NCBI GenBank assembly: GCA_945883335.1
Contig: CAMCXI010000004.1
Span: 1-64,000 of the forward strand
Origin: Candidatus Methylopumilus universalis
GTDB taxonomy: Bacteria > Pseudomonadota > Gammaproteobacteria > Burkholderiales > Methylophilaceae
Length of the DNA stretch: 64,000 nt
Reading direction: 5' to 3'
The stretch's first letter is position 1. Each line of letters opens with the position of its first letter. The notes below the pieces were generated by a model. It searched no databases. It was not told the DNA's origin and saw only the letters and a program-made list of their open reading frames with translations. The translations under genes were made by a program, and so were the position numbers. Positions 1-64,000 of the stretch are shown in pieces.

Positions 1-71
1 GAGCCTTTACCGAATTGCTTCTCAATTTGCGAAAGTGCTGCTGCCAGTGCTTTGCTTTTATTGTCGTCCAT
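1..71 (-). CDS. recA: Recombinase RecA, N-terminal fragment (window edge)
   Basis: Only the first 23 codons lie inside the window; the gene continues past its left edge. The peptide opens with [15 protein letters not shown] and continues IEKQFGKG, which is the highly conserved RecA N-terminus. RecA is the ATP-driven strand-exchange protein and the co-protease that triggers LexA self-cleavage. The ATG at 69-71 is the natural start. A LexA-like box lies about 195 bases upstream, and pncC sits upstream on the same strand, the common cinA/pncC-recA order. Confidence 0.9.
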
Positions 72-265
72 AATATCCTCTGGTTTTATCTTGATTAGTT
101 TAGGCTTTTTTACGCCATCAAAGTGCTAAAAAAGTCTTCAAATCAAGAATGTGATTATTCCACAATTCGGGGCCAAAAGTAAGGCTAAGCCATGGACTAA
201 TTCAAGTTGATCAGTATTTTTTTGAAGCGTTTTTTAGCGTTAGTTTTTTTGATTTTAGCAAACGA

Positions 266-281
266 TTGTACGAACGTACAG
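266..281 (-). promoter_or_regulatory. LexA-like SOS box upstream of recA
   Basis: Read on the minus strand, the site is CTGT-N8-ACAA, one base off the CTGT-N8-ACAG consensus, with a symmetric centre (GTACGTTCGTAC). A TAAAAT hexamer lies just downstream at 252-257 and could be a -10 element, so LexA would cover the -35 region. That leaves a leader of roughly 170 bases before recA. The site fits known recA autoregulation, but binding is inferred from sequence only. Confidence 0.6.
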
Positions 282-323
282 TAATAATTAAAAATAATCA
301 TTAAGTGGTTGCAGTGAAAGTAA

Positions 324-812
324 TTAATTGATTAGGTCTTGTAGCCCAGTGAGCAAAGCGATGATGGATTGTTCTCTAATTTGTTCTCGATTGCCTTGGA
401 ATAAGTAGGTTTTCGTTTTTGATGGAAAAGTCTCGCTGGCCCAAGCAAAGCAAACTGTACCGACAGGTTTCGCGATGGTGCCGCCATCTGGTCCTGCGAT
501 CCCAGTTACGCTGGCTGCAATAGTTGCTCTGCCTTGCTGTAGGGCGCCAATCGCCATTTCCATGGCGACTTGCTCGCTGACTGCACCGTATTGGGTGAGT
601 GTAGTCTCTTTTACTTTGAGTAAGTCTTGTTTTGCTTGATTGCTATAGGTGACCAAACCGCTATCAAACCAAGCCGAGCTTCCCGCCGTATTGGTGATAA
701 GCGCAGAAATGAGTCCGCCAGTGCACGACTCTGCTAAGCTAAGCACGTGTTTTTTAGCCAGCAGTAACTCGCCGACCTCTTGTGACAAAGCTTTTAGTTC
801 AGGGCTAAACAT
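324..812 (-). CDS. pncC: Nicotinamide-nucleotide amidohydrolase PncC (CinA C-terminal domain family)
   Basis: This cytosolic enzyme deamidates nicotinamide mononucleotide to nicotinate mononucleotide, salvaging the NMN released by DNA ligase. About 162 residues make up a stand-alone CinA C-terminal domain with no N-terminal competence-damage domain. Family motifs are clear: ESCTGG, TYSN-AK, YGAVS and TGIAGPDGGT followed by KPVGTV. The frame extends to a TTG at 827, but the ATG at 812 is the better start. The coding end of pgpA (stop at 794-796) overlaps it, so the two genes are translationally coupled. It sits directly upstream of recA. Confidence 0.9.
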   Translation of the reverse strand: MFSPELKALSQEVGELLLAKKHVLSLAESCTGGLISALITNTAGSSAWFDSGLVTYSNQAKQDLLKVKETTLTQYGAVSEQVAMEMAIGALQQGRATIAASVTGIAGPDGGTIAKPVGTVCFAWASETFPSKTKTYLFQGNREQIREQSIIALLTGLQDLIN

Positions 813-1291
813 ATTACTTGCAGGCAAATGATGGCGTAAATGGCGGCGAGCAGGTCATCAAACATCACGCCAAAGCCGCCTTTGAGTTTTGCATCGCATT
901 GACGGATAGGCGTTGGCTTCCAAATATCAAAGAGACGAAAAAGTACAAAGGCGACACCCCACCAAAGCGGACTTGCTGGCGTAAATTCAAGCACCAGCAT
1001 CATCGCGACAATTTCATCCCAAACGATACTGCCGTGATCTGACACGCCTAAAGCATTGCCAGTTTTGGAGCAAAGCGGAATGCCAACTAGAAATAAAGCG
1101 GCGAGGCTAATGAAATGGGTAGATTCTGGCGTGAATGTAAGCAACCAGAATAGAGGTAAACCCACAAGCGTGCCGACAGTGCCTGGGCCTTTGGGTGACA
1201 GTCCTGTGCCAAATCCTAAGGCAATGAAGTGGCTAGGGTGGCGCAGTAAAAACTGCAAACTTGGTGTGATGGTTTTAGCCGAAGTGGTCAT
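794..1291 (-). CDS. pgpA: Phosphatidylglycerophosphatase A
   Basis: This inner-membrane phosphatase dephosphorylates phosphatidylglycerol phosphate to phosphatidylglycerol, the last step of that lipid pathway. The 165-residue protein carries the PgpA signatures GTGLSPKGPGTVGTL near residue 28, an acidic DEIVAM, RLFDIWKPTPI and GGFGVMFDDLLA, with hydrophobic helices between them. It overlaps the end of thiL by 17 bases and the start of pncC by about 19, so thiL-pgpA-pncC is very likely one transcript. The thiL-pgpA pairing is common in proteobacteria. Confidence 0.93.
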   Translation of the reverse strand: MTTSAKTITPSLQFLLRHPSHFIALGFGTGLSPKGPGTVGTLVGLPLFWLLTFTPESTHFISLAALFLVGIPLCSKTGNALGVSDHGSIVWDEIVAMMLVLEFTPASPLWWGVAFVLFRLFDIWKPTPIRQCDAKLKGGFGVMFDDLLAAIYAIICLQVICLALN

Positions 1292-2249
1292 AACCTACAC
1301 TTTTCAATTCAATTGCTTGATGGTTTTTATCGTAAACATTCAGCCTATTTTTATGTGGGGGCGCTGGCGTGGTTTCGCCTATGGCGGAAAGTTTTAAATT
1401 TAGCTTTTTACCAATCGCTAAAATTGCATCATGTTGGGATGCAGGCGCTGTAAAGCATAACTCATAATCATCACCGCCATTTAAAACTAGGCTTTGAAGC
1501 TTTGTAGTATCGATTTCATTGCTAATATGAACGTGTGGAACTTTTTCCCAAACTAGATTTGCGCCTAATGATGAGCGCTCTAAAATGTGCCCTAAGTCGG
1601 CTAGTAATCCATCTGAAATGTCGATGGCGCTATTCGCAATATATTGCAAAGCTAAACCCAAAGCCACTCGAGGTTGTGGTGCTTGCAGGGCATCAATACA
1701 AACTTGTCTCTCTGTGGCAGATAAAGTGTTTTCAGGCAGTTTTTTTTGCAGTTGCGCCAAGCCAAGTGCAGCTTCACCCAATGTGCCAGACACCCAAATT
1801 TCATCACCAAGTTTAGCGCCGTCTCGGCGGAGCGCTTTGTCAATCGGCAGTTCCCCCATGATTTGCACGCTAATATTGAGCGGACCGCGTGTGGTGTCGC
1901 CTCCAATAAGGCTGATGCTAAATTCATCGGCACAAGCAAAAAATCCGCGTGAGAATTCAGCTAACCAAGCTTCGTCAATATTTGGCAAAGCAATGGCAAG
2001 CGTTGCCCATTTTGGGGTTGCACCCATCGCTGCCATGTCCGAAACATTCACTGCGAGGGATTTCCAGCCAACAAAGTAAGCGGGACAGTCAGCAAGGAAA
2101 TGCGTCCCAGCCACCGACATATCAGCGGAAACTGCTAATTGATGGCCTGCGCTGATTTGAATAAGTGCTGCATCATCACCAACCCCTAAGTCTGCATTCT
2201 GGCTCGCGCGGGTGAAGTATTTTTCGATGATGTTGAATTCGGTTGGCAT
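1275..2249 (-). CDS. thiL: Thiamine-monophosphate kinase
   Basis: ThiL phosphorylates thiamine monophosphate to the coenzyme thiamine diphosphate using ATP. The protein has the PurM/ThiL-fold motifs GVGDDAAL near the N-terminus, SADMSVAGTHF, NVSDMAAMGATP and LIGGDTTRGP, which build the ATP and magnesium site. The open frame runs to 2309, but homology begins at MPTEFNIIEKYF, so I place the start at 2249; that also removes the overlap with the upstream MAPEG gene. Length is then about 324 residues, normal for the family. Confidence 0.93.
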   Translation of the reverse strand: MPTEFNIIEKYFTRASQNADLGVGDDAALIQISAGHQLAVSADMSVAGTHFLADCPAYFVGWKSLAVNVSDMAAMGATPKWATLAIALPNIDEAWLAEFSRGFFACADEFSISLIGGDTTRGPLNISVQIMGELPIDKALRRDGAKLGDEIWVSGTLGEAALGLAQLQKKLPENTLSATERQVCIDALQAPQPRVALGLALQYIANSAIDISDGLLADLGHILERSSLGANLVWEKVPHVHISNEIDTTKLQSLVLNGGDDYELCFTAPASQHDAILAIGKKLNLKLSAIGETTPAPPHKNRLNVYDKNHQAIELKSVGYDHFG

Positions 2250-2263
2250 AAGTGATGATGGTC

Positions 2264-2662
2264 TTAAGCACCGATTAGAAAAGGTTTTGCGAGCAGTAAA
2301 AACGCACAAATGGCAATGATGTTAATCGTGGTTGCTGTGCCGAAAATCCTAAACTTGAAGTTTTCATTGGTTTGGCTTACGCCGTAAGCATGAGCAATCC
2401 TGGCTGCAAGAAACCCAATGCATAAGCCATGGATGATCCAGTGCGAGTACGACTGTATCTCCAACATCGCAATAAGTAAGAGCGTTAATGGTACGTACTC
2501 TGAAAAATTAGCATGCACGCGGGATGCTCTTAATATGCTTTTTTCACCGCCATCACCAATCGCCACTTTGTGTTCGCGCCTTGATTTGATGGTTCTCACG
2601 GAAAGAATAATAAACAGTAAAGCCAATACCGCGGCATAGTATGGGGTAATGTTTAGATGCAT
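2264..2662 (-). CDS. MAPEG family membrane protein (YecN-like)
   Basis: A 132-residue integral membrane protein with four predicted helices: residues about 8-23, 58-72, 76-95 and 108-127. The spacing and the short motifs RASRVHANFSEYVP and ARIAHAYG match the MAPEG superfamily, the membrane-bound glutathione and eicosanoid metabolism proteins. The RxxxNFSEYVP stretch is the usual glutathione-binding signature. The bacterial substrate is unknown. It lies between mogA and thiL with short gaps on the same strand, but nothing links it to either pathway. Confidence 0.85.
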   Translation of the reverse strand: MHLNITPYYAAVLALLFIILSVRTIKSRREHKVAIGDGGEKSILRASRVHANFSEYVPLTLLLIAMLEIQSYSHWIIHGLCIGFLAARIAHAYGVSQTNENFKFRIFGTATTINIIAICAFLLLAKPFLIGA

Positions 2663-2670
2663 AATATTTT

Positions 2671-3261
2671 CTAACCCTTATTTTTTACAGCTGATTTTGG
2701 TCTAAATGCTTGAACAATCTCAGCATGGGTTTCAATGTAAGGCGCGCCAATTAAGTCCAAGCAATAAGGTACTGCGGCAAAAATGCCATGCACGGTTTGT
2801 TTTCCAGCTTCATCTTTTAAGCCCTCTAGCGTTTGGGCGATGGCTTTTGGTTGGCCAGGCAAATTGATAATTAAACATTGCTTGCGAATAACGGCCACTT
2901 GGCGAGACAGAATCGCCGTTGGCACAAAGTTTAAGCTGATTTGACGCATCTGCTCGCCGAATCCTGGCATTTCTCTATCAGCAACTGCTAATGTTGCTTC
3001 CGGGGTCACATCTCGAATGGCGGGCCCTGTGCCGCCAGTGGTTAAAATTAAGCTACAGCCTGCGTCATCTACAAGCTGTTTAAGGGTAAATTCAATTTCT
3101 GATTTTTCGTCGGGGATAAGACGGTTTTCAGCATGCCATGGTGTTATAAGCGTTTTTTCTAACCAGTCTTGAAGGTGCGGTAAACCAAGATCTTGGTAAG
3201 CGCCTGTTGAAGCGCGATCACTGATAGATACGAGACCAATTTTAATTGTTTGTACTGACAT
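2671..3261 (-). CDS. mogA: Molybdopterin adenylyltransferase MogA
   Basis: MogA adenylates molybdopterin to prepare it for molybdate insertion in molybdenum-cofactor synthesis. The protein starts KIGLVSISDRAS and carries the MoCF-domain signature TTGGTGPAIRDVTPEA near residue 94, followed by PGFGEQMR, as in E. coli MogA. Length is 196 residues, typical. The ATG at 3261 is the only sensible start. The 8-base gap to the MAPEG gene suggests co-transcription. No other moa or moe genes are in the window. Confidence 0.92.
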   Translation of the reverse strand: MSVQTIKIGLVSISDRASTGAYQDLGLPHLQDWLEKTLITPWHAENRLIPDEKSEIEFTLKQLVDDAGCSLILTTGGTGPAIRDVTPEATLAVADREMPGFGEQMRQISLNFVPTAILSRQVAVIRKQCLIINLPGQPKAIAQTLEGLKDEAGKQTVHGIFAAVPYCLDLIGAPYIETHAEIVQAFRPKSAVKNKG

Positions 3262-3396
3262 TTGAATTATTTCGAGTATAGGTTGGTCTAGATAAAGTTA
3301 TTCATATTAATGTGAAATCATCCCATATTATTAGGTTAAGCTGTTATTGTCTTTGTGTTGATTGATTTAAATTTTCTGTTTAATAAAGGAAGCGTC

Positions 3397-4122
3397 ATGC
3401 GTTTACTGGAGTACACATTATTGAGTTTTCTTATGCTGGCGAACGTCGCAGTCGCTGAGGATGCTCAGACTTTAGAAGAAGTCATTGCAAATCAGAACTT
3501 TTTTAGTAATGCGTATGTTGAGACTAAAACAACCAATGCAAAACGAATTATCCCAAATGCCGACCCAAAAATTTATTCAGGCACAGACAAAATAGCTGAT
3601 AAGCAAAGGATGGAAGAGCGTGGGTTTGAGTTGATTGGTTATTCCGACTTCAAAGCAGGAAATGTAGCACCAGAGATGGCGATGCCTCAGGCCAAAAAAG
3701 TGCATGCAGAAGTTGTGTTGGTTTATAGCGAGCGCTCTGATAAACCTTCTGCAACCGCAAAAATTCAGCAATTACGTGAGGCAAAAAAGACTGGTCAGGC
3801 GCCCGTTGAAGCTGGGGCAAGTTATGCTTATTTCGCCTCTTATTGGGCTAAAATCGCCAAGCCATCGATGGGCGTTCATGTGAAGGTTCCTGAAAAAGAC
3901 GACGATGCTGCTGATGGCTTGCTGGTGATGGTGGTGATTGATGGATCTGCTGCTGAAAAAGCTGGAATAGCAAAAGATGACTTTTTAGTCAGTATTGGTG
4001 ATGTGGCACTAATAAAGGTAACTGATCTGACAAAAGCAGTTACGCAATACACAGGTCAAACAGTCGATGTGGTTTATGTTAGGAATAGAATGCGACTCGA
4101 AAGCAAAATGACTTTGAATTAA
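3397..4122 (+). CDS. Secreted protein with C-terminal PDZ domain, function unknown
   Basis: The first ATG with a ribosome site (AAAGGA, 3387-3392) is at 3397, not the upstream alternative at 3355. It gives a signal peptide ending near NVAVA, so the mature protein of about 220 residues is exported. The middle part (LVYSERSDKP... to YFASYWAK) is alpha/beta and unassigned. The last 90 residues form a PDZ-like module: GVHVKVPE, then VVIDGSAAEKAGIAKDDFLVSIGD. No protease catalytic domain is attached, so it is more likely a periplasmic binding or adaptor protein than an HtrA peptidase. It is flanked by genes on the opposite strand. Confidence 0.75.
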   Translation: MRLLEYTLLSFLMLANVAVAEDAQTLEEVIANQNFFSNAYVETKTTNAKRIIPNADPKIYSGTDKIADKQRMEERGFELIGYSDFKAGNVAPEMAMPQAKKVHAEVVLVYSERSDKPSATAKIQQLREAKKTGQAPVEAGASYAYFASYWAKIAKPSMGVHVKVPEKDDDAADGLLVMVVIDGSAAEKAGIAKDDFLVSIGDVALIKVTDLTKAVTQYTGQTVDVVYVRNRMRLESKMTLN

Positions 4123-4136
4123 GCCAAGCACTAACA

Positions 4137-4709
4137 CTAGTCATTTTGGTTTTCTTCAGAAACAAAGTCGTCATTTGTGGCATCCTGGCTGCCTGATGTA
4201 ATTTCTCTTAGCAATTTAAAAAGCTCCCTGCTGCTTTTAGGGGGCTTAGCTAAGGATGCCTCACGGCGTGCATTTCGAATTAATGTTCTGACTTGCTGGC
4301 TATCAATGTTTGGATGTTGATTGATGAACTCAGAGAATGCACCTTCTTCTTCAATCAGTCGTGCGCGCCAACGTTCTAGATTATGGAAGTAAGCATTTTC
4401 AGCCGTGTTTTTACCTTCCCATTTTTCCATTTGCTCAACAATTGGCCCGATATCAATCTCCCGCATTAAGCTACCGATGTATTGCTTTTGGCGACGAGTG
4501 GCGCCATTTGCAGTAATTCGTTTAGATTCGTTGATTGCATCTAATAATCGCTCAGGTAAATCCAAAAGCGCAAGCTTACTGCTAGGCAAAGCCACAAGCT
4601 TTACGCCAAGCTCTTGTTGAGCATCAGCCTCCGCTTTAAGTTTTGTTTTGCTGATCGGTTCGATTAAATCGACTTCCTCAGCGTTGGGATCTATCTTTTT
4701 AGGTCTCAT
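4137..4709 (-). CDS. darP: Ribosome biogenesis factor DarP/YjgA (DUF615)
   Basis: A 190-residue charged, mostly helical cytosolic protein. The DUF615 signature is plain: residues about 40-100 read LPSSKLALLDLPERLLDAI, then the ITANGATRRQKQYIGSLMR motif. Family members associate with late 50S precursors. The gene is divergent from pmbA, as in many proteobacteria where darP/yjgA and pmbA/tldE are head-to-head neighbours, which supports both calls. Confidence 0.9.
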   Translation of the reverse strand: MRPKKIDPNAEEVDLIEPISKTKLKAEADAQQELGVKLVALPSSKLALLDLPERLLDAINESKRITANGATRRQKQYIGSLMREIDIGPIVEQMEKWEGKNTAENAYFHNLERWRARLIEEEGAFSEFINQHPNIDSQQVRTLIRNARREASLAKPPKSSRELFKLLREITSGSQDATNDDFVSEENQND

Positions 4710-4766
4710 AGTGCGATATGATAGCAGTTTTTATAAATTCATTTGAATGAGAACGGTACAAATCCC

Positions 4767-6110
4767 ATGAGTGAGCCGCGATTTAGTTATTCATTAGCAC
4801 AATTGCAAGAAATGAGTGAAGCCGTTTTACGTCTTGCAAAAGAGGCGGGGGCAAGTGCTGCGGAGTCAGAAGTAAGCTTGGGCTTTGGTCAAAATGTTTC
4901 AGTGCGCATGAACGAAACTGAAACGATCGAATATAACCGTGATAAAGGCGTTTCAGTTAGTGTTTACTTTGGAAAGCAGAAAGGCCACGCCAGCACCTCT
5001 GACCTCTCGCCTCAAGCGTTGAAAGATACTGTGGCCGCCGCATGTAATATTGCCCGCTATACCGCCAAAGATGAGTTCTGTGGTTTAGCGGATGCTGCCT
5101 TAATGGCCAAAAATTTCCCTGATTTAGATTTGCATCACCCTTGGGATATCTCGGTAGATGATGCGATTGAATTAGCTAAGGTATGTGAAGCTGAAGCGCG
5201 TAGCGTTGATGTGCGTATTAGTAATTCTGAAGGGGCTTCCGTTTCTACTTATGAGGGCATGTTTGCATATGCCAATTCCCATGGTTTTAATGGCGGCTAT
5301 GCAAGTTCGCGCCATGGCTTGAGCTGTTCGGTAATTGCTGATGACGGCCAAGACAATATGCAGAGGGACTATTGGTACAGTACAGCACGATGTGCAGACA
5401 ACTTAGAAAGTGCGCAGCACGTTGGCCAATTAGCGGGTGAGCGCACAGTGAGGAGGCTAGGCAGCCAGCGTATAAAAACAGCGCAAGTGCCTGTAATGTT
5501 TGATGCCTCATTGTCTTCGGGTTTAATTTCACATTTAATTTCTGCTATTTCGGGTGGAAGCTTGTATCGTAAATCCTCCTTTTTATTGGATAGCTTGGGT
5601 AAGCAAGTCATGTCACCGCTAGTAACCATTGAAGAGAATCCGCACTTATTGAGAGGCTTGGGAAGTAGCCCTTTTGATAATGAAGGGGTGGCAACCCAAT
5701 CCCGTACATTGGTGAAAGATGGTGTGCTTCAAGGCTATGTATTGTCTAGTTATTCAGCACGTAAATTGGGTATGCAGAGCACTGGCAATGCCAGTGGCAA
5801 TCACAACCTAATTGTGAGCCATAGTGATTTGGATTTTAATGCGATGCTCAAAACAATGGACACAGGATTGTTAATAACGGAGTTGCTTGGACACGGCATT
5901 AACATGGTGACCGGTGATTATTCGCGCGGCGCTGCTGGATTTTGGGTCGAAAAAGGAGTGATTGTGCATGCGGTAGAGGAAATTACCATTGCGGGTAATT
6001 TAGCTGACATGTTCAAACAAATCGTGGCGATTGGTAATGATACTTTAGTGCAAGGCTCTAAGCAGATTGGATCAGTTCTGATTGAGGGGATGACTGTCGG
6101 CGGTGACTAG
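4767..6110 (+). CDS. pmbA: Metalloprotease PmbA/TldE
   Basis: PmbA (TldE) pairs with TldD to form a zinc protease that matures peptides such as microcin B17 and degrades unfolded short peptides. The protein of about 447 residues shows the family layout: the N-terminal GFGQNVSVRMNETETIEYNRDKG, and C-terminal SARKLGMQSTGNA and HGINMVTGDYSRGAAGFWVE. TldE is normally the subunit without metal ligands. I chose the ATG at 4767 over a TTG at 4743 because homology begins there. tldD is not in this window. Confidence 0.93.
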   Translation: MSEPRFSYSLAQLQEMSEAVLRLAKEAGASAAESEVSLGFGQNVSVRMNETETIEYNRDKGVSVSVYFGKQKGHASTSDLSPQALKDTVAAACNIARYTAKDEFCGLADAALMAKNFPDLDLHHPWDISVDDAIELAKVCEAEARSVDVRISNSEGASVSTYEGMFAYANSHGFNGGYASSRHGLSCSVIADDGQDNMQRDYWYSTARCADNLESAQHVGQLAGERTVRRLGSQRIKTAQVPVMFDASLSSGLISHLISAISGGSLYRKSSFLLDSLGKQVMSPLVTIEENPHLLRGLGSSPFDNEGVATQSRTLVKDGVLQGYVLSSYSARKLGMQSTGNASGNHNLIVSHSDLDFNAMLKTMDTGLLITELLGHGINMVTGDYSRGAAGFWVEKGVIVHAVEEITIAGNLADMFKQIVAIGNDTLVQGSKQIGSVLIEGMTVGGD

Positions 6111-6145
6111 CAATCTAGATTGATATAAAAATAGTATAGACAAAC

Positions 6146-6179
6146 AAAAAGCCATGTTCTATTGAACATGGCTTTTTTT
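6146..6179. terminator. Bidirectional terminator between pmbA and mlaA
   Basis: A perfect 9-bp stem, GCCATGTTC / GAACATGGC with a TATT loop, is flanked by an A-run on the left and a T-run on the right. It therefore works as an intrinsic terminator on both strands for the convergent genes pmbA and mlaA. Confidence 0.9.
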
Positions 6180-6196
6180 ATTTTTTTACTCAATAT

Positions 6197-6925
6197 TTAC
6201 TTAGCAGGTTTAGAGTTGTCCGGTTCGAAACCTTCATAATTCACTACAACTTCGCCATCAGCGACTTGATTAGCGCGTCTTTGAAGATAGGCGTCACGCA
6301 TGAATGAGTAAGGGTCAAGCGCTGCTTCATCCAATAGATCACTGCCAGGAAGGAACGATGCGCGCCTGTCAATGAATTTAGTGCCAAGAAGGATGTTGCG
6401 CATTCTTGGGTCATCAACATACCCTATTGGATCGATGGTCAAGCTTTCAGTAATTAAGCCAGCCCCATCACGCAAACTTGATGGGCCGAAGAATGGAAGA
6501 ACTAAGTATGCGCCATTGCCTACACCCCAAAAACCAAGGGTTTGACCAAGATCTTCCTTATATTGTGGTATGCCTTGTTTGGAAGCGACATCGAATAAAC
6601 CAGCAACGCCCAAGGTGCTGTTAATAACAAAACGCCCCGCACTTTCTGCTGCTTTGTTAAATTTTAATTGAAGCACTTGGTTGATTGCCGTGATAAATGT
6701 ATTTAAATTTGAAAAGAAATTATTCACGCCACCTCTGAGAGGTGGCGGCAGTATAGCCTTGTATGCACCTGCGATAGGTTTGAACACTGCTTTGTCAGAG
6801 ACATCATTAAATTTGTAAACACCACGATTGAGGCCTTCAAGAGGATCTCGATTGTCAACAGAAGCACAGCCTGTCATCAATGTGATCAGGCATGTCATTA
6901 AAATGATTAGAAATTTAGTTCTCAT
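6197..6925 (-). CDS. mlaA: Phospholipid-binding lipoprotein MlaA (VacJ)
   Basis: MlaA is the outer-membrane component of the Mla system, which removes mislocalised phospholipids from the outer leaflet. A lipoprotein signal ends in the lipobox LMTGC about 19 residues into the protein. The MlaA core follows: DPLEGLNRGVYKFND, LPPPLRGGVNNFFSNL and PFFGPSSLRDGAG. The frame extends upstream to 6955, but the internal ATG at 6925 gives a proper signal peptide. The mlaFEDCB transporter genes are not nearby, so mlaA stands alone here. Confidence 0.93.
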   Translation of the reverse strand: MRTKFLIILMTCLITLMTGCASVDNRDPLEGLNRGVYKFNDVSDKAVFKPIAGAYKAILPPPLRGGVNNFFSNLNTFITAINQVLQLKFNKAAESAGRFVINSTLGVAGLFDVASKQGIPQYKEDLGQTLGFWGVGNGAYLVLPFFGPSSLRDGAGLITESLTIDPIGYVDDPRMRNILLGTKFIDRRASFLPGSDLLDEAALDPYSFMRDAYLQRRANQVADGEVVVNYEGFEPDNSKPAK

Positions 6926-7046
6926 TGTATTTCCGATTTGAATATTAATTTGCATAAAAAACTTTAATGCAACTCCCCTTAACTTTAACTTAGTGACACA
7001 TCTGTGTCCATAAAATTAAATTTATTTATCAGTTTTTACCGGCATG

Positions 7047-8471
7047 TTACCCAGCACTTTTGTATAAAGCGAGTGCCAAGTTTCTCTGCGTTGCATGGCC
7101 AACAACCGGTTGAGGGTAAGTTCTGCCGATTTGCAGGTTAAGCATTTCTTGTTTGAGAGATGGTATCAGCCATGGCGCATGAATTTCTTTGTCTGAACAA
7201 TTCGCTAACTCAGGGACGTATTTACGGATAAATTTGCCTGCGCTATCGAATTTTTCAGATTGGGTAATGGGGTTAAAAATCCTAAACCAAGGTTGTGAAT
7301 CACAGCCAGTGGAGGCCGCCCACTGCCATCCTCCGTTGTTAGCACTTAGATCAAAGTCGATCAGTTTTTCAGCAAAGTAACGTTCGCCCCAGCGCCAGTC
7401 GATTAATAAATCCTTCACCAAGAAGCTAGCGACCACCATACGTAATCGATTGTGCATATAGCCAGTTTGGTTCAGTTGTCGCATTGCCGCATCAATCAGC
7501 GGGTAGCCGGTTGTCCCTTCGCACCAAGCCTGGAAAATCGCTTGGTTGTTGGGGAATGGCAGTGCATCAAATTCGGCTTTGTAAGCTTTGCCTTGCGCTA
7601 CTTTAGGGTGGTGATACAAAATCTGAAAATAAAAGTCTCGCCAAATCAGCTCATTGAGCCAGGTTTCAGCGCCGGCCCCGACAGTATTTTTTGCTGTTCT
7701 TGCAAGATGACGAATGGAGATCGTACCAAAACGTAAATGCACTGAAAGATAAGAGGGGCCTTTGACTGCTGGGAAGTTTCGCGCATCGTGATAGTGAGTA
7801 ATCCGTTCTTTGAAATCTTCAAACAGTTGTAGAGCACCTGACATGCCAATAGGTAGTTTCATTTGAGTGAGATTCGTTATTTTGAAGCCCATTTCGTCAA
7901 GGCTTGGCATCGCGTCAGCTTGATGCTTTGCTAGATGCTTTGCGTACCGATCGACCTGGTAAGCTTGTAAAAAGTAGTCATCAAGCTTTTTGAGATGTGC
8001 GTTTTTATAGGGCGTAAACACGCCGTAAGGCTTGCCCTGCTGGGTGAGTACTTCGTCTTTCTCAAATAAGACTTGGTCTTTAAATTGATGAAACTCAATG
8101 TTAAGTTTTGCAAGTTTTTCAGCGACATCGACATCCCGGGCCACTGCTTTTGGTTCGTAATCGCGGTTGCTGAAAAGTGCTTCAATGCCTAATTTTTGAG
8201 CTTGTTTAACGACAAGTTCTTTGGCGATGCCATATTCAACAATCAGGTCGCCGCCATGTTTTTGAAATGCTGCTTTAAGTTCTTTTAGGCTTTCCCAAAT
8301 AAACTCAACGCGCCTGTCAGCTTTGTCTTTAAGCTGATCAAGAATTTCAGTATCAAAAATGAAGAGGCAAAATACTTGCTCAGAATTTTTAAGCGCATGA
8401 TAAAGCGCGGCGTGGTCGTAATCACGAAGATCTCGGCGAAACCAAACTAAAGATTTATTGTATTTTTGCAA
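7047..8471 (-). CDS. phr: Deoxyribodipyrimidine photolyase (class I CPD photolyase)
   Basis: This flavoprotein repairs cyclobutane pyrimidine dimers with blue light. The 474-residue protein has the N-terminal Rossmann antenna domain (LVWFRRDLRDYDHAAL), then the helical FAD domain with WLNELIWRDFYFQIL, TGYPLIDAAMRQL, MHNRLRMVVASFLVKDL and the run DFDLSANNGGWQW. Those tryptophans and the asparagine are the classic FAD and dimer-binding residues. It could belong to a cryptochrome-like branch, but the complete active site favours a true photolyase. It lies 27 bases downstream of rlmH. Confidence 0.93.
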   Translation of the reverse strand: MQKYNKSLVWFRRDLRDYDHAALYHALKNSEQVFCLFIFDTEILDQLKDKADRRVEFIWESLKELKAAFQKHGGDLIVEYGIAKELVVKQAQKLGIEALFSNRDYEPKAVARDVDVAEKLAKLNIEFHQFKDQVLFEKDEVLTQQGKPYGVFTPYKNAHLKKLDDYFLQAYQVDRYAKHLAKHQADAMPSLDEMGFKITNLTQMKLPIGMSGALQLFEDFKERITHYHDARNFPAVKGPSYLSVHLRFGTISIRHLARTAKNTVGAGAETWLNELIWRDFYFQILYHHPKVAQGKAYKAEFDALPFPNNQAIFQAWCEGTTGYPLIDAAMRQLNQTGYMHNRLRMVVASFLVKDLLIDWRWGERYFAEKLIDFDLSANNGGWQWAASTGCDSQPWFRIFNPITQSEKFDSAGKFIRKYVPELANCSDKEIHAPWLIPSLKQEMLNLQIGRTYPQPVVGHATQRNLALALYKSAG

Positions 8472-8497
8472 TGTACTGTAGTTCGCGAAAAACGCGA

Positions 8498-8965
8498 TTA
8501 CTCTCGATGGTAGGGATGATGATTAATGACAGACCAAGCGCGATAAAGTTGCTCGGCGAGCACAACTCGCACCATGCCATGCGGCAAAGTTAACTTAGAT
8601 AAGCTCCAAAGCCAATCGGCATTTTTCTTGATATCTGGATGCAGACCATCTGCGCCGCCAATAATAAGGCAAACATCACGTCCATTGCCTAGCCAGGCAC
8701 TCATGCGTTCAGCCAATTGAAGGGTTGTGACTTCTGCGCCACGCTCATCAAGCGCGACAATGTAGTCTTTACCACAAGCTTCTAAAATACGTTTGGCTTC
8801 GGCTTCTTGAACAACGTTTGAGTTTTTGCCGGCAGCACGTTTATCAGGTTTGATTTCGAGGATTTCAACGCTGGCTTCACGCGGCATGCGTTTGATGTAT
8901 TCAGCACAAGCTTGCTCCACCCAAGTTGGCATTTTATGACCAACACTGATGATGCGTATTTTCAT
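8498..8965 (-). CDS. rlmH: 23S rRNA (pseudouridine-1915-N3)-methyltransferase RlmH
   Basis: RlmH is a small SPOUT methyltransferase that modifies pseudouridine 1915 in helix 69 of 23S rRNA on assembled ribosomes. From the ATG at 8965 the protein is 155 residues, exactly the usual length. It contains IGGADGLHPDIKK, SLSKLTLPHGMVRVVLAEQLYRA and the invariant end NHHPYHRE. The open frame extends to 9052 inside rsfS, but that extension has no family similarity. It follows rsfS on the same strand, the standard pairing. Confidence 0.95.
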   Translation of the reverse strand: MKIRIISVGHKMPTWVEQACAEYIKRMPREASVEILEIKPDKRAAGKNSNVVQEAEAKRILEACGKDYIVALDERGAEVTTLQLAERMSAWLGNGRDVCLIIGGADGLHPDIKKNADWLWSLSKLTLPHGMVRVVLAEQLYRAWSVINHHPYHRE

Positions 8966-9002
8966 GGTGACGGCTTGTGCTTGCTGTCCAAGCGATAGAG
9001 GT

Positions 9003-9365
9003 TTAAGGCGCTTTGGTGTCGTTCGTGATGTGGCGATTACCTTCCGCCGCACCCCAAAGTTGCTCTAAGTTATAGTAAGCACGGGTCGCAGGCAGCATGA
9101 TGTGAACAATAATATCGCCCAAATCAACCAACACCCATTCCCCTTCACGCTCACCTTCAGTACCACGCGCTTCAACGCCAAGTTCTTTTAATTTCACAAT
9201 GACGTTATTGGCCATCGCTTTTGTCTGGCGTGATGAAGTCGCGTTTGCCACAATCATATAGCTTGCCATTGAGGTCAATTTACGCACATCCATTACGGTG
9301 ATGTCATAGCCTTTGATGTCCTCAAGCGCGTCGACAACGGCTTGTTTCATTGCTTCTAATTCCAT
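9003..9365 (-). CDS. rsfS: Ribosomal silencing factor RsfS
   Basis: RsfS binds ribosomal protein uL14 and blocks subunit joining when nutrients are short. The roughly 120-residue protein has the family motifs DIKGYDITVMDVRKLTS, YMIVANATSSRQTKAMA, and EGEWVLVDLGDIIVHIM near the end. An upstream TTG (9398) is possible, but the ATG at 9365 begins the conserved region. It precedes rlmH as in most bacteria. The usual nadD is absent upstream; panD occupies that place. Confidence 0.92.
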   Translation of the reverse strand: MELEAMKQAVVDALEDIKGYDITVMDVRKLTSMASYMIVANATSSRQTKAMANNVIVKLKELGVEARGTEGEREGEWVLVDLGDIIVHIMLPATRAYYNLEQLWGAAEGNRHITNDTKAP

Positions 9366-9430
9366 AGGGCTACTTTCTTGTATTGAATCTGTTGGCAAAT
9401 AAATCTGCGGGTAAGCTTAGCGTGCAGGGC

Positions 9431-9811
9431 TTATGCCGCTTGCACAGGGATGTCACGACGTTGGTCGATGATACGATTATCTTGATCAACGTAAACGAGT
9501 TGGGGTTTGAATTTTTCGAGTTCTAATTCGGTATAGCTTGCATAGCTGGCAATAATCAATAAGTTACCTGGTTCAGCCTTGCGAGCAGCAGCACCGTTCA
9601 CAGAGATAATGCCAGAGCCGCGTTGTGCACGAATAGCATAGGTAGTGAAACGTTCACCGTTGCTGATATTGTAGATGTCGATTTGTTGATACTCATTAAT
9701 GTCAGCTGCATCAAGTAAATCTTCATCAATCGCACATGAACCCTCGTAGTCCAATTCAGAATGCGTACAGCGCACTCGATGCAATTTGGATTTGAGCATG
9801 GTTCTTTGCAT
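9431..9811 (-). CDS. panD: Aspartate 1-decarboxylase (proenzyme)
   Basis: PanD makes beta-alanine from aspartate for pantothenate synthesis. It is translated as a proenzyme that cleaves itself at Gly24-Ser25 to create a pyruvoyl cofactor. The cleavage site is visible in YEGSCAID with serine at residue 25, matching E. coli numbering when the ATG at 9811 is used. The 126-residue length is normal. It lies about 100 bases upstream of the panC end on the same strand, with its own promoter-like sequence in between. Confidence 0.95.
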
Positions 9812-9845
9812 GGTTTCCCTATGTGTTTAGTTGAAAAGCATTCAC

Positions 9846-9874
9846 ATTATAGTCGCTTACTAGCGGCCGCGCAA
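9846..9874 (-). promoter_or_regulatory. Candidate sigma-70 promoter for panD
   Basis: On the minus strand a perfect TATAAT (9846-9851) lies 17 bases downstream of TTGCGC (9869-9874), which matches only the first three bases of the -35 consensus. It sits about 35 bases upstream of the panD start, so it would drive panD-rsfS-rlmH separately from panB-panC. This rests on pattern only. Confidence 0.5.
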
Positions 9875-9911
9875 AATTACAAAAACTTGGGCTTTCCTTA
9901 CAGCTGAGAGG

Positions 9912-10790
9912 CTAGTGAGACCTGAGGGTGAACTCAATATTATCAATTAATCGGGTTGTGCCCTGGCGTGCAGCACCCAGAACAACTAATTTGAGGTCTG
10001 CGCTTGTCGCAGGCAGCAGTGTTTCGGCTGAACGAATGGAGATGTAATCCACTATCCAGCCAAGCTGGGTGAGAAATTGCGTGGTTTGCGCTTCTAAGCT
10101 AGCGAAATCAGCATTCCCTTTTTTGACCGTATCAACCAGCAAGCCTAGTGCGCGGTATAAACTCGGGGCTTCTAATTTTTGCGCAGGTGTTAGATAGCCA
10201 TTGCGCGAGCTCATCGCCAATCCATCAGCTTCTCGCTTTGTTTCACTGGCAATAATTTCAATCGGCAAATTAAATTGCTTCACCATGTCGCGGATGATGA
10301 AAAGCTGTTGGAAGTCTTTTTTTCCGAAAATAGCGATTTTGGTTTTCGCGCCATTAAAAAATACGAGATTGAATAATTTGAGCACGACCGTTGCCATGCC
10401 TGAGAAATGCCCAGGGCGAGCAGCGCCACAGAGCTCATTGGCGATACTTGGCAAGTTGATCTTGATGCTTTGATGCGTGTTATTAGTTGAAGCATCAAAG
10501 TCCGGGTAAATCTCTTGCTCGCTAGGCGTAAAAACAATATCTACGCCTGCAGCTTTTAATTTTTCTAAATCGGCGTCTAGGGTGCGAGGGTAATTGCTCA
10601 AGTCTTCGTTTGCGCCAAACTGTAGGGGGTTTATAAAGATGCTGACCACCACACAAGCGTCTTTAGTCTTGGCAAGCTCAACGAGTTGAATATGCCCTGC
10701 GTGCAAGTTGCCCATGGTGGGTACGAACGCAATTGCATTCTGGGATGCTAATGCTTGTGATAGAGCCTGTGCGGTTTTGACGATTTGCAT
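9912..10790 (-). CDS. panC: Pantothenate synthetase (pantoate-beta-alanine ligase)
   Basis: PanC joins pantoate and beta-alanine via a pantoyl-adenylate, the last step of vitamin B5 synthesis. The 292-residue protein shows the nucleotidyltransferase motif VPTMGNLHAGHIQLV near residue 23, VSIFINPLQFGANED, and FGKKDFQQLFIIRDMV in the active-site region. It begins 18 bases downstream of panB and is probably co-transcribed with it. With panD nearby, the branch from aspartate and ketoisovalerate is complete except for panE/ilvC. Confidence 0.95.
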   Translation of the reverse strand: MQIVKTAQALSQALASQNAIAFVPTMGNLHAGHIQLVELAKTKDACVVVSIFINPLQFGANEDLSNYPRTLDADLEKLKAAGVDIVFTPSEQEIYPDFDASTNNTHQSIKINLPSIANELCGAARPGHFSGMATVVLKLFNLVFFNGAKTKIAIFGKKDFQQLFIIRDMVKQFNLPIEIIASETKREADGLAMSSRNGYLTPAQKLEAPSLYRALGLLVDTVKKGNADFASLEAQTTQFLTQLGWIVDYISIRSAETLLPATSADLKLVVLGAARQGTTRLIDNIEFTLRSH

Positions 10791-10808
10791 AAATTAACAG
10801 TTAGCCAA

Positions 10809-11633
10809 TTAATAACAATGTTCAGCGCCAGGGAAGGCTTTGTCCTTAACGGCTTTTACATAAGCCTGAACGGAACTTTGAATACTACTGTTTCTCAAGG
10901 AGCTTTCTGCTAAAAAGTTTTTAGCAAAGCGAGGAGATTTAAATTCTTCAGGTTTTTTTGATGCGGGGCCTGTGTAAATGCCAAGTAAGTCTTGAATCAC
11001 TAGTACTTGCCCATCGCAATCCGCGCCAGCACCGATGCCGATTGTGGGGGTGTTAATTGATTCAGTGATGGTTTTTGCGAGTATAGCTGGTACCATTTCA
11101 AGCAGAACAAAATGGACGCCGACCTGATCCATTGCAGTCGCATCTTGTAGAATTTGGTGAGCAGTTTCTTCAGTTTTTCCCTGAATGCGGTACCCGCCTA
11201 ATTGATTGACGGATTGCGGCGTGAATCCTAAATGCGCGCAAACTGGTATACCGTGCTCGATGAGATATTGTGCGGTGTTGACCATTTCGCCACCGCCTTC
11301 AATTTTGACAATATCCGCGCCAGAAGAGATGAGTTTTTTTGCATTGAGCAATGCAGTTTCTTTGTTGTGTTCATAGCTGCCTGCTGGCATGTCAGCCATG
11401 ATGCCACAATCTTTAGTCCCCGCTTTGACTGATTTTGTATGGTATTCCATGTCTTGCATGGATACGTTCAAAGTATTTTCAGCGCCTTGTAATACCATGC
11501 CTAGCGAGTCACCAACTAGCAGCATATCGACCCCTGCCGCCTCGCTAAGCTTGGCAAAAGTTGCGTCGTAACAGGTCAGCATGGCGACTTTTTCACCACG
11601 GCCAATCAGAGCATTTATTTTTGCTAACGACAT
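10809..11633 (-). CDS. panB: 3-methyl-2-oxobutanoate hydroxymethyltransferase
   Basis: PanB transfers a hydroxymethyl group from methylene-tetrahydrofolate to ketoisovalerate, the committed step to pantoate. Visible family motifs are MLTCYDATFAKL, VDMLLVGDSLGMVLQG, ADIVKIEGG and PTIGIGAGADCDGQVLV, which carry the magnesium ligands and substrate contacts. Length is 274 residues. It ends 6 bases before the downstream kinase's partner genes begin on the upstream side, in a tight folK-kinase-panB-panC run. Confidence 0.95.
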   Translation of the reverse strand: MSLAKINALIGRGEKVAMLTCYDATFAKLSEAAGVDMLLVGDSLGMVLQGAENTLNVSMQDMEYHTKSVKAGTKDCGIMADMPAGSYEHNKETALLNAKKLISSGADIVKIEGGGEMVNTAQYLIEHGIPVCAHLGFTPQSVNQLGGYRIQGKTEETAHQILQDATAMDQVGVHFVLLEMVPAILAKTITESINTPTIGIGAGADCDGQVLVIQDLLGIYTGPASKKPEEFKSPRFAKNFLAESSLRNSSIQSSVQAYVKAVKDKAFPGAEHCY

Positions 11634-11639
11634 GACTTT

Positions 11640-12287
11640 TTAGTCCCAAATGGGATTGAAGAATTCGCGGCGGCTTTGCACTTGCATGATGCGCTCTACT
11701 AGCAAGTCGAGGGCTTCTTCGCTGGTGGTGATGTTAATTTTTTCGTTGTTAACAATGAGCAATGGGGAGGTATCGTAAACGTGGAAAAATTCACTATACG
11801 CGTCAGAAAGGCGCGTTAAATAATCGCGAGGGATATCTTGCTCATAGCTGATATTGCGTTGCTCAACGCGCTCAAGCAAGGTTTCTACTGGCGTTTGCAG
11901 GTAGATGACCAAGTCAGGCTTGGCTGCTTGCACTTGCATGGTCTGATAAATCTGGCGATAAAGCGAAAACTCTTCGTCGTTTAAATTAAGGCGCGCAAAT
12001 AGCGGGTCTTTTTCTAAGAAGAAGTCAGCAATTGTTGCATCACCAAAAATATCGCGCTGATTCAGATCACGAATTTGATTGCTGCGCTGATGCAAAAAGA
12101 ACAGTTGTGTAGGCAAAGCATAGCGCTCAGGATCTTGGTAGAAGCGCGCTAAAAAAGGATTGGCTTCAGCTTTTTCAAGCAATAAATTCACGGGAAAGCG
12201 GTCAGCAAGTTTACGGGCAAGCGTTGTCTTGCCACTGCCGATGGGGCCTTCAATCACGATGTATGGAAATTTTTCTGTGATATTCAT
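11640..12287 (-). CDS. Deoxynucleoside kinase family protein
   Basis: A 215-residue P-loop kinase of the deoxyadenosine/deoxyguanosine kinase group. The P-loop reads EGPIGSGKTTLARKL, and there is a FLHQRSNQIRDL segment and an ERVEQRNISYEQ lid region. Many proteobacteria carry this gene between folK and panB, as here. Substrate is uncertain: salvage of purine deoxynucleosides is likely, but a regulatory role is possible. It is 6 bases from panB on the same strand, so it is in the same transcript. Confidence 0.85.
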   Translation of the reverse strand: MNITEKFPYIVIEGPIGSGKTTLARKLADRFPVNLLLEKAEANPFLARFYQDPERYALPTQLFFLHQRSNQIRDLNQRDIFGDATIADFFLEKDPLFARLNLNDEEFSLYRQIYQTMQVQAAKPDLVIYLQTPVETLLERVEQRNISYEQDIPRDYLTRLSDAYSEFFHVYDTSPLLIVNNEKINITTSEEALDLLVERIMQVQSRREFFNPIWD

Positions 12288-12326
12288 TTTTTCGTATTTG
12301 CCTGTTGGCCCATCTTCTTTAGAAGA

Positions 12327-12803
12327 TTAAAGTTTGCTTACACCTTGATTATCGCATTTTGAAGCAAGCTCGTCAGCGTATCCATCTTTGCCGATGTTAA
12401 TTTTTGGTGCAATTTCGGCGAGCGGCAACATCACAAAGCCACGTGTATGCATTCTTGGATGGGGCAGGGTCAGCTCTGCTGTGTTGATTTCAATATTTCC
12501 ATAAAGCAACACATCTAAATCCAAGACTCTTGGCGCATTAGGGAATGGCCTTTCTCGGCCGTGTTGAGCCTCGATCGCTAAAAGCGTATGCAACAATGCT
12601 AATGGGCTTAAATCCGTTTCAATTTCCGCCACAGCGTTGATGAAGTCTGGCTGATTGTCATAACCAATAGGCGCTGTTTTGAAGAGCGATGATGCTTTGA
12701 TAAGTTTAATTCTGGGTGTGTTTGCGATGGTTTGCAAAGCCCGCTCAACTTGTGCTTGCGGGTCTTGCAGGTTACTTCCTAGAGCGATAAAAGCTTGATG
12801 CAT
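12327..12803 (-). CDS. folK: 2-amino-4-hydroxy-6-hydroxymethyldihydropteridine diphosphokinase
   Basis: FolK (HPPK) transfers pyrophosphate from ATP to the pterin during folate synthesis. The 158-residue protein has the N-terminal FIALGSNLQDP, the KTAPIGYDNQPDFINAVAEI segment, and the signature RERPFPNAPRVLDLDVLLY that carries the magnesium-binding aspartates. Its ATG overlaps the pcnB stop by one base, so translation is coupled. The pcnB-folK order is widespread in beta- and gammaproteobacteria. Confidence 0.95.
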   Translation of the reverse strand: MHQAFIALGSNLQDPQAQVERALQTIANTPRIKLIKASSLFKTAPIGYDNQPDFINAVAEIETDLSPLALLHTLLAIEAQHGRERPFPNAPRVLDLDVLLYGNIEINTAELTLPHPRMHTRGFVMLPLAEIAPKINIGKDGYADELASKCDNQGVSKL

Positions 12804-14203
12804 TATTGTGCGACAGGTTTTCTTCTGCGACGGCGACGTGGCTTGTGTTCAGGCGTATTGCTAGCCGGTAAGGTTTTCAAAAGATTTAAGCGCTGTTCTG
12901 GATTTTCATCCGCAAACTTCGTCCACCATTCGCCAAGCTCCATTGGCACTTCGCCAGATTCACAGCGAAGTAATAGAAAGTCATAAGCTGCACGGTAACG
13001 TGGATGTTCCAGTAAGCCAAAAGGACGTTTGCCCACGCGCATTTCAAAGCGTGGTTGCAAGCCCCAAATCTCTTTCATCGTCGTGCTGTAGCGTTTGTGA
13101 ATGGCAAGCTTCTCCGCTTGAATATCACTTACTTCTGTCATCGCCATGTGAAGGGCTGGGATTGGGCGATTGCCTTGTTTTTGATAGCGTTGCCATGCCA
13201 CGAGTACTTCATGCCAAAGTAATGTGGCGAATAAAAATCCAGGCGAAACTGGTTTCTCGGCGAGCACGCGCGTATCAGTATTTTTAAGCGCTAAGTTAAC
13301 AAATTTGGCACCGATTGGCTGTTCAAGTACCACGTCTAAGAGTGGCAATAATCCATGATGCAAGCCATGTTTACGCAGTTGCACAGCGCTCTCAATGGCG
13401 TGACCTGACAAGAATAATTTGAGCATTTCGTCAAATAAACGTGATGGCGGTACGTCGTTTAAAAGCTCGGCTAACTTCGGAATAGGGGATTCTGTAGCGC
13501 TATCAATTTTTAAGCCGAGTTTTGCTGAAAGGCGCACTGCTCTGAGCATACGAACGGGATCTTCACGATAGCGAGTGACTGGGTCGCCGATCATTTTTAA
13601 TACGCCGGCTTGAATATCAGCAACGCCATTATGAAAATCGAGCACATCTTCGGTTGCAGGGTCGTAATAAAGGGCGTTGGCTGTAAAGTCGCGGCGAACA
13701 GCATCCTCTTCTTGGTTGCCAAACACGTTATCACGCAGAATTCGCCCAGAGTCAGCCACTTGATTGTCATCGCTCTCGCCTAGATGACTGCCACGGAAAG
13801 TCGAAACCTCAATGGTTTCATCACCAAACATCACGTGCACAAGTCTGAAGCGGCGACCAATAATGCGTGAACGGCGGAAAACTCTGTTGACTTGTTCTGG
13901 TGTGGCATCTGTGGCGATGTCAAAATCTTTGGGGCGTTTTTTAAGGAGTAAGTCACGCACTGCGCCGCCTACGATGTAAGCTTCGAAGCCGGCTTTTTGC
14001 AAGCCTTCCGTTGTTTTAACGGCGGCATTGCTGAGCAAGCGACGATCAATGCAGTGTGTTTTGCTAGAGATGCGTTTGGCGTTGTGGGCTATGTTTTTAC
14101 TAGGACTCGATGGGCTTCTGCCCCGTCCATGTTGGTGACTAATGTCATGCGTGATGGTTTTATTTTTTTTTGAAAATACGCGCTGCAGTAGTTTTTTAAT
14201 CAT
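12803..14203 (-). CDS. pcnB: Poly(A) polymerase I
   Basis: PcnB adds 3' poly(A) tails that promote RNA decay. The 466-residue protein begins with a basic tail, then the nucleotidyltransferase head VGGAVRDLLLKKRPKDFDIATD with the catalytic DxD. RRSRIIGRRFRLVHVMF and the RRDFTANAL motif follow. The C-terminal end is very basic (KPRRRRRRKP), as in PcnB, and that separates it from CCA-adding enzymes, which lack such a tail. The start at 14203 fits the family. Confidence 0.92.
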   Translation of the reverse strand: MIKKLLQRVFSKKNKTITHDISHQHGRGRSPSSPSKNIAHNAKRISSKTHCIDRRLLSNAAVKTTEGLQKAGFEAYIVGGAVRDLLLKKRPKDFDIATDATPEQVNRVFRRSRIIGRRFRLVHVMFGDETIEVSTFRGSHLGESDDNQVADSGRILRDNVFGNQEEDAVRRDFTANALYYDPATEDVLDFHNGVADIQAGVLKMIGDPVTRYREDPVRMLRAVRLSAKLGLKIDSATESPIPKLAELLNDVPPSRLFDEMLKLFLSGHAIESAVQLRKHGLHHGLLPLLDVVLEQPIGAKFVNLALKNTDTRVLAEKPVSPGFLFATLLWHEVLVAWQRYQKQGNRPIPALHMAMTEVSDIQAEKLAIHKRYSTTMKEIWGLQPRFEMRVGKRPFGLLEHPRYRAAYDFLLLRCESGEVPMELGEWWTKFADENPEQRLNLLKTLPASNTPEHKPRRRRRRKPVAQ

Positions 14204-14230
14204 TCAGTCTAAGGTTCAGTTGTACTTAAT

Positions 14231-14776
14231 TTAAGACTTATTATGCCACAAGACATCTGGCAAGTTAGAAGCATGATTAATGCTGCGACACATCACAAAC
14301 AGCAAGTCAGAAAGTCGATTGATGTATTGCAATGAAATCACAGTGACGGTTTCATCGCGGTTAAGCTTAATCATCGAGCGTTCAGCGCGACGACAAACCG
14401 TGCGGGCTAAATGGCAATAAGCAGAGGCGCGTGAGCCACCTGGCAAAATAAACTCTTTGAGAGATGGCAATGGCTCATTAAGCTCATCGAGCACATTTTC
14501 TAGTGCTGTGACACGATCTACTTTGAGCATGCTGTAGCCAGGGATGCAGATTTCACCACCCACATCGAATAGATCATGTTGAACATCATTAAGGGTGCTG
14601 CGAATAATTTCAGGCAAGGGTTCTGTAAGTAAAATGCCAATCACAGCATTGAGCTCATCGACATCCCCCATCGCGTCAATTCGCAAGCTGTCTTTGTTTA
14701 CGCGTGAGCCATCACCGAGACCTGTAGTGCCGGTGTCTCCTGTTTTAGTATAAATTTTGCTTAGTCTGTTTGCCAT
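14231..14776 (-). CDS. Cob(I)yrinic acid a,c-diamide adenosyltransferase, PduO type
   Basis: This enzyme attaches the adenosyl group to cobalt in corrinoids, making coenzyme B12. The 181-residue protein opens KIYTKTGDTGTTGLGDGSRV, the PduO ATP-binding signature, followed by DAMGDVDELNAVIG and, near the end, CRRAERSMIKL and YINRLSDLLFVM. No cobalamin synthesis genes are nearby, so it may act on imported cobamide. It is a single gene between pcnB and murI. Confidence 0.92.
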   Translation of the reverse strand: MANRLSKIYTKTGDTGTTGLGDGSRVNKDSLRIDAMGDVDELNAVIGILLTEPLPEIIRSTLNDVQHDLFDVGGEICIPGYSMLKVDRVTALENVLDELNEPLPSLKEFILPGGSRASAYCHLARTVCRRAERSMIKLNRDETVTVISLQYINRLSDLLFVMCRSINHASNLPDVLWHNKS

Positions 14777-14872
14777 GCCAAAGTCCTTGAAGCCGCTAAT
14801 CTAGTTAACATTGTAACTGATGCAGCTGATAGAAAATGACATTCTCATGCAAGTTCAGCTAAACTCTTGTGC

Positions 14873-15682
14873 ATGCAAAAACAGTTTAGTTCTCCATCTG
14901 CGCCTATCGGCGTCTTTGATTCCGGCGTTGGTGGCATCTCTGTGCTCAAGCATATTCGGGCGCTGATGCCGCAGGAGAGTCTTATCTATGCGGCTGATTC
15001 AAAACATGCGCCTTATGGCAATCAAACGCATGAGTTTATTCAAGCCCGTAGTTTTCATCTCGCTGAATTTTTACTGAGTCAAGGTGTTAAAGCATTGGTT
15101 GTGGCTTGCAATACCGCCACTGCGGCGGCAATTTCTAGTTTGCGTGAAAGATATCCTGATCTGCTGATTATAGGCATGGAGCCAGCACTCAAGCCTGCTG
15201 TGGCTGCTACAAAAACAGGTGTGGTTGGTGTGTTGGCGACAAGCGGCACATTGAAAAGTGCTCAGTTTGCCGCTTTGCTTGAGCACTATGCCCAAGGCGT
15301 TGAGGTCGTGACACAAGCTTGTATTGGTTTGGTTGAGTGTGTGGAAAAGGGTGAGTTAACGAGCCTCTCAACGACAGCACTATTAAAGCAGTATTTGCAA
15401 TCCTTGCTATCGGCTAAAGCCGATACTATCGTCTTGGGCTGTACGCATTATCCATTTGTGCGCGCGCTCATCGAAGACATAGTTGGTGGGGATGTGGTTT
15501 TAATTGATACGGGCGATGCTGTAGCTAAGCACTTAAAGAATCGGCTGCAAGATAATCAGTTGATGTGTGCTTTAGATGAATTGGGGAGTGTTAGTTTTTG
15601 GTCAAACAATGAAGCTGATGACACTGAAAAAGTCATGAGCGCATTGTGGGGTTCCCCAGTGAGTGTTGCTCGCTTGATTTGA
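14873..15682 (+). CDS. murI: Glutamate racemase
   Basis: MurI makes D-glutamate for peptidoglycan. The roughly 269-residue protein has the N-terminal GVFDSGVGGISVLKHI with the substrate-binding Asp-Ser, VACNTATAAAI carrying the first catalytic cysteine, and VLGCTHYPFV carrying the second. I prefer the ATG at 14873 over a TTG two codons upstream. It is transcribed alone on the plus strand between minus-strand genes. Confidence 0.95.
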   Translation: MQKQFSSPSAPIGVFDSGVGGISVLKHIRALMPQESLIYAADSKHAPYGNQTHEFIQARSFHLAEFLLSQGVKALVVACNTATAAAISSLRERYPDLLIIGMEPALKPAVAATKTGVVGVLATSGTLKSAQFAALLEHYAQGVEVVTQACIGLVECVEKGELTSLSTTALLKQYLQSLLSAKADTIVLGCTHYPFVRALIEDIVGGDVVLIDTGDAVAKHLKNRLQDNQLMCALDELGSVSFWSNNEADDTEKVMSALWGSPVSVARLI

Positions 15683-15703
15683 GTCTTTGTTGATTTTTAA
15701 AGA

Positions 15704-15895
15704 TTAATGATGCCCAGCTTTTTCGCCAGCTTTCAGTTGATATTTTGTGCCGCAATAAGGGCAACTTACCTTGCCCGTTTCAGATAAGTCCAAAAATACG
15801 CGTGGGTGGGAGCACCACAAAGCAACCTCATCCGTTGGGCAGTGCAGTGGTAAGTCTTTTGCGCTGACTTGGATGATTTTTGTGTCGTTTGCCAT
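15704..15895 (-). CDS. Small zinc-ribbon protein (zf-CHCC, NDUFS6-like)
   Basis: A 63-residue protein with one zinc-binding domain. The ligands read C(19)...C(28)-S-H(30), then CPYCG near residue 46, which is the CHCC pattern shared with the mitochondrial complex I subunit NDUFS6. The segment HPRVFLDLSETGKVSCPYCGT is typical of proteobacterial members. Its role is unknown. It follows ilvE on the same strand with a 33-base gap, a frequent neighbour in betaproteobacteria. Confidence 0.88.
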   Translation of the reverse strand: MANDTKIIQVSAKDLPLHCPTDEVALWCSHPRVFLDLSETGKVSCPYCGTKYQLKAGEKAGHH

Positions 15896-15928
15896 GTGGA
15901 GCTTCCTTCAATTGCGATGTTTTAAAAA

Positions 15929-16861
15929 TTAAACTAATGTTAACCAGTCAGCGTGTTTTGCTGATTTACCTTTGACTATATCGAAGTACATCGATTGAAG
16001 TTTTTCGGTAATCGGACCACGTTTGCCATCACCAATCGCGCGATTATCAAGTTCACGGATAGGTGTCACTTCAGCCGCAGTGCCAGTAAAGAAGGCTTCA
16101 TCTGCTGAATACACTTCATCGCGAGTGATGCGTTTCTCAATGACTTGCAGGCCAATTTCGCCGGCTAATTGCACAATGGTATCGCGTGTAATGCCTTCAA
16201 GTGCGCTTGTTAAGTCAGGTGTGATTAATTTGCCGTTGCGAACAATAAATACGTTCTCGCCAGAGCCTTCAGCCACAAAGCCGTCAACATCCAATAACAA
16301 AGCCTCATCGTAACCATCTTGCGCTGCTTCTTGGTGTGCCAAGATTGAGTTCATGTAGTTGCCGTTTGCTTTGGCTTTACACATGGTGATGTTCACATGA
16401 TGGCGTGAGAAAGAAGATGTTTTCACGCGGATACCATTTGTAATTGCTTCATCCCCCATGTAAGCGCCCCAAGTCCAAGCGGCAACAATCACGTGGGTTG
16501 ATAGTGTTTTAGCTGAGATGCCCATTGCTTCCGGGCCATAAAACGCCATAGGGCGCATGTAAGCTGACTCAAGATTGTTTTCACGCACGGCAGTTTTTTG
16601 CGCTTCCATCAGCGTCGCTTTATCAAAAGGCATCTTCATGCCTAGGATGTGTGCTGAACGGAAAAGGCGGTCTGTATGTTCTTTCAAGCGGAAAATTGCT
16701 GGGCCCTTGTCAGTCTTGTAGGCGCGAACACCCTCAAACACACCCATGCCATAATGCAATGTGTGGCTGAGAACGTGGGTTGTGGCGCTACGCCAGTCCA
16801 CCATCTTGCCGTCATACCAAATAAGACCGTCGCGGTCAGCCATCGATGTGGCAACTGCCAT
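15929..16861 (-). CDS. ilvE: Branched-chain amino acid aminotransferase
   Basis: IlvE, a PLP enzyme, catalyses the last transamination of leucine, isoleucine and valine synthesis. The roughly 310-residue protein shows LHYGMGVFEGVRAY near residue 40, CKAKANGNYMNSILAHQEA with the PLP lysine, DVDGFVAEGSGENVF, and FFTGTAAEVTPIREL. Of several in-frame ATGs, the one at 16861 has a good ribosome site (GGAG, 8 bases upstream), so I use it rather than 16891. Confidence 0.94.
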   Translation of the reverse strand: MAVATSMADRDGLIWYDGKMVDWRSATTHVLSHTLHYGMGVFEGVRAYKTDKGPAIFRLKEHTDRLFRSAHILGMKMPFDKATLMEAQKTAVRENNLESAYMRPMAFYGPEAMGISAKTLSTHVIVAAWTWGAYMGDEAITNGIRVKTSSFSRHHVNITMCKAKANGNYMNSILAHQEAAQDGYDEALLLDVDGFVAEGSGENVFIVRNGKLITPDLTSALEGITRDTIVQLAGEIGLQVIEKRITRDEVYSADEAFFTGTAAEVTPIRELDNRAIGDGKRGPITEKLQSMYFDIVKGKSAKHADWLTLV

Positions 16862-17244
16862 GTTAATTCTCCAGCGTGCAAAAAAACTCAATTGTAAACG
16901 CTCGCCATCGCGCTGAATAGACGCAATAGGATTAACTTTTAAAACGAAGTTTATTTTTCATCGTAAATAGACCTAAAAAAATCAAAAAATAAATCTATAA
17001 TATTAAGTTGATTGAATAAGTCGCTAAATGTAATTTCGTATTTCGCCAGAAATTAAATCATGATTTTCATGGTGACTACTAAGCGTTAATAGTTCACATT
17101 TGAAAGGATATGAAGATTGTTTTTTCTGAAGTTTTGTGAAAAAACCAAACTAACCAGAATTTTGTAATAAAACGCATCACAATAAAAAGCTTTTAGAAGC
17201 ATTGAATTTTCTTAAGTTATCAATGTCATGATTAGGGGCCAACG
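16862..17244. other. AT-rich intergenic region between ilvE and the SCO gene
   Basis: About 380 bases separate the divergent ilvE and SCO genes, so both promoters must lie here. The DNA is rich in A/T runs. I looked for an FNR/ANR site (TTGAT-N4-ATCAA) upstream of the oxidase genes and found none. TTGATT near 17009 could be a -35 element, but no good -10 is spaced from it. I see no RNA gene. Confidence 0.5.
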
Positions 17245-17823
17245 ATGCAAAGATTTCTTTTATTAATGTTATTTTCCATGATGATTGGATGCAGTGAGAG
17301 TCAACATGCTGATACGAATTTTTTTGGCACTGATATTTCTGAGACTCAATTTGACCGTCATTGGAGTCTGACTGATCATCAAGGACATGAACGTAATTTA
17401 GATGATTTCTTAGGAAAAGTCGTTATCGTTTTTTTTGGGTACAGTCATTGCCCGGAGGTTTGTCCGACCACGATGGCAGATTTGGCAAAAGTGATGAAGA
17501 TGCTGGGTGATCGATCTGTTGAGGTGCAGATAGTATTTGTCACACTTGACCCTGAAAGAGATACCCAAGCGATCCTGCTAAATTACGTTAATAGCTTTGA
17601 CAAACGCTTTGTGGCATTGCGTGGTAGCCAAGAGCAAATAAAAAAAGTAGCAAAAAATTATAAAGTTTTTTATGAAAAACAGCCTGAAGTAGGCAACGTT
17701 AGTTATTCAATTGACCACAGTGCCGGTAGCTACGTTTTTGATAAAAAAGGAAAAGTAAGAATTTATTTAAAGTATGGCCAAAAGCCGCCTGAAATTGTCA
17801 GTGACTTAAAGCAAATTTTGTAA
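17245..17823 (+). CDS. SCO1/SenC family copper chaperone lipoprotein
   Basis: SCO proteins are membrane-anchored periplasmic thioredoxin-fold chaperones that deliver copper or reduce cysteines during oxidase assembly. The 192-residue protein has a lipobox MMIGC (Cys16). The copper-binding CPEVC (Cys69, Cys73) follows FFGYSH, and the distal histidine is His158 in SIDHSAG. All three metal ligands are present. It lies just upstream of ccoN on the same strand, so it probably serves the cbb3 oxidase, even though cbb3 enzymes lack the CuA site that classical SCO loads. Confidence 0.92.
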   Translation: MQRFLLLMLFSMMIGCSESQHADTNFFGTDISETQFDRHWSLTDHQGHERNLDDFLGKVVIVFFGYSHCPEVCPTTMADLAKVMKMLGDRSVEVQIVFVTLDPERDTQAILLNYVNSFDKRFVALRGSQEQIKKVAKNYKVFYEKQPEVGNVSYSIDHSAGSYVFDKKGKVRIYLKYGQKPPEIVSDLKQIL

Positions 17824-17908
17824 CTCATGCAAGCTTGCTTTTATGTAAACAAAAGTAGTTAAATATCGAAGTTGAAGTTAATCATTTTTAGTTTTAGGAG
17901 ACGTAGTT

Positions 17909-19324
17909 ATGACGACTGCGAGTATCAAAAATACTGAACAATATAATTATGACGTGATACGAAAGTTCGCGATCATGACCTTGGTTTGGGGCGTGGTGGG
18001 GATGTTGGCGGGGGTGTATATCGCCTCTGAGCTTGCGTTTCCAGTTTTGAATTTCGATAACCCCTACATTACTTTTGGTCGTTTACGCCCAGTTCACACA
18101 GGTACAGTAATTTTTGGTTTCGGAGGGAGTGCACTCTTCGCTACCTCATACTATATAGTGCAAAGAACTTGCCAAGCGCGCCTGTTTAGCAATGGCTTAG
18201 CCTCCTTTACCTTTTGGGGATGGCAAGCCATTATTGTGCTAGCCGCCCTTGGAAATGTGATGGGTTATTCACAAGGCCGCGAGTACGCTGAGATGGAATG
18301 GCCGATTGATTTATTGATCGAGGTGGTTTGGATTGCGTATCTAGTATTGTTTGTTGCAACTCTCATGAAACGTAAACAACCGCATATTTATGTTGCGAAC
18401 TGGTTTTATCTAGCCTTTATTTTAGCAACTGCTTTACTGCATACCTTTAATAACCTTGCAGTGCCAGTGAGCTTGTTTTCAATGAAGTCATACAGCTTAT
18501 TCTCAGGCGCACAAGATGCGATGACGCAGTGGTGGTATGGCCACAATGCGGTAGGTTTCTTCCTAACAGCAGCGTTTTTAGGAATGATGTATTACTTTGT
18601 GCCTAAACAAGCAGGCCGTCCCATCTATTCATATCGTTTATCGGTGTTGCATTTCTGGGCATTGGTTTTCTTGTACATGTGGGCGGGTGCGCATCATTTG
18701 CACTGGACAGCAATTCCTGACTGGACATCTACCCTAGCTGCGACATTTTCTATCATGTTATTGCTTCCTTCATGGGGCGGTATGGTGAACGGCATCCTTA
18801 CATTGTCTGGTGCTTGGGACAAGATGCGCACTGACCCGATAATCCGATTCTTGATTGTGTCTTTGTCTTTCTATGGTATGTCAACATTTGAAGGTCCAAT
18901 CATGTCATTAAAAGACGTGAACGCGCTTTCACATTACACAGACTGGACAATTGGCCACGTTCATTCTGGTGCCCTTGGTTGGGTCGCAATGGTTACTTTT
19001 GGTAGTTTTTATCATATGGTTCCAAAACTTTGGAACACACAAATGTATAGTAACCGTCTCATTAATATCCACTTTTGGTTGGCGACAATCGGTATCCTAC
19101 TCTACATCACTGCGATGTGGATTTCAGGCATTATGGCTGGGTTAATGTGGCGCGCTTTTGATGATTTCGGCAACTTGCAATATGCATTTATTGAGGCAGT
19201 AGCAGCGGCCCATAATCTTTACGTTATGCGTGCTGTTGGCGGACTCTTCTTCTTAAGCGGCATTGTCTTGATGAGTTACAACATGTACAAAACTATTAAG
19301 AGTGGCACAACTGAGCAGGCTTAA
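17909..19324 (+). CDS. ccoN: Cytochrome cbb3 oxidase catalytic subunit I
   Basis: CcoN binds heme b, heme b3 and CuB and reduces oxygen to water with high affinity. The 471-residue protein is membrane-embedded with many helices. It shows [57 protein letters not shown] with CuB-type histidines, and [14 protein letters not shown] near the end. Spacing of 37 bases to ccoO fits one operon. A GGAG ribosome site precedes the ATG. Confidence 0.96.
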
Positions 19325-19361
19325 GCTTTAAGCCTCAACGATTATAAAAGCTGGAGTTACC

Positions 19362-20096
19362 ATGAAGCACGACAATATTGAACGCAATGTGGGTATATTG
19401 ATAATTTTAACGATGCTCGCGATTAGTGCGGGTGGTTTAGTTGAAATCGTCCCACTATTTTTTATCAAAGAAACTGTTGAAAAGGTTGAGGGTGTTCACC
19501 CATACAGCCCACTTGAAATTCGTGGTCGTGATATTTACATTCGTGAGGGTTGTTATTTGTGTCACTCACAAATGATTCGCCCATTCCGTGATGAAGCCCT
19601 TCGTTATGGCCACTATTCACTAGCGGCTGAGTCTAAATACGATCATCCGTTCCAATGGGGTTCAAAACGGACAGGTCCTGATTTGGCTCGGGTGGGCGGC
19701 AAATATTCTAATGACTGGCATACGCAGCACTTAACTGCACCACGTTCATTAGTACCGCAATCAGTTATGCCAAACTACCCTTGGCTAGTGAAAACAGATT
19801 TGGACTATTCTGATATTCAAGGACGAATGAAAGCGCTCCGTGCGACTGGTGTTCCGTATTCTATTAGTCAGGCTGAGTTCGACAAGAACGTTAAAGAGTT
19901 TGGTGCGGATGTCGCTAAAAACTTGCATATTCCTGATGCTGAGAAAAATCTACTCGCGCAAGCACAAGCAGGTAATTACGATACTAATCCGGATAAATTG
20001 ACTGAAACAGACGCATTGGTCGCCTATTTGCAATTACTTGGCACGATGGTTGATTTTAAAAAATATGACGATGACTACTTTGGTAAATTCCGCTAG
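19362..20096 (+). CDS. ccoO: Cytochrome cbb3 oxidase subunit II (mono-heme cytochrome c)
   Basis: CcoO is a membrane-anchored mono-heme cytochrome c passing electrons to CcoN. After one N-terminal helix (residues about 10-36) the heme site CYLCH is at residues 64-68 within [17 protein letters not shown]. The distal methionine region is [16 protein letters not shown]. At 244 residues it is a normal length. It follows ccoN and precedes the very short ccoQ. Confidence 0.96.
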
Positions 20097-20151
20097 AGAT
20101 GGATTTTGTCAGTATTTTTCAAAGTGAGTATTTTGGTTAAAGGAAATTAAG

Positions 20152-20319
20152 ATGGAATGGCTAATGTGGTTTACTAAGTTTGAAAATACCAAGCCTGTAT
20201 CACTGGTTATTTTCTTCGGCTTGTTCTGTGGAGTGTTGGTTTATCTTTATGGAAGCAAGCAACGCGGTCAGCAATTAGAGAGTTTCAAAAACATACCTTT
20301 GCAAGATGACGATATTTAA
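20152..20319 (+). CDS. ccoQ: Cytochrome cbb3 oxidase small subunit CcoQ/FixQ
   Basis: This 55-residue gene lies between ccoO and ccoP. It opens MEWLMWFTKFENTKP and has one helix (VSLVIFFGLFCGVLVYLY), then GSKQRGQQLESF and an acidic end (QDDDI). CcoQ stabilises the interaction of CcoP with the core. The ribosome site AAAGGAAA precedes the ATG. Position, length and topology all match CcoQ, although the family is weakly conserved. Confidence 0.9.
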   Translation: MEWLMWFTKFENTKPVSLVIFFGLFCGVLVYLYGSKQRGQQLESFKNIPLQDDDI

Positions 20320-20331
20320 GTAGGGAAAATC

Positions 20332-21273
20332 ATGAGTCAGGACAACAAAAAAGTAACACCTCAGACAACTGGTCACGTTTGGGACGATGACTTAGAAGAG
20401 CTTGATAATCCATTACCTAGGTGGTGGATTTGGGGCTTTTACATCACTTTTGCCTTTGCAATTGTATATTGGTTATTTTACCCTGCATGGCCTGTGGGCA
20501 GCACATATACTAAAGGTGTTGCAGGTTTAAATAACGTGACTTATGTCGCCACTAAGGTGGATGGTTCACAAGAAACCAAAACGACGCACTGGAATATGCG
20601 TTCTAAGTTAATGGTTGAAATGAACCAATTAAAGGCTGAGCAAAAGCAGTATTTTGATAAAGTAGCCTCTAAATCTTTTGAGGAGGTTGCAAAAGATCCA
20701 GAGCTCATGCAGTTTGTAAACTCAGCAGGTAAAACACTGTTTGCTACTAACTGCGCGCCTTGCCATCAAGCTGGTGGTCAAGGTAAAGTAAAGTTTTCAC
20801 CTAACTTAACAGACGATCATTGGCAGTATGGTGGTGCCTATGAAAATATTCAAACAACCATTATTGCTGGACGTAATGGCATGATGCCATCTTTTAAAGC
20901 GATTCTTAATGATGAAGAACTTACACAAGTGAGTAATTATGTGTTGAGTTTATCTGGTGAGCCACATAATGCTGATGCTGCTAAACTAGGCGATGCAATT
21001 TTTCACGGTGACAAAGCGGGTTGTTATGCGTGTCATGGAGTAGATGCGAAAGGAAATCCAGCGATTGGCTCTGCAAATTTAACAGACAAGATCTGGTTAT
21101 GGCCGGATGTGTTAGGTGCTAAAACACCGGAAGCAAAATTAACGGAAGTGAAAACCTTGATTTACGATGGAATGAACAAAGGGGTAATGCCACTATGGAG
21201 CACTCGTTTGCAACCAGAACAAATCAAACTTTTAACTGTTTACGTGCATGATAGTTTAGGTGGTGGTAAGTAG
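20332..21273 (+). CDS. ccoP: Cytochrome cbb3 oxidase subunit III (di-heme cytochrome c)
   Basis: CcoP takes electrons from soluble cytochrome c. The 313-residue protein has the family N-terminus GHVWDDDLEELDNPLPRWW, one or two helices (residues about 33-52), and two heme c sites, CAPCH and CYACH, in tandem cytochrome c domains. Distal methionines are in NGMMPSFKAIL and NKGVMPLWS. It starts 12 bases after ccoQ. A hairpin downstream separates the structural genes from ccoG. Confidence 0.96.
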   Translation: MSQDNKKVTPQTTGHVWDDDLEELDNPLPRWWIWGFYITFAFAIVYWLFYPAWPVGSTYTKGVAGLNNVTYVATKVDGSQETKTTHWNMRSKLMVEMNQLKAEQKQYFDKVASKSFEEVAKDPELMQFVNSAGKTLFATNCAPCHQAGGQGKVKFSPNLTDDHWQYGGAYENIQTTIIAGRNGMMPSFKAILNDEELTQVSNYVLSLSGEPHNADAAKLGDAIFHGDKAGCYACHGVDAKGNPAIGSANLTDKIWLWPDVLGAKTPEAKLTEVKTLIYDGMNKGVMPLWSTRLQPEQIKLLTVYVHDSLGGGK

Positions 21274-21361
21274 TTCACCGCTTGAAATATAGGCGCGTGT
21301 TCTAGAGTATTTGTTTAAAGAAAACAGCATAAATAAGCCCACACTAAGTTGTAGTTAATAT

Positions 21362-21393
21362 ATAAAGGCTTGCAAGCAATTGCGAGCCTTTAT
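21362..21393 (+). terminator. Hairpin between ccoP and ccoG
   Basis: A perfect 9-bp stem, ATAAAGGCT (21362-21370) with AGCCTTTAT (21385-21393), encloses a 14-base loop that can pair further (TTGC / GCGA). The following bases (TGTTTG) make only a weak T-tract. It starts 16 bases upstream of the ccoG ATG. It could partly terminate ccoNOQP transcripts, so that structural subunits outnumber assembly factors. Confidence 0.6.
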
Positions 21394-21409
21394 TGTTTGA
21401 AAGAAAATA

Positions 21410-22837
21410 ATGCCAGAGCAAGCAGGAAAATCAAGCTATCAAAAACAGATCCCGATTGTGACGCGTTCGGTGAAAGGTCAATTTCGTAGATTTAAAACTG
21501 CGGTCATGGTGCTTGCTTACTCTGTGTATTTTTTATTGCCATGGATGCCGTGGCACCGGGTCAGCGCTGCAAGTCAGGCAATTTTGTTTGACCTGACATC
21601 ACGACGTTTTTTCATTTTCGATCTAATCGTTTATCCGCAGGATATTTTTTGGTTGGCAATGTTGCTTTTTATTGCTGCTGCATTATTATTTTTTGTGACT
21701 GGGCTTGTAGGGCGTGCTTGGTGTGGCTACTTCTGTTTCCAAACCCTTTGGTCTGACTTGTTCATTCAAATTGAGCATTTGATTCAAGGCGAGCGTCCTG
21801 CAAGATTGCGTCTCAAAAACCAAGCATGGAATCTTGAGAAGGTTTTTAAAATAGGGCTCTCACATGCCTTGATGATATTGGTTTCATTCTGGACGGCAGT
21901 GACATTTGTTTGTTATTTCAGCTATGCACCTTTATTTGTCCAAGACTTTTTTAGTGGTACTGCAGCGTCAGGCGGCTACTTTGCCGTGTTGGTGCTCACA
22001 ATTTCTACCTACGTAGCAGCTGGAATCGCGCGTGAGCAAATTTGTTTGTTTGCCTGTCCATATGCCCGCTTTCAGGGGGTAATGTATGAGGCTGATACTT
22101 TGGCCGTTACTTACGATGCTAAGCGTGGTGAGGGATTAAAAGGCCGCACTATTCCTATTCAAGGTTTAAAAACACATGAGGATCGAACTAAAGCTGGTCA
22201 TGGCGACTGTATTGACTGTGGCTTCTGTGTTCAAGTCTGTCCAACTGGCATCGATATTCGCAATGGTCTGCAATACCAATGTATTTCTTGTGGACTTTGC
22301 ATCGATGCTTGCGACAGCATTATGGATTCAGTTGGTTATCCACGTGGCTTGATTCGTTATGACTCCGAAACTAATCTGAAGAGTGAGGTTCCGAGCCAGC
22401 CTAAAATGATGTGGAAGCGCTTTAAAGTACTCGGATATGCTTTAGCAATTTTATCAATGACGGCTTTGTTGTTTTATAACATTGGCACTCGAACCACTAC
22501 CGAAGTGAGTATTCAGAAAGTTCGTCAGCCTCTTTATGTCATGTTGTCAGATGGTAGTTTTAGAAATCGCTATGTGATTCATATCGTCAACAAAACAGAA
22601 GCGGATGAAATTTATGCGATTGATGTAGAGGGGATTTCGCCAAGATCGCTGGATATGCACTTTTTCAAACAGGTCTCGATTAAAGCGGGTAAAGGCTTAA
22701 ATATGAACGCTACAGTGAATCTATCTGCCGAAGAAGCATCCAAGATTAATAAGTTTAACTTTTTGATTACTCGCGCATCCACGGGCGAAGTAATTAAAGT
22801 AGAAACCAATTTTAATAGTCCAAGAGAGCACGATTAA
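21410..22837 (+). CDS. ccoG: Cytochrome c oxidase accessory protein CcoG (FixG, RdxA)
   Basis: CcoG is a membrane iron-sulfur protein that reduces copper(II) to copper(I) for cbb3 assembly. The 475-residue protein has several helices, the CGYFCFQTLW motif near residue 105, the ACPYARFQGVMYE motif, and a double [4Fe-4S] ferredoxin site CIDCGFCVQVCPTG ... CISCGLCIDACDS. A C-terminal immunoglobulin-like FixG domain follows the last helix. The stop codon overlaps the ccoH start by one base. Confidence 0.95.
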   Translation: MPEQAGKSSYQKQIPIVTRSVKGQFRRFKTAVMVLAYSVYFLLPWMPWHRVSAASQAILFDLTSRRFFIFDLIVYPQDIFWLAMLLFIAAALLFFVTGLVGRAWCGYFCFQTLWSDLFIQIEHLIQGERPARLRLKNQAWNLEKVFKIGLSHALMILVSFWTAVTFVCYFSYAPLFVQDFFSGTAASGGYFAVLVLTISTYVAAGIAREQICLFACPYARFQGVMYEADTLAVTYDAKRGEGLKGRTIPIQGLKTHEDRTKAGHGDCIDCGFCVQVCPTGIDIRNGLQYQCISCGLCIDACDSIMDSVGYPRGLIRYDSETNLKSEVPSQPKMMWKRFKVLGYALAILSMTALLFYNIGTRTTTEVSIQKVRQPLYVMLSDGSFRNRYVIHIVNKTEADEIYAIDVEGISPRSLDMHFFKQVSIKAGKGLNMNATVNLSAEEASKINKFNFLITRASTGEVIKVETNFNSPREHD

Positions 22838-23631
22838 TGCCAATATTTGCAAATGAATTAAGCATGACAGAAACCTTATTTGGAGGGTTGGTTGTTGGAG
22901 CCGTTATATTCTTTGGGGTCCGCAAAGCTGGGCTATCCAATTTTTGGGCGGGCATTTTAAGTGGGCTTCTGCCGTTCATTGCTTATCTCGCTTACAGCAC
23001 TAGCCACTGGCCTGGTGGCGATGTTCTTACCATTCACTTTGCTGTTTATATTGCTAATGCAGGCTTACTCATCGTATTTGGCGGCATGCAAAAGAAAAAA
23101 GAAAATATGCACTGGGCCCCCAGGGTGATTATTGGGTTTTTCATGGGGCTGTTGTTGCTTAACGCCATATTCTTATCAGTAGCTACACGTGGTCTACCTG
23201 ATCTACTAACCCGTTCTTTTTTACCTAACCCAGAAAACCGTCAAGTTCACACAGGTTTTCCAGGTGTCATTCCGCATGATAGAAATAAACTTTATGAGGC
23301 TCATGTGCAAGATGTAGAGCAACAAAAAAATTTGGGTTGGAATGTGGAAGTGCAAGGATTAGATCTTCTCAAAAATAATCTTGCATCCAATATCGTGATT
23401 AAATTGACTGACAAACAGCATCAGCCGATTGTCGCGGCGACAATTACTGTCGAGTTCTGGCGTATGGCCAACAGTGCTGATGATCAAACAATACGATTTT
23501 CTGAAACCAAGCCGGGTGAATATCATGCGATGCTTCGTTTGTCTGATGAAGGCTTGTGGCTGAGTGATTTAGAAATTCTAAAAGGTGAAGCGCACTACAC
23601 GCTTAAGCAGTCAATTACTGTGGGGCAGTAG
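22837..23631 (+). CDS. ccoH: CcoH/FixH family assembly protein with extra N-terminal membrane helices
   Basis: The C-terminal half (residues about 105-264) fits FixH: a helix (VIIGFFMGLLLLNAIFL), then YEAHVQDVEQQKNLGW and a periplasmic beta domain with EFWRMANSADDQ and MLRLSDEGLW. FixH aids cbb3 assembly. The N-terminal about 90 residues add three further predicted helices (about 14-31, 36-54, 62-84) absent from the usual short FixH. Position between ccoG and ccoI strongly supports the name. The role of the extension is unknown. Confidence 0.8.
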   Translation: MPIFANELSMTETLFGGLVVGAVIFFGVRKAGLSNFWAGILSGLLPFIAYLAYSTSHWPGGDVLTIHFAVYIANAGLLIVFGGMQKKKENMHWAPRVIIGFFMGLLLLNAIFLSVATRGLPDLLTRSFLPNPENRQVHTGFPGVIPHDRNKLYEAHVQDVEQQKNLGWNVEVQGLDLLKNNLASNIVIKLTDKQHQPIVAATITVEFWRMANSADDQTIRFSETKPGEYHAMLRLSDEGLWLSDLEILKGEAHYTLKQSITVGQ

Positions 23632-23641
23632 TTTTAGCTTT

Positions 23642-26086
23642 ATGCACACCGTTGGGCAAGCGCAAACGCAATCCAATCCAATCCCAGACAAAGCCCTCTG
23701 CTTTCACTGTGGCTTAACTGTCCCCGCAGGTATCAATTTTTCAGCCAGTATTTTTGCGCAAGCCCAGCCCATGTGCTGTCGGGGTTGCCAAGCGGTTGCA
23801 ACATCAATTGTTGAAAATGGTCTAGAGGACTATTACAAACACCGTACTGAGCTTCCTAAAACCGCTGAAGATCTCGTGCCAGATGTGCTACTTCAGCTTG
23901 CGCTTTACGACCATCCTGAAGTTCAAAAAAGCTTTGTGCTCGATGGCGAGGGCGACTACAAAGAGGCCTCACTGATTCTTGAAGGCATTACCTGTGCTGC
24001 TTGTGTTTGGCTGAATGAACGCCATTTAAGTCAGTTGGCTGGCGTACAAAGTGTGAATGTGAATTACGGTTCACAACGTGCGCGTGTTCGCTGGAACGAC
24101 AATCAAATCAAGCTCAGTCAGATTTTGGCTGAGATCAATAAAATCGGCTATCATGCCCATCCTTTTAGTGCCCAGCAACAAGATGCTCTTCGTCAGCAAC
24201 AACGAAAGTCTGATTTTAGAAGGCTTGCTGTCGCAGGCTTGAGTGCTGGTCAGGTGATGATGATTGCCGTGGCTTTGTATGCAGGCCCTGCCCAGGGCTT
24301 AGAATTTGCAACAGCACAATTGTTAAGATGGTTTAGTTTTGTTTTAACGATCCCTTCAATTACTTATGCCGCGTGGCCGTTTTATGAGGCTGCTTGGCGA
24401 AATATTCGTCATCGTCGAATTGGCATGGATGTGCCAATTACCTTAGGCTTGATAACAGGTTTTGTGGGGAGTGTCTGGGCCACCATCCACGGTCAAGGCG
24501 TGGTGTATTTTGACACACTCACCATGTTGGTGTTCTTCTTGCTAGGCACGCGCTATCTCGAACGTAATGCCCGCGAAAAGTCTATCGAGTCCTCAGAGAA
24601 TCTATTGCGACTCGCGCCTGTGATGGCGACAAAAGTCGATGGCGAAATACAGATTTTAATGCCTGCGATGGAATTAAAATTAGGTGACGTCATTCTAGCA
24701 AAGCCAGGCGAAACCATTGCGGCCGATGGCCTGGTGGTGACGGGTGAAAGTAGTGTGGACGAGTCCCTGCTTACCGGCGAAAGTCGCCCATTACCCAAAT
24801 CTTTAGGCGCCCAAGTCTTTGCTGGTAGTATTAATTACGAAAGCCCGCTGACTATCCAAGTGACTGCGATTGCTGAAAACACCATGTTGGCAGGTATTTC
24901 TCGTTTGCTAGATAGGGCGCAGGCCGAGAAACCAAAACTTGCAGAAACGGCTGACCGTGTTGCCGCTTACTTTACGACTGCTTTGCTAGTGACGGTTGCC
25001 TTGGTAGCTTTAGTTTGGTGGCAAATTCAGCCAGACCGTATTTTGGAAATTGTGCTGACGGTATTAGTAGTGAGCTGTCCTTGTGCCTTGTCACTTGCGG
25101 CACCAGCAGCCTTTGCGGCGGCTGGATCACACTTGGTTGCGCGTGGCATATTGTTAACACGTGGCCATGCTTTAGAAACCTTGGCCAAGGTCACGCATTT
25201 TGTATTTGATAAAACCGGCACGCTCACGCTAGGGCAGTTAAGTTTAGTGAATACCATCACCCATACGGACCTTGATGCCGAGGCCTGTTTGCAATTGGCG
25301 GCAAGTTTAGAAAAAAATTCAGAGCATGCGCTTGCAAAAGCCTTCTTAAACGCACAGGGTAATCGCCCAGTGCAACTGGCGGCGAAAGTTGAGAATATCC
25401 CAGGCCAGGGAGTTGAAGGTATCGTAGCGGGGCTTAAATTGCGTTTGGGCAATGCCAAGTTGAATCAGACTTTTTCGGCTGATTTAGCACAAGCGTATTT
25501 GCCAGGTGCCACTGTTGTTTGGCTCAGTGATGAAACGCGCCTGCTTGCAACTTTTGTATTGGCAGACCAAGCGCGTCCAAAGGTTCAAGCGCTGATCCAA
25601 AAATTAAAACAGCAAGGCCTGCATGTTTCAATTTTGAGTGGCGATTCAGTAGCGTCGGTTTCACATTTCGCTCAGCTTGTTGGCGTAGTTGACTGGAAAG
25701 CCGCTTGCTCGCCAGAAGATAAATTAGTGCATATTCATGCCCTTCAATCTGAAGGTGCAGTAGTGGCGATGGTGGGAGATGGCATTAACGATGCGCCTGT
25801 GCTGGCAGCGGCGCAAGTTTCTATGGCGATGGGAAGTGGCACCCAAATGGCACGCGCAACGGGTGATGTGGTCTTGCTCACCGAACATTTACTGGAAATT
25901 GAACATGCGCTGGTGACCAGCCGTTTTGGCATCAGCGTCATCTGGCAAAACTTTATTTGGGCGATTGCATATAACTTAGTTGCATTGCCCTTTGCGGCAG
26001 CTGGTTTGCTGAGTCCTTGGATGGCGGCTATTGGGATGTCAGTGAGTTCGCTGATTGTGGTGCTCAATGCGCTTCGATTAAAGTGA
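23642..26086 (+). CDS. ccoI: Copper-translocating P-type ATPase CcoI/FixI
   Basis: This ATPase supplies copper for the cbb3 CuB centre. The protein is about 814 residues from the ATG at 23642; a longer frame to 23585 would overlap ccoH. It has an N-terminal CFHCG and CCRGCQAV cysteine region typical of CcoI, then a heavy-metal domain with GITCAACVW. The membrane CPC (SCPCALSLAAP), the phosphorylation motif DKTGTLT and the GDGINDAPVL hinge follow. The N-terminal extra zinc-ribbon-like cysteines separate CcoI from the general CopA exporters. Confidence 0.94.
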   Translation: MHTVGQAQTQSNPIPDKALCFHCGLTVPAGINFSASIFAQAQPMCCRGCQAVATSIVENGLEDYYKHRTELPKTAEDLVPDVLLQLALYDHPEVQKSFVLDGEGDYKEASLILEGITCAACVWLNERHLSQLAGVQSVNVNYGSQRARVRWNDNQIKLSQILAEINKIGYHAHPFSAQQQDALRQQQRKSDFRRLAVAGLSAGQVMMIAVALYAGPAQGLEFATAQLLRWFSFVLTIPSITYAAWPFYEAAWRNIRHRRIGMDVPITLGLITGFVGSVWATIHGQGVVYFDTLTMLVFFLLGTRYLERNAREKSIESSENLLRLAPVMATKVDGEIQILMPAMELKLGDVILAKPGETIAADGLVVTGESSVDESLLTGESRPLPKSLGAQVFAGSINYESPLTIQVTAIAENTMLAGISRLLDRAQAEKPKLAETADRVAAYFTTALLVTVALVALVWWQIQPDRILEIVLTVLVVSCPCALSLAAPAAFAAAGSHLVARGILLTRGHALETLAKVTHFVFDKTGTLTLGQLSLVNTITHTDLDAEACLQLAASLEKNSEHALAKAFLNAQGNRPVQLAAKVENIPGQGVEGIVAGLKLRLGNAKLNQTFSADLAQAYLPGATVVWLSDETRLLATFVLADQARPKVQALIQKLKQQGLHVSILSGDSVASVSHFAQLVGVVDWKAACSPEDKLVHIHALQSEGAVVAMVGDGINDAPVLAAAQVSMAMGSGTQMARATGDVVLLTEHLLEIEHALVTSRFGISVIWQNFIWAIAYNLVALPFAAAGLLSPWMAAIGMSVSSLIVVLNALRLK

Positions 26087-26098
26087 GTCTCGCCCAAC

Positions 26099-26126
26099 AA
26101 AAAAGACAGCCTAGACTGTCTTTTTT
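26099..26126. terminator. Bidirectional terminator between ccoI and pqqA
   Basis: A perfect 11-bp inverted repeat, AAAAAAGACAG / CTGTCTTTTTT, with a six-base loop CCTAGA. Because the A and T runs are symmetric, it can stop transcription from both ccoI (plus) and pqqA (minus). Confidence 0.92.
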
Positions 26127-26148
26127 AAACAACAATTCTTAAAAAGAA

Positions 26149-26220
26149 TTATTTGTTCATTACGTACATTGTTACTTCAAAGCCGAAACGCATTTCTGTA
26201 GCTGCTGGTTTTGTCCACAT
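26149..26220 (-). CDS. pqqA: Coenzyme PQQ precursor peptide PqqA
   Basis: A 23-codon gene, far below usual annotation cut-offs. The peptide begins MWTKPA and contains F14-E15-V16-T17-M18-Y19. Glu15 and Tyr19 are the two side chains that PqqE cross-links to build pyrroloquinoline quinone, and both are at the classic positions. A strong ribosome site, GGAG, lies 8 bases before the ATG. A terminator starts about 22 bases after the stop, so it is a single-gene transcript. No pqqBCDE genes are in the window. PQQ serves periplasmic methanol and alcohol dehydrogenases. Confidence 0.9.
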   Translation of the reverse strand: MWTKPAATEMRFGFEVTMYVMNK

Positions 26221-26389
26221 AATAATTCTCCAAGTTTTATTTAATTCGCTTTGCAGTTTTTGCATTACGTGAATTAAATATTACGCTACACATCAAAAGT
26301 TACCCTATCAGTGTTCATGAATAAGCACTCATGATTTTCATTAACTTGATTAGTTAATTGAGTCTGAGTTTCTCAGTGATAGCCTATGC

Positions 26390-27100
26390 TCAGATACGGT
26401 GAAGTTTGGCCGACCAAGCTTTGAGCTCTTTTTCTGCAGTTTTGTACTCTGGGTAAATCCGCTCCACAGTTGCCCAAAATTTAGCTGAGTGGTTCATTTC
26501 TTTTAGATGTGCCAACTCATGCGCCACCACGTAATTGACGATGTGTGGCGGCGCTTGCAACAAGCGCCAATTAAGCCTTACTTCTCCGCGACTGTTACAA
26601 CTTCCCCAGCGTGAACGTGCGCTACTTAAAAATAGTGGTGGTGTTTCTACACTAAGCTTGGCGGCTAATAATGCGATGCGCCTTGAGAAGTCGGTGAGCG
26701 CTTGTTTTTTGTACCATTGCAGCACTTTTCTGGCGATGCTAGTTTGGTTGTTGGGTGTGGGTAATGCAACAGAAATTCGGCCTGGCTCATATTCCAAGGC
26801 CCGGCTAACTGTGTCTAAGCGCACAGATAGTTCAATGGTGTTACCTAATAAAAGCAGTGATGCGCCATCTTCCCAAATGAATTTTTCTAGTTGGTTTTCT
26901 TGTTGGGCTTGTAATTTTTTGACTATCCAATCCACTTTGCTGAGCAACATGCGCTCTAGCTCTTTTTGAGAAAGCCGCGTTGGTGCGTGGACGATTAAGC
27001 CATTGTGATTGATTTTTAGACCAACGGTTTTGCGTGTGCGACGCTCTAGGGTGTAAGGAATTGTTTCGCCATTGGTAATTGGCAAATGGAACTGCGTCAT
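26390..27100 (-). CDS. YgjP-like zinc metallopeptidase domain protein (DUF45/M48-related)
   Basis: A 236-residue cytosolic protein with a C-terminal metallopeptidase fold. The zinc motif HELAH sits in VAHELAHLKEMNHSAKFW near residue 195. The upstream SSARSRWGSCNSRGEVRLNWRLL is the usual YgjP/SprT-like signature. The N-terminal half is the conserved beta region with RRTRKTVGLKI. Substrates are unknown. It is separated from plsC by one base and is the last gene of the plsC operon. Confidence 0.88.
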   Translation of the reverse strand: MTQFHLPITNGETIPYTLERRTRKTVGLKINHNGLIVHAPTRLSQKELERMLLSKVDWIVKKLQAQQENQLEKFIWEDGASLLLLGNTIELSVRLDTVSRALEYEPGRISVALPTPNNQTSIARKVLQWYKKQALTDFSRRIALLAAKLSVETPPLFLSSARSRWGSCNSRGEVRLNWRLLQAPPHIVNYVVAHELAHLKEMNHSAKFWATVERIYPEYKTAEKELKAWSAKLHRI

Positions 27101-27101
27101 C

Positions 27102-27812
27102 TTAGCGACTTTTTAAAAGTGGCATTTCGCTTTCAATCCATTCTTCCACCATTTGATTGAGTGCATCAGGTCTTAAACCTGTTGTATCAATGGGCTTGCC
27201 GATGCTCACGGTAATGATGCCTGGGGTTTTTAGGAATGAATTTTTACGCCAAAACTCACCGGCATTGTGCGCAACAGGAACAACAGTGGCTTTAGTATGC
27301 GTGGCTAGCCAAGCACCGCCGATATGGTATTTGCCTTTTTTGCCTGGCGCTATGCGTGTGCCTTCTGGGAAGATGACGACCCACAGGCCTTTAGCAAGTC
27401 TATCCATGCCTTGATCAACCATTTGTTTAAGCGCTTCACGGCCCGCCGCACGGTCAATCGCAATCGCTCGAAGTGATGCGAACGCCCAACCTAAAAATGG
27501 AATCCACAACAGGCTACGCTTCATCACCCAAATTTGCGGTGGAAAAATGGTTTGAAAAGCGATGGTTTCCCAAGCCGATTGGTGCTTGGCTAAAACGATG
27601 CAAGAATGATTGGGAATATTTTCTTTACCGATGACTCGGAAGCTAAGGCCGCAAGTGACCCTAAGCCAAAACATTGTTAAATAAGCCCAGCTACTAACGA
27701 TGCGGGAATGCAGAACCGCTGGCAAAGGAAAAAGAACAATCGCCAGCACGGAGAACAAAGGCGTGATGACAAGCATTCCTAGATTAAACAATATCGAGCG
27801 TATTAATCCCAT
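27102..27812 (-). CDS. plsC: 1-acyl-sn-glycerol-3-phosphate acyltransferase
   Basis: PlsC acylates lysophosphatidic acid to phosphatidic acid at the inner membrane. About 236 residues with an N-terminal hydrophobic helix and the acyltransferase blocks KHQSAWETI (an H-x4-E form of the H-x4-D motif), FPEGTRIAPGKKG, and VVPVAHNAGEFW. An in-frame TTG at 27827 could add five residues; neither start has a well-spaced ribosome site, and I use the ATG. It follows gmhB closely, the order seen in many betaproteobacteria. Confidence 0.9.
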   Translation of the reverse strand: MGLIRSILFNLGMLVITPLFSVLAIVLFPLPAVLHSRIVSSWAYLTMFWLRVTCGLSFRVIGKENIPNHSCIVLAKHQSAWETIAFQTIFPPQIWVMKRSLLWIPFLGWAFASLRAIAIDRAAGREALKQMVDQGMDRLAKGLWVVIFPEGTRIAPGKKGKYHIGGAWLATHTKATVVPVAHNAGEFWRKNSFLKTPGIITVSIGKPIDTTGLRPDALNQMVEEWIESEMPLLKSR

Positions 27813-27831
27813 CTTGTTTTGTCTCAAGCCT

Positions 27832-28365
27832 TTAAGAAATGATGTGCTGAACAGCGGCCGCTAAGTCAGCAAAAACCAAAGTGCCTTCAGGCAAGCCGCC
27901 AGCAGCTAGCGTGTCTTCACCTTTGCCTGTGCGTACCAACATTGGTTGCATGCCCAGCACGGCACCCGCTTGGAGGTCACGTAAAGCGTCACCCACCATC
28001 GGCACGCCTTTCATGTCTTGGCTAAAACGTCTGCCAATTTCTTCCATCATGCCTGGTTTTGGTTTTCGGCAAGCGCAGTTGTCATCCGCTGAATGCGGGC
28101 AATAAAACATGGCATCGACTCTGCCACCAAGTTGACCTAATGCTCTGTGCATTTTGTCGTGGATTGCGTTAAGCATTACCATGCCGAAAAGGCCACGGCT
28201 AATGCCCGATTGGTTAGTGGCAATCGCTACGCGATAGCCACTTTGGTTGAGTAGGGCAATGGCTTCTAAACTCCCAGGGATTGGAATCCACTCGTTGGTG
28301 CTTTTGATGAAGTGGACGGAATCAAAGTTAATCACGCCATCCCTGTCTAGTACCACGAGCTTCAT
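27832..28365 (-). CDS. gmhB: D-glycero-beta-D-manno-heptose 1,7-bisphosphate 7-phosphatase
   Basis: GmhB dephosphorylates heptose bisphosphate on the way to ADP-heptose for the lipopolysaccharide inner core. The 177-residue HAD-family protein has the nucleophile motif LDRDGVIN, TNQSGISRG, the zinc cluster CPHSADDNCACRKPKPG, and the acidic GDALRDLQAG. The zinc loop is diagnostic for GmhB. It lies 2 bases after glyS in one transcript. Confidence 0.95.
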   Translation of the reverse strand: MKLVVLDRDGVINFDSVHFIKSTNEWIPIPGSLEAIALLNQSGYRVAIATNQSGISRGLFGMVMLNAIHDKMHRALGQLGGRVDAMFYCPHSADDNCACRKPKPGMMEEIGRRFSQDMKGVPMVGDALRDLQAGAVLGMQPMLVRTGKGEDTLAAGGLPEGTLVFADLAAAVQHIIS

Positions 28366-28367
28366 GC

Positions 28368-30473
28368 TTATGCCGCTAGCTTAGATAAGTCAGCCACACG
28401 GTTCATGGCTTGGTGAAGGGTGGCGAGCAAGCCTAGTCTATTGGCTTTCAGCGCAGGATCGTTAGCGTTCACCATGACGTTATCAAAGAAGTCATCCACA
28501 GGCGCTTTGAGCGCAGCTAATGCTTTGAGTGAGTTGGTATAGTCGCCGCTTTCAAAAAGCGCATCCGCTTCTGGTTTGATTTTAGCGAGTACGTTAGATA
28601 AGGCTTTTTCAGCAGGCTCTTGCAGTAGAGTGTCATTGATTTTTGCTTCAACAACACCTTCAATTTTCTTCAATATATTACCTACACGTTTGTTAGCCGC
28701 AGCCAGTGCTGGCGCTTCGTCTAGGCTTGAGAATGCGCGCACTGCTTCTAAGCGTTTTGGAATCTCGCTCAGCAAGCTTGGGTTGAGCGCTAACACGGCC
28801 TCTACCTCTTGGGCACTTGCGCCTTGTTCACGTAAATTGACGCTGAGGCGGTCAAAGCAGAATTCAGTAATAGCCGCTAAAACGCCTGCTTTGTCTTCCA
28901 CTTTGAATTGCTGAAGTGCTAGCTCGATGATCGTTTCAAATGAAATATTGAGTTTGCACTCAATGAGCATCCGGATAATACCTAATGCCTGACGACGCAG
29001 CGCAAATGGATCTTTATCGCCTGTTGGCTTTTCGCCGATGCTAAATAAACCAACCAACGTTTCTAATTTATCTGCAAGCGCTACCGCAACACCCACAGGG
29101 TTACGTGGCAATTCATCCCCCGCAAAACGTGGTTTGTAGTGATCTTCAATCGCAAAAGCAATGTCGTCATCAAGCTTTTCATGTTGCGCATAGTAGCGGC
29201 CCATGATGCCTTGTAACTCTGGAAACTCACCCACCATGTCGGTCAGCAAGTCCACTTTGGAAAGTTGCGCTGCTTGCTCGGCTTTAGATGCTAAGTTGGC
29301 ATCGCCAATCTTACTTGCAATTGCTTTGGCTAAATCGCTGACGCGTTTTGAGCGCTCTGCTTGTGTGCCTAGCTTGTTGTGATAAACCACTTTCTCTAAG
29401 CCGCTCAATCTTGAAGCCAAGGTCTTTTTACGGTCTTGGTCAAAGAAGAATTTAGCATCTGCCAAACGCGGTCTAACAACACGTTCATTGCCGTCTACTA
29501 CCTTGAATGGATCTGCCGGGCTGATGTTAGAAACGATTAAGAATTTATTGGTGAGCTTGTCGTAAGCATCGAGCAATGGGAAGTATTTTTGATTCGCCTT
29601 CATGGTCAAAATCAAACATTCTTGCGGCACTTCTAAGAACTCGGTTTCGAATTGGCCAAGCAACACATTAGGACGCTCAACTAATGCCGTCACCTCGTCA
29701 AGCAATGCATCATCTTCGATCGGTTTAAGGTTTTGCTTTTGCGCTGCTGCAGTTAATTGGCGAACAATTTCAGCGCGACGTGCATCAAAGCTAGGGATGA
29801 CTGCGCCGTCGTTTTGCATTTGCGCTTCGTAGCTATCAGCATCTTTAATTACGACTGGTGAAATGCTTGCCTCAAAGCGGTGGCCTTGTGTGCTGTTGCC
29901 AGACTGCAAGCCAAGTACGCTGACAGGTACCACTGTGTTGCTATGCAAAGCCACTAAGCTATGTGCTGGGCGCACAAAGTTGACGCTCTCCCAGCCATCA
30001 CTCAATTGGTAAGTCATGACTTTAGGAATCGGTAATTTGCTCAATCCCTCTTCGACCGCTTTTTGTAGCGCCTCAGCCAGCGAAGCGCCTTTAACCAATG
30101 CATCATAAAACAGGATATCTGCCTTGCCGTCGTTCTCGCGCTTTAGGTTTGCAACGGCAGATTCGTCAGCGCCCAATGCGTTGAGTTTTTTGACTAATGC
30201 AGGGGTTGCGTTGCCATTCGAATCCAAGCCAACGCTGACAGGCATTAACTTTTGAGAAACGGCTTTGTCTTCAGCTTGCGATGACACTGATGTAATGTGA
30301 ACCGCTAAACGGCGAGGTGAAGCGAAGGCTGTTGTCAGGCTGTCTTCTGCAGTTAAGGCTTGAGCTTTTAAGCTTTCTAATACTGAGCTAGCGAATGACT
30401 CGCCTAGCTTTTTAAGCACTTTAGGCGGTAGTTCTTCGACAAATAATTCGACTAATAAATTGTTGCTACTCAT
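28368..30473 (-). CDS. glyS: Glycine-tRNA ligase beta subunit
   Basis: The beta subunit binds tRNA-Gly in the heterotetrameric alpha2beta2 glycyl-tRNA synthetase. The 701-residue protein opens [24 protein letters not shown] and contains [30 protein letters not shown], and [27 protein letters not shown] (an HD-like region). Its start overlaps the glyQ stop by 4 bases, so subunit synthesis is coupled. Confidence 0.96.
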
Positions 30474-31429
30474 GCTGCTGCCTTTTTATTTTGTGCTTGC
30501 TTGTCTAGTTCGATCTTTTCTAAAACTTCATCGGCCCATGCTTTTGGCGCCATCGGGAAGCCAAGGCGGGCACGGCTATCTAAATAGCCAGCAGCAACTG
30601 CACGTGCCAAGTTACGAATGCGGCCAATATAAGCCGCACGTTCAGTGACTGAGATGGCGCCACGTGCATCCAGCAAGTTGAAGGTATGTGCGGCCTTGAG
30701 CACCTGCTCATAAGCAGGCAAGGCTAGCTTGTTTTCTGTGAGGTGTTGCGCTTGTTTCTCATACGCATTAAATGCAGTAAGTAAGAATTCCACATCGCTG
30801 TGTTCAAAGTTGTAGGTCGATTGCTCGACTTCGTTTTGATGGAATACATCACCGTATTTCACGTCAGCAGAACCATTCACGCCTTTTGAGTAAACGAGAT
30901 CATAGACGTTATCCACGCCTTGAAGATACATCGCTAAACGCTCTAAACCGTATGTGATTTCACCGGTAATTGGTTTGCAGTTGATACCACCCACTTGTTG
31001 GAAATAAGTAAACTGCGTGACTTCCATGCCGTTAAGCCAAACTTCCCAGCCTAAGCCCCATGCACCTAGTGTTGGATTCTCCCAGTCATCTTCTACAAAG
31101 CGGATGTCATTTTGCTTGAGGTCGAAACCGAGTGACTCAAGTGAGCCAAGGTAGAGCTCAAGAATGTTTGCTGGCGCTGGTTTTAGCACCACTTGAAATT
31201 GGTAATAGTGCTGTAAGCGATTTGGGTTTTGACCGTAGCGGCCATCTTTAGGGCGGCGACTTGGTTGAACATAAGCGGCTTTCCATGGCTCTGGGCCAAG
31301 TGCGCGCAAGAATGTGGCGGTGTGAGAAGTGCCTGCGCCGACCTCCATGTCGTATGGCTGCATCAGTGTGCAGCCTTGCTTATCCCAGTAGTTTTGCAGG
31401 TTTAAAATAATCTGTTGAAACGTCAGCAT
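30470..31429 (-). CDS. glyQ: Glycine-tRNA ligase alpha subunit
   Basis: The catalytic alpha subunit charges tRNA-Gly. The 319-residue class II synthetase shows [54 protein letters not shown] and [12 protein letters not shown], all conserved in bacterial GlyQ. It is the first gene of glyQ-glyS-gmhB-plsC-ygjP-like and lies about 70 bases downstream of lnt. Confidence 0.96.
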
Positions 31430-31501
31430 GGTTGGTTTTCTTGTTTTATTAATGTCGCGATCTATAGAGCAAGGTCGCAGCGTAAATGATAACTTGCGAT
31501 T

Positions 31502-32983
31502 TTACTTCTTTTTGCGAGTCCATAAAAGAATTAACGCGATGAGTAATAGACTAATAATTGCCCAATTGCCCCAGCGTATGAAGGGCGTGCTGCCTGTGTA
31601 ACCCTGAACACTACCTTTTAAGATGATGGTAGTGAATTGCGGGACGGTTGCAAGCACATCGCCTTTGTTGCTGATGATCGCTGTTGCACCAGTGTTGGTG
31701 GCGCGAAGCACCATGCGACCTGTTTCTAAAGCGCGCATTTGCGAGAACTGTAAATGCTGCTCTGCCGCGTTTGAGCGTCCATACCAGGCATCGTTGCTGG
31801 CGTTTACGAGTAATGTCGCTTCAGGCAATTGGCGGATAATTTCTTCGCCAAATACGTCTTCGTAGCAAATGTTTACCGCTATTTTTTGTCCCGCCATTTG
31901 CATAGGTTTTTGAGCTTGGCTTCCTCGGCTTAAATCGCTGAGCGGCATATTGAGCCAATCTCGATAAATCCAGCCAAATACTGACTTAAGTGGAATAAAT
32001 TCACCAAATGGGACTAAATGCGACTTGTGATAAGTCTGAACAGCATTGCTGCTTGAGATGCCCATCATGGTGTTGAAATAAGTCTCTGATTTTTGTGACA
32101 CAGCGCCAACTAAAATGGCTTTATGGTCTTGCATGGCGATGGTTTTGAAAGGGGCCAACACTTGGTCTTGCGCCATGTCTTTTTGCGTTAAATCGATTGC
32201 TAGCGGTAAGGCAGTTTCTGGCAGGATGACCAATTCAGCCTGCGCTTGTTTAGCCATACCCAAATACTGATTCACGGTTTGGATGGCAATAGCCTCATCC
32301 CATTTTATTTCTTGAGGGATATTGCCTTGGATTAAAGCAACTTTCGTGGGGGTACCAACAGGCGAAGTCCAATTGATTTGGGTGGCTGCCCCGCCCACAA
32401 TCCAAATGGTCAAGAGTCCAATCATGGCTTGTCTGCGCTGTTTTTTTTGTGTAATTAAAACTAGCAAACTTGCGCTAGCCGTCACTGCGAAGCCTGCCCC
32501 AAATACGCCAAATATTGGCGCATAGCCAGCCAGTGGGCTAAATGGCACTTGTGAGTAGCCTAGCGCTAACCAAGGGAAGCCAGTAAAAATCCAATCCCGC
32601 ACCCAATCACTCAGCACCCAAAGCATGGCCCCACTAGTGAGTGGATGTGGCGAGCGTTTTGCTAGGTAGCCAACGATTGCAGGGAATAGCGCCAGAAATG
32701 CACATAAAAGAAAAGTGGCTAAGCCAGCCATCCAAAAGGGCATGCCGCCGATATCGTGCAGGCTAATATATATCCAATATATGCCAGCAATGAAAAAGCC
32801 CAATCCATAAGCAAACCCTATTTTTGCGGCTTGCTTAGGTGAGGTGGCGAGTTCCCATAAATAGAACAAGCCAGCAATGCTGAGAATTGGCAAGATGAAT
32901 ACATAAAACGGCGCGAAACCAAATACGCATAAAGCACCAATTGCAAGGCTAATGAATTGTGGGTGGGAGGTAATTCTTTGCAT
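31502..32983 (-). CDS. lnt: Apolipoprotein N-acyltransferase
   Basis: Lnt adds the third acyl chain to lipoproteins in the inner membrane. The 493-residue protein has about seven helices plus a periplasmic nitrilase domain. Catalytic residues are visible: Glu in LPETALPL, Lys in YHKSHLVPFGEF, and Cys in NICYEDVFGE. A final helix closes the protein (AIISLLLIALILLW). It is downstream of corC across a small secreted-protein gene; corC-lnt adjacency is common. Confidence 0.95.
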   Translation of the reverse strand: MQRITSHPQFISLAIGALCVFGFAPFYVFILPILSIAGLFYLWELATSPKQAAKIGFAYGLGFFIAGIYWIYISLHDIGGMPFWMAGLATFLLCAFLALFPAIVGYLAKRSPHPLTSGAMLWVLSDWVRDWIFTGFPWLALGYSQVPFSPLAGYAPIFGVFGAGFAVTASASLLVLITQKKQRRQAMIGLLTIWIVGGAATQINWTSPVGTPTKVALIQGNIPQEIKWDEAIAIQTVNQYLGMAKQAQAELVILPETALPLAIDLTQKDMAQDQVLAPFKTIAMQDHKAILVGAVSQKSETYFNTMMGISSSNAVQTYHKSHLVPFGEFIPLKSVFGWIYRDWLNMPLSDLSRGSQAQKPMQMAGQKIAVNICYEDVFGEEIIRQLPEATLLVNASNDAWYGRSNAAEQHLQFSQMRALETGRMVLRATNTGATAIISNKGDVLATVPQFTTIILKGSVQGYTGSTPFIRWGNWAIISLLLIALILLWTRKKK

Positions 32984-33109
32984 GATTTAAGTGCTTGTTG
33001 AGTTGAATACTATTCTACTTGCAAACTTCTGGGAGCAGATTTAAAAATTGATGCTAAGTTTGTAAAGCGCTTTTCCATAAAACATATTCGCTAATGCAGA
33101 TTATTTTCA

Positions 33110-33138
33110 CGAAAAAAAAGCGACTTAAAAAGCCGCTT
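33110..33138 (-). terminator. Intrinsic terminator after the small secreted-protein gene
   Basis: On the minus strand a 9-bp stem, AAGCGGCTT / AAGTCGCTT with one G-T pair and a three-base loop, is followed by eight T residues (33111-33119 region). It ends the transcript of the gene at 33157 before lnt. Confidence 0.85.
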
Positions 33139-33156
33139 GTAAGATTGCGTGAAATG

Positions 33157-33531
33157 CTATTTTTTGCCGGGAGTCACTTTGACTGCATCCGCCGGAACTT
33201 CTTTACCATCATTATTCATAAATACTACCATCACTACTTTATCGTCTATAAAGTCTAACTCAGTGGTTTGATAATACTCACCTTTGTCATTCGTATTTAA
33301 ATAGTGATACTGCCAGATGGACGCGAAGGCTTTACCAGCTGAAGATTGAACATCTTCAACTTTACTTGGCTCGCCAAGCTGCTCAATAATTTTGGCCTTA
33401 TCAAAGCCGTTGATTTTTTCAACAAACTCTTTATCTGCGGTTGGGATTTCGGCACTTACTTTGGCTGTTTGAGTTCCAGCAAATGCAACACCAGAAAGAC
33501 TGATTAAAAATGCGAATGTAATTAACTTCAT
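33157..33531 (-). CDS. Small secreted protein, BamE-like in appearance, function unknown
   Basis: A 124-residue protein with a clear signal peptide cut after GVAFA. The mature part has a helical start (KEFVEKINGFDKAKIIEQLGEP), then alternating strands (SIWQYHYL, YYQTTELDFIDDKVVMVVF). The helix-helix-three-strand order and the LGEPSKVED turn recall the BamE/OmlA fold, but there is no lipobox, so this is only a structural guess. It sits alone between corC and lnt with its own terminator. Confidence 0.65.
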   Translation of the reverse strand: MKLITFAFLISLSGVAFAGTQTAKVSAEIPTADKEFVEKINGFDKAKIIEQLGEPSKVEDVQSSAGKAFASIWQYHYLNTNDKGEYYQTTELDFIDDKVVMVVFMNNDGKEVPADAVKVTPGKK

Positions 33532-33595
33532 GGTGTGCTCCGAATCATATGTATTGTTGTGAGCGGAAGATTGAAAATAAGTTCAAGTTGCTTAT

Positions 33596-34432
33596 CTATT
33601 CTAAGGTCTCTTGAACTTCTAATTGTTCAATTAGCAAGGAATGTAAGCGACGGCTATCAGCTCTCAGTGCCGTAAATTTAAGGTTGTTGAATGTCACCGT
33701 TTCACCCCGCTTTGGCAGGTGGCCGAACTGACTCACCACTAACCCGCCAATGGTTGAAAACTCTTCATCGCTAAACTCTGTACCTAGCACTTCATTGAAG
33801 TCAGCAATTTCAGTCAAGGCTTTTACACGGTATTTACCTTGCGTATCAAGAATGATGTTATCTTCAGTTTCATCAAAATCGTATTCATCTTCGATGTCGC
33901 CAACGATTTGTTCAAGCACATCTTCAATGGTAATCATGCCTGCAACGCCGCCGTATTCGTCAACCACGATGGCAATATGGTTACGGTTACTTCGGAACTC
34001 TTTGAGCAAAACATTGAGGCGTTTAGATTCGGGAATAAATACCACTGGACGCAACATATCACGCACATCAAAATCTTCGCCAGCATAGTAACGCAGTAAA
34101 TCTTTGGCTAATAAAATACCAATAATATCGTTTTTATCATCATCAATCACTGGGAAGCGTGAGTGCGCCGTTTCAATTACAAATGGGATAAATTCTTCAG
34201 GTGTTTGGGTGATGTCAATTACATCCATTTGCGAGCGAGGAATCATGACGTCTCGCACTTGTGTTTCTGAGACTTGAAGCACGCCTTCAATCATGGCGAG
34301 TGCATCGGCATCGAGCAGGCTTTTTTCAAAGGATGCGTGCAATAACTCAACCAGTTGTTCGCGATCGTCAGGTTCGCGCAGTAAGAAATGACTTAACCGC
34401 TCTAACCAGTTTGGTTTTTCTGCTTCAGCCAT
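33596..34432 (-). CDS. corC: CorC/HlyC family CBS-pair protein (YbeX)
   Basis: A 278-residue cytosolic protein with two CBS domains (from QVRDVMIPRSQMDVIDI and DVRDMLRPVVFIPE) and a C-terminal transporter-associated domain (TIGGLVVSQFGHLPKRGE). CorC was first linked to cobalt and magnesium efflux; YbeX is also linked to ribosome maturation. The ybeZ(phoH)-ybeY-ybeX order here matches the E. coli operon, which favours the YbeX assignment. Confidence 0.92.
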   Translation of the reverse strand: MAEAEKPNWLERLSHFLLREPDDREQLVELLHASFEKSLLDADALAMIEGVLQVSETQVRDVMIPRSQMDVIDITQTPEEFIPFVIETAHSRFPVIDDDKNDIIGILLAKDLLRYYAGEDFDVRDMLRPVVFIPESKRLNVLLKEFRSNRNHIAIVVDEYGGVAGMITIEDVLEQIVGDIEDEYDFDETEDNIILDTQGKYRVKALTEIADFNEVLGTEFSDEEFSTIGGLVVSQFGHLPKRGETVTFNNLKFTALRADSRRLHSLLIEQLEVQETLE

Positions 34433-34467
34433 GATGTTTGCTCTCGTTTTCCATTAAATATGAAAGA

Positions 34468-34917
34468 TTATTCGCTATCAGCATATGGGTCTGCGTAGCC
34501 TAATTTAGTTAAAATTTGTGTTTCCACACTTTCCATCAATTCAGCTTGTTCTGCAATCTCGTGGTCGTAACCATGGGTGTGCAAAACACCGTGCGCTGTT
34601 AAATGCGCAAAGTGTGCTTCTAAGGTTTTGCCTTGTTCTTTGGCTTCTTTTGCCACTACGGGAGCGCAAATCACAATGTCAGCAATGATGAATGGCTCTT
34701 CTGCCAATGGAAACGTCAGCACATTGGTTGCGTAATCTTTTTGGCGATAGGTATTATTAAGCTCACGACCTTCGGCTTCATCCACAATACGTAAAGTGAT
34801 TTCGCTATCCACGCGGATGGTATTGCGCGCCCAGCGTCTAAATTGTGTAATGGTTGGCAAACCATCAACTTCGCTGGCATATTGCACATCCATAGAAAGG
34901 ATTGGTTGTTTACTCAT
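34468..34917 (-). CDS. ybeY: rRNA maturation endoribonuclease YbeY
   Basis: YbeY is a zinc endoribonuclease needed for 16S rRNA 3' end maturation and ribosome quality control. The 149-residue protein has the invariant metal site HGVLHTHGYDHE near residue 113, preceded by NVLTFPLAE and ADIVICAPVV. Its ATG overlaps the phoH stop by 4 bases. Confidence 0.95.
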   Translation of the reverse strand: MSKQPILSMDVQYASEVDGLPTITQFRRWARNTIRVDSEITLRIVDEAEGRELNNTYRQKDYATNVLTFPLAEEPFIIADIVICAPVVAKEAKEQGKTLEAHFAHLTAHGVLHTHGYDHEIAEQAELMESVETQILTKLGYADPYADSE

Positions 34918-35891
34918 GGGGTTCTATGTTTTGGATCATGAGGTTGTGCATGTTTAGACGCGTCATATTTTTCGTAAGCGTTTACGATTTTCTGCACTAA
35001 AGGATGACGCACCACGTCTTCGGATAAGAAGTGCGTAAACGCGATGCCTTTGATGTCTTTAAGTACCTGTTGTGCTTCGATTAAGCCGCTCTTTTGGCCG
35101 CGCCCCAAGTCAATTTGAGTCACGTCGCCTGTAATGACTGCTTTTGTGCCAAAACCAATACGCGTTAAAAACATCTTCATTTGTTCAGGCGTGGTGTTTT
35201 GCGCTTCATCCAAAATAATAAAGCTTTGATTAAGCGTCCGGCCACGCATGTAAGCCAGCGGCGCAACTTCAATCGCGCCACGTTCAAACATCTTATTTAC
35301 GCTGTCATAGCCACCTAAATCATAAAGCGCGTCATATAGAGGACGTAAATAAGGGTCAACCTTTTGCGATAAGTCGCCTGGCAAGAAGCCTAGGCGTTCA
35401 CCTGCTTCAACCGCAGGGCGAACTAAGACGATCCGTTTTACTTTGTCGCGTGTCAGTGCATCCACCGCGCAAGCCACGGCGAGGTAGGTTTTACCAGTGC
35501 CTGCCGGTCCAATCCCAAAGGTAATATCGTAATCTTGCACTTGTTGTAAATAACTCACTTGGCGCGGCGTGCGTCCATGTAAGTCAGCGCGGCGGGTCAT
35601 TAAATTTGGCATTGCGGCAGTAGTTACTGTGTCAGCACTGAGTTTATTGGCTTCTACTAAGCTGAGTTGAATATCTTCCAATTCAATGGCTTCTTTTGAT
35701 CGCGCGTAAAAGCTTTCTAGAAGCTGCGCTGCAATTCGCATATTGTCTTTGTCGCCAGTGAGCTTGAAATGTGTACCTCGACGGGCGATTTCAATTTCTA
35801 AAGCCGATGCAATTTGTTTTAGATTCTCATCAAGTGGGCCACACAAATTAGCGAGGCGGTGATTATCTTCTGGTTGTAGCGTGATTTCCAT
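34914..35891 (-). CDS. ybeZ: PhoH-like ATPase (YbeZ)
   Basis: A cytosolic P-loop ATPase with helicase-like features, partner of YbeY. The roughly 325-residue protein has a small KH-like N-terminal domain, then Walker A GPAGTGKTYLAVACAVDAL, VRPAVEAGERLGFLPGD, and Walker B FIILDEAQNTTPEQMKMFL. The ATG at 35891 has a ribosome site (AGG, 7 bases upstream); the longer frame starts with a TTG overlapping miaB. Expected to act with YbeY in rRNA processing. Confidence 0.93.
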   Translation of the reverse strand: MEITLQPEDNHRLANLCGPLDENLKQIASALEIEIARRGTHFKLTGDKDNMRIAAQLLESFYARSKEAIELEDIQLSLVEANKLSADTVTTAAMPNLMTRRADLHGRTPRQVSYLQQVQDYDITFGIGPAGTGKTYLAVACAVDALTRDKVKRIVLVRPAVEAGERLGFLPGDLSQKVDPYLRPLYDALYDLGGYDSVNKMFERGAIEVAPLAYMRGRTLNQSFIILDEAQNTTPEQMKMFLTRIGFGTKAVITGDVTQIDLGRGQKSGLIEAQQVLKDIKGIAFTHFLSEDVVRHPLVQKIVNAYEKYDASKHAQPHDPKHRTP

Positions 35892-35898
35892 GAGCGAC

Positions 35899-37230
35899 CT
35901 ATTTAACAATCATGCCAACTAAACGTCGAGGGTTAGATACACCAGTGATTTTTACATTTACAAATTGGTGAATCAGGTCTGCATCGCCTTCAATATCCAC
36001 CACGCGATTATTGTCCGTTTTGCCTGCAAGCAATGAGGCGTCTTTCCAAGATGCACCTTCAATTAACACACGTTGCTCTGTGCCTAGCATGGCTTCTGAA
36101 ATAAGTTTGGCTTGGGCTTCATTAATGGATTGAAGTTTCGCTAGGCGCGCTAATTTAATAGCTTCAGTCACATCATCTTTTAAAAATGCGGCAGGCGTCC
36201 CAGGACGCGGGCTATATAAAAAGCTAAAGCTTGCATCAAATCCGACATCTTGCATCAGTTTTACTGTGGCCTCGAAGTCGGCTTCGGTTTCGCCTGGAAA
36301 GCCAATAATAAAGTCAGAAGTAAATGTAAGGTTTGGATTGGCAGTCCGTAGTTTGCGAATAATAGATTTAAATTGTAGCCCAGTGTAATTGCGTTTCATC
36401 GCCATCAAAATACGGTCGCTGCCCGCTTGCACAGGCAAATGCAGTTGCGCCGCTAACTTAGGCACGTTAGCAAAACAGCTAATTAATTGCTCGCTCATTT
36501 CGTTGGGGTGGCTAGTGGTAAATCGAATGCGCTCGATTTGTGGAATTTCGGCAATTGTCTCAATGAGTAGTGCCAAATCAGCATTATCGCCTTCGTATTC
36601 AGTGCGATAAGCATTAACGTTTTGCCCAAGCAGGGTAATTTCTTTCACGCCTTGCTCTGCGAGCTGGATCGCTTCGGTCAGAATATCTTCAAATGGCCGA
36701 GAGACTTCTTCTCCGCGGGTGTAAGGCACCACGCAAAACGTACAGTATTTGCTACAGCCTTCCATGATGCTTAAAAATGCACTGGCGCCTTCAACGCGTG
36801 GCGGTGGCAAATGGTCAAACTTTTCAATTTCAGGGAAGCTGATGTCAACTTGCGATTTGCCGCTCGCTTGACTCGTTTTAATCATTTCTGGCAAGCGGTG
36901 CAGGGTTTGTGGCCCAAAAACAATATCGACATAAGGGGCACGTTTGATGATGTTGTCACCTTCTTGTGACGCCACACAACCGCCTACACCAATCACTAAA
37001 TTAGGATTTTTGGCTTTGAGTTCGACAAATCGGCCTAAATGACTAAAGACTTTGTCTTCTGCTTTTTCGCGCACTGAACAGGTGTTGAGCAAAATGACAT
37101 CGGCATCCTCAACTGTCTCTGTGGTAACCATGCCATCGGAAGTTGAAAGCATATCTGCCATGCGCGAAGAGTCATATTCATTCATCTGACAACCAAAGGT
37201 TTTGATGAAGAGTTTTTTAGGGGAGTTCAT
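35899..37230 (-). CDS. miaB: tRNA-2-methylthio-N6-dimethylallyladenosine synthase
   Basis: MiaB is a radical-SAM enzyme that adds the 2-methylthio group to A37 of tRNAs. The roughly 443-residue protein has the N-terminal cluster site with [19 protein letters not shown] and GGCVAS, the radical-SAM motif [15 protein letters not shown], and a C-terminal TRAM domain. Homology begins at [14 protein letters not shown] (37230), not at the upstream TTG-type start at 37299; no clear Shine-Dalgarno precedes it. It heads miaB-ybeZ-ybeY-corC. Confidence 0.94.
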
Positions 37231-37400
37231 GGTTAGGCAAGCGTTGCGCGCTGCAAAGAGCGGAGCAAGTTGTTGGGATGTGTGGGGCTGCAGGAGCAAC
37301 TTCGCAAAATAGTTTTAAAACTCAGAAAGCTAAGCACTAATTGTAGCTTAGCTAGACTTGATTGCCAAACGCCATGGAAGATATTTCTGAGCTTATTGTT

Positions 37401-38930
37401 TTACTTATTCATCTGCCATAAGACTAAAACAATGGCTAAAAGGAGCGCGGTGATTAACAGGCGAAATGCTCTACTTTGTTTACGATGCTCTGCTTGTAAA
37501 CGGTTCAATTCAATTTTCAACTCGGCGACCTGATTAACGTCATGCATTAAAAATGCGTCGATTTTGCGCGGCAATGTTGGCAACACAGCACCCCAATTTG
37601 GCGCTTCAGCTTTGATGCGCTTTAATACACTGCGCCAACCAATTTGCTCGCTCATCCAGCGCTCAAGCAGTGGCTGTGCTGTCTTCCATAAATCTAGATC
37701 TGGGTCTAAATCGCGGCCCAAGCCTTCAACATTTAATAAGGTTTTTTGAAGTAAAGTGAGTTGAGGCTGAACAATTAAGCCAAATCTTCTCGCTGTATGA
37801 AATAAGCGAATGAGTACTCGGCCGAATGAAATGTCTTTAAGCGGTTTGTTGAAAATAGGCTCGCAGACCGCACGAATGGCCGTTTCAAATTGGTCGATTG
37901 ACACATCGCTTGGTACCCAACCAGACTCAATATGTGCTTGCGCAACTTCGCGATAATCGCGGCGGAAAAAGGCCAGGAAATTACGAGCTAAATATTGCTT
38001 ATCGCTTTCGGTGAGGGTTCCCATAATGCCAAAATCAAGCGCGATATAGCGGCCATCGTTAGCCACCTGAATATTGCCAGGATGCATGTCAGCATGGAAA
38101 AAGCCATCACGAAAGACTTGCGTGAAGAATATCTCCACGCCATCTCTGGCAAGCTTAGGTATGTCGATGCCCATGCTTCGCAATTTATCCACTTGGCTTA
38201 CCGGGGTGCCATTCATGCGCTCCATGACCATGATTTGCTCATGACACCAGTCCCAATAAACTTCGGGTACTTGTAACAGCGGGCTGTTCGGAAAGTTGCG
38301 ACCAAGTAAGCTACAATTCGCAGCCTCAAGCATGAGGTCAAGCTCGTTGTTAAGGTGCAGTGAGAAATCAGCCACCACTTCCCGCGGACGTAATCTTTTT
38401 CCGTCTGCTAGTAAGGCCTGAATAAGCCAAGACGCAACCTCTAATAATTTAATGTCTTTTTGAATAACGCTGGCAATACCTGGACGTAAAATCTTGACAG
38501 CAACTGGCTTGCCATCCATTAAGTGTGCAAAGTGGACCTGTGCCACAGAAGCGCTGGCAATTGGGGTGATGTCGAATTGACTGAAAACTTGATTAATAGG
38601 CTTTTTGTAGGTATCGATTAATATGTTTTCAACTAATACATACTCAAATGGCGGCACTTGGTCTTGTAGCTTAGCGAGTTCGTCAGCAATATCAAGTGGA
38701 ATCAAATCGCGACGAGTAGAGAGCATTTGACCAAACTTCACAAAGATCGGCCCAAGTGCTTCTAGCGCTAAACGAAGACGCTCGCCGCGCGCTTGTTTTT
38801 TGTTGCGGAAAAATAATACTGTTTGAAGCAATTTTCTGAGGAAGCGGAACTTGCTGTGCGCGAGTACAAATTCATCAAGCCCAAATTTGAGGGAGATGAA
38901 GAGGATTTTGATTAATCTAAACAAGCGCAT
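37401..38930 (-). CDS. ubiB: Ubiquinone biosynthesis regulatory kinase UbiB
   Basis: UbiB is an atypical kinase/ATPase of the ABC1/ADCK family that supports ubiquinone assembly at the membrane. The 509-residue protein has the KFGQMLSTRRDLIP motif, PVAVKILRPGI (ATP lysine), FFHADMHPGNIQV, and ALDFGIMGTL. The C-terminus has one clear hydrophobic helix (LLITALLLAIVLVLW). It follows ubiJ with a 40-base gap. Confidence 0.94.
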   Translation of the reverse strand: MRLFRLIKILFISLKFGLDEFVLAHSKFRFLRKLLQTVLFFRNKKQARGERLRLALEALGPIFVKFGQMLSTRRDLIPLDIADELAKLQDQVPPFEYVLVENILIDTYKKPINQVFSQFDITPIASASVAQVHFAHLMDGKPVAVKILRPGIASVIQKDIKLLEVASWLIQALLADGKRLRPREVVADFSLHLNNELDLMLEAANCSLLGRNFPNSPLLQVPEVYWDWCHEQIMVMERMNGTPVSQVDKLRSMGIDIPKLARDGVEIFFTQVFRDGFFHADMHPGNIQVANDGRYIALDFGIMGTLTESDKQYLARNFLAFFRRDYREVAQAHIESGWVPSDVSIDQFETAIRAVCEPIFNKPLKDISFGRVLIRLFHTARRFGLIVQPQLTLLQKTLLNVEGLGRDLDPDLDLWKTAQPLLERWMSEQIGWRSVLKRIKAEAPNWGAVLPTLPRKIDAFLMHDVNQVAELKIELNRLQAEHRKQSRAFRLLITALLLAIVLVLWQMNK

Positions 38931-38970
38931 AAATTTTTTCTATTTTTTCTTTTGAGCTATTTTGGGGGAT

Positions 38971-39543
38971 TTATTTTACGCGTATTTTTGCCAAGCGCTT
39001 TTCTAGGCGCTCAACATCATCGCGAAGCACGTCGACTTGCTGAACAAAGTCTTCAACATGACGTTTTTTAGCGATGAGTGGATTTTCTTCTTGCCAGTAC
39101 TCTGCGGCCATTTCGGCAAAATTCACCACTTGTTGTTTGGCTTCCTTGGCGGTGTCTTTAGCAAAAGCACTGGCTTTGTTCGCTGATATGTCACCAAGGA
39201 CTTTACTTAAATCCTCTTCGTAATCCCATTTAATGTTTTGTAACACTTTAGCCAATGTTTTAGCGAGTTCAGTATCCCCTTCAATACGCACTTGCGACAT
39301 TGCATCACTATCTTTTGCCAAGAGTCGCAATGCGAGCGAGGCAGATAAATTGATGGTGGCGTCGGCATGGCTTGTTTCACCTCCCACCACCAAACCACCA
39401 TCTTCTAAGATAGTCAGGCTTGCTTGGGCTGGTGGCATGTAAAAACGGACTGTTTTGCCACTAAAAGGTAAAAGATGAGTTCGCGCCCATTGGTTTTGCG
39501 TGACGAGATGGTTGAGTAAGCGCGTTAATAATGGCTTGAACAT
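38971..39543 (-). CDS. ubiJ: Ubiquinone biosynthesis accessory factor UbiJ (SCP2 domain)
   Basis: UbiJ binds lipid intermediates in the Ubi complex. The 190-residue protein has an N-terminal SCP2 sterol-carrier domain (FYMPPAQASLTILEDGGLVVG... SLALRLLAKD) and a C-terminal coiled region (VLRDDVERLEKRLAKIRVK). Sequence identity to E. coli UbiJ is low by eye, but the ubiE-ubiJ-ubiB order makes the call firm. The gap to ubiE is 5 bases. Confidence 0.9.
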   Translation of the reverse strand: MFKPLLTRLLNHLVTQNQWARTHLLPFSGKTVRFYMPPAQASLTILEDGGLVVGGETSHADATINLSASLALRLLAKDSDAMSQVRIEGDTELAKTLAKVLQNIKWDYEEDLSKVLGDISANKASAFAKDTAKEAKQQVVNFAEMAAEYWQEENPLIAKKRHVEDFVQQVDVLRDDVERLEKRLAKIRVK

Positions 39544-39548
39544 AAGCG

Positions 39549-40289
39549 CTAAACTTTCCAGCCTTTATGTAAAGCCACAACCCCTGCTGCAAGGTTGTAG
39601 AAATCGACTTTGGTTAAACCCGCATCCAGCATCATTTGACGCAATGTTTCTTGATCTGGGTGCATACGAATTGATTCCGCGAGATATTGGTAGCTATCCG
39701 CATCCTTTGCAAATAACTCGCCCATGATCGGTAATAGCTTGAACGAGTAAGCATCGTAAATCGGTGCTAAAGGCTTCCAGACCTTAGAAAATTCTAGCAC
39801 TAGCAACCGTCCGCCAGTCTTGAGTACGCGGCGCATTTCAGCTAAGGCTTGATCTTTGTGGGTCATGTTGCGAAGGCCAAAGGCCACAATGACGCAATCA
39901 AAATAATTGTCGGGAAATGGAAGTTTTTCCGCATCGCATTGCAATGGAGGCACGGCGACGCCATCATCAATCAAACGATCACGGCCAACCGCAAGCATGG
40001 ATGCATTGATGTCAGTCAAAATGACTTGGCCTGTTGGCCCTACTTTTTGATTAAACAGTCTTGATAAGTCACCACTGCCACCAGCAACATCGAGCACTTT
40101 ATCGCCGGCTTTGACGCCACTTACTTCAATTGCAAAGCGCTTCCATGTGCGGTGCAAGCCAGCTGACATGACGTCATTCATCAAATCATATTTGCGAGCG
40201 ACCGAATGAAAAACCTCACCCACCTTACTGGCTTTTTCGCTTTCGTTAACGGTTTTAAAACCAAAGTGCGTTTGATTGGAGTCGGACAT
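39549..40289 (-). CDS. ubiE: Ubiquinone/menaquinone C-methyltransferase
   Basis: UbiE methylates the quinone ring in ubiquinone synthesis using S-adenosylmethionine. The 246-residue protein has [18 protein letters not shown], the SAM-binding motif [35 protein letters not shown] and [13 protein letters not shown], all family signatures. It leads ubiE-ubiJ-ubiB and is preceded by the DUF971 gene on the same strand. Confidence 0.95.
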
Positions 40290-40384
40290 CTTTTAATTAC
40301 CTTTTTTAACCTTGGTTGAATCAAGCTTCAATAGATGGATCTTTTTGGCTACAACCTCATTCATTAAGCACATTGAATAAAGAC

Positions 40385-40774
40385 TTATTGAACAGTATCT
40401 ACAGGGTTGCGCTTAACACCGGCTGCATCAAGCTTGCCGATGTATTCTAACCAAAGGCCTTCGTAATTTCGGGCTAATTCGTATAAGTAATCCCAAGAGT
40501 ACAAGCCAGTGTCATGGCCATCGGAGAAAATCAGCTTAATTGCATATTGTCCGACAGGTTCAATCGCTAAGATGTTCACATTTTCTTTGCCGACTTGAAG
40601 AACCTCTTGCCCAGCGCCATGCCCCCGCACCTCTGCGGATGGAGAGTAAACGCGAAGAAATTCACAGGAGAGCATGCATTCGGTGTTGTCATTAAATGCA
40701 ATTTCTAAAAGCCGTGATTTTTGATGCAGCTTGATGTTGCTCGGTATGGGTGGGTTGCCGTTATTTGAGTGCAT
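40385..40774 (-). CDS. DUF971 domain protein
   Basis: A 129-residue protein matching the DUF971 family (the N-terminal domain of gamma-butyrobetaine hydroxylase-like enzymes). The pattern includes SRLLEIAF, LRVYSPSAEVRGH, VNILAIEPVGQYAIKLIFSDGH and GLYSWDYLYEL. Stand-alone members occur next to ubiE in many betaproteobacteria, as here; related proteins have been linked to iron-sulfur carrier Mrp. No function is assigned. Confidence 0.88.
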   Translation of the reverse strand: MHSNNGNPPIPSNIKLHQKSRLLEIAFNDNTECMLSCEFLRVYSPSAEVRGHGAGQEVLQVGKENVNILAIEPVGQYAIKLIFSDGHDTGLYSWDYLYELARNYEGLWLEYIGKLDAAGVKRNPVDTVQ

Positions 40775-40859
40775 AAATATTAAATAAACCTAAAATTGAA
40801 TCATAGCAGAAAGCGCTTTCGAATTCAGTCAACCCAAGGCTGGCTAATATAAACTGAGT

Positions 40860-40887
40860 TTGTTGTGTCTTAAGTCGGTATTATAAT
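40860..40887 (+). promoter_or_regulatory. Candidate promoter for ccoS
   Basis: TTGTTG (40860-40865) and a perfect TATAAT (40882-40887) are 16 bases apart and about 40 bases upstream of the ccoS start. The -35 matches only its first three bases. It is based on sequence pattern alone. Confidence 0.45.
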
Positions 40888-40926
40888 GATTTTAGAGATT
40901 GATTATTTTTTAAAGGGGTTGCTTGC

Positions 40927-41103
40927 TTGAGTCTAAGTGCTTTATTTTTTCAATTAGGTTTGTCTATCGTGTTTATTGCATTGGCAGCGATTGGTATTTT
41001 TTGGGCCATTAAAAACGGGCAATATGATGACCTTGATGGCCCAGCGCAGAGAATTTTGATGGATGAAGATGACCCGATGATTCCATTTAATCAGCGCAAA
41101 TAA
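40927..41103 (+). CDS. ccoS: cbb3-type oxidase assembly protein CcoS
   Basis: A 58-residue, single-helix protein below the usual length cut-off. One membrane segment (LGLSIVFIALAAIGIFW) is followed by the CcoS signature AIKNGQYDDLDGPAQRILMD, then a short acidic tail. CcoS is needed to insert heme and copper into cbb3 oxidase. No ATG is available upstream in frame; the TTG at 40927 has a ribosome site (AAAGGGG) 8 bases ahead. It lies about 15 kb from ccoI, although CcoS is normally encoded right after it. Confidence 0.88.
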   Translation: MSLSALFFQLGLSIVFIALAAIGIFWAIKNGQYDDLDGPAQRILMDEDDPMIPFNQRK

Positions 41104-41167
41104 TCATCTTTATCTGCTAATCAGGATTAGCAAATCCTAAATAAAAGCCTCTGCTGACATCTTTGTA

Positions 41168-41194
41168 TTGAACTGTATGGCCTATACTTATAAA
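41168..41194 (+). promoter_or_regulatory. Candidate promoter for the 33-residue miniprotein gene
   Basis: TTGAAC (41168-41173) and TATAAA (41189-41194) are separated by 15 bases, shorter than the 17-base ideal. It is about 57 bases ahead of the miniprotein start. The evidence is weak. Confidence 0.3.
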
Positions 41195-41250
41195 CTAACG
41201 TTTTAGATTGTCTTGCACTTAATTATTCATTTTATTTAAACGAGCTCAGT

Positions 41251-41352
41251 ATGAAAAAATATTTCACATTTGAAAATTTGCCATTAACAATCATCGTTGG
41301 ATTAATTACATTTTCTTGGTTGAGTGCATTATCAGTGATCTTTTTTCACTAA
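41251..41352 (+). CDS. Predicted 33-residue single-helix membrane miniprotein
   Basis: ATG at 41251, TAA at 41350-41352. The peptide starts MKKYFTFENLPLT and continues with one hydrophobic helix (IIVGLITFSWLSALSVIFF) ending in a histidine. The positive N-terminus predicts a cytoplasmic start. The ribosome site is weak. It is followed by a strong terminator, and sits between ccoS and rpoH. I do not recognise it. It may be a respiratory-complex-associated small protein, but coding status is unproven. Confidence 0.45.
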   Translation: MKKYFTFENLPLTIIVGLITFSWLSALSVIFFH

Positions 41353-41409
41353 AAGATTGATAGAAATCAGGTCTAGCCTGATCTAATAAGACATAGGCAT
41401 GAGCTTCTC

Positions 41410-41449
41410 AAGCAATAAAAAAGCTGCCTAGGCAGCTTTTTTATTGCTT
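41410..41449. terminator. 40-base perfect palindrome, bidirectional terminator
   Basis: Two 20-base arms with no spacer, centred on CCTAGG: the left arm holds AAAAAAGCTGCC and the right GGCAGCTTTTTT. Being a hairpin with A/T runs on both sides, it can stop transcription from ccoS/miniprotein (plus) and from rpoH (minus). Confidence 0.9.
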
Positions 41450-41455
41450 TCATTT

Positions 41456-42316
41456 TTAATGCGTATGCGCAGCTAAAGCGACTTTCATTTTTTCCATCGC
41501 CTTTTGTTCAATTTGGCGAATACGCTCCGCAGAAACACCAAATTCCGCAGCTAAATCATGCAATGTTGAACTGCTGTCTTGCGTTAACCAGCGTGCTTCA
41601 ACAATTCGGCGGCTTCGCTCATCAAGGCTTGCGAGTGCACTTGCTAGACCTGTTGTTTGCAAATGCTCTTGCTCAATGGCTGAAAGCATTTCAGAGGGCT
41701 CTGGTTGCTCATCTTCTAAATATGCAATTGGACTAAAAGTATCTTCGCTATCGTCATCAATATTGCCTTCAAGCGAAATTTCGTGATTACTAAAACGAGA
41801 CTCCATTTCCAGCACTTCTTCAGGTTTTACCTTAAGCTCACGCGCAATATGAGCAACTTCGTCTGGCTGTAGACTCCCAAGCCCAGTTTTCATGCTACGT
41901 AAATTAAAGAATAGTTTACGTTGCGCTTTAGTTGTCGCCACTTTAACCAAGCGCCAGTTACGTACAATATATTCGTGTATTTCGGCTTTAATCCAGTGCA
42001 TCGCAAAAGAAACCAAGCGAACACCGCGTGTCGGATCAAAGCGCTTTACTGCTTTCATTAGGCCAATATTGCCCTCTTGAATTAAATCCGCTTGCGGCAA
42101 GCCATAGCCAGAGTAGCCACGTGCAATGCTAGCCACTAAACGAAGATGAGAAACAATGAGGGCTTTTGCTGCTTCAAGGTCGTTGTTGTTTTTTAGGCGT
42201 GTTGCATAGTCCAGCTCTTCCTCTGCGGTTAACACAGGGAAAGCTTTGATTGTGCGCATATACTGATCTAAGCTATCTAAAGCTGATGGAATCGGTAAAC
42301 TCAATGCATTCGTCAT
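41456..42316 (-). CDS. rpoH: RNA polymerase heat-shock sigma factor RpoH (sigma-32)
   Basis: RpoH directs polymerase to heat-shock promoters. The protein of about 286 residues has region 2 (ADLIQEGNIGLMKAVKRFDP, VSFAMHWIKAEIHEYI), the RpoH box QRKLFFNLR, and a C-terminal region 4 helix-turn-helix (LAAEFGVSAERIRQIEQKAM). The ATG at 42316 has AAAGG 7 bases upstream and is preferred over 42334. A CIRCE element sits about 30 bases upstream. Sigma-32 promoters precede grpE and dnaK about 20 kb away. Confidence 0.95.
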   Translation of the reverse strand: MTNALSLPIPSALDSLDQYMRTIKAFPVLTAEEELDYATRLKNNNDLEAAKALIVSHLRLVASIARGYSGYGLPQADLIQEGNIGLMKAVKRFDPTRGVRLVSFAMHWIKAEIHEYIVRNWRLVKVATTKAQRKLFFNLRSMKTGLGSLQPDEVAHIARELKVKPEEVLEMESRFSNHEISLEGNIDDDSEDTFSPIAYLEDEQPEPSEMLSAIEQEHLQTTGLASALASLDERSRRIVEARWLTQDSSSTLHDLAAEFGVSAERIRQIEQKAMEKMKVALAAHTH

Positions 42317-42344
42317 GGATTTGCCTTTATTCATGGTGCCAATT

Positions 42345-42371
42345 TTAGCACTCTACATAAGAGAGTGCTAG
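42345..42371. promoter_or_regulatory. CIRCE element (HrcA operator) upstream of rpoH
   Basis: The sequence is TTAGCACTC-N9-GAGTGCTAG, matching the CIRCE consensus at 17 of 18 arm positions. It lies 28 bases upstream of the chosen rpoH start, so HrcA would repress rpoH. hrcA itself is not in the window. Confidence 0.9.
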
Positions 42372-42459
42372 CCTTTATAAGTTCCACTTAATTCTGCGGC
42401 AGGGGTTGTCACGCCTATCGGGTACAATCTTAAAAAAAACCTCATGAGACTGATCAAAA

Positions 42460-43737
42460 ATGAAACAAAAAGAGACTTTGGCGCACACGAATCCCCAAGG
42501 AAAAATTCTGCTCGGGAGTTTGGTCGGCACAACAATTGAGTTCTTTGATTTTTATATTTATGCCAATGCCGCAGTCTTGGTGTTTCCTGCTTTATTTTTC
42601 CCATCATCCAATGCGACTAATGCGACTAATGCGATGTTGCAGTCGCTCGCAACGTTTGCGATCGCCTTCTTTGCGCGTCCTTTAGGCTCGGCTTTGTTTG
42701 GTCATTTTGGCGATAGAGTAGGGCGCAAAGCAACTTTGGTGTCTGCGCTGATGACCATGGGTTTGTCAACTGTGGCTATTGGCCTACTGCCAACTTATGC
42801 CAGCATCGGTATTGCCGCGCCAATTTTGTTGACGCTGTGTCGCTTTGGGCAAGGCTTGGGTTTGGGTGGTGAATGGGGCGGGGCAGTATTGCTTGCTACT
42901 GAAAATGCACCGCCTAATAAACGTGCTTGGTATGGTATGTTCCCACAACTTGGCGCGCCGATTGGCTTTTTGATGTCAGGCGGTATTTTCTTGCTGCTTA
43001 GCGATAGCCTCACGAATGAACAGTTTTTTGATTTTGGCTGGCGCATCCCATTTTTAGCGAGCACTTTGCTGGTATTGGTTGGCTTGTATGTAAGACTTAA
43101 TATCACAGAAACGCCAGCTTTTTTAGAATCACTTAAATCGAATAAGCGTGTCAAAGTGCCAGTGATTACCTTATTTAAAAAGCATCGTCGTCATTTGTTA
43201 ATTGGCACTTTTATTGCCTTAGCGACTTTCGTGTTGTTTTACTTGATGACGGTATTCACCTTAAGTTGGGCGACCACTAGCTTGGGATTTTCGCGCCGTG
43301 AATTTTTGTTGATTCAGCTTTTTGCTGTTTTATTCTTTGGTTTAGCCATTCCAATTTCAGCGCTGCTTGCGGATAAATTTAGCCGTAAAGGAGTATTAAT
43401 GATCGCTTCGCTTGCTATTGCTGCTTTTGGTCTATTGATGGCGCCAATGTTTGGCTCTGGTGATGTGGTCAAAATCACGCTGTTTTTGTGCTTAGGACTA
43501 GGCTTGATGGGGATGACTTATGGTCCGCTCGGCACCATGCTTTCTGAGTTATTCCCGACCGAAGTCCGCTACACAGGTGCATCGCTCACATTTAACTTTG
43601 CGGGCATTTTAGGCGCTTCGTTCGCGCCGTTTATTGCCACTTGGCTTGCGGGGAATTACGGCTTGAGCTACGTGGGTTTTTACTTATCTGGTGCTGCGCT
43701 GATTACACTGACTGCGCTGGCTTTTAGCAAAGCCTAA
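42460..43737 (+). CDS. MFS transporter, metabolite:H+ symporter family (ShiA/ProP-like)
   Basis: A 425-residue, 12-helix inner-membrane transporter. The family motifs are clear: GTTIEFFDFYIYANAA at helix 1, FGHFGDRVGRKATL in the loop after helix 2, and RFGQGLGLGGEWGGAVLLATE. These mark the MHS group (alpha-ketoglutarate, shikimate, proline/betaine, citrate). The substrate cannot be told. A loop near residue 50 contains nearly three copies of a 9-base repeat (AATGCGACT, 42610-42635). It stands alone between minus-strand genes. Confidence 0.88.
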   Translation: MKQKETLAHTNPQGKILLGSLVGTTIEFFDFYIYANAAVLVFPALFFPSSNATNATNAMLQSLATFAIAFFARPLGSALFGHFGDRVGRKATLVSALMTMGLSTVAIGLLPTYASIGIAAPILLTLCRFGQGLGLGGEWGGAVLLATENAPPNKRAWYGMFPQLGAPIGFLMSGGIFLLLSDSLTNEQFFDFGWRIPFLASTLLVLVGLYVRLNITETPAFLESLKSNKRVKVPVITLFKKHRRHLLIGTFIALATFVLFYLMTVFTLSWATTSLGFSRREFLLIQLFAVLFFGLAIPISALLADKFSRKGVLMIASLAIAAFGLLMAPMFGSGDVVKITLFLCLGLGLMGMTYGPLGTMLSELFPTEVRYTGASLTFNFAGILGASFAPFIATWLAGNYGLSYVGFYLSGAALITLTALAFSKA

Positions 43738-43739
43738 AT

Positions 43740-44639
43740 TTATCTGAAGCCGTGATTAGGAAACATCTCGCGCAATAAGAATTGCTCTAATTCAGCATTG
43801 TCTTCTATTCTGGCGGATTTGGTAATAGTGCGGCCTTGGCGTTGTGACTCCCACTCAAAGTCGCCGCTGTAGTCCTTGCGAATAATCAATATCATCCGTC
43901 TGACGATAGCAAGCTCAATTGTTTCATGTGGCCTAGCTTGTACATCAAATATTTCTAGCCGCGCATTGTTGTAATTATTCTTCCAGCCTTTGAAGCTAAA
44001 TTGCGCAGTATGCAACCCTACTTCACGAATCTGAAAAATCCCATTGGTTCCGTCTTGCGCTAAGTTGCGCTTAATTATCGCATCTCTTTGGTCTTCATTT
44101 GGCGTGCCACGCTCTTTGGCTGTTGCGGCTTGCTCCTCCGCTTGTCTGCGCTGACGGTTTGCATTCACCAGCGCCATCATGTCAACGGGTTGATCTGCTG
44201 GTGTTGGTTTATATGTCTCCGGTTGTTTAATCGGCACCTGAAACTGATTGTTGCTTTGTGGTTTCTGGGTTGCCATCACCGGCGGCGTTGGCACTTCTTT
44301 TTTAAACACCTTTTTTTGCTTGGGTTCTGGCTTTGGTGGTTCGAGTTTTGCAGGCGCAGGCTCCGCCAATTTTTGTGGTTGAGGTTTATTGAGTGTAATG
44401 GTCAGCGCCTGTGGTGGCGGAAAAACGCTGTTGGGTTTGATGATCTGCGGCAATACAAAAAATAAAATCACCGCGTGGATCAGTATTGAAATAGCAATCG
44501 CAATGCTGGTGTTGCGACTAATCCGAATATTGAGGTGAGCATCGCCAACAGGCGGCAAGTAAAAACCATGCGCTACCGAGTCTAGATTGACATTAAGCGC
44601 TACAATTTTTTGCGCACGAGTTGTCCAAGGCAGTTTCAT
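43740..44639 (-). CDS. TonB-like proline-rich membrane-anchored protein
   Basis: A 299-residue protein: a 40-residue cytoplasmic start, one helix (IAISILIHAVILFFVLP), a long Pro/Lys/Gln-rich stretch (residues about 85-150), a charged helical part, and a C-terminal folded domain of about 110 residues (GIFQIREVGLHTAQFSFKGW ... FEWESQRQG). The layout resembles TonB, but the C-terminal domain is not a clear TonB fold, and no exbB or exbD is nearby. It lies 26 bases after ftsX on the same strand, so it may be co-expressed. Confidence 0.6.
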   Translation of the reverse strand: MKLPWTTRAQKIVALNVNLDSVAHGFYLPPVGDAHLNIRISRNTSIAIAISILIHAVILFFVLPQIIKPNSVFPPPQALTITLNKPQPQKLAEPAPAKLEPPKPEPKQKKVFKKEVPTPPVMATQKPQSNNQFQVPIKQPETYKPTPADQPVDMMALVNANRQRRQAEEQAATAKERGTPNEDQRDAIIKRNLAQDGTNGIFQIREVGLHTAQFSFKGWKNNYNNARLEIFDVQARPHETIELAIVRRMILIIRKDYSGDFEWESQRQGRTITKSARIEDNAELEQFLLREMFPNHGFR

Positions 44640-44665
44640 TGATTGCTTCGATTAATGAGACTGAA

Positions 44666-45574
44666 TTATAGTTTTTCAATCTTAGCTAATGAGCGATTAA
44701 CGGCGACAAACGAACCTACCCAACCCAATCCAACCGCAATGAGTAACATTGCGATGGTAACCATCGTGCTTGGCATGCTAAGTCTAAATTGACTGGCATA
44801 TAAATCTGCAATTTCCTTTACTGATGTATTAAACAGTTGCACAACGGCTAGCACGATCAGCCAAGCAGCTAAGCCGCCTCCAAGACCATACAATGTGCCA
44901 GCGTATAAAAATGGGCGGCGAATAAATTGGTTGGTTGCGCCGATGAGTTTGCTGACCTCAATTTCTTCAAGCTGTGTCATGATTTGCAGGCGGATGGTGT
45001 TGCCAATAATCGCGACCAAAGCAAAGCAAAGCAGCACAACCAGAACAAAAATCGCTTTTTTACCCAACTTGAGCACGGTGTCTAAACGCTTAATCCAGTT
45101 GGCATCCATTTGCGCTAACTCCACCCCGTCCCATTGCTGCATCTCTTGTTGCAAGCGTTGTACGTTCTGTGGTTTGATGTCTTTAGGCGTCACGAAATAA
45201 GCATCTGGCAGTGGATTTTTATTCAGGCTTGCGCTGATGTCGGCTGTATTTGCATCTTGTTGCAGTTGCTCCCAAGCACTTTCCTTGCTCACAAATTCAT
45301 ATTTGGCGATGTCAGGATGTTTTTTTAACTGTTCGCTAATTGCTTGTTTTGTGCTGCTAGAAGCATCAAGTTTTAAAAATAAACTCAATTTTGGTTTGCT
45401 TTCTGCGCTACCAGCGACTTGACCTAGATTATCAATAATGGTGAATAAAATCGCAGGTAGTGAAAGCGTCACGCCCATCACGCAGCACATTAAAACGGTG
45501 CCGAGTAGATTTTGACGCATGCGATCAAGCACCATTTTCAGCGGCTGAATGTGTTGGTTTAGCCATTGGTTCAT
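44666..45574 (-). CDS. ftsX: Cell division ABC transporter permease FtsX
   Basis: FtsX and FtsE form an ABC-like complex that controls peptidoglycan hydrolases at the septum. The 302-residue protein has four helices: one near residue 24-44, then three in the C-terminal half (about 174-192, 222-246, 272-290), with a periplasmic domain between. Motifs include LRLQIMTQLEEIEVSKLIGAT and RRPFLYAGTLYG. Its start overlaps the ftsE stop by 4 bases. Confidence 0.93.
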   Translation of the reverse strand: MNQWLNQHIQPLKMVLDRMRQNLLGTVLMCCVMGVTLSLPAILFTIIDNLGQVAGSAESKPKLSLFLKLDASSSTKQAISEQLKKHPDIAKYEFVSKESAWEQLQQDANTADISASLNKNPLPDAYFVTPKDIKPQNVQRLQQEMQQWDGVELAQMDANWIKRLDTVLKLGKKAIFVLVVLLCFALVAIIGNTIRLQIMTQLEEIEVSKLIGATNQFIRRPFLYAGTLYGLGGGLAAWLIVLAVVQLFNTSVKEIADLYASQFRLSMPSTMVTIAMLLIAVGLGWVGSFVAVNRSLAKIEKL

Positions 45575-46236
45575 GCTGTTATTTCTCCATGTTGCAAGTG
45601 CAGTACTTTGACGATATTTTGCATATTATCGGGAATGTTCTGCGGTAGCTCGTGGCTCGCGATGATGACGGTCACGCCCACTTGTTGGAATGCGTATAGA
45701 AAACCCAAAATATCGGCGGCATAACCTTCATCCAAATTACCTGTTGGCTCATCTGCAATCAAAATTGCTGGGCGGCTCACTACTGCGCGGGCAATCGCCA
45801 AGCGTTGCTGTTCGCCACCGGAAAGCGTAATCGGCATGGACTTTTCTTTTGAAAGTAAGCCAACTTTGTCCAAAGCGGCACGAATACGTTTTGCTGCCTC
45901 TTCACCCAAAATGCCATTGATGTGCAATGGCAAAGCAACGTTCTCAAAGCAGTTGCGGTCGTAGAGTAATTTGTGGTCTTGGAAAATCAATCCAAAGTTA
46001 CGTCGTAAATAAGGAATCGCGGCTGCTTTTAACTGGCTAACGTTTTGGTTGTTAATCAATACTGTGCCAGAAGTTGGACGTTCAAGGCCTGCAATCAATT
46101 TGAGCAACGTGCTTTTGCCTGCGCCAGAGGCGCCTGTCACAAATACTAAGTCACCTTGGTTGATTTCAAACGAGGTATTTTTAATAGCATCAAAGCTACC
46201 TGGGTAACGTTTGCTGACTAGGTCGAATTTAATCAT
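45571..46236 (-). CDS. ftsE: Cell division ATP-binding protein FtsE
   Basis: FtsE is the ATPase of the FtsEX divisome complex. The 221-residue protein has Walker [18 protein letters not shown], the Q-loop DHKLLYDRN, the signature [16 protein letters not shown], Walker [13 protein letters not shown] and the H-loop IIASHE. Its ATG overlaps the ftsY stop by 4 bases, giving ftsY-ftsE-ftsX as in E. coli. Confidence 0.95.
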
Positions 46237-47216
46237 TCAAATAATGCCTCTACAAATTCGCTTGCTTTAAAAGGGCGTAAATCTTCAATCGATTCGCCCA
46301 CGCCGATAAATCTAATGGGAATGGCTCTAGTTTGCGCAATCGCAGCAATTACGCCGCCTTTTGCCGTGCCGTCTAGCTTACTTAATACCAAGCCTGTTAC
46401 ATCAAGCGCATCGTCAAACGCTTTGACTTGCATCACGGCATTTTGACCGGTGTTGGCATCCAGCACGAGCAGTACTTCATGTGGCGCGCCTGGCAATGCT
46501 TTGTTGATGACGCGTTTAACCTTGCTGATTTCTTCCATTAAATTCAGTTGGGTTGGCAGGCGGCCAGCTGTATCGGCCAAGACAATATCAATGCCTTTAG
46601 CTTTGGCTGAGTTAATTGCATCAAAAATCACAGCCGCAGCATCGCCGCCTTCGCTCGCGACCACATGCACATTGTTACGCTCGCCCCACGCTTGGAGCTG
46701 TTCGCGGGCGGCAGCTCTAAACGTATCCCCTGCGGCAATCAATACTGACTTGCCTTCTGCTTGAAATAAATGCGTAAGCTTACCGATAGTGGTGGTTTTG
46801 CCTGCGCCGTTAACACCAGTGAGCATAATCACAAAGGGTTGGTGTTCTGAAGTTTTGAGCGGTTTTTCTAATGGCGCCAATAAAGCCATCAGCGACTCCT
46901 TAAGCGCCGCTTTGAGCTGTGAGGTATCGCTGAGTGCTTGGCGAGCAACACGCTGTTTAATGTCGTCGAGTAAGGCTTGTGTGGCTGAGATGCCAACGTC
47001 GGAGGTCAGTAAGATAGTTTCGAGTTCCTCGTAAACATCCGCATCAATTTTGCCGCCACCAAACAAACTGGCAAGTTGATTGCCTAGTTGGCTGCGTGTG
47101 CGTGATAACCCTTGTTTAAGACGTTCTGCCCAGCTTGCTTTTGATGCTGCTTCTGCTGGGGCTTCTGCCTTAGTTTTTGCTTCGGGGGTTTTGTCTTTTT
47201 TGAAAAAATCGAACAT
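46233..47216 (-). CDS. ftsY: Signal recognition particle receptor FtsY
   Basis: FtsY is the membrane GTPase receptor that docks SRP-bound ribosomes for co-translational insertion. The 327-residue protein has a short acidic/alanine N-terminal region, then the NG domain with GVNGAGKTTTIGKL, the DTFRAAAREQL motif, LADTAGRLPT, and LSKLDGTAKGG. It is shorter than E. coli FtsY because its A domain is small. Confidence 0.95.
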   Translation of the reverse strand: MFDFFKKDKTPEAKTKAEAPAEAASKASWAERLKQGLSRTRSQLGNQLASLFGGGKIDADVYEELETILLTSDVGISATQALLDDIKQRVARQALSDTSQLKAALKESLMALLAPLEKPLKTSEHQPFVIMLTGVNGAGKTTTIGKLTHLFQAEGKSVLIAAGDTFRAAAREQLQAWGERNNVHVVASEGGDAAAVIFDAINSAKAKGIDIVLADTAGRLPTQLNLMEEISKVKRVINKALPGAPHEVLLVLDANTGQNAVMQVKAFDDALDVTGLVLSKLDGTAKGGVIAAIAQTRAIPIRFIGVGESIEDLRPFKASEFVEALFE

Positions 47217-47356
47217 AGCGTCTTATCGAGTGAGTTAACGCCATTTTAGTCGCAAAGCCCCCTGCGCGCTATCGTCTTGATGGTGTTTTCTGGAGTGGTT
47301 TTGGTACTTTTGGCATCTTGTATAGACCTTAAAAAAGCTTTTTGCCATTCAAACAA

Positions 47357-47992
47357 TTAAGAAAGGCAGGGCTTTCTAGCGACCATCCCTATTAGTGCAG
47401 ATATTCCGTTATGCCCCACGCCTTCAGAAATGTCTTTTTCGTATTCGATCAGCTCTTCTATATCCCAATCATGAAATGAATTTTGCAAAAGTTTTTGAGT
47501 GTAAAGATTCTCAATGGAAGTTGGGCCACCTGTTTTATACTCAAGTTGTTTGGGAGTGTACCCAAGCAACATTACTCTCCCATTTGGCTTAGTCACCGCT
47601 TTCATTAAAGAAAAGAGCTTTTTGCGATCTTCTGCATTAGCAAATTGAATAAAAATTCCTGCAACCCAATCGAATGAATCTTTATCAAAATGCATTGAAG
47701 ATTCCTGACTTAGTATATTGCATTCTACAATCTCAACATGAACGTTTGATTCTTGCGCTAGCTTTTTAGCCCTCTCAATTGCTACATGACAAATTTCATT
47801 TGCAGTCACTTTTAGGCCTTGCGCAGCAAGCCAAACTGAATTGCGCCCCTCACCATCACCAATCATGAGAGCTGATTGATCAGTTTGAAACAATGCTCTG
47901 TTTTTAGTTAGAAACTCAGATGGCTTACGTCCAAATAAATAGTCATTTCCAGCACTTTGATATCGTACCGTCCAAAATTCTTTGTGGTCCAT
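47357..47992 (-). CDS. Class I SAM-dependent methyltransferase, last gene of the sulfur operon
   Basis: A 211-residue protein with a methyltransferase fold: the SAM-binding loop ALMIGDGEGRNSVWLAAQG near residue 40, then VTANEICHVAIERAK and DSFDWVAGIFIQF. It starts FWTVRYQSAGNDYLFGRKPSEFL, typical of the TehB/thiopurine-type group. Its start lies 2 bases from the TauE stop, so it is probably expressed with the sulfide genes. A thiol or small sulfur substrate is inferred from context only. Confidence 0.8.
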   Translation of the reverse strand: MDHKEFWTVRYQSAGNDYLFGRKPSEFLTKNRALFQTDQSALMIGDGEGRNSVWLAAQGLKVTANEICHVAIERAKKLAQESNVHVEIVECNILSQESSMHFDKDSFDWVAGIFIQFANAEDRKKLFSLMKAVTKPNGRVMLLGYTPKQLEYKTGGPTSIENLYTQKLLQNSFHDWDIEELIEYEKDISEGVGHNGISALIGMVARKPCLS

Positions 47993-47994
47993 AT

Positions 47995-48843
47995 TTAGAT
48001 AACTATCGCTGTTTTGATGAAAATCAAAACAGCGATAGTTAAAGATAAGATTCCAAAAATCAGCGCGCTAATGTTGCTTGGAATTTTACTGTGCAGTGAG
48101 CGACCTACTAACATCCCAGCTATGGTGGCTGTGATAAATGGCACTGCGATATCCCATAAAATCGCACCATTTCCTGCATAAGAAAGTGCGCTCGCCATCG
48201 AGACTAAAGCAATAACAGCAAGCGATGTCGCTACAATCATCTTGGTTTCTAAGTTTGAGATGCTATGTAGCGTTGGCACGATAATAAAACCGCCACCTAC
48301 CCCAAGTAACCCCGACAAGAAGCCTGAGAGTCCTCCTGTTAATATTAGACGATGAGTACATGGTGCAGTCCAAAATAACTTCGATGTTGCTGGATTTACC
48401 GCGCAAGCAGGCTCAACTTTTTGTTCGTCGTCGCAACCGTTCGGATCATCGCAATCATCGCCAATTAACAAAGTTGGCGTCTGATACTTTTGGAATGAGC
48501 GCCATGAAACTGTTAACAGCACAAATGAGAAAAGAATGGCCAACACCTTTTCAGGCAGTTGGTGTGCCGCATATACCCCAAGCGGCGCAAAGAGCACGCC
48601 AAATGTCGCAAGTAAAGTTGCGGCTTTATATCGAACGATGCCGCTTTTTAAGCCAAGTGCTGCGGCAATGGCAGCAGAAATCATGATGGCCATGAGTGAA
48701 ATTGGGGCCGCATCAATCATTTTAAGATGTAAGAAAAACACTAACAGAGGCAATGAAAGTATTGCCCCGCCTGCACCAGTAATTGCCAGCACGAAGCCAA
48801 CAAACAAACCTAGCGCAATACTCATGCTAATCGGATCCATCAT
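47995..48843 (-). CDS. TauE/SafE family sulfite/organosulfonate exporter
   Basis: A 282-residue membrane protein with about eight helices. The start GLFVGFVLAITGAGGAILSLPLL and the repeat GGLSGFLSGLLGVGGGFIIVP are the double TauE/SafE signature. A hydrophilic loop near residues 127-150 is rich in Asp/Cys (DDCDDPNGCDDE), unusual for the family. Given its neighbours it may export sulfite or thiosulfate made by persulfide oxidation. It is 24 bases from the SQR fusion gene. Confidence 0.85.
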   Translation of the reverse strand: MMDPISMSIALGLFVGFVLAITGAGGAILSLPLLVFFLHLKMIDAAPISLMAIMISAAIAAALGLKSGIVRYKAATLLATFGVLFAPLGVYAAHQLPEKVLAILFSFVLLTVSWRSFQKYQTPTLLIGDDCDDPNGCDDEQKVEPACAVNPATSKLFWTAPCTHRLILTGGLSGFLSGLLGVGGGFIIVPTLHSISNLETKMIVATSLAVIALVSMASALSYAGNGAILWDIAVPFITATIAGMLVGRSLHSKIPSNISALIFGILSLTIAVLIFIKTAIVI

Positions 48844-48867
48844 ACAAACCTTAAAAAATTAAAGAGC

Positions 48868-50538
48868 TTACTTATCTGAACCAAGTTTAATTGGTTTAGC
48901 CAGCCACTCTCGACCTTTTAGCATTGCCCACCAATAAATAGGAGGCAAAATGCGCTCTTTGAGTATCCATGCCAAACGAGATGGTCTTTGACCGTTGATC
49001 ATCCATTGTGGAAAGCTAGGCAATAAACGACCGCCAAAGCCAAACTCAGCCAACACAATTTTTCCGCGTTCAACGGTGAGTGGGCATGAGCCGTAGCCAT
49101 CATAAGCCGCACGTTGGTTGCCTTTGTTTAAATCAAACAGCACATTGGTTGCAACCACAGGCGCTTGTTTGCGAGCTGCTGCTGCAGTTTTGGCGTTTGG
49201 ACAATTAGTTACATCACCCAGAGCATAAATGTTTGAGTAGGTTTTGTGTTGGAGGGTGTCTTGATTTACATCGACCCATCCGGCAGCATCGACTAACTTA
49301 CTGGAACGAATAAAATCTGGTGCTTGTTGGGGTGGAACCACATGAATCATATCGAATGAGGTTTCAAGCATGGATGTGTTGCCATCCACATCGGTCACTG
49401 TGAACCATGCTTTTTTAGCTGGTCCATCAATTTTTGTGAGGCGATGGCTGAAATGAAGATTGGCTTTATAGCGCTCAACGTACTCCATTAAAGCTGGCAC
49501 ATACTCTTTTACGCCAAACAATACCGGCCCAGCGTTGTAAAAATCAATGTTAATGGCATTCAAACGACCGCTTTTTAACCAATGGTCAGCAGATAAGTAC
49601 ATCGCCTTTTGAGGCGCGCCAGCACACTTAATAGGCATAGGTGGTTGCGTAAATATTGCCTTACCTTTTTTAAATTGGTTGACTAGTTCCCATGTGTATG
49701 GCGCCAAGTCATAGCGATAGTTTGATGTCACACCATTTTGGCCTAGCGTTTCCACCAGGCCTTCAATCCCATTCCAATTCAGCTTAATGCCAGGGCACAC
49801 AATTAGGGTATCGTAGCTAATTGGACGGCAACCTTCCAAAATTACTTGCTTGGTTTCTGGTTCAAATCCCGCCACAGCAGCTTTAATCCATTTGGCTTTT
49901 GATGGGATGACTGAAGCCATTGTTTTAACAGTAGTTGACGGCTTAAAAATACCGCCACCGACCATAGTCCAACCTGGTTGATAATAGTGCGTATCCGCCG
50001 GATCGATAATCACCACGTCTAATTTTGAATTTCGAGAGAGCAAGCTAGACGCCACTGCAACACCTGCTGCACCCCCACCAACAATGACCACTTCATGATG
50101 AATAAGGCCTGATCCGTTTGAGTTGGTGCCAGCAATTCTCTCACTGAGGCCAGATAAATCGTAGCCTGCATCTTTGCCTGCGCTTAGCGTGGCAGATAGA
50201 CCAACCGATGATGCTTGGCTCAGGGCCCAAAGTGAAGCGGCGCGCATGCCAGAGCGGCAATAGCCAAGCACAGGCTTTTCAGCTGCAGCGAATATTTGAC
50301 CGTATGCGGCAATATCGTCATCTGAGATTTTTCCTGCAACTACAGGCAAGTAATGCGCTTTAATTTTCAGTTTTTTTGCGGCTTTTGAAATCTCATCAAA
50401 ATTTGGCTGGTCAGCACCTTCGCCATCAGGTCTATGACATGTAATCGTTTTTACACCCTGTGCTGCAAGCGCTGTTAAATCGTCAACAAGGATTTGATCT
50501 GCAACTAAAACGCCTTCTGCTAAATTTGCTAACTTCAT
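48868..50538 (-). CDS. Phosphatase-like (DUF442) / sulfide:quinone oxidoreductase fusion protein
   Basis: A 556-residue fusion. Residues about 1-115 form a DUF442 (tyrosine-phosphatase-like) domain with the loop GYCRSGMRA near residue 95. Residues about 146-556 form a flavoprotein of the type II SQR group: EVVIVGGGAAGVAVASSLL (FAD site), HYYQPGWTMVGGG, PPMPIKCAGAPQKAMYL with a redox cysteine, and NIYALGDVTNCPNAKTAAAARKQ. It would oxidise sulfide to polysulfide or glutathione persulfide using quinone. It lies downstream of the persulfide dioxygenase. Confidence 0.88.
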   Translation of the reverse strand: MKLANLAEGVLVADQILVDDLTALAAQGVKTITCHRPDGEGADQPNFDEISKAAKKLKIKAHYLPVVAGKISDDDIAAYGQIFAAAEKPVLGYCRSGMRAASLWALSQASSVGLSATLSAGKDAGYDLSGLSERIAGTNSNGSGLIHHEVVIVGGGAAGVAVASSLLSRNSKLDVVIIDPADTHYYQPGWTMVGGGIFKPSTTVKTMASVIPSKAKWIKAAVAGFEPETKQVILEGCRPISYDTLIVCPGIKLNWNGIEGLVETLGQNGVTSNYRYDLAPYTWELVNQFKKGKAIFTQPPMPIKCAGAPQKAMYLSADHWLKSGRLNAINIDFYNAGPVLFGVKEYVPALMEYVERYKANLHFSHRLTKIDGPAKKAWFTVTDVDGNTSMLETSFDMIHVVPPQQAPDFIRSSKLVDAAGWVDVNQDTLQHKTYSNIYALGDVTNCPNAKTAAAARKQAPVVATNVLFDLNKGNQRAAYDGYGSCPLTVERGKIVLAEFGFGGRLLPSFPQWMINGQRPSRLAWILKERILPPIYWWAMLKGREWLAKPIKLGSDK

Positions 50539-50583
50539 CTTTATTACTCCCCAATGAATCTTTTTATAGTTATATTTTTTGAG

Positions 50584-51288
50584 TTATGCCGCTTGCGCTG
50601 GTGCGACTCTTCCGCAAGCTTGGTTAGCTGGAAGCGCAACATCAATATATTTTGGGTAAGCTAATTTCAGTTCGCTCATGAGCTTAATGAAATCTTCGCG
50701 GCTTCTGTTATCGCCCAAGCGTTTGTTGTGCTTGCGCTCTTCCCCAACGGTTGATTGGGTATTGCCGTTGTAATCATGTCCAGGATAAACAATAACGTCA
50801 TCCGACAAGCTGAAAATTTGCGCATGAATACTATCGTAGAGCTGTCCAGAATTTCCTGCTTGGAAGTCAGTGCGACCACAGCCGCCAATTAACAATGAGT
50901 CACCAGTAAAGATGCGGTCGCCAGCAAAGAAACTGATGCAACCGTTGGTGTGACCTGGGGTATAACGAACTTCTAAATCGATGCTGCCAACAATAATATG
51001 CACACCATCTGTCACTAATAAATCTCCGCACATGGCCCCAGCGTCGCGATGCACTACGCTCTTGCTCCCAAGTCTTTGTCGCAATGTTTCTGCACCCGTC
51101 ACGTGGTCAGCATGTAAATGGGTTTCGAGTGTGTAAACTAACTTCAAATCTTGTGCATCTAGTTCTTTTAGATACATGGGAACTTCAGACTCAACAGTAT
51201 CGATTAATACCGCTTGTTTAGTTTTTTCACATGCTAGTAGGTAGGTGAATGTGCTGGTGTCTGGTTCAAAGAATTGCTTAAAAATCAT
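50584..51288 (-). CDS. Persulfide dioxygenase, ETHE1-like metallo-beta-lactamase fold
   Basis: A roughly 234-residue iron enzyme that oxidises glutathione persulfide to sulfite. The metal site reads HLHADHVTG, then TPGHTNG, FTGDSLLIGGCGRTDFQAG, and VYPGHDYNG, the ETHE1 pattern. The ATG at 51288 has GGAG six bases upstream, so the longer frame (to 51300) is not used. It lies between the ArsR regulator and the SQR fusion. Confidence 0.92.
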   Translation of the reverse strand: MIFKQFFEPDTSTFTYLLACEKTKQAVLIDTVESEVPMYLKELDAQDLKLVYTLETHLHADHVTGAETLRQRLGSKSVVHRDAGAMCGDLLVTDGVHIIVGSIDLEVRYTPGHTNGCISFFAGDRIFTGDSLLIGGCGRTDFQAGNSGQLYDSIHAQIFSLSDDVIVYPGHDYNGNTQSTVGEERKHNKRLGDNRSREDFIKLMSELKLAYPKYIDVALPANQACGRVAPAQAA

Positions 51289-51326
51289 CTTCATCTCCAA
51301 TAGATTTTATTTTAGGATTTTGTGGC

Positions 51327-51677
51327 TTATTGATTTGCTTGCAGTGTGACAATAAAGGCTTCATTCGCTGCTACTTCCAGACTCATTTGGCTGGCGATTT
51401 GGCCGCAAACCAAATTGCACAAGTCGAAAGTACGTTGGTCTGCAATGCTATAATAGGCTTTTGTGCCTCGCGATTCGCGCTTAATTAGTTTTGATTCTCT
51501 TAATAAATTAAGGTGCTTAGATACATTGGCTTGTGTGCCGCGAGAAATCTCAACAAGCTCGGTGACGTTCTTCTCTCCGTCTCTTAAGCCATTTAATATT
51601 TTGAGGCGCATCGGCTCTGCCAATGCCTGAAAATATTTGGCGATATGGATTAAGGCTTGGTCGTCTAATTGGGTCAT
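51327..51677 (-). CDS. ArsR-family repressor of the sulfide module
   Basis: A 116-residue winged-helix protein: EPMRLKILNGLRDGEKNVTELVEI, then the recognition helix QANVSKHLNLLRESKLIKRESRG. Cys87 and Cys91 (LCNLVC) lie in the helix after the wing. Members of the BigR/SqrR group control sulfide genes through cysteine oxidation. The usual second cysteine in the VGEL-type helix is absent here (that segment is NVTELVE). Self-control and control of the divergent yeeE pair are inferred. Confidence 0.88.
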   Translation of the reverse strand: MTQLDDQALIHIAKYFQALAEPMRLKILNGLRDGEKNVTELVEISRGTQANVSKHLNLLRESKLIKRESRGTKAYYSIADQRTFDLCNLVCGQIASQMSLEVAANEAFIVTLQANQ

Positions 51678-51703
51678 AAAAACTCTTTGTATAAAACTTG
51701 AAG

Positions 51704-51724
51704 TATATAATACATGATTATATA
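51704..51724. promoter_or_regulatory. AT-rich inverted repeat, candidate operator for the ArsR repressor
   Basis: TATATAAT-N5-ATTATATA, a perfect 8-base inverted repeat, lies 27 bases upstream of the ArsR start in the divergent control region. The symmetry and position suggest an ArsR-type operator, but the sequence is AT-rich and may arise by chance. Confidence 0.45.
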
Positions 51725-51752
51725 GTTATATTAAAATATATTTAACAAATCG

Positions 51753-51781
51753 GTTTGATAAAGCTTTAAGATGTATCAAAC
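51753..51781. promoter_or_regulatory. Second inverted repeat in the control region, next to the YeeE gene
   Basis: GTTTGATA-N13-TATCAAAC, an 8-base perfect inverted repeat, ends 21 bases before the yeeE-like start. It may be the operator for the rightward promoter. It differs in sequence from the ArsR-side repeat, so a different protein or a different geometry is possible. Confidence 0.4.
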
Positions 51782-51802
51782 ATAATCATCATCGAGACGA
51801 AA

Positions 51803-52255
51803 ATGCACATCACTATTTATTGGCAAAACTTAACTCCCGGCGCTTCACTACTTGGTGGCATTCTCATCGGTTTAGCTTCTGCAATACTGGTGATTTTTAG
51901 AGGAAAGATCGCTGGCATCAGCGGAATTCTTGGCGGGTTAATAGATTTACACAATAGTGCTAATTCACATCGCCTTTGGAGAGGACTTTTCCTGATTGGT
52001 CTTGTTGGCTCAAGTTCTGTGTATCAATTATTTGCGCCCTTACCACCGTCAAACATTTCGGCATCATTCGGCACATTAATCGTTGCTGGACTCTTGGTAG
52101 GTTTCGGCACCCGAATGGGTTCAGGTTGCACTAGTGGGCATGGCATATGTGGATTGAGCCGTCTATCACTTAGATCTTTAATTGCGACAATCAGCTTTAT
52201 GTTTTCAGGCTTTGTCGTTTGTTTCTTATTTCTGCATGTTTTAAGGATGGGTTAA
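51803..52255 (+). CDS. YeeE/YedE family protein, first half of a two-gene transporter
   Basis: A 150-residue membrane protein with about four helices, carrying [25 protein letters not shown] and the family signature [23 protein letters not shown]. The conserved cysteines in that motif are the residues thought to relay sulfur through the channel. YeeE-like proteins import thiosulfate. It is half the size of classic YeeE and is followed 3 bases later by a second half. Confidence 0.88.
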
Positions 52256-52258
52256 CGC

Positions 52259-52678
52259 ATGAAAAATATCATTACATTTTTGACAGGACTGATTTTTGGG
52301 CTAGGCTTAATTATCTCTGGCATGACTAACCCTGACAAAGTCATTAGGTTTCTCGACATAGGGGGCATATGGGATCCAAGCTTAATTTTTGTGATGTTTG
52401 GCGGAATAGCAGTGGCGATTGTAGGATTTAAGTTTGTGCAAAATAAAAGTCAGACTGTGTTTGACGACACTATTCATTTGCCTCGTACAACACACCTATC
52501 CAAAGAGCTTGTGATTGGCAGTATGTTATTTGGCGCTGGATGGGCATTGGCTGGTTTTTGCCCAGGGCCTGCTTTGGTTGCTTTCGGTGCAGGTCACAAA
52601 AAAGCTTTTATTTTTGTGATGGCGATGATAGTTGGTATGACTATTCACGACCATCTTTTTAAGGCATCTAAAAAATAA
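52259..52678 (+). CDS. YeeE/YedE family protein (DUF6691-type), second half
   Basis: A 139-residue membrane protein with about four helices: FLTGLIFGLGLIISGMTNP at the start and the signature FGAGWALAGFCPGPALVAFGAG. It completes the pseudo-symmetric YeeE pore with the previous gene. The pair is often found beside ArsR/persulfide dioxygenase genes. A terminator lies immediately after it. Confidence 0.88.
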   Translation: MKNIITFLTGLIFGLGLIISGMTNPDKVIRFLDIGGIWDPSLIFVMFGGIAVAIVGFKFVQNKSQTVFDDTIHLPRTTHLSKELVIGSMLFGAGWALAGFCPGPALVAFGAGHKKAFIFVMAMIVGMTIHDHLFKASKK

Positions 52679-52682
52679 AAAA

Positions 52683-52705
52683 CGGCTTGATTATTATTCA
52701 AGCCG
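52683..52705. terminator. Bidirectional terminator after the YeeE/YedE pair
   Basis: An 8-bp stem, CGGCTTGA / TCAAGCCG with a seven-base loop. On the minus strand it is followed by T-rich sequence (TTTTTTATTTTTT), a strong terminator for the broken sulfate-binding gene; on the plus strand the T-tract is weaker. Confidence 0.8.
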
Positions 52706-52728
52706 CTTTCTGTTTGCTTGTTTACTGA

Positions 52729-53535
52729 TTACTTTTGATAAATCTCATCAAAAGTACCACCGTCTGCAAAGTGCGTTTTTTGTGCCTTTTGCCAGCCACC
52801 AAATACTTCATCAATCTTCACTAAATTAACTTTAGGGAAAGACTTTTCATATTTCTTAGCCACAGATTCTAAGGTTGGGCGATAGTAATTTTGCGCTGCA
52901 ATTTCTTGGCCTTCTTCAGTGTACAAGTACTCTAAATACGCGGTTGCCACTGCGCGTGTCTTGCGTTTGTCGACCACTTTATCCACCACAGTCACGGTTG
53001 GCTCAGCCAAGATTGATAGTGAAGGCACCACGATTTCAAACTTGTCTGGGCCTAACTCCTTTTGCGCTAAGAATGCTTCGTTTTCCCAAGTAAGTAATAC
53101 ATCGCCAATGCCACGCTCAACGAATGTGGTGGTAGCACCACGTGCGCCGGTATCTAGCACAGGGACGTTCTTAAAGAGCTTTGCAACAAACTCTTTAGCT
53201 TTTACTTCATCGTTGTTGTTCTTTAGTGCGTATGCCCAAGCTGCTAGATAATTCCAACGAGCGCCGCCTGATGTTTTTGGATTAGGGGTAATCACAGAAA
53301 CACCAGCTTTTGTCACATCATTCCAACCTTTTATTTTCTTAGGATTGCCTTTGCTTACTAAGAAAACGATGGTTGACGTATAAGGCGCGATGTTGTGCGC
53401 TAGGCGCTTTTGCCAATCTTTTAGGAGTGAGCTTACCTTTTTCAAAAAGTTGATCCACGTCGTAAGATAGTGCCAATGTTGCCACGTCCGCATCCAAGCC
53501 GAAACGAAGTGAGTTAATCGCTTAAAAAAGCTCAT
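52729..53535 (-). pseudogene. Broken sulfate/thiosulfate-binding protein (Sbp/CysP family)
   Basis: The C-terminal 230 residues are a good sulfate-binding protein (GARWNYLAAWAYAL, FVERGIGDVLLTWENEA, YRPTLESVAKK). The first 38 residues are scrambled. In another frame the same DNA (53420-53521) reads SLRFGLDADVATLALSYDVD, family sequence. Before it, that frame has a stop (TAA), so the N-terminal lobe and signal peptide (about 90 residues) are missing. One extra A in an A-run (53419-53422, T on the plus strand) restores the frame at DWQKR. Two lesions thus cancel in reading frame. No cysTWA genes follow. Confidence 0.85.
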
Positions 53536-53630
53536 GTATAAAGCTGCCGTTTTGTTTGTTTGTCCCTTTAATGCTCATTTAATTAACCTTTTTCTCTTGC
53601 GTGGCTGCGAATGAAGAACATTTGAGCAAC

Positions 53631-53668
53631 ATTTATAAATAATAAATACTTATTTATTATTTATAAAT
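53631..53668. repeat. 38-base perfect AT-only-arm palindrome
   Basis: Two 18-base arms with a CT spacer; the left arm begins ATTTATAAAT and the right arm ends ATTTATAAAT. Each end is itself a 10-base palindrome. All arm bases are A or T. It could be an operator, a bending site or a cruciform; nothing in the sequence decides which. Confidence 0.75.
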
Positions 53669-53732
53669 AACTTTTAGTTATAATGAATATTGTTTTTTTA
53701 GATTTAGGGATACAGGATTTATTGGAATAGAT

Positions 53733-53750
53733 TCCCGATGTTGATCGGGA
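53733..53750. repeat. Short hairpin TCCCGAT-GTTG-ATCGGGA
   Basis: A perfect 7-bp stem with a four-base loop inside the non-coding region. It has no T-tract, so it is not a standard terminator. It may be a relic or a protein-binding site. Confidence 0.45.
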
Positions 53751-54110
53751 CAAAGTAAGCACTGTTTAAAAAAGCGGACGAATGTTCAACCGAAATAATG
53801 CCAAAAAGTAGCGTTTTGCCAAACAAAGCCAAATCACAGGGTTCGCCCACTATTAGTCGCTTATAGCCACTTTTTTTACATTAATTGCCTGGAAAATAGG
53901 CTAATCTCCAAAACAAACCCAATTCTGCTCTAAGCTATATAGGCCGTGGCTTGCCGGGATTTTTTTAATCATTAAAGGGTTTGAAAAGAATATATGGGGA
54001 GAATGCAGAACTTAATCAGCAAAGTTTTGGTCATAAAATGGTATCTATCAGTTGTGCAATGAATGGCGCGATGCCAGCTATAATGAGATGCATTAAAGGA
54101 GAATAAAAAC

Positions 54111-55490
54111 ATGCAGATGTTCAAAATAAGAAGCTTGCGATGGGGTGTATTGGTAAGCTTTTGCTTTTCATCTTTGGCGATGTCGGCCGAAGTTCAAGAA
54201 TTCAAATTAGATAACGGTCTAAAAATTGTGGTGCAAGAAGATCATCGAGCACCGGTTGTGGTTTCTCAGGTATGGTATAGAGCGGGTGCCCTAGATGAGG
54301 TAAACGGTAAAACTGGCGTAGCCCACGTGCTTGAACACATGATGTTTAAAGGCACTAAAGCCGTGCCGGCTGGAAAATTTTCACGTTTAATTGCCGCGGC
54401 TGGCGGTAAGGAAAATGCGTTTACTGCCCAGGACCAAACGACTTACTTTCAGCAACTAGAAAAATCTAATTTGCCGCTTTCAATGAAGCTTGAAGCGGAT
54501 CGCATGGCAAATTTGAATCTAACCGATGAAGAGTTTGCGAAAGAGATTAAGGTGGTGATGGAGGAGCGCCGCTGGCGCACAGAGGATAAGCCACAATCAA
54601 AAGTAAACGAGCAATTTAACTCTACGATTTATCATGTTCACCCTTATGGTCGCCCTGTGGTTGGTTGGATGAACGATTTGGAGAACATGACGGCTGCGGA
54701 TGCGCGCGAATGGTATAAGACTTGGTATGCGCCAAATAATGCGACCTTAGTCGTGGTGGGTGATGTCAATGCACAAGAGGTGTTCAAGCTCGCCAAGCAG
54801 TATTTTGGCCCATTAAAGTCGCAAGCACTTCCATCTCGGAAACCACAAGTAGAGCCTGAGCAAAAAGGTGAGCGCCGTGTTGTGGTGAAAGCTCAAGCCA
54901 AGCTGCCATACGTCTTAATGGGCTTTCATGTGCCATCACTCCAAGATGCGGATAAAGATGTTGAGCCTTATGCGCTGGAGATTTTAGCTGGGGTATTGAA
55001 TGGCAACGCATCTGCACGCTTAAATCAAAACTTAGTGCGCCAAAGCCAAATTGCAGTAGACGTGGATGCGGCCTATGACATGGTGCAACGAGGTCGTCAG
55101 TCGATTTTTGTGCTGGACGCTACCCCTTCAGAAGGCAAGTCTGTAGCTGAGCTAGAGGTCGCGATTTTGAATGAAATTGAAAAGATCAAAACAGGCGGTG
55201 TGACCGAAGAAGAGTTGCAACGCGTCAAAGCCCAAGTCATTGCGGCAGATGTTTATCAACGCGATTCGATGTTTTATCAAGCCATGCAAATTGGTAATTT
55301 AGAAACCGCGGGTTTCTCATGGCGCATTCTGAAGGGATACCCTGCAAAACTTCAAGCAGTGACAGCTGAGCAAGTGCAAGTGGTCGCAAAGAAGTACTTT
55401 AACAAAGATAACTTAACGGTCGCGACGCTTGATCCTCAGCCTATCGATCCTAATGACAACACCCCGAAAGGAAAGCCACATGTTCACTAA
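54111..55490 (+). CDS. M16 family zinc peptidase, catalytic partner
   Basis: A 459-residue exported peptidase: a signal peptide ending near SLAMSAE, then the inverted zinc motif HVLEHMMFKG (H-x-x-E-H) near residue 76, with the distal glutamate expected about 70 residues on in IKVVMEERRWRTED. The pitrilysin fold is repeated in two halves. It overlaps its partner gene by 11 bases. Heterodimers of an active and an inactive M16 subunit are common in the periplasm. Confidence 0.92.
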   Translation: MQMFKIRSLRWGVLVSFCFSSLAMSAEVQEFKLDNGLKIVVQEDHRAPVVVSQVWYRAGALDEVNGKTGVAHVLEHMMFKGTKAVPAGKFSRLIAAAGGKENAFTAQDQTTYFQQLEKSNLPLSMKLEADRMANLNLTDEEFAKEIKVVMEERRWRTEDKPQSKVNEQFNSTIYHVHPYGRPVVGWMNDLENMTAADAREWYKTWYAPNNATLVVVGDVNAQEVFKLAKQYFGPLKSQALPSRKPQVEPEQKGERRVVVKAQAKLPYVLMGFHVPSLQDADKDVEPYALEILAGVLNGNASARLNQNLVRQSQIAVDVDAAYDMVQRGRQSIFVLDATPSEGKSVAELEVAILNEIEKIKTGGVTEEELQRVKAQVIAADVYQRDSMFYQAMQIGNLETAGFSWRILKGYPAKLQAVTAEQVQVVAKKYFNKDNLTVATLDPQPIDPNDNTPKGKPHVH

Positions 55491-56793
55491 ATCGCTTATT
55501 CGTGGCTTTGGCTTTACGCTAATTGGCCTGCTGGTCTCTCTGCAAGCACAGGCAGGCTTGAAAATACAGCAATGGCAAACGAGTCGTGGTGCTGAGGTGT
55601 ATTTTGTAGAAAATCATGACTTGCCGATTATTGATATCAGCACCAATTTTTATGCGGGAAGTGCGCGTGATGATAAAGCTAAACTCGGTGTCGCTGGCAT
55701 CACTCGTCATTTAATGACACTGGGTGCAGCAGGCTTATCAGATGAAAAAATTTCCAAACAGTTTGCCGATGTTGGGGCGCAATTGGGCGGTGGTGTTGAT
55801 GATGATAAATCCAGCTTAAAGTTACGAACATTAAGTAGCGCGCTTGAGCGAGATAAGGCGCTAGATTTGTATATCAAGATTTTGCAAAAACCAGACTTTC
55901 CTGACGATGTATTGGCACGTGAAAAAGCACGTGTGATTGCGGTACTAAAAGAGGCAGCAACGCAACCAGAAACCATCGCGGATAAAGCGTTCAGCAAGGC
56001 TTTATTCGGAACACATCCTTATGGATTTAATTCAGAGCCTGAGGAAGTTGATCAAATTACGCGCGATGATGTGCAGAAATTTTATCGCACTTATTACGGT
56101 GCTCAAGGTGCCGTGATTGCCTTGATTGGTGACATGAGTCGCGAACAGGCGGCACAAATCGCTGAGAAAATCTCATTGGATTTACCCAAGGCAGAGAAAC
56201 CTGCGCCATTGGCTAGTGTGACTTATCCTGCAGCCGCTATTGAGCAGCGTATTGCTCACCCCGCAACGCAAGCACATATTTTGCTGGGCTATCCTGGTAT
56301 AAAGCGCGGTGATGCAGACTTTTTCCCGCTTTATGTTGGGAATTATGTGTTGGGGGGCGGTGGTTTTGTTTCACGCTTGACTGAAGAGGTTCGTGAAAAG
56401 CGTGGCTTAGTGTATAGCGTTTATAGTTACTTTAGTCCGATGGCTGAGTTAGGTCAGTTCCAAATTGGTTTGCAAACCAAACGTGAACAAGCAGATGCTG
56501 CCTTGGCTTTGGTGCGCGAAACTTTGAATAAATTCACCAAAGATGGTGTGACGGATGCTGAGTTAAAAGCAGCTAAGCAAAACCTCGTCGGTGGTTTCCC
56601 GATGCGTATTGATAGCAATGGCAAGATTTTGGATTATCTAGCCTTGATCGGTTTTTATCATTTGCCGATCACGTATTTGGATGACTTTAATGAAAATCTA
56701 AACAAGGTCACAAAGGCGCAAATTAAAGATGCATTTAATCGTCGTATCAATCCTGAGAAAATGGTCACGGTAGTGGTGGGTAGCGACTCCTAA
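55480..56793 (+). CDS. M16 family peptidase-like protein, inactive partner
   Basis: A 437-residue exported protein: signal peptide ending QAQA, then two M16 lobes. The zinc motif is lost; the equivalent segment reads VAGITRHLMTLGA. The C-terminal lobe keeps FVSRLTEEVREKRGLVYSVYSYF, the substrate-grasping R/Y region of M16B proteins. The ATG at 55480 has GAAAGGAAAG upstream and is preferred over a longer frame at 55429. Confidence 0.9.
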   Translation: MFTKSLIRGFGFTLIGLLVSLQAQAGLKIQQWQTSRGAEVYFVENHDLPIIDISTNFYAGSARDDKAKLGVAGITRHLMTLGAAGLSDEKISKQFADVGAQLGGGVDDDKSSLKLRTLSSALERDKALDLYIKILQKPDFPDDVLAREKARVIAVLKEAATQPETIADKAFSKALFGTHPYGFNSEPEEVDQITRDDVQKFYRTYYGAQGAVIALIGDMSREQAAQIAEKISLDLPKAEKPAPLASVTYPAAAIEQRIAHPATQAHILLGYPGIKRGDADFFPLYVGNYVLGGGGFVSRLTEEVREKRGLVYSVYSYFSPMAELGQFQIGLQTKREQADAALALVRETLNKFTKDGVTDAELKAAKQNLVGGFPMRIDSNGKILDYLALIGFYHLPITYLDDFNENLNKVTKAQIKDAFNRRINPEKMVTVVVGSDS

Positions 56794-56794
56794 A

Positions 56795-57346
56795 TTGAGT
56801 AGCAAAGGAAACAACACGGTTCGAGTTAGTGCAGGGGAGTGGCGTAGCCGCTTACTCAAATTTCCTGATGTGGATGGCTTACGTCCTACCCCTGACCGTG
56901 TTCGCCAAACCGTGTTTAATTGGCTTGGGCAAGAGCTTTATGGTTTAAGTTGTTTGGATCTATTTGCGGGAACAGGTGTGATGGGGTTTGAGGCTTTGTC
57001 GCGCGGTGCTAAGCAAACCGTGTTGATAGAAAAATCACGCGCCGCTTACCAAGCCTTATTGGACAATAAAGCGGCTTTAAAAGCGACGAATGCCCAAGTG
57101 CTTAACCTCGATGCCTTGCAGTTCCTCAAGCAAAACCAGCAAAAATTTGACGTGATTTTTTTAGACCCTCCTTACCATCAAGGCTTTTTAGATCAAGTAT
57201 TGCCGCTCATCAAAACCGCTTTGGCTGATGATGGTTTGGTTTATGTTGAGGCTGAGTTTGTTTTGGAAGACAGCTCGGATTGGCAAGTCTTCAAGGCAGG
57301 CAAAGCAGGTAATGTTTTCTACCATTTATTAAAAGCCGCCATTTAG
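56795..57346 (+). CDS. rsmD: 16S rRNA (guanine-966-N2)-methyltransferase
   Basis: RsmD methylates G966 of 16S rRNA. The 183-residue protein has the N-terminal RVSAGEWRSRLLKFPDVDGLRPTPDRVRQTVFNWL, the SAM motif CLDLFAGTGVMGFEALSRGA, and the catalytic DPPY in DVIFLDPPYHQG. It appears to start with TTG at 56795, one base after the M16 gene's stop; no nearer ATG exists. Confidence 0.94.
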   Translation: MSSKGNNTVRVSAGEWRSRLLKFPDVDGLRPTPDRVRQTVFNWLGQELYGLSCLDLFAGTGVMGFEALSRGAKQTVLIEKSRAAYQALLDNKAALKATNAQVLNLDALQFLKQNQQKFDVIFLDPPYHQGFLDQVLPLIKTALADDGLVYVEAEFVLEDSSDWQVFKAGKAGNVFYHLLKAAI

Positions 57347-57368
57347 TAAAACCCACAGAGCCTGTTAG

Positions 57369-58179
<811 letters not shown>

Positions 58180-58201
58180 TTCTCATTGAAAGGAAGTCAT
58201 T

Positions 58202-58591
58202 ATGCGCATGCTGCATACCATGTTACGTGTGGGTAATTTAGAAAAATCCATTCAGTTTTATACTGAAATTTTAGGCATGAAAGTGCTGCGTCAGCATGAC
58301 TTTCCTGATGGCAAGTTCACATTAGCCTTCTTAGGCTACGGCGACGAAAAAGACCACACAGTGTTAGAGCTCACCTATAACTATGGCGTTGAAAGCTACG
58401 ACATGGGCAAAGCTTATGGTCATGTTGCGATTGAGGTGGATGATGCCTATGCGACTTGCGAACAAGTGAAAAAAGCGGGGGGCAAAGTAGTCCGTGAAGC
58501 CGGCCCTATGATGCATGGTACGACGGTGATTGCCTTTGTGGAAGACCCTGATGGCTATAAAGTGGAGTTCATTCAAAAAGGGACGTACTAA
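58202..58591 (+). CDS. gloA: Lactoylglutathione lyase (glyoxalase I)
   Basis: GloA converts the methylglyoxal-glutathione hemithioacetal to lactoylglutathione. The 129-residue protein has [19 protein letters not shown] with the first metal histidine, [30 protein letters not shown], and the end [20 protein letters not shown]. The metal ligands (two His, two Glu) are all visible. It is convergent with dnaJ across a terminator. Confidence 0.95.
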
Positions 58592-58602
58592 GATCATTCC
58601 CG

Positions 58603-58641
58603 TTAAAAAGCCGACATCAATTTTTGATGTCGGCTTTTTAA
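58603..58641. terminator. Bidirectional terminator between gloA and dnaJ
   Basis: An 18-base perfect stem around a TTT loop, with AAAAAGCCGACATC and its complement. A-runs and T-runs flank the GC core, so both convergent transcripts can end here. Confidence 0.93.
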
Positions 58642-58657
58642 TTAACGCTTACTTGGA

Positions 58658-59788
58658 TTATTCAAAGAAGTCTTTCACTTTATCTAACCAACCTTTAGCA
58701 CGCGGGCTGTGCTTTTCTGAATCCTGTTGGTTAATGGCTTCTAACTCACGCAATAATTCACGTTGCTTCTCGTTCAGTTTAACGGGTGTTTCAACCACAA
58801 CGTGCACCATTAAGTCACCATTTTGATTGCTACGTAGAGGCTTGATGCCCTTGCCACGAAGCCTAAACGTTGCGCCTGTCTGTGTCTCTGCAGGAATCTT
58901 CATTTTTGCATGACCATCTAGCGTTGGGATTTCAATTTCACCTCCAAGTGCTGCAGTTGTGAAACTAATTGGCATTTCACAATGTAAATCACCGCCCTCA
59001 CGCTGGAAGATCTCGTGTTGTTTTAAGTGGACAACGACATACAAATCGCCAGTTGGTCCACCATTCACACCAGCTTCGCCTTCGCCCGTTAGGCGAATAC
59101 GATCGCCCTCATCCACACCTGCTGGGATTTTAACGGATAAGGTTTTGTGCTCTTTAATTCGGCCATCTCCATGACAGCTTGGGCAAGGGTCTTTAACCAT
59201 GCGGCCGCTACCATGACATTTCGGGCAGGTTTGTTGAACAGAGAAGAAGCCTTGTTGCATGCGCACTTGGCCATGACCTTGGCAGGTGGTACATGTCACT
59301 GGTGAAGTGCCAGCTTTTGCGCCTGAGCCATTACAAGGTGAACATTTAGACATGACTGGAATACGGATTTTAGTTTCCGTGCCACGCGCTGCATCTTCTA
59401 GCGAGATTTCCATGTTGTAACGCAAATCAGCGCCGCGATAGACATTAGATCTGCGACCGCCACCGCCACCGCCAGCGCCGCCAAAGATGTCACCAAAAAT
59501 ATCACCAAAGGCATCACCGAAGTTGCCAAAGCCAGCACCGCCAGGACCAGGGCCTGCACTTGGATCTACCCCAGCATGGCCGTATTGGTCATAGGCGCCA
59601 CGCTTTTGGTCATCGGAGAGCATTTCATAAGCTTCTTTTGCTTCTTTGAAGCTTTCCTCTGCTTTTGGATTGTCTGGGTTGCGGTCAGGGTGGTACTTCA
59701 TCGCAAGTTTGCGATAAGCCTTTTTAATTTCTTCTTCGGAAGCATCTCGGTTGACACCAAGGACTTCGTAATAATCACGTTTTGCCAT
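58658..59788 (-). CDS. dnaJ: Chaperone DnaJ (Hsp40)
   Basis: DnaJ delivers substrates to DnaK and stimulates its ATPase. The 376-residue protein has the J-domain ([29 protein letters not shown]), a Gly/Phe region with [12 protein letters not shown], four zinc repeats ([32 protein letters not shown]) and the substrate domain. It is last in grpE-dnaK-dnaJ. Confidence 0.96.
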
Positions 59789-59826
59789 TATGTTGTCGCT
59801 TATTAGGTTGGGCTAAAAATGCAAGA

Positions 59827-59859
59827 AAGCACACCCACGTTTTTGACGCGGATGTGCTT
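59827..59859 (-). terminator. Hairpin in the dnaK-dnaJ gap
   Basis: On the minus strand AAGCACA-T-CC-G-CG pairs with CG-T-GG-G-TGTGCTT around a CA-rich loop, an imperfect stem-loop 22 bases after the dnaK stop. The following bases (TCTTGCATTTTTAG) include a short T-tract. It may partly terminate or mark an mRNA processing site, giving less DnaJ than DnaK. Confidence 0.5.
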
Positions 59860-59880
59860 AATCATTACCAATAAAAAAGA

Positions 59881-61806
59881 TTATTTTTTATCAGACTTTA
59901 CTTCTTCAAACTCTGCATCAACCACTTCAGCATCGACTGTTTTCTCTGCTTGTGGCTGCGCTTCAGCGCCGCCCGCTTGCTGGGCTTGTTGCTCAGCGTA
60001 AACTTTCTCGCCAAGCTTTTGTGATGCTTCCATTAATGCATTAGTTTTAGTTTCAATGGTTTCTTTGTCGCCATCTTTTAGCACATCTTCAACATCTTTA
60101 ATGGCGGCTTCAATGTTCGCTTTTTCGTCAGCTTCCAACTTATCGCCGTGCTCAGTTAATGATTTTTTCACGCTGTGAATCATGCCATCTGCCGCGTTAC
60201 GGGCATCAACTAATTCACGCAATGCTTTATCTTCATCCGCATGGACTGCTGCATCTTCTTCCATGCGTTTGATTTCTTCTTCAGACAAGCCTGAGTTTGC
60301 CTTAATCGTGATCTTGTTCTCTTTGCCAGTCGCTTTATCTTTTGCAGATACATGCAAAATACCGTTAGCATCAATATCAAAAGTCACTTCAATTTGCGGC
60401 ATGCCACGTGGTGCTGGAGGAATATCGCTCAAGTTAAACTGACCTAAGCTCTTATTGCCAGACGCCATTTCGCGCTCACCTTGCAACACTTGAATCGTTA
60501 CAGCATTTTGATTGTCTTCAGCCGTTGAGAACACTTGTGATGCCTTAGTAGGAATCGTTGTATTCTTTTTGATGAGTTTTGTCATCACGCCGCCCATGGT
60601 CTCAATACCAAGTGACAATGGAGATACATCTAAGAGCAACACGTCTTTTACGTCGCCTTGCAATACGCCGCCTTGAATTGCAGCGCCAACTGCCACAGCT
60701 TCATCAGGGTTGACGTCCTTACGTGCTTCTTTGCCGAAAATCTCTTTTACTTTTTCTTGTACTTTTGGCATACGGCTTTGACCGCCCACCAAAATCACAT
60801 CGCCAATTTCATCAATACTCACGCCAGCGTCTTTAAGCGCTGTGCGGCAAGGGGCAATCGTACGCTCGATCAAATCTTCAACTAAAGATTCGAACTTGGT
60901 ACGCGTAATTTTTACGACCAAATGTTTAGGGCCAGATGCGTCTGCAGTGATGTAAGGTAAATTCACTTCAGTTTGCTGGGCTGAAGATAATTCAATCTTC
61001 GCTTTTTCAGCCGCTTCTTTAAGACGTTGCTTAGCCAGCAAGTCGTTACGCAAATCAAGACCGTTTTCTTTCTTAAACTCATCAGCTAGAAAATCGATCA
61101 TGCGATTATCAAAGTCTTCACCGCCAAGGAATGTGTCACCGTTGGTTGAAAGTACTTCAAATTGATGTTCGCCATCAATGCTTGAAATCTCAATGATAGA
61201 AACGTCAAATGTACCGCCACCCAAATCATAAACTGCAATCTTGCGGTCACCTTCTTGTTTGTCTAGGCCAAATGCTAATGCCGCTGCAGTTGGTTCATTG
61301 ATAATTCGTTTTACATCTAACCCAGCAATACGGCCGGCATCTTTAGTCGCTTGACGTTGGCTGTCGTTGAAGTAAGCAGGCACTGTAATCACAGCCTCAG
61401 TGACTTCTTCACCCAAGTAGTCTTCTGCAGTTTTTTTCATTTTGCGTAAAACTTCAGCAGAGATTTGTGGTGGCGCCATTTTGTTGCCGCGCACTTCCAC
61501 CCATGCATCGCCGTTATCTGCTTTAGCAATGGTGTAAGGCATCAGGTTGATGTCTTTTTGCACTTCTTTTTCGTCAAAACGGCGACCGATTAAACGCTTA
61601 ACCGCGAACAATGTGTTTTTAGGGTTGGTCACTGCTTGGCGCTTAGCTGGCGCGCCAGTTAAAATTTCGCCATCATCTTGGTAAGCGATGATAGATGGTG
61701 TAGTGCGGCCGCCTTCTGCGTTTTCAATCACGCGTGGCTTGCCGCCTTCCATGACGGCCACGCAAGAGTTGGTGGTGCCTAAGTCAATACCGATAATTTT
61801 ACCCAT
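59881..61806 (-). CDS. dnaK: Chaperone DnaK (Hsp70)
   Basis: DnaK is the ATP-dependent Hsp70. The 641-residue protein has the ATPase start [54 protein letters not shown], the linker [18 protein letters not shown], and the C-terminal tail EEVKSDKK. It has its own sigma-32 promoter between grpE and dnaK. The gene order grpE-dnaK-dnaJ is normal. Confidence 0.97.
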
Positions 61807-61855
61807 GAGATATTCCTATTTAAATAATTAGTTAATTCAAAATTTCTATGAACTG

Positions 61856-61884
61856 TTAATGGGGCTAAGTTTTGATCTTTCAAG
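61856..61884 (-). promoter_or_regulatory. Sigma-32 promoter upstream of dnaK
   Basis: On the minus strand CTTGAA-N14-CCCCATTAA is an almost exact match to the heat-shock consensus (CTTGAA, 13-15 bases, CCCCAT-T). It is about 50 bases upstream of the dnaK start, so dnaK can be induced separately from grpE. Confidence 0.92.
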
Positions 61885-61902
61885 ACCCCATTTTGAAAAG
61901 TT

Positions 61903-62430
61903 CTATTCTTTTGCTTTGACGACCATCACTAAAGCAGGGCGCAGAACGCGTTCATTCAATGTGTAGCCTTTTTGCAAAACGCTATGCACGGTATTTGGTT
62001 CACCTTCGGCTTCAATGGCGCTAATTGCTTGATGTTTGTTCGGATCAAACTTTTCACCAACCGGGTTTACTTCAGCGATATTGAATTTTTCGAATACGCT
62101 AAGTAGCTGTTTTGAAGTTAATTCAACACCGTCTTTGTAGCTTTCAAGCGTGGCATTCGCCACACCAAGGGCAGCATCTAAGCTGTCTTTAACAGCCAAC
62201 AATTCACCTGAGAATTTTTCAAGCGCATATTTGCGCGCTTTGTCGATGTCGTCAGTCGCGCGGCGGCGGATATTTTCGCCTTCGGCTTTGGCATACAGCA
62301 CAGCAGCTTGTTGCTCCACTAATTGCGCTTCTAGCTCCGCAATGCGCGCTTCAGGCGTTTTTTCTGTTTCAACAGAAGCTTCGGTTGTATTTTCAGCTTC
62401 AGGAGTTTGGTTTTGGTCTTCTTGCGACAT
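61903..62430 (-). CDS. grpE: Nucleotide exchange factor GrpE
   Basis: GrpE releases ADP from DnaK. The 175-residue protein has a disordered acidic start, a long coiled-coil ([32 protein letters not shown]) and the beta domain with [23 protein letters not shown] and [22 protein letters not shown]. The sigma-32 promoter lies about 45 bases upstream. Confidence 0.95.
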
Positions 62431-62473
62431 AAAAATCCCTTATTTTTAGTGATTTGTTTTTACGATAAGTTGC

Positions 62474-62502
62474 TAAATGGGGATGATGTAGATGATTACA
62501 AG
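62474..62502 (-). promoter_or_regulatory. Sigma-32 promoter upstream of grpE
   Basis: On the minus strand CTTGTA-N14-CCCCATTTA matches the sigma-32 consensus except one base in the -35. It serves grpE and probably dnaK-dnaJ. Confidence 0.9.
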
Positions 62503-62540
62503 AGCAAAAATTAAATTTTGCTGATAATTTTTAAGCGAGA

Positions 62541-63386
62541 TTAGTTTCGAACTTTATAACGGTCGTAAATCCACATGTACTGCGAAGGGCACTGCGCGAT
62601 GGTTTTCTCAATTGCTTGATTGAGTAATTCAGGTGTGTTGATGCCACCTTCAGGAATCGGTTTAATATGGATGTGGTAGCCACGTCCATTTGGCAATCGC
62701 TCCCCAAAGGCCATGAGCACTTGCGCACCAGATTTTTGTGCAAGTTTCGATGCGAGTGTCATGGTGTAAGCTGGGCGTCCAAAAAATGGCGCCCATTCGC
62801 CTTCACCTTCATATGGCGCTTGGTCGGGCAAAATCCCAATTGCTTCACCGCGCTTTAAGGCTTGAAGTAATAACTTCACGCCTTGTGAATTGGCTGGTGC
62901 CAGGCTCACTTTGCCGCGTTGACGCCCTTGATTGATAAGCGGCATCAGCCAACTTTGTCTGGGGGGGCGGAATAATACGGTGATCGGGTGAAATTGCCCG
63001 TAGTAAAGTGAAGTAATTTCAAAGCATCCCAAGTGAGGCGTTAGAAATATAATGCCCTTGCCTTTACTTAAGCATGATTCAACGTGCTCCCAGCCAGTGC
63101 AGCCTTGATACCATCGTGATAGTGTTGAGTAATCTTTAAACCAAATAGCAAAGGTTTCTGAGAAGGCTTTGCCTGTTGCACTAATGTTGCGGTGTAATGT
63201 TTTTTTGAGGCTGACGCTATCTTTTGTTAATTGGCTTAGCCTTAGGTTTGTGTTGATTAAGTGAGCGTATTTTTGATAACTTAAATAGCTTACCCAGCCC
63301 AGTGCAGAGCCTAATAAGTGCACAACCCATAATGGCAGCTTTGCGAGCAGTTTTAGCATGTATGCCAATATTTGGTGATTCAACAT
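62541..63386 (-). CDS. LpxL/HtrB-family lipid A late acyltransferase
   Basis: This enzyme adds a secondary acyl chain to lipid A at the inner membrane. The 281-residue protein has an N-terminal helix (LAKLPLWVVHLLGSALGW), the acyltransferase motif TPHLGCFEI (H-x4-E form), the segment LFRPPRQSWL, and GILPDQAPYEGEGEWAPFFGRPAYT. The motif GILPDQ and the downstream FFG are LpxL markers. Which acyl chain it transfers is unknown. It overlaps waaC by one base. Confidence 0.88.
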   Translation of the reverse strand: MLNHQILAYMLKLLAKLPLWVVHLLGSALGWVSYLSYQKYAHLINTNLRLSQLTKDSVSLKKTLHRNISATGKAFSETFAIWFKDYSTLSRWYQGCTGWEHVESCLSKGKGIIFLTPHLGCFEITSLYYGQFHPITVLFRPPRQSWLMPLINQGRQRGKVSLAPANSQGVKLLLQALKRGEAIGILPDQAPYEGEGEWAPFFGRPAYTMTLASKLAQKSGAQVLMAFGERLPNGRGYHIHIKPIPEGGINTPELLNQAIEKTIAQCPSQYMWIYDRYKVRN

Positions 63387-64000
63387 TAGAACGTTCCTAG
63401 CCTATCAAATGCACTAAACACCTCGCTAGGTTCAGGCATGCGACCTTTTCCACCTAAATTAATTGCAAGTGCATTTTGGCCACCATAAGCACCATTCAAA
63501 TCAGGATGTGTGTCTGTATAAATGGCAATTGTTGGAACGTCCATTGCCACTGCAAGATGGACTAGACCCGTGTCCACACCCACAGCTGCTTGTGCGCCGG
63601 CGGTAATATGGGCAAGCGTTGTGATACTGGACTTCGGCAACACAACGGCTTGTGGCACATGTGTGGCAATAATGTTTGCGCGACTTTTTTCAGTTTCGTT
63701 CGCCCAGGGCAAGCATAGGGTTACATCTTGTTTTGCTAACAATATCCCTAAAGAAACCCAGTGCCCCATTGGCCAAAGTTTCGAGTCTCGGCTAGTCGCA
63801 TGAAAAGCCATGACGTATTTTTCCGGTAAAGCGATATCAGCTTTTTTTAAAAGATCTGATCTTAGCAAGCCGTAATCTGGCGCACTGGTTGGCGCTCTGT
63901 AATTAAGTGCTAGAGCGCTTAATTGGCGGTTTTGATCGACCGCATGCTGATCTCGTGAAACAGAAAAACGACGTTGGTTAAATAAGCCAGCCAGCCATTC
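63386..64000 (-). CDS. waaC: Lipopolysaccharide heptosyltransferase I, C-terminal part (window edge)
   Basis: The frame stays open to the right window edge, so the true start is outside. In-window residues begin EWLAGLFNQRRFSVSRDQHA and continue ...KYVMAFHATSRDSKLWPMGHW and the GT-B nucleotide site VGVDTGLVHLAVAMDVPTIAIYTDTHPDLNGAYG. This is the glycosyltransferase family 9 heptosyltransferase pattern, most like WaaC. It adds the first heptose to Kdo2-lipid A, and is upstream of the lipid A acyltransferase gene. Confidence 0.88.
   Translation of the reverse strand, partial: EWLAGLFNQRRFSVSRDQHAVDQNRQLSALALNYRAPTSAPDYGLLRSDLLKKADIALPEKYVMAFHATSRDSKLWPMGHWVSLGILLAKQDVTLCLPWANETEKSRANIIATHVPQAVVLPKSSITTLAHITAGAQAAVGVDTGLVHLAVAMDVPTIAIYTDTHPDLNGAYGGQNALAINLGGKGRMPEPSEVFSAFDRLGTF

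Follow-up and report, generated by a model that had tools for sequence, protein, structure and literature searches.

A common promoter box before dispersed pqqA genes and a candidate PQQ regulon in Methylophilaceae and related families

Results

The genome analyzed here (1.6 Mb, 92.8% complete) carries six pqqA genes, and, as judged from the alignment of their promoters, the copies have one element in common, a 17-bp palindrome (the PQQ box) that lies at a fixed distance from a predicted -10 hexamer and that recurs before three kinds of PQQ genes: pqqA, pqqB and, in relatives, genes for a PqqU-like importer. This element is the less ordinary part of the locus described below. We think it probable that one two-component regulator drives the dispersed pqqA genes, the enzyme genes and, in relatives, the importer gene, with the additional pqqA copies raising the supply of precursor. 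With a little less assurance, we favor the wider proposal of an order-wide PQQ regulon, in which one LuxR-type two-component regulator and one palindromic box would join unlinked pqqA genes, the operon (even one that lacks pqqA) and the importer, and in which the number of pqqA genes would act as a gain setting. Which regulator binds the box, that binding activates transcription, and that the signal is PQQ demand or alcohol are the parts of the proposal that we infer.

A stand-alone pqqA gene convergent with ccoI

The window, that is, the 64,000-nucleotide stretch analyzed (bases 1-64000 of contig C4), contains a minus-strand pqqA gene whose span and length of 23 codons proved to be exactly as a sequence-only reading of the stretch had given them (Table 1). 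Its product (minus strand, 26220..26149) is MWTKPAATEMRFGFEVTMYVMNK, which matched profile TIGR02107 with 38 bits in the genome search (cut-off 20) and with 40.4 bits as a single peptide; the profile found no match in any of 14 control genomes. As that reading had also reported, the translated peptide retains both Glu15 and Tyr19 (E15 and Y19), the pair, three residues apart, that is the future PQQ. The ribosome-binding site GGAG precedes the ATG at 8-11 nt. As a gene, a stand-alone pqqA is of an ordinary, already described kind.

Table 1. Features of the pqqA locus in the window
Feature	Position	Strand	Basis
pqqA, 23 codons plus stop	26149..26220	minus	ORF translation and TIGR02107 profile
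Ribosome-binding site GGAG	26228..26231	minus	read from sequence
Predicted -10 element TAATAT, 61 nt after box start	26278..26283	minus	sequence; position conserved
Promoter-proximal half-site TTCATGA	26315..26321	minus	sequence; conserved column block
PQQ box TTAATGAAAATCATGAG, inverted repeat	26328..26344	minus	promoter alignment, pattern and weight-matrix scans
Palindromic terminator, common to pqqA and convergent ccoI	26101..26124		sequence, hairpin folding
CcoI-like copper P-type ATPase, end of cbb3 cluster, outside the pqqA unit	23585..26086	plus	ORF and domains

The gene had been said to have its own terminator. The hairpin is real (-14.7 kcal/mol over a 44-nt stretch, z -4.4; it was not listed by a consensus terminator scanner), but it does not belong to pqqA exclusively: pqqA converges on ccoI, and the hairpin, being a palindrome between the two convergent genes, is able to serve both. 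Allowing up to two mismatches, the palindrome occurs at three places, each behind one pqqA copy. A mobile repeat around the palindrome was considered and rejected, as all three places lie behind pqqA, a pattern that looks like cassette duplication.

Six pqqA genes and one set of enzymes

The profile search placed four of the six pqqA genes on contig C1 (at 102, 163, 349 and 352 kb), one on C2 (at 292 kb) and one, the window copy, on C4. None of pqqBCDE adjoins the window gene, in keeping with the sequence-only reading, which had suggested that the enzymes might be elsewhere. They are: the C2 copy heads a complete pqqABCDE operon on a contig separate from the window, PqqB, C, D and E there all score above curated cut-offs, and the PqqE is the single one above cut-off in the genome. 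The same reading had offered two explanations for the isolated gene. That it is the only pqqA is wrong and is rejected by the six genes found, whereas precursor dosage is the best reading and agrees with a report on Methylovorus sp. MP688, in which, according to the portion seen of a paper citing that work, there are five copies and PqqA availability is rate-determining (Ge et al. 2015, cited in PMC11317620).

The five stand-alone copies encode an identical peptide, and their nine nucleotide differences are all at third codon positions and all silent. The operon PqqA ends in VCNR and the stand-alone copies in VMNK. The same division between operon and stand-alone copies was seen in the rows read for the window's genus (L005; L038-L046, L055, L056); elsewhere in Methylophilaceae the VCNR/VMNK split shows no link to the operon. 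The copies at C1:349 kb and C1:352 kb and in the window have upstream sequence and terminator in common, which suggests that these three arose by cassette duplication. The two C1 copies of this group are 3.1 kb apart (L049, G000:C1:343-358 kb), and by eye a site-specific recombinase-like ORF and a phage integrase-like ORF lie within 5 kb. In another genome, a pqqA at the nrdJ locus (L074, G076:C16:95-157) has an upstream region of the nrdJ-locus type and a terminator of the cassette type; it is close to a contig end, and either gene conversion or an assembly chimera would account for it.

Among named records, the PqqB of this genome is closest to those of a Methylophilaceae isolate and a Methylotenera bin, for which reason we assign the genome to Methylophilaceae. 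Multiplicity of pqqA is general in that family. The gene was found in 149 of 150 sampled Methylophilaceae genomes, and among the 108 good genomes the median was 4 copies (range 1-12; two or more in 105). Multiple pqqA genes in Methylophilaceae are already published: 3-12 copies per genome, alongside, as a rule, a single set of the remaining pqq genes, are described in the passages seen of PMC4109929. The main text of a transcriptome study of three Methylophilaceae (PMC3728764) does not contain the string "pqq."

The PQQ box is phased to the promoter

The palindrome CTMATGAWWATCATKAG is present in all six pqqA promoters with zero to two mismatches, roughly 110-130 nt upstream of the ATG in the alignment. 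The shorter pattern WTGAWAATCMTKAG has five exact matches in the genome, all of them upstream of pqqA (5/5), and the sixth pqqA has a site that departs from it at one position. In a weight-matrix scan of 875,787 bases of the genome (about 868 kb distinct), the pqqA sites took ranks 1-6, with 22-27 bits against 14.6 for the next-ranked site.

We collected 100 pqqA rows from Methylophilaceae and aligned the 99 that had enough upstream sequence. A half-site, TTCATGA, follows 23 bp after the box, and sequence 5' of the box is at background level. A -10-like hexamer stands at +61/62 in 89 of the 99 promoters, and a hexamer with at least four matches was found between +50 and +75 in 95 of 99, as compared with 32/99, 43/99 and 18/96 in three control windows. 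Because the distance from the box to the -10 element is fixed and that to the ATG is variable (sd 9.5), the box keeps its register with the promoter and not with the gene. When scored with the matrix, 98 of the 99 real pqqA rows reached at least 10 bits, L032 being the exception at 6.7 (the scoring listed 100 rows, from which L082, a PqqB fragment, was left out). For 600 null windows the 95th percentile was 4.5 bits, the 99th 6.9 and the maximum 26.5, a value so high that some null windows probably contain a real box. As the matrix was trained on Methylophilaceae pqqA promoters, the independent tests are those on other genes, on other families and on rank within the genome.

The test on other families of the order covered 38 of the 40 genomes outside the family with pqqA, several of which give more than one promoter. 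A site of >10 bits was present in 42 of 47 pqqA promoters; the five lacking one came one each from groups f4, f49, f31, f8 and f2, and box scores in f2 are weak (5.8-18.5).

The box recurs before pqqB and before PqqU-like receptor genes

In one genus, three genomes (G104, G019 and G081) have an extra perfect site directly before pqqB, in an operon without pqqA, and the -10 element is at +61. Boxed pqqB genes were likewise found in three named records, those of Methylophilus rhizosphaerae and M. aquaticus (-10 at +61 in both) and that of Candidatus Methylopumilus universalis (-10 at +64); none of the three has a pqqA in the 700 nt upstream of pqqB. At one further locus (L399) the box is kept before pqqB but the -10 spacing is not. 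Among 79 named pqqB loci, 33 score >10 bits, a threshold that is laxer here because the span scanned is 700 nt. The 33 are mostly from Methylophilaceae, with some from Rhodocyclaceae, Oxalobacteraceae, Acidovorax, Aromatoleum, Methyloversatilis and Thauera, together with one Neptunomonas and one unplaced gammaproteobacterial bin. Among the loci below 10 bits are one Methylotenera (9.7), Dechloromonas, single bins of Rhodocyclaceae and Burkholderiaceae and two bins of Oxalobacteraceae; the rows titled methanotrophic Gammaproteobacteria and three Pseudomonas also miss the threshold.

The third kind of target is a TonB receptor gene, upstream of which a site was found in two genomes (G069 and G116). 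The G069 receptor matched the YncD/PqqU structures 6v81 and 9c4o with 427 bits (next best, 61). The PqqU model NF041535 is the best model for the boxed receptor, and since its 541 bits fall under the curated cut-off of 1200, we call these receptors PqqU-like. PqqU-like genes are present in 55 of 80 Methylophilaceae genomes. Three of 50 loci had no usable start; of the remaining 47 promoters, 39 have a site of >6.9 bits, compared with 0 of 47 same-locus control windows and 6 of 470 shuffles. The -10 element is at +38/39 in 25 of the 39, versus +61/62 for pqqA. By this geometry the single pqqU box would take the place of the proximal half-site of pqqA, as for an activator touching polymerase at about -43.

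The window's own genome has a PqqU-like gene in two matching pieces with one in-frame TAA (L301, G000:C1:240605-242685), which reflects either gene decay or misassembly; the best upstream score is 4.6 bits, that is, no good box.

Sites at other genes are few. In the window's genome, three non-pqqA places match with up to two mismatches (C3:143109, C2:47411 and C6:72252), all in or against coding sequence and probably due to chance. With at most one mismatch, a hand count in 14 other genomes gave 36 distinct places: 26 before pqqA, 3 before pqqB, 2 before PqqU-like receptors and 5 others. Of these five, one is inside an ORF (G013), one between ORFs (G016), one in G014, and two, from different genera, are perfect boxes close to a gene for a glycine-zipper envelope protein (L190, G006:C1:63944; L185, G048:C1:1854002), which may mark a further regulon member or be chance. 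Within the window itself, a one-mismatch match to the short pattern at 17057-17070, between ilvE-like and sco1-like ORFs upstream of the cbb3 cluster, is probably chance as well.

A candidate regulator

In four clusters outside Methylophilaceae (L401-L404), a boxed pqqA adjoins genes for a histidine kinase and a LuxR/NarL-type response regulator (the kinase of L404 by tblastn only). Seen by eye, L401 and L403 also have TonB-like and peptidase-like genes, and L403 and L404 a PqqU-like receptor; domain matches bear this out for L401 only, with the TonB match falling under its cut-off. Of the 38 genomes examined outside the family, 10 have the regulator within the loci retrieved; as the retrieved flanks are short, little can be read into its absence from the others.

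Orthologs of both proteins are encoded on C2 of the window's genome, the regulator at C2:51251-51892 and the histidine kinase directly upstream of it. The regulator is 65-70% identical to five of the linked regulators, with a near-invariant recognition helix, and has Response_reg and GerE domains; the kinase has HAMP, HisKA_3 and HATPase_c domains and a weak match to PF16448, the LapD/MoxY periplasmic domain (23.4 bits; cut-off 25). No pqq gene is linked to this pair in the genome. The search took in C2 whole, C1 but for 999 bases, and C4 up to base 202800, together about 868 of 1,598 kb (54%), so that a closer relative may exist. The identity of the regulator is the step of the PQQ regulon to which we would attach the least confidence.

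Discussion

PqqA peptide is the substrate of PQQ synthesis, and one is consumed per PQQ made; extra gene copies would therefore raise supply without extra enzymes. We propose that the single pqqBCDE set on C2 processes the peptide from the stand-alone genes and that pqqA copy number sets precursor supply. The LuxR/NarL-type regulator at C2:51251-51892 would bind the box, which lies some 65 bp before the predicted start of transcription, with the weaker half-site at about -43 and the -10 at its fixed distance, and would activate the dispersed pqqA genes and pqqBCDE; in most relatives it would activate pqqU as well. Its signal may reflect PQQ demand or the presence of alcohol.

The box might instead be a genuine operator that is read by some other regulator, such as a Fur-family protein. 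Its core, AATGATAATCATT, resembles the classical Fur box, pqqU encodes a TonB receptor, as do many genes for iron receptors, and by eye L401 has a Fur-family-like ORF near the end of the cluster. Yet L402-L404 showed no ORF of that kind, the 868 kb (54%) of the window's genome scored with the matrix hold no site outside pqqA promoters that comes near the six in score, and the pattern scan of the whole genome, with its three non-pqqA places at up to two mismatches, is unlike an iron regulon. A position near -65 from the predicted start is, moreover, activator-like. We therefore regard another reader of the box as unlikely. We give still less credence to pure dosage, in which the copies would simply add up and the element would belong to a constitutive core promoter, without a regulator of its own. 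The locking of box and -10 element at a fixed distance would suit such a feature, as would the precursor limitation reported in another member of the family (in the portion seen of PMC11317620). But a 17-bp inverted repeat so far upstream and specific to PQQ genes is not found at promoters of this genome in general, and the box is placed differently in pqqU promoters. Finally, that the 23-codon ORF is incidental to a non-coding or decayed element is scarcely credible, for although the gene is very short and Rfam matches exist, these (24.9 and 22.4 bits) are below their gathering scores (56 and 70), so that an RNA element is rejected, and the profile match, the purely silent differences among the copies and the synteny of the locus in five of the nine other genus genomes compared mark it as a stand-alone gene, in all appearance functional, and not chance. 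We thus prefer activation of the PQQ genes through the box by a LuxR-type two-component regulator.

The promoter box, its three kinds of targets and the candidate regulator together make up a coherent proposed PQQ regulon; a literature search, with most subscription journals outside its scope, turned up no paper on a box common to pqqA, pqqBCDE and pqqU. Why methylotrophs retain so many copies of so small a gene, and how PQQ genes that are not linked are coordinated, are questions of practical concern for PQQ production and for lanthanide- and calcium-dependent alcohol oxidation; with one box and a named candidate regulator, both can be put to the test.

How does the proposed regulon compare with known systems? 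The six copies found here agree with the multicopy pqqA described for Methylophilaceae, in an account whose passages seen (PMC4109929) do not treat promoters or a common box. Orphan precursor genes besides the operon copy are also known, from the parts seen of the respective papers, in Methylorubrum extorquens (PMC11317620) and Hyphomicrobium (PMC9851590), where individual copies respond differently to conditions; these organisms, unlike ours, are Alphaproteobacteria. As to import, the boxed receptor of G069 resembles the PqqU importer of PMC12124388 (2025), which, in the portion seen, reports a general lack of synteny between pqqU and the pqq operon, taken there to suggest independent regulation. 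Our results bear on that inference: since the box is common to both, it argues for common control of pqqU and the pqq genes in Methylophilaceae despite the lack of synteny.

MoxYX and MxaYX are two-component systems of methanol oxidation. Like them, the candidate pair consists of a kinase and a LuxR-type regulator, here with a weak LapD/MoxY match; it differs in that this match is subthreshold and in that its candidate targets are PQQ genes. In Pseudomonas, co-regulation of the pqq operon is likely due to a LuxR-type regulator, AgmR/ErbR, encoded at another chromosomal site (PMC12997753, seen in part). The three Pseudomonas pqqB loci in our set differ in having no PQQ box, but there, as in our proposal, a LuxR-type regulator would act on pqq genes to which it is not linked, and by analogy the regulatory logic that we propose would work like that of AgmR.
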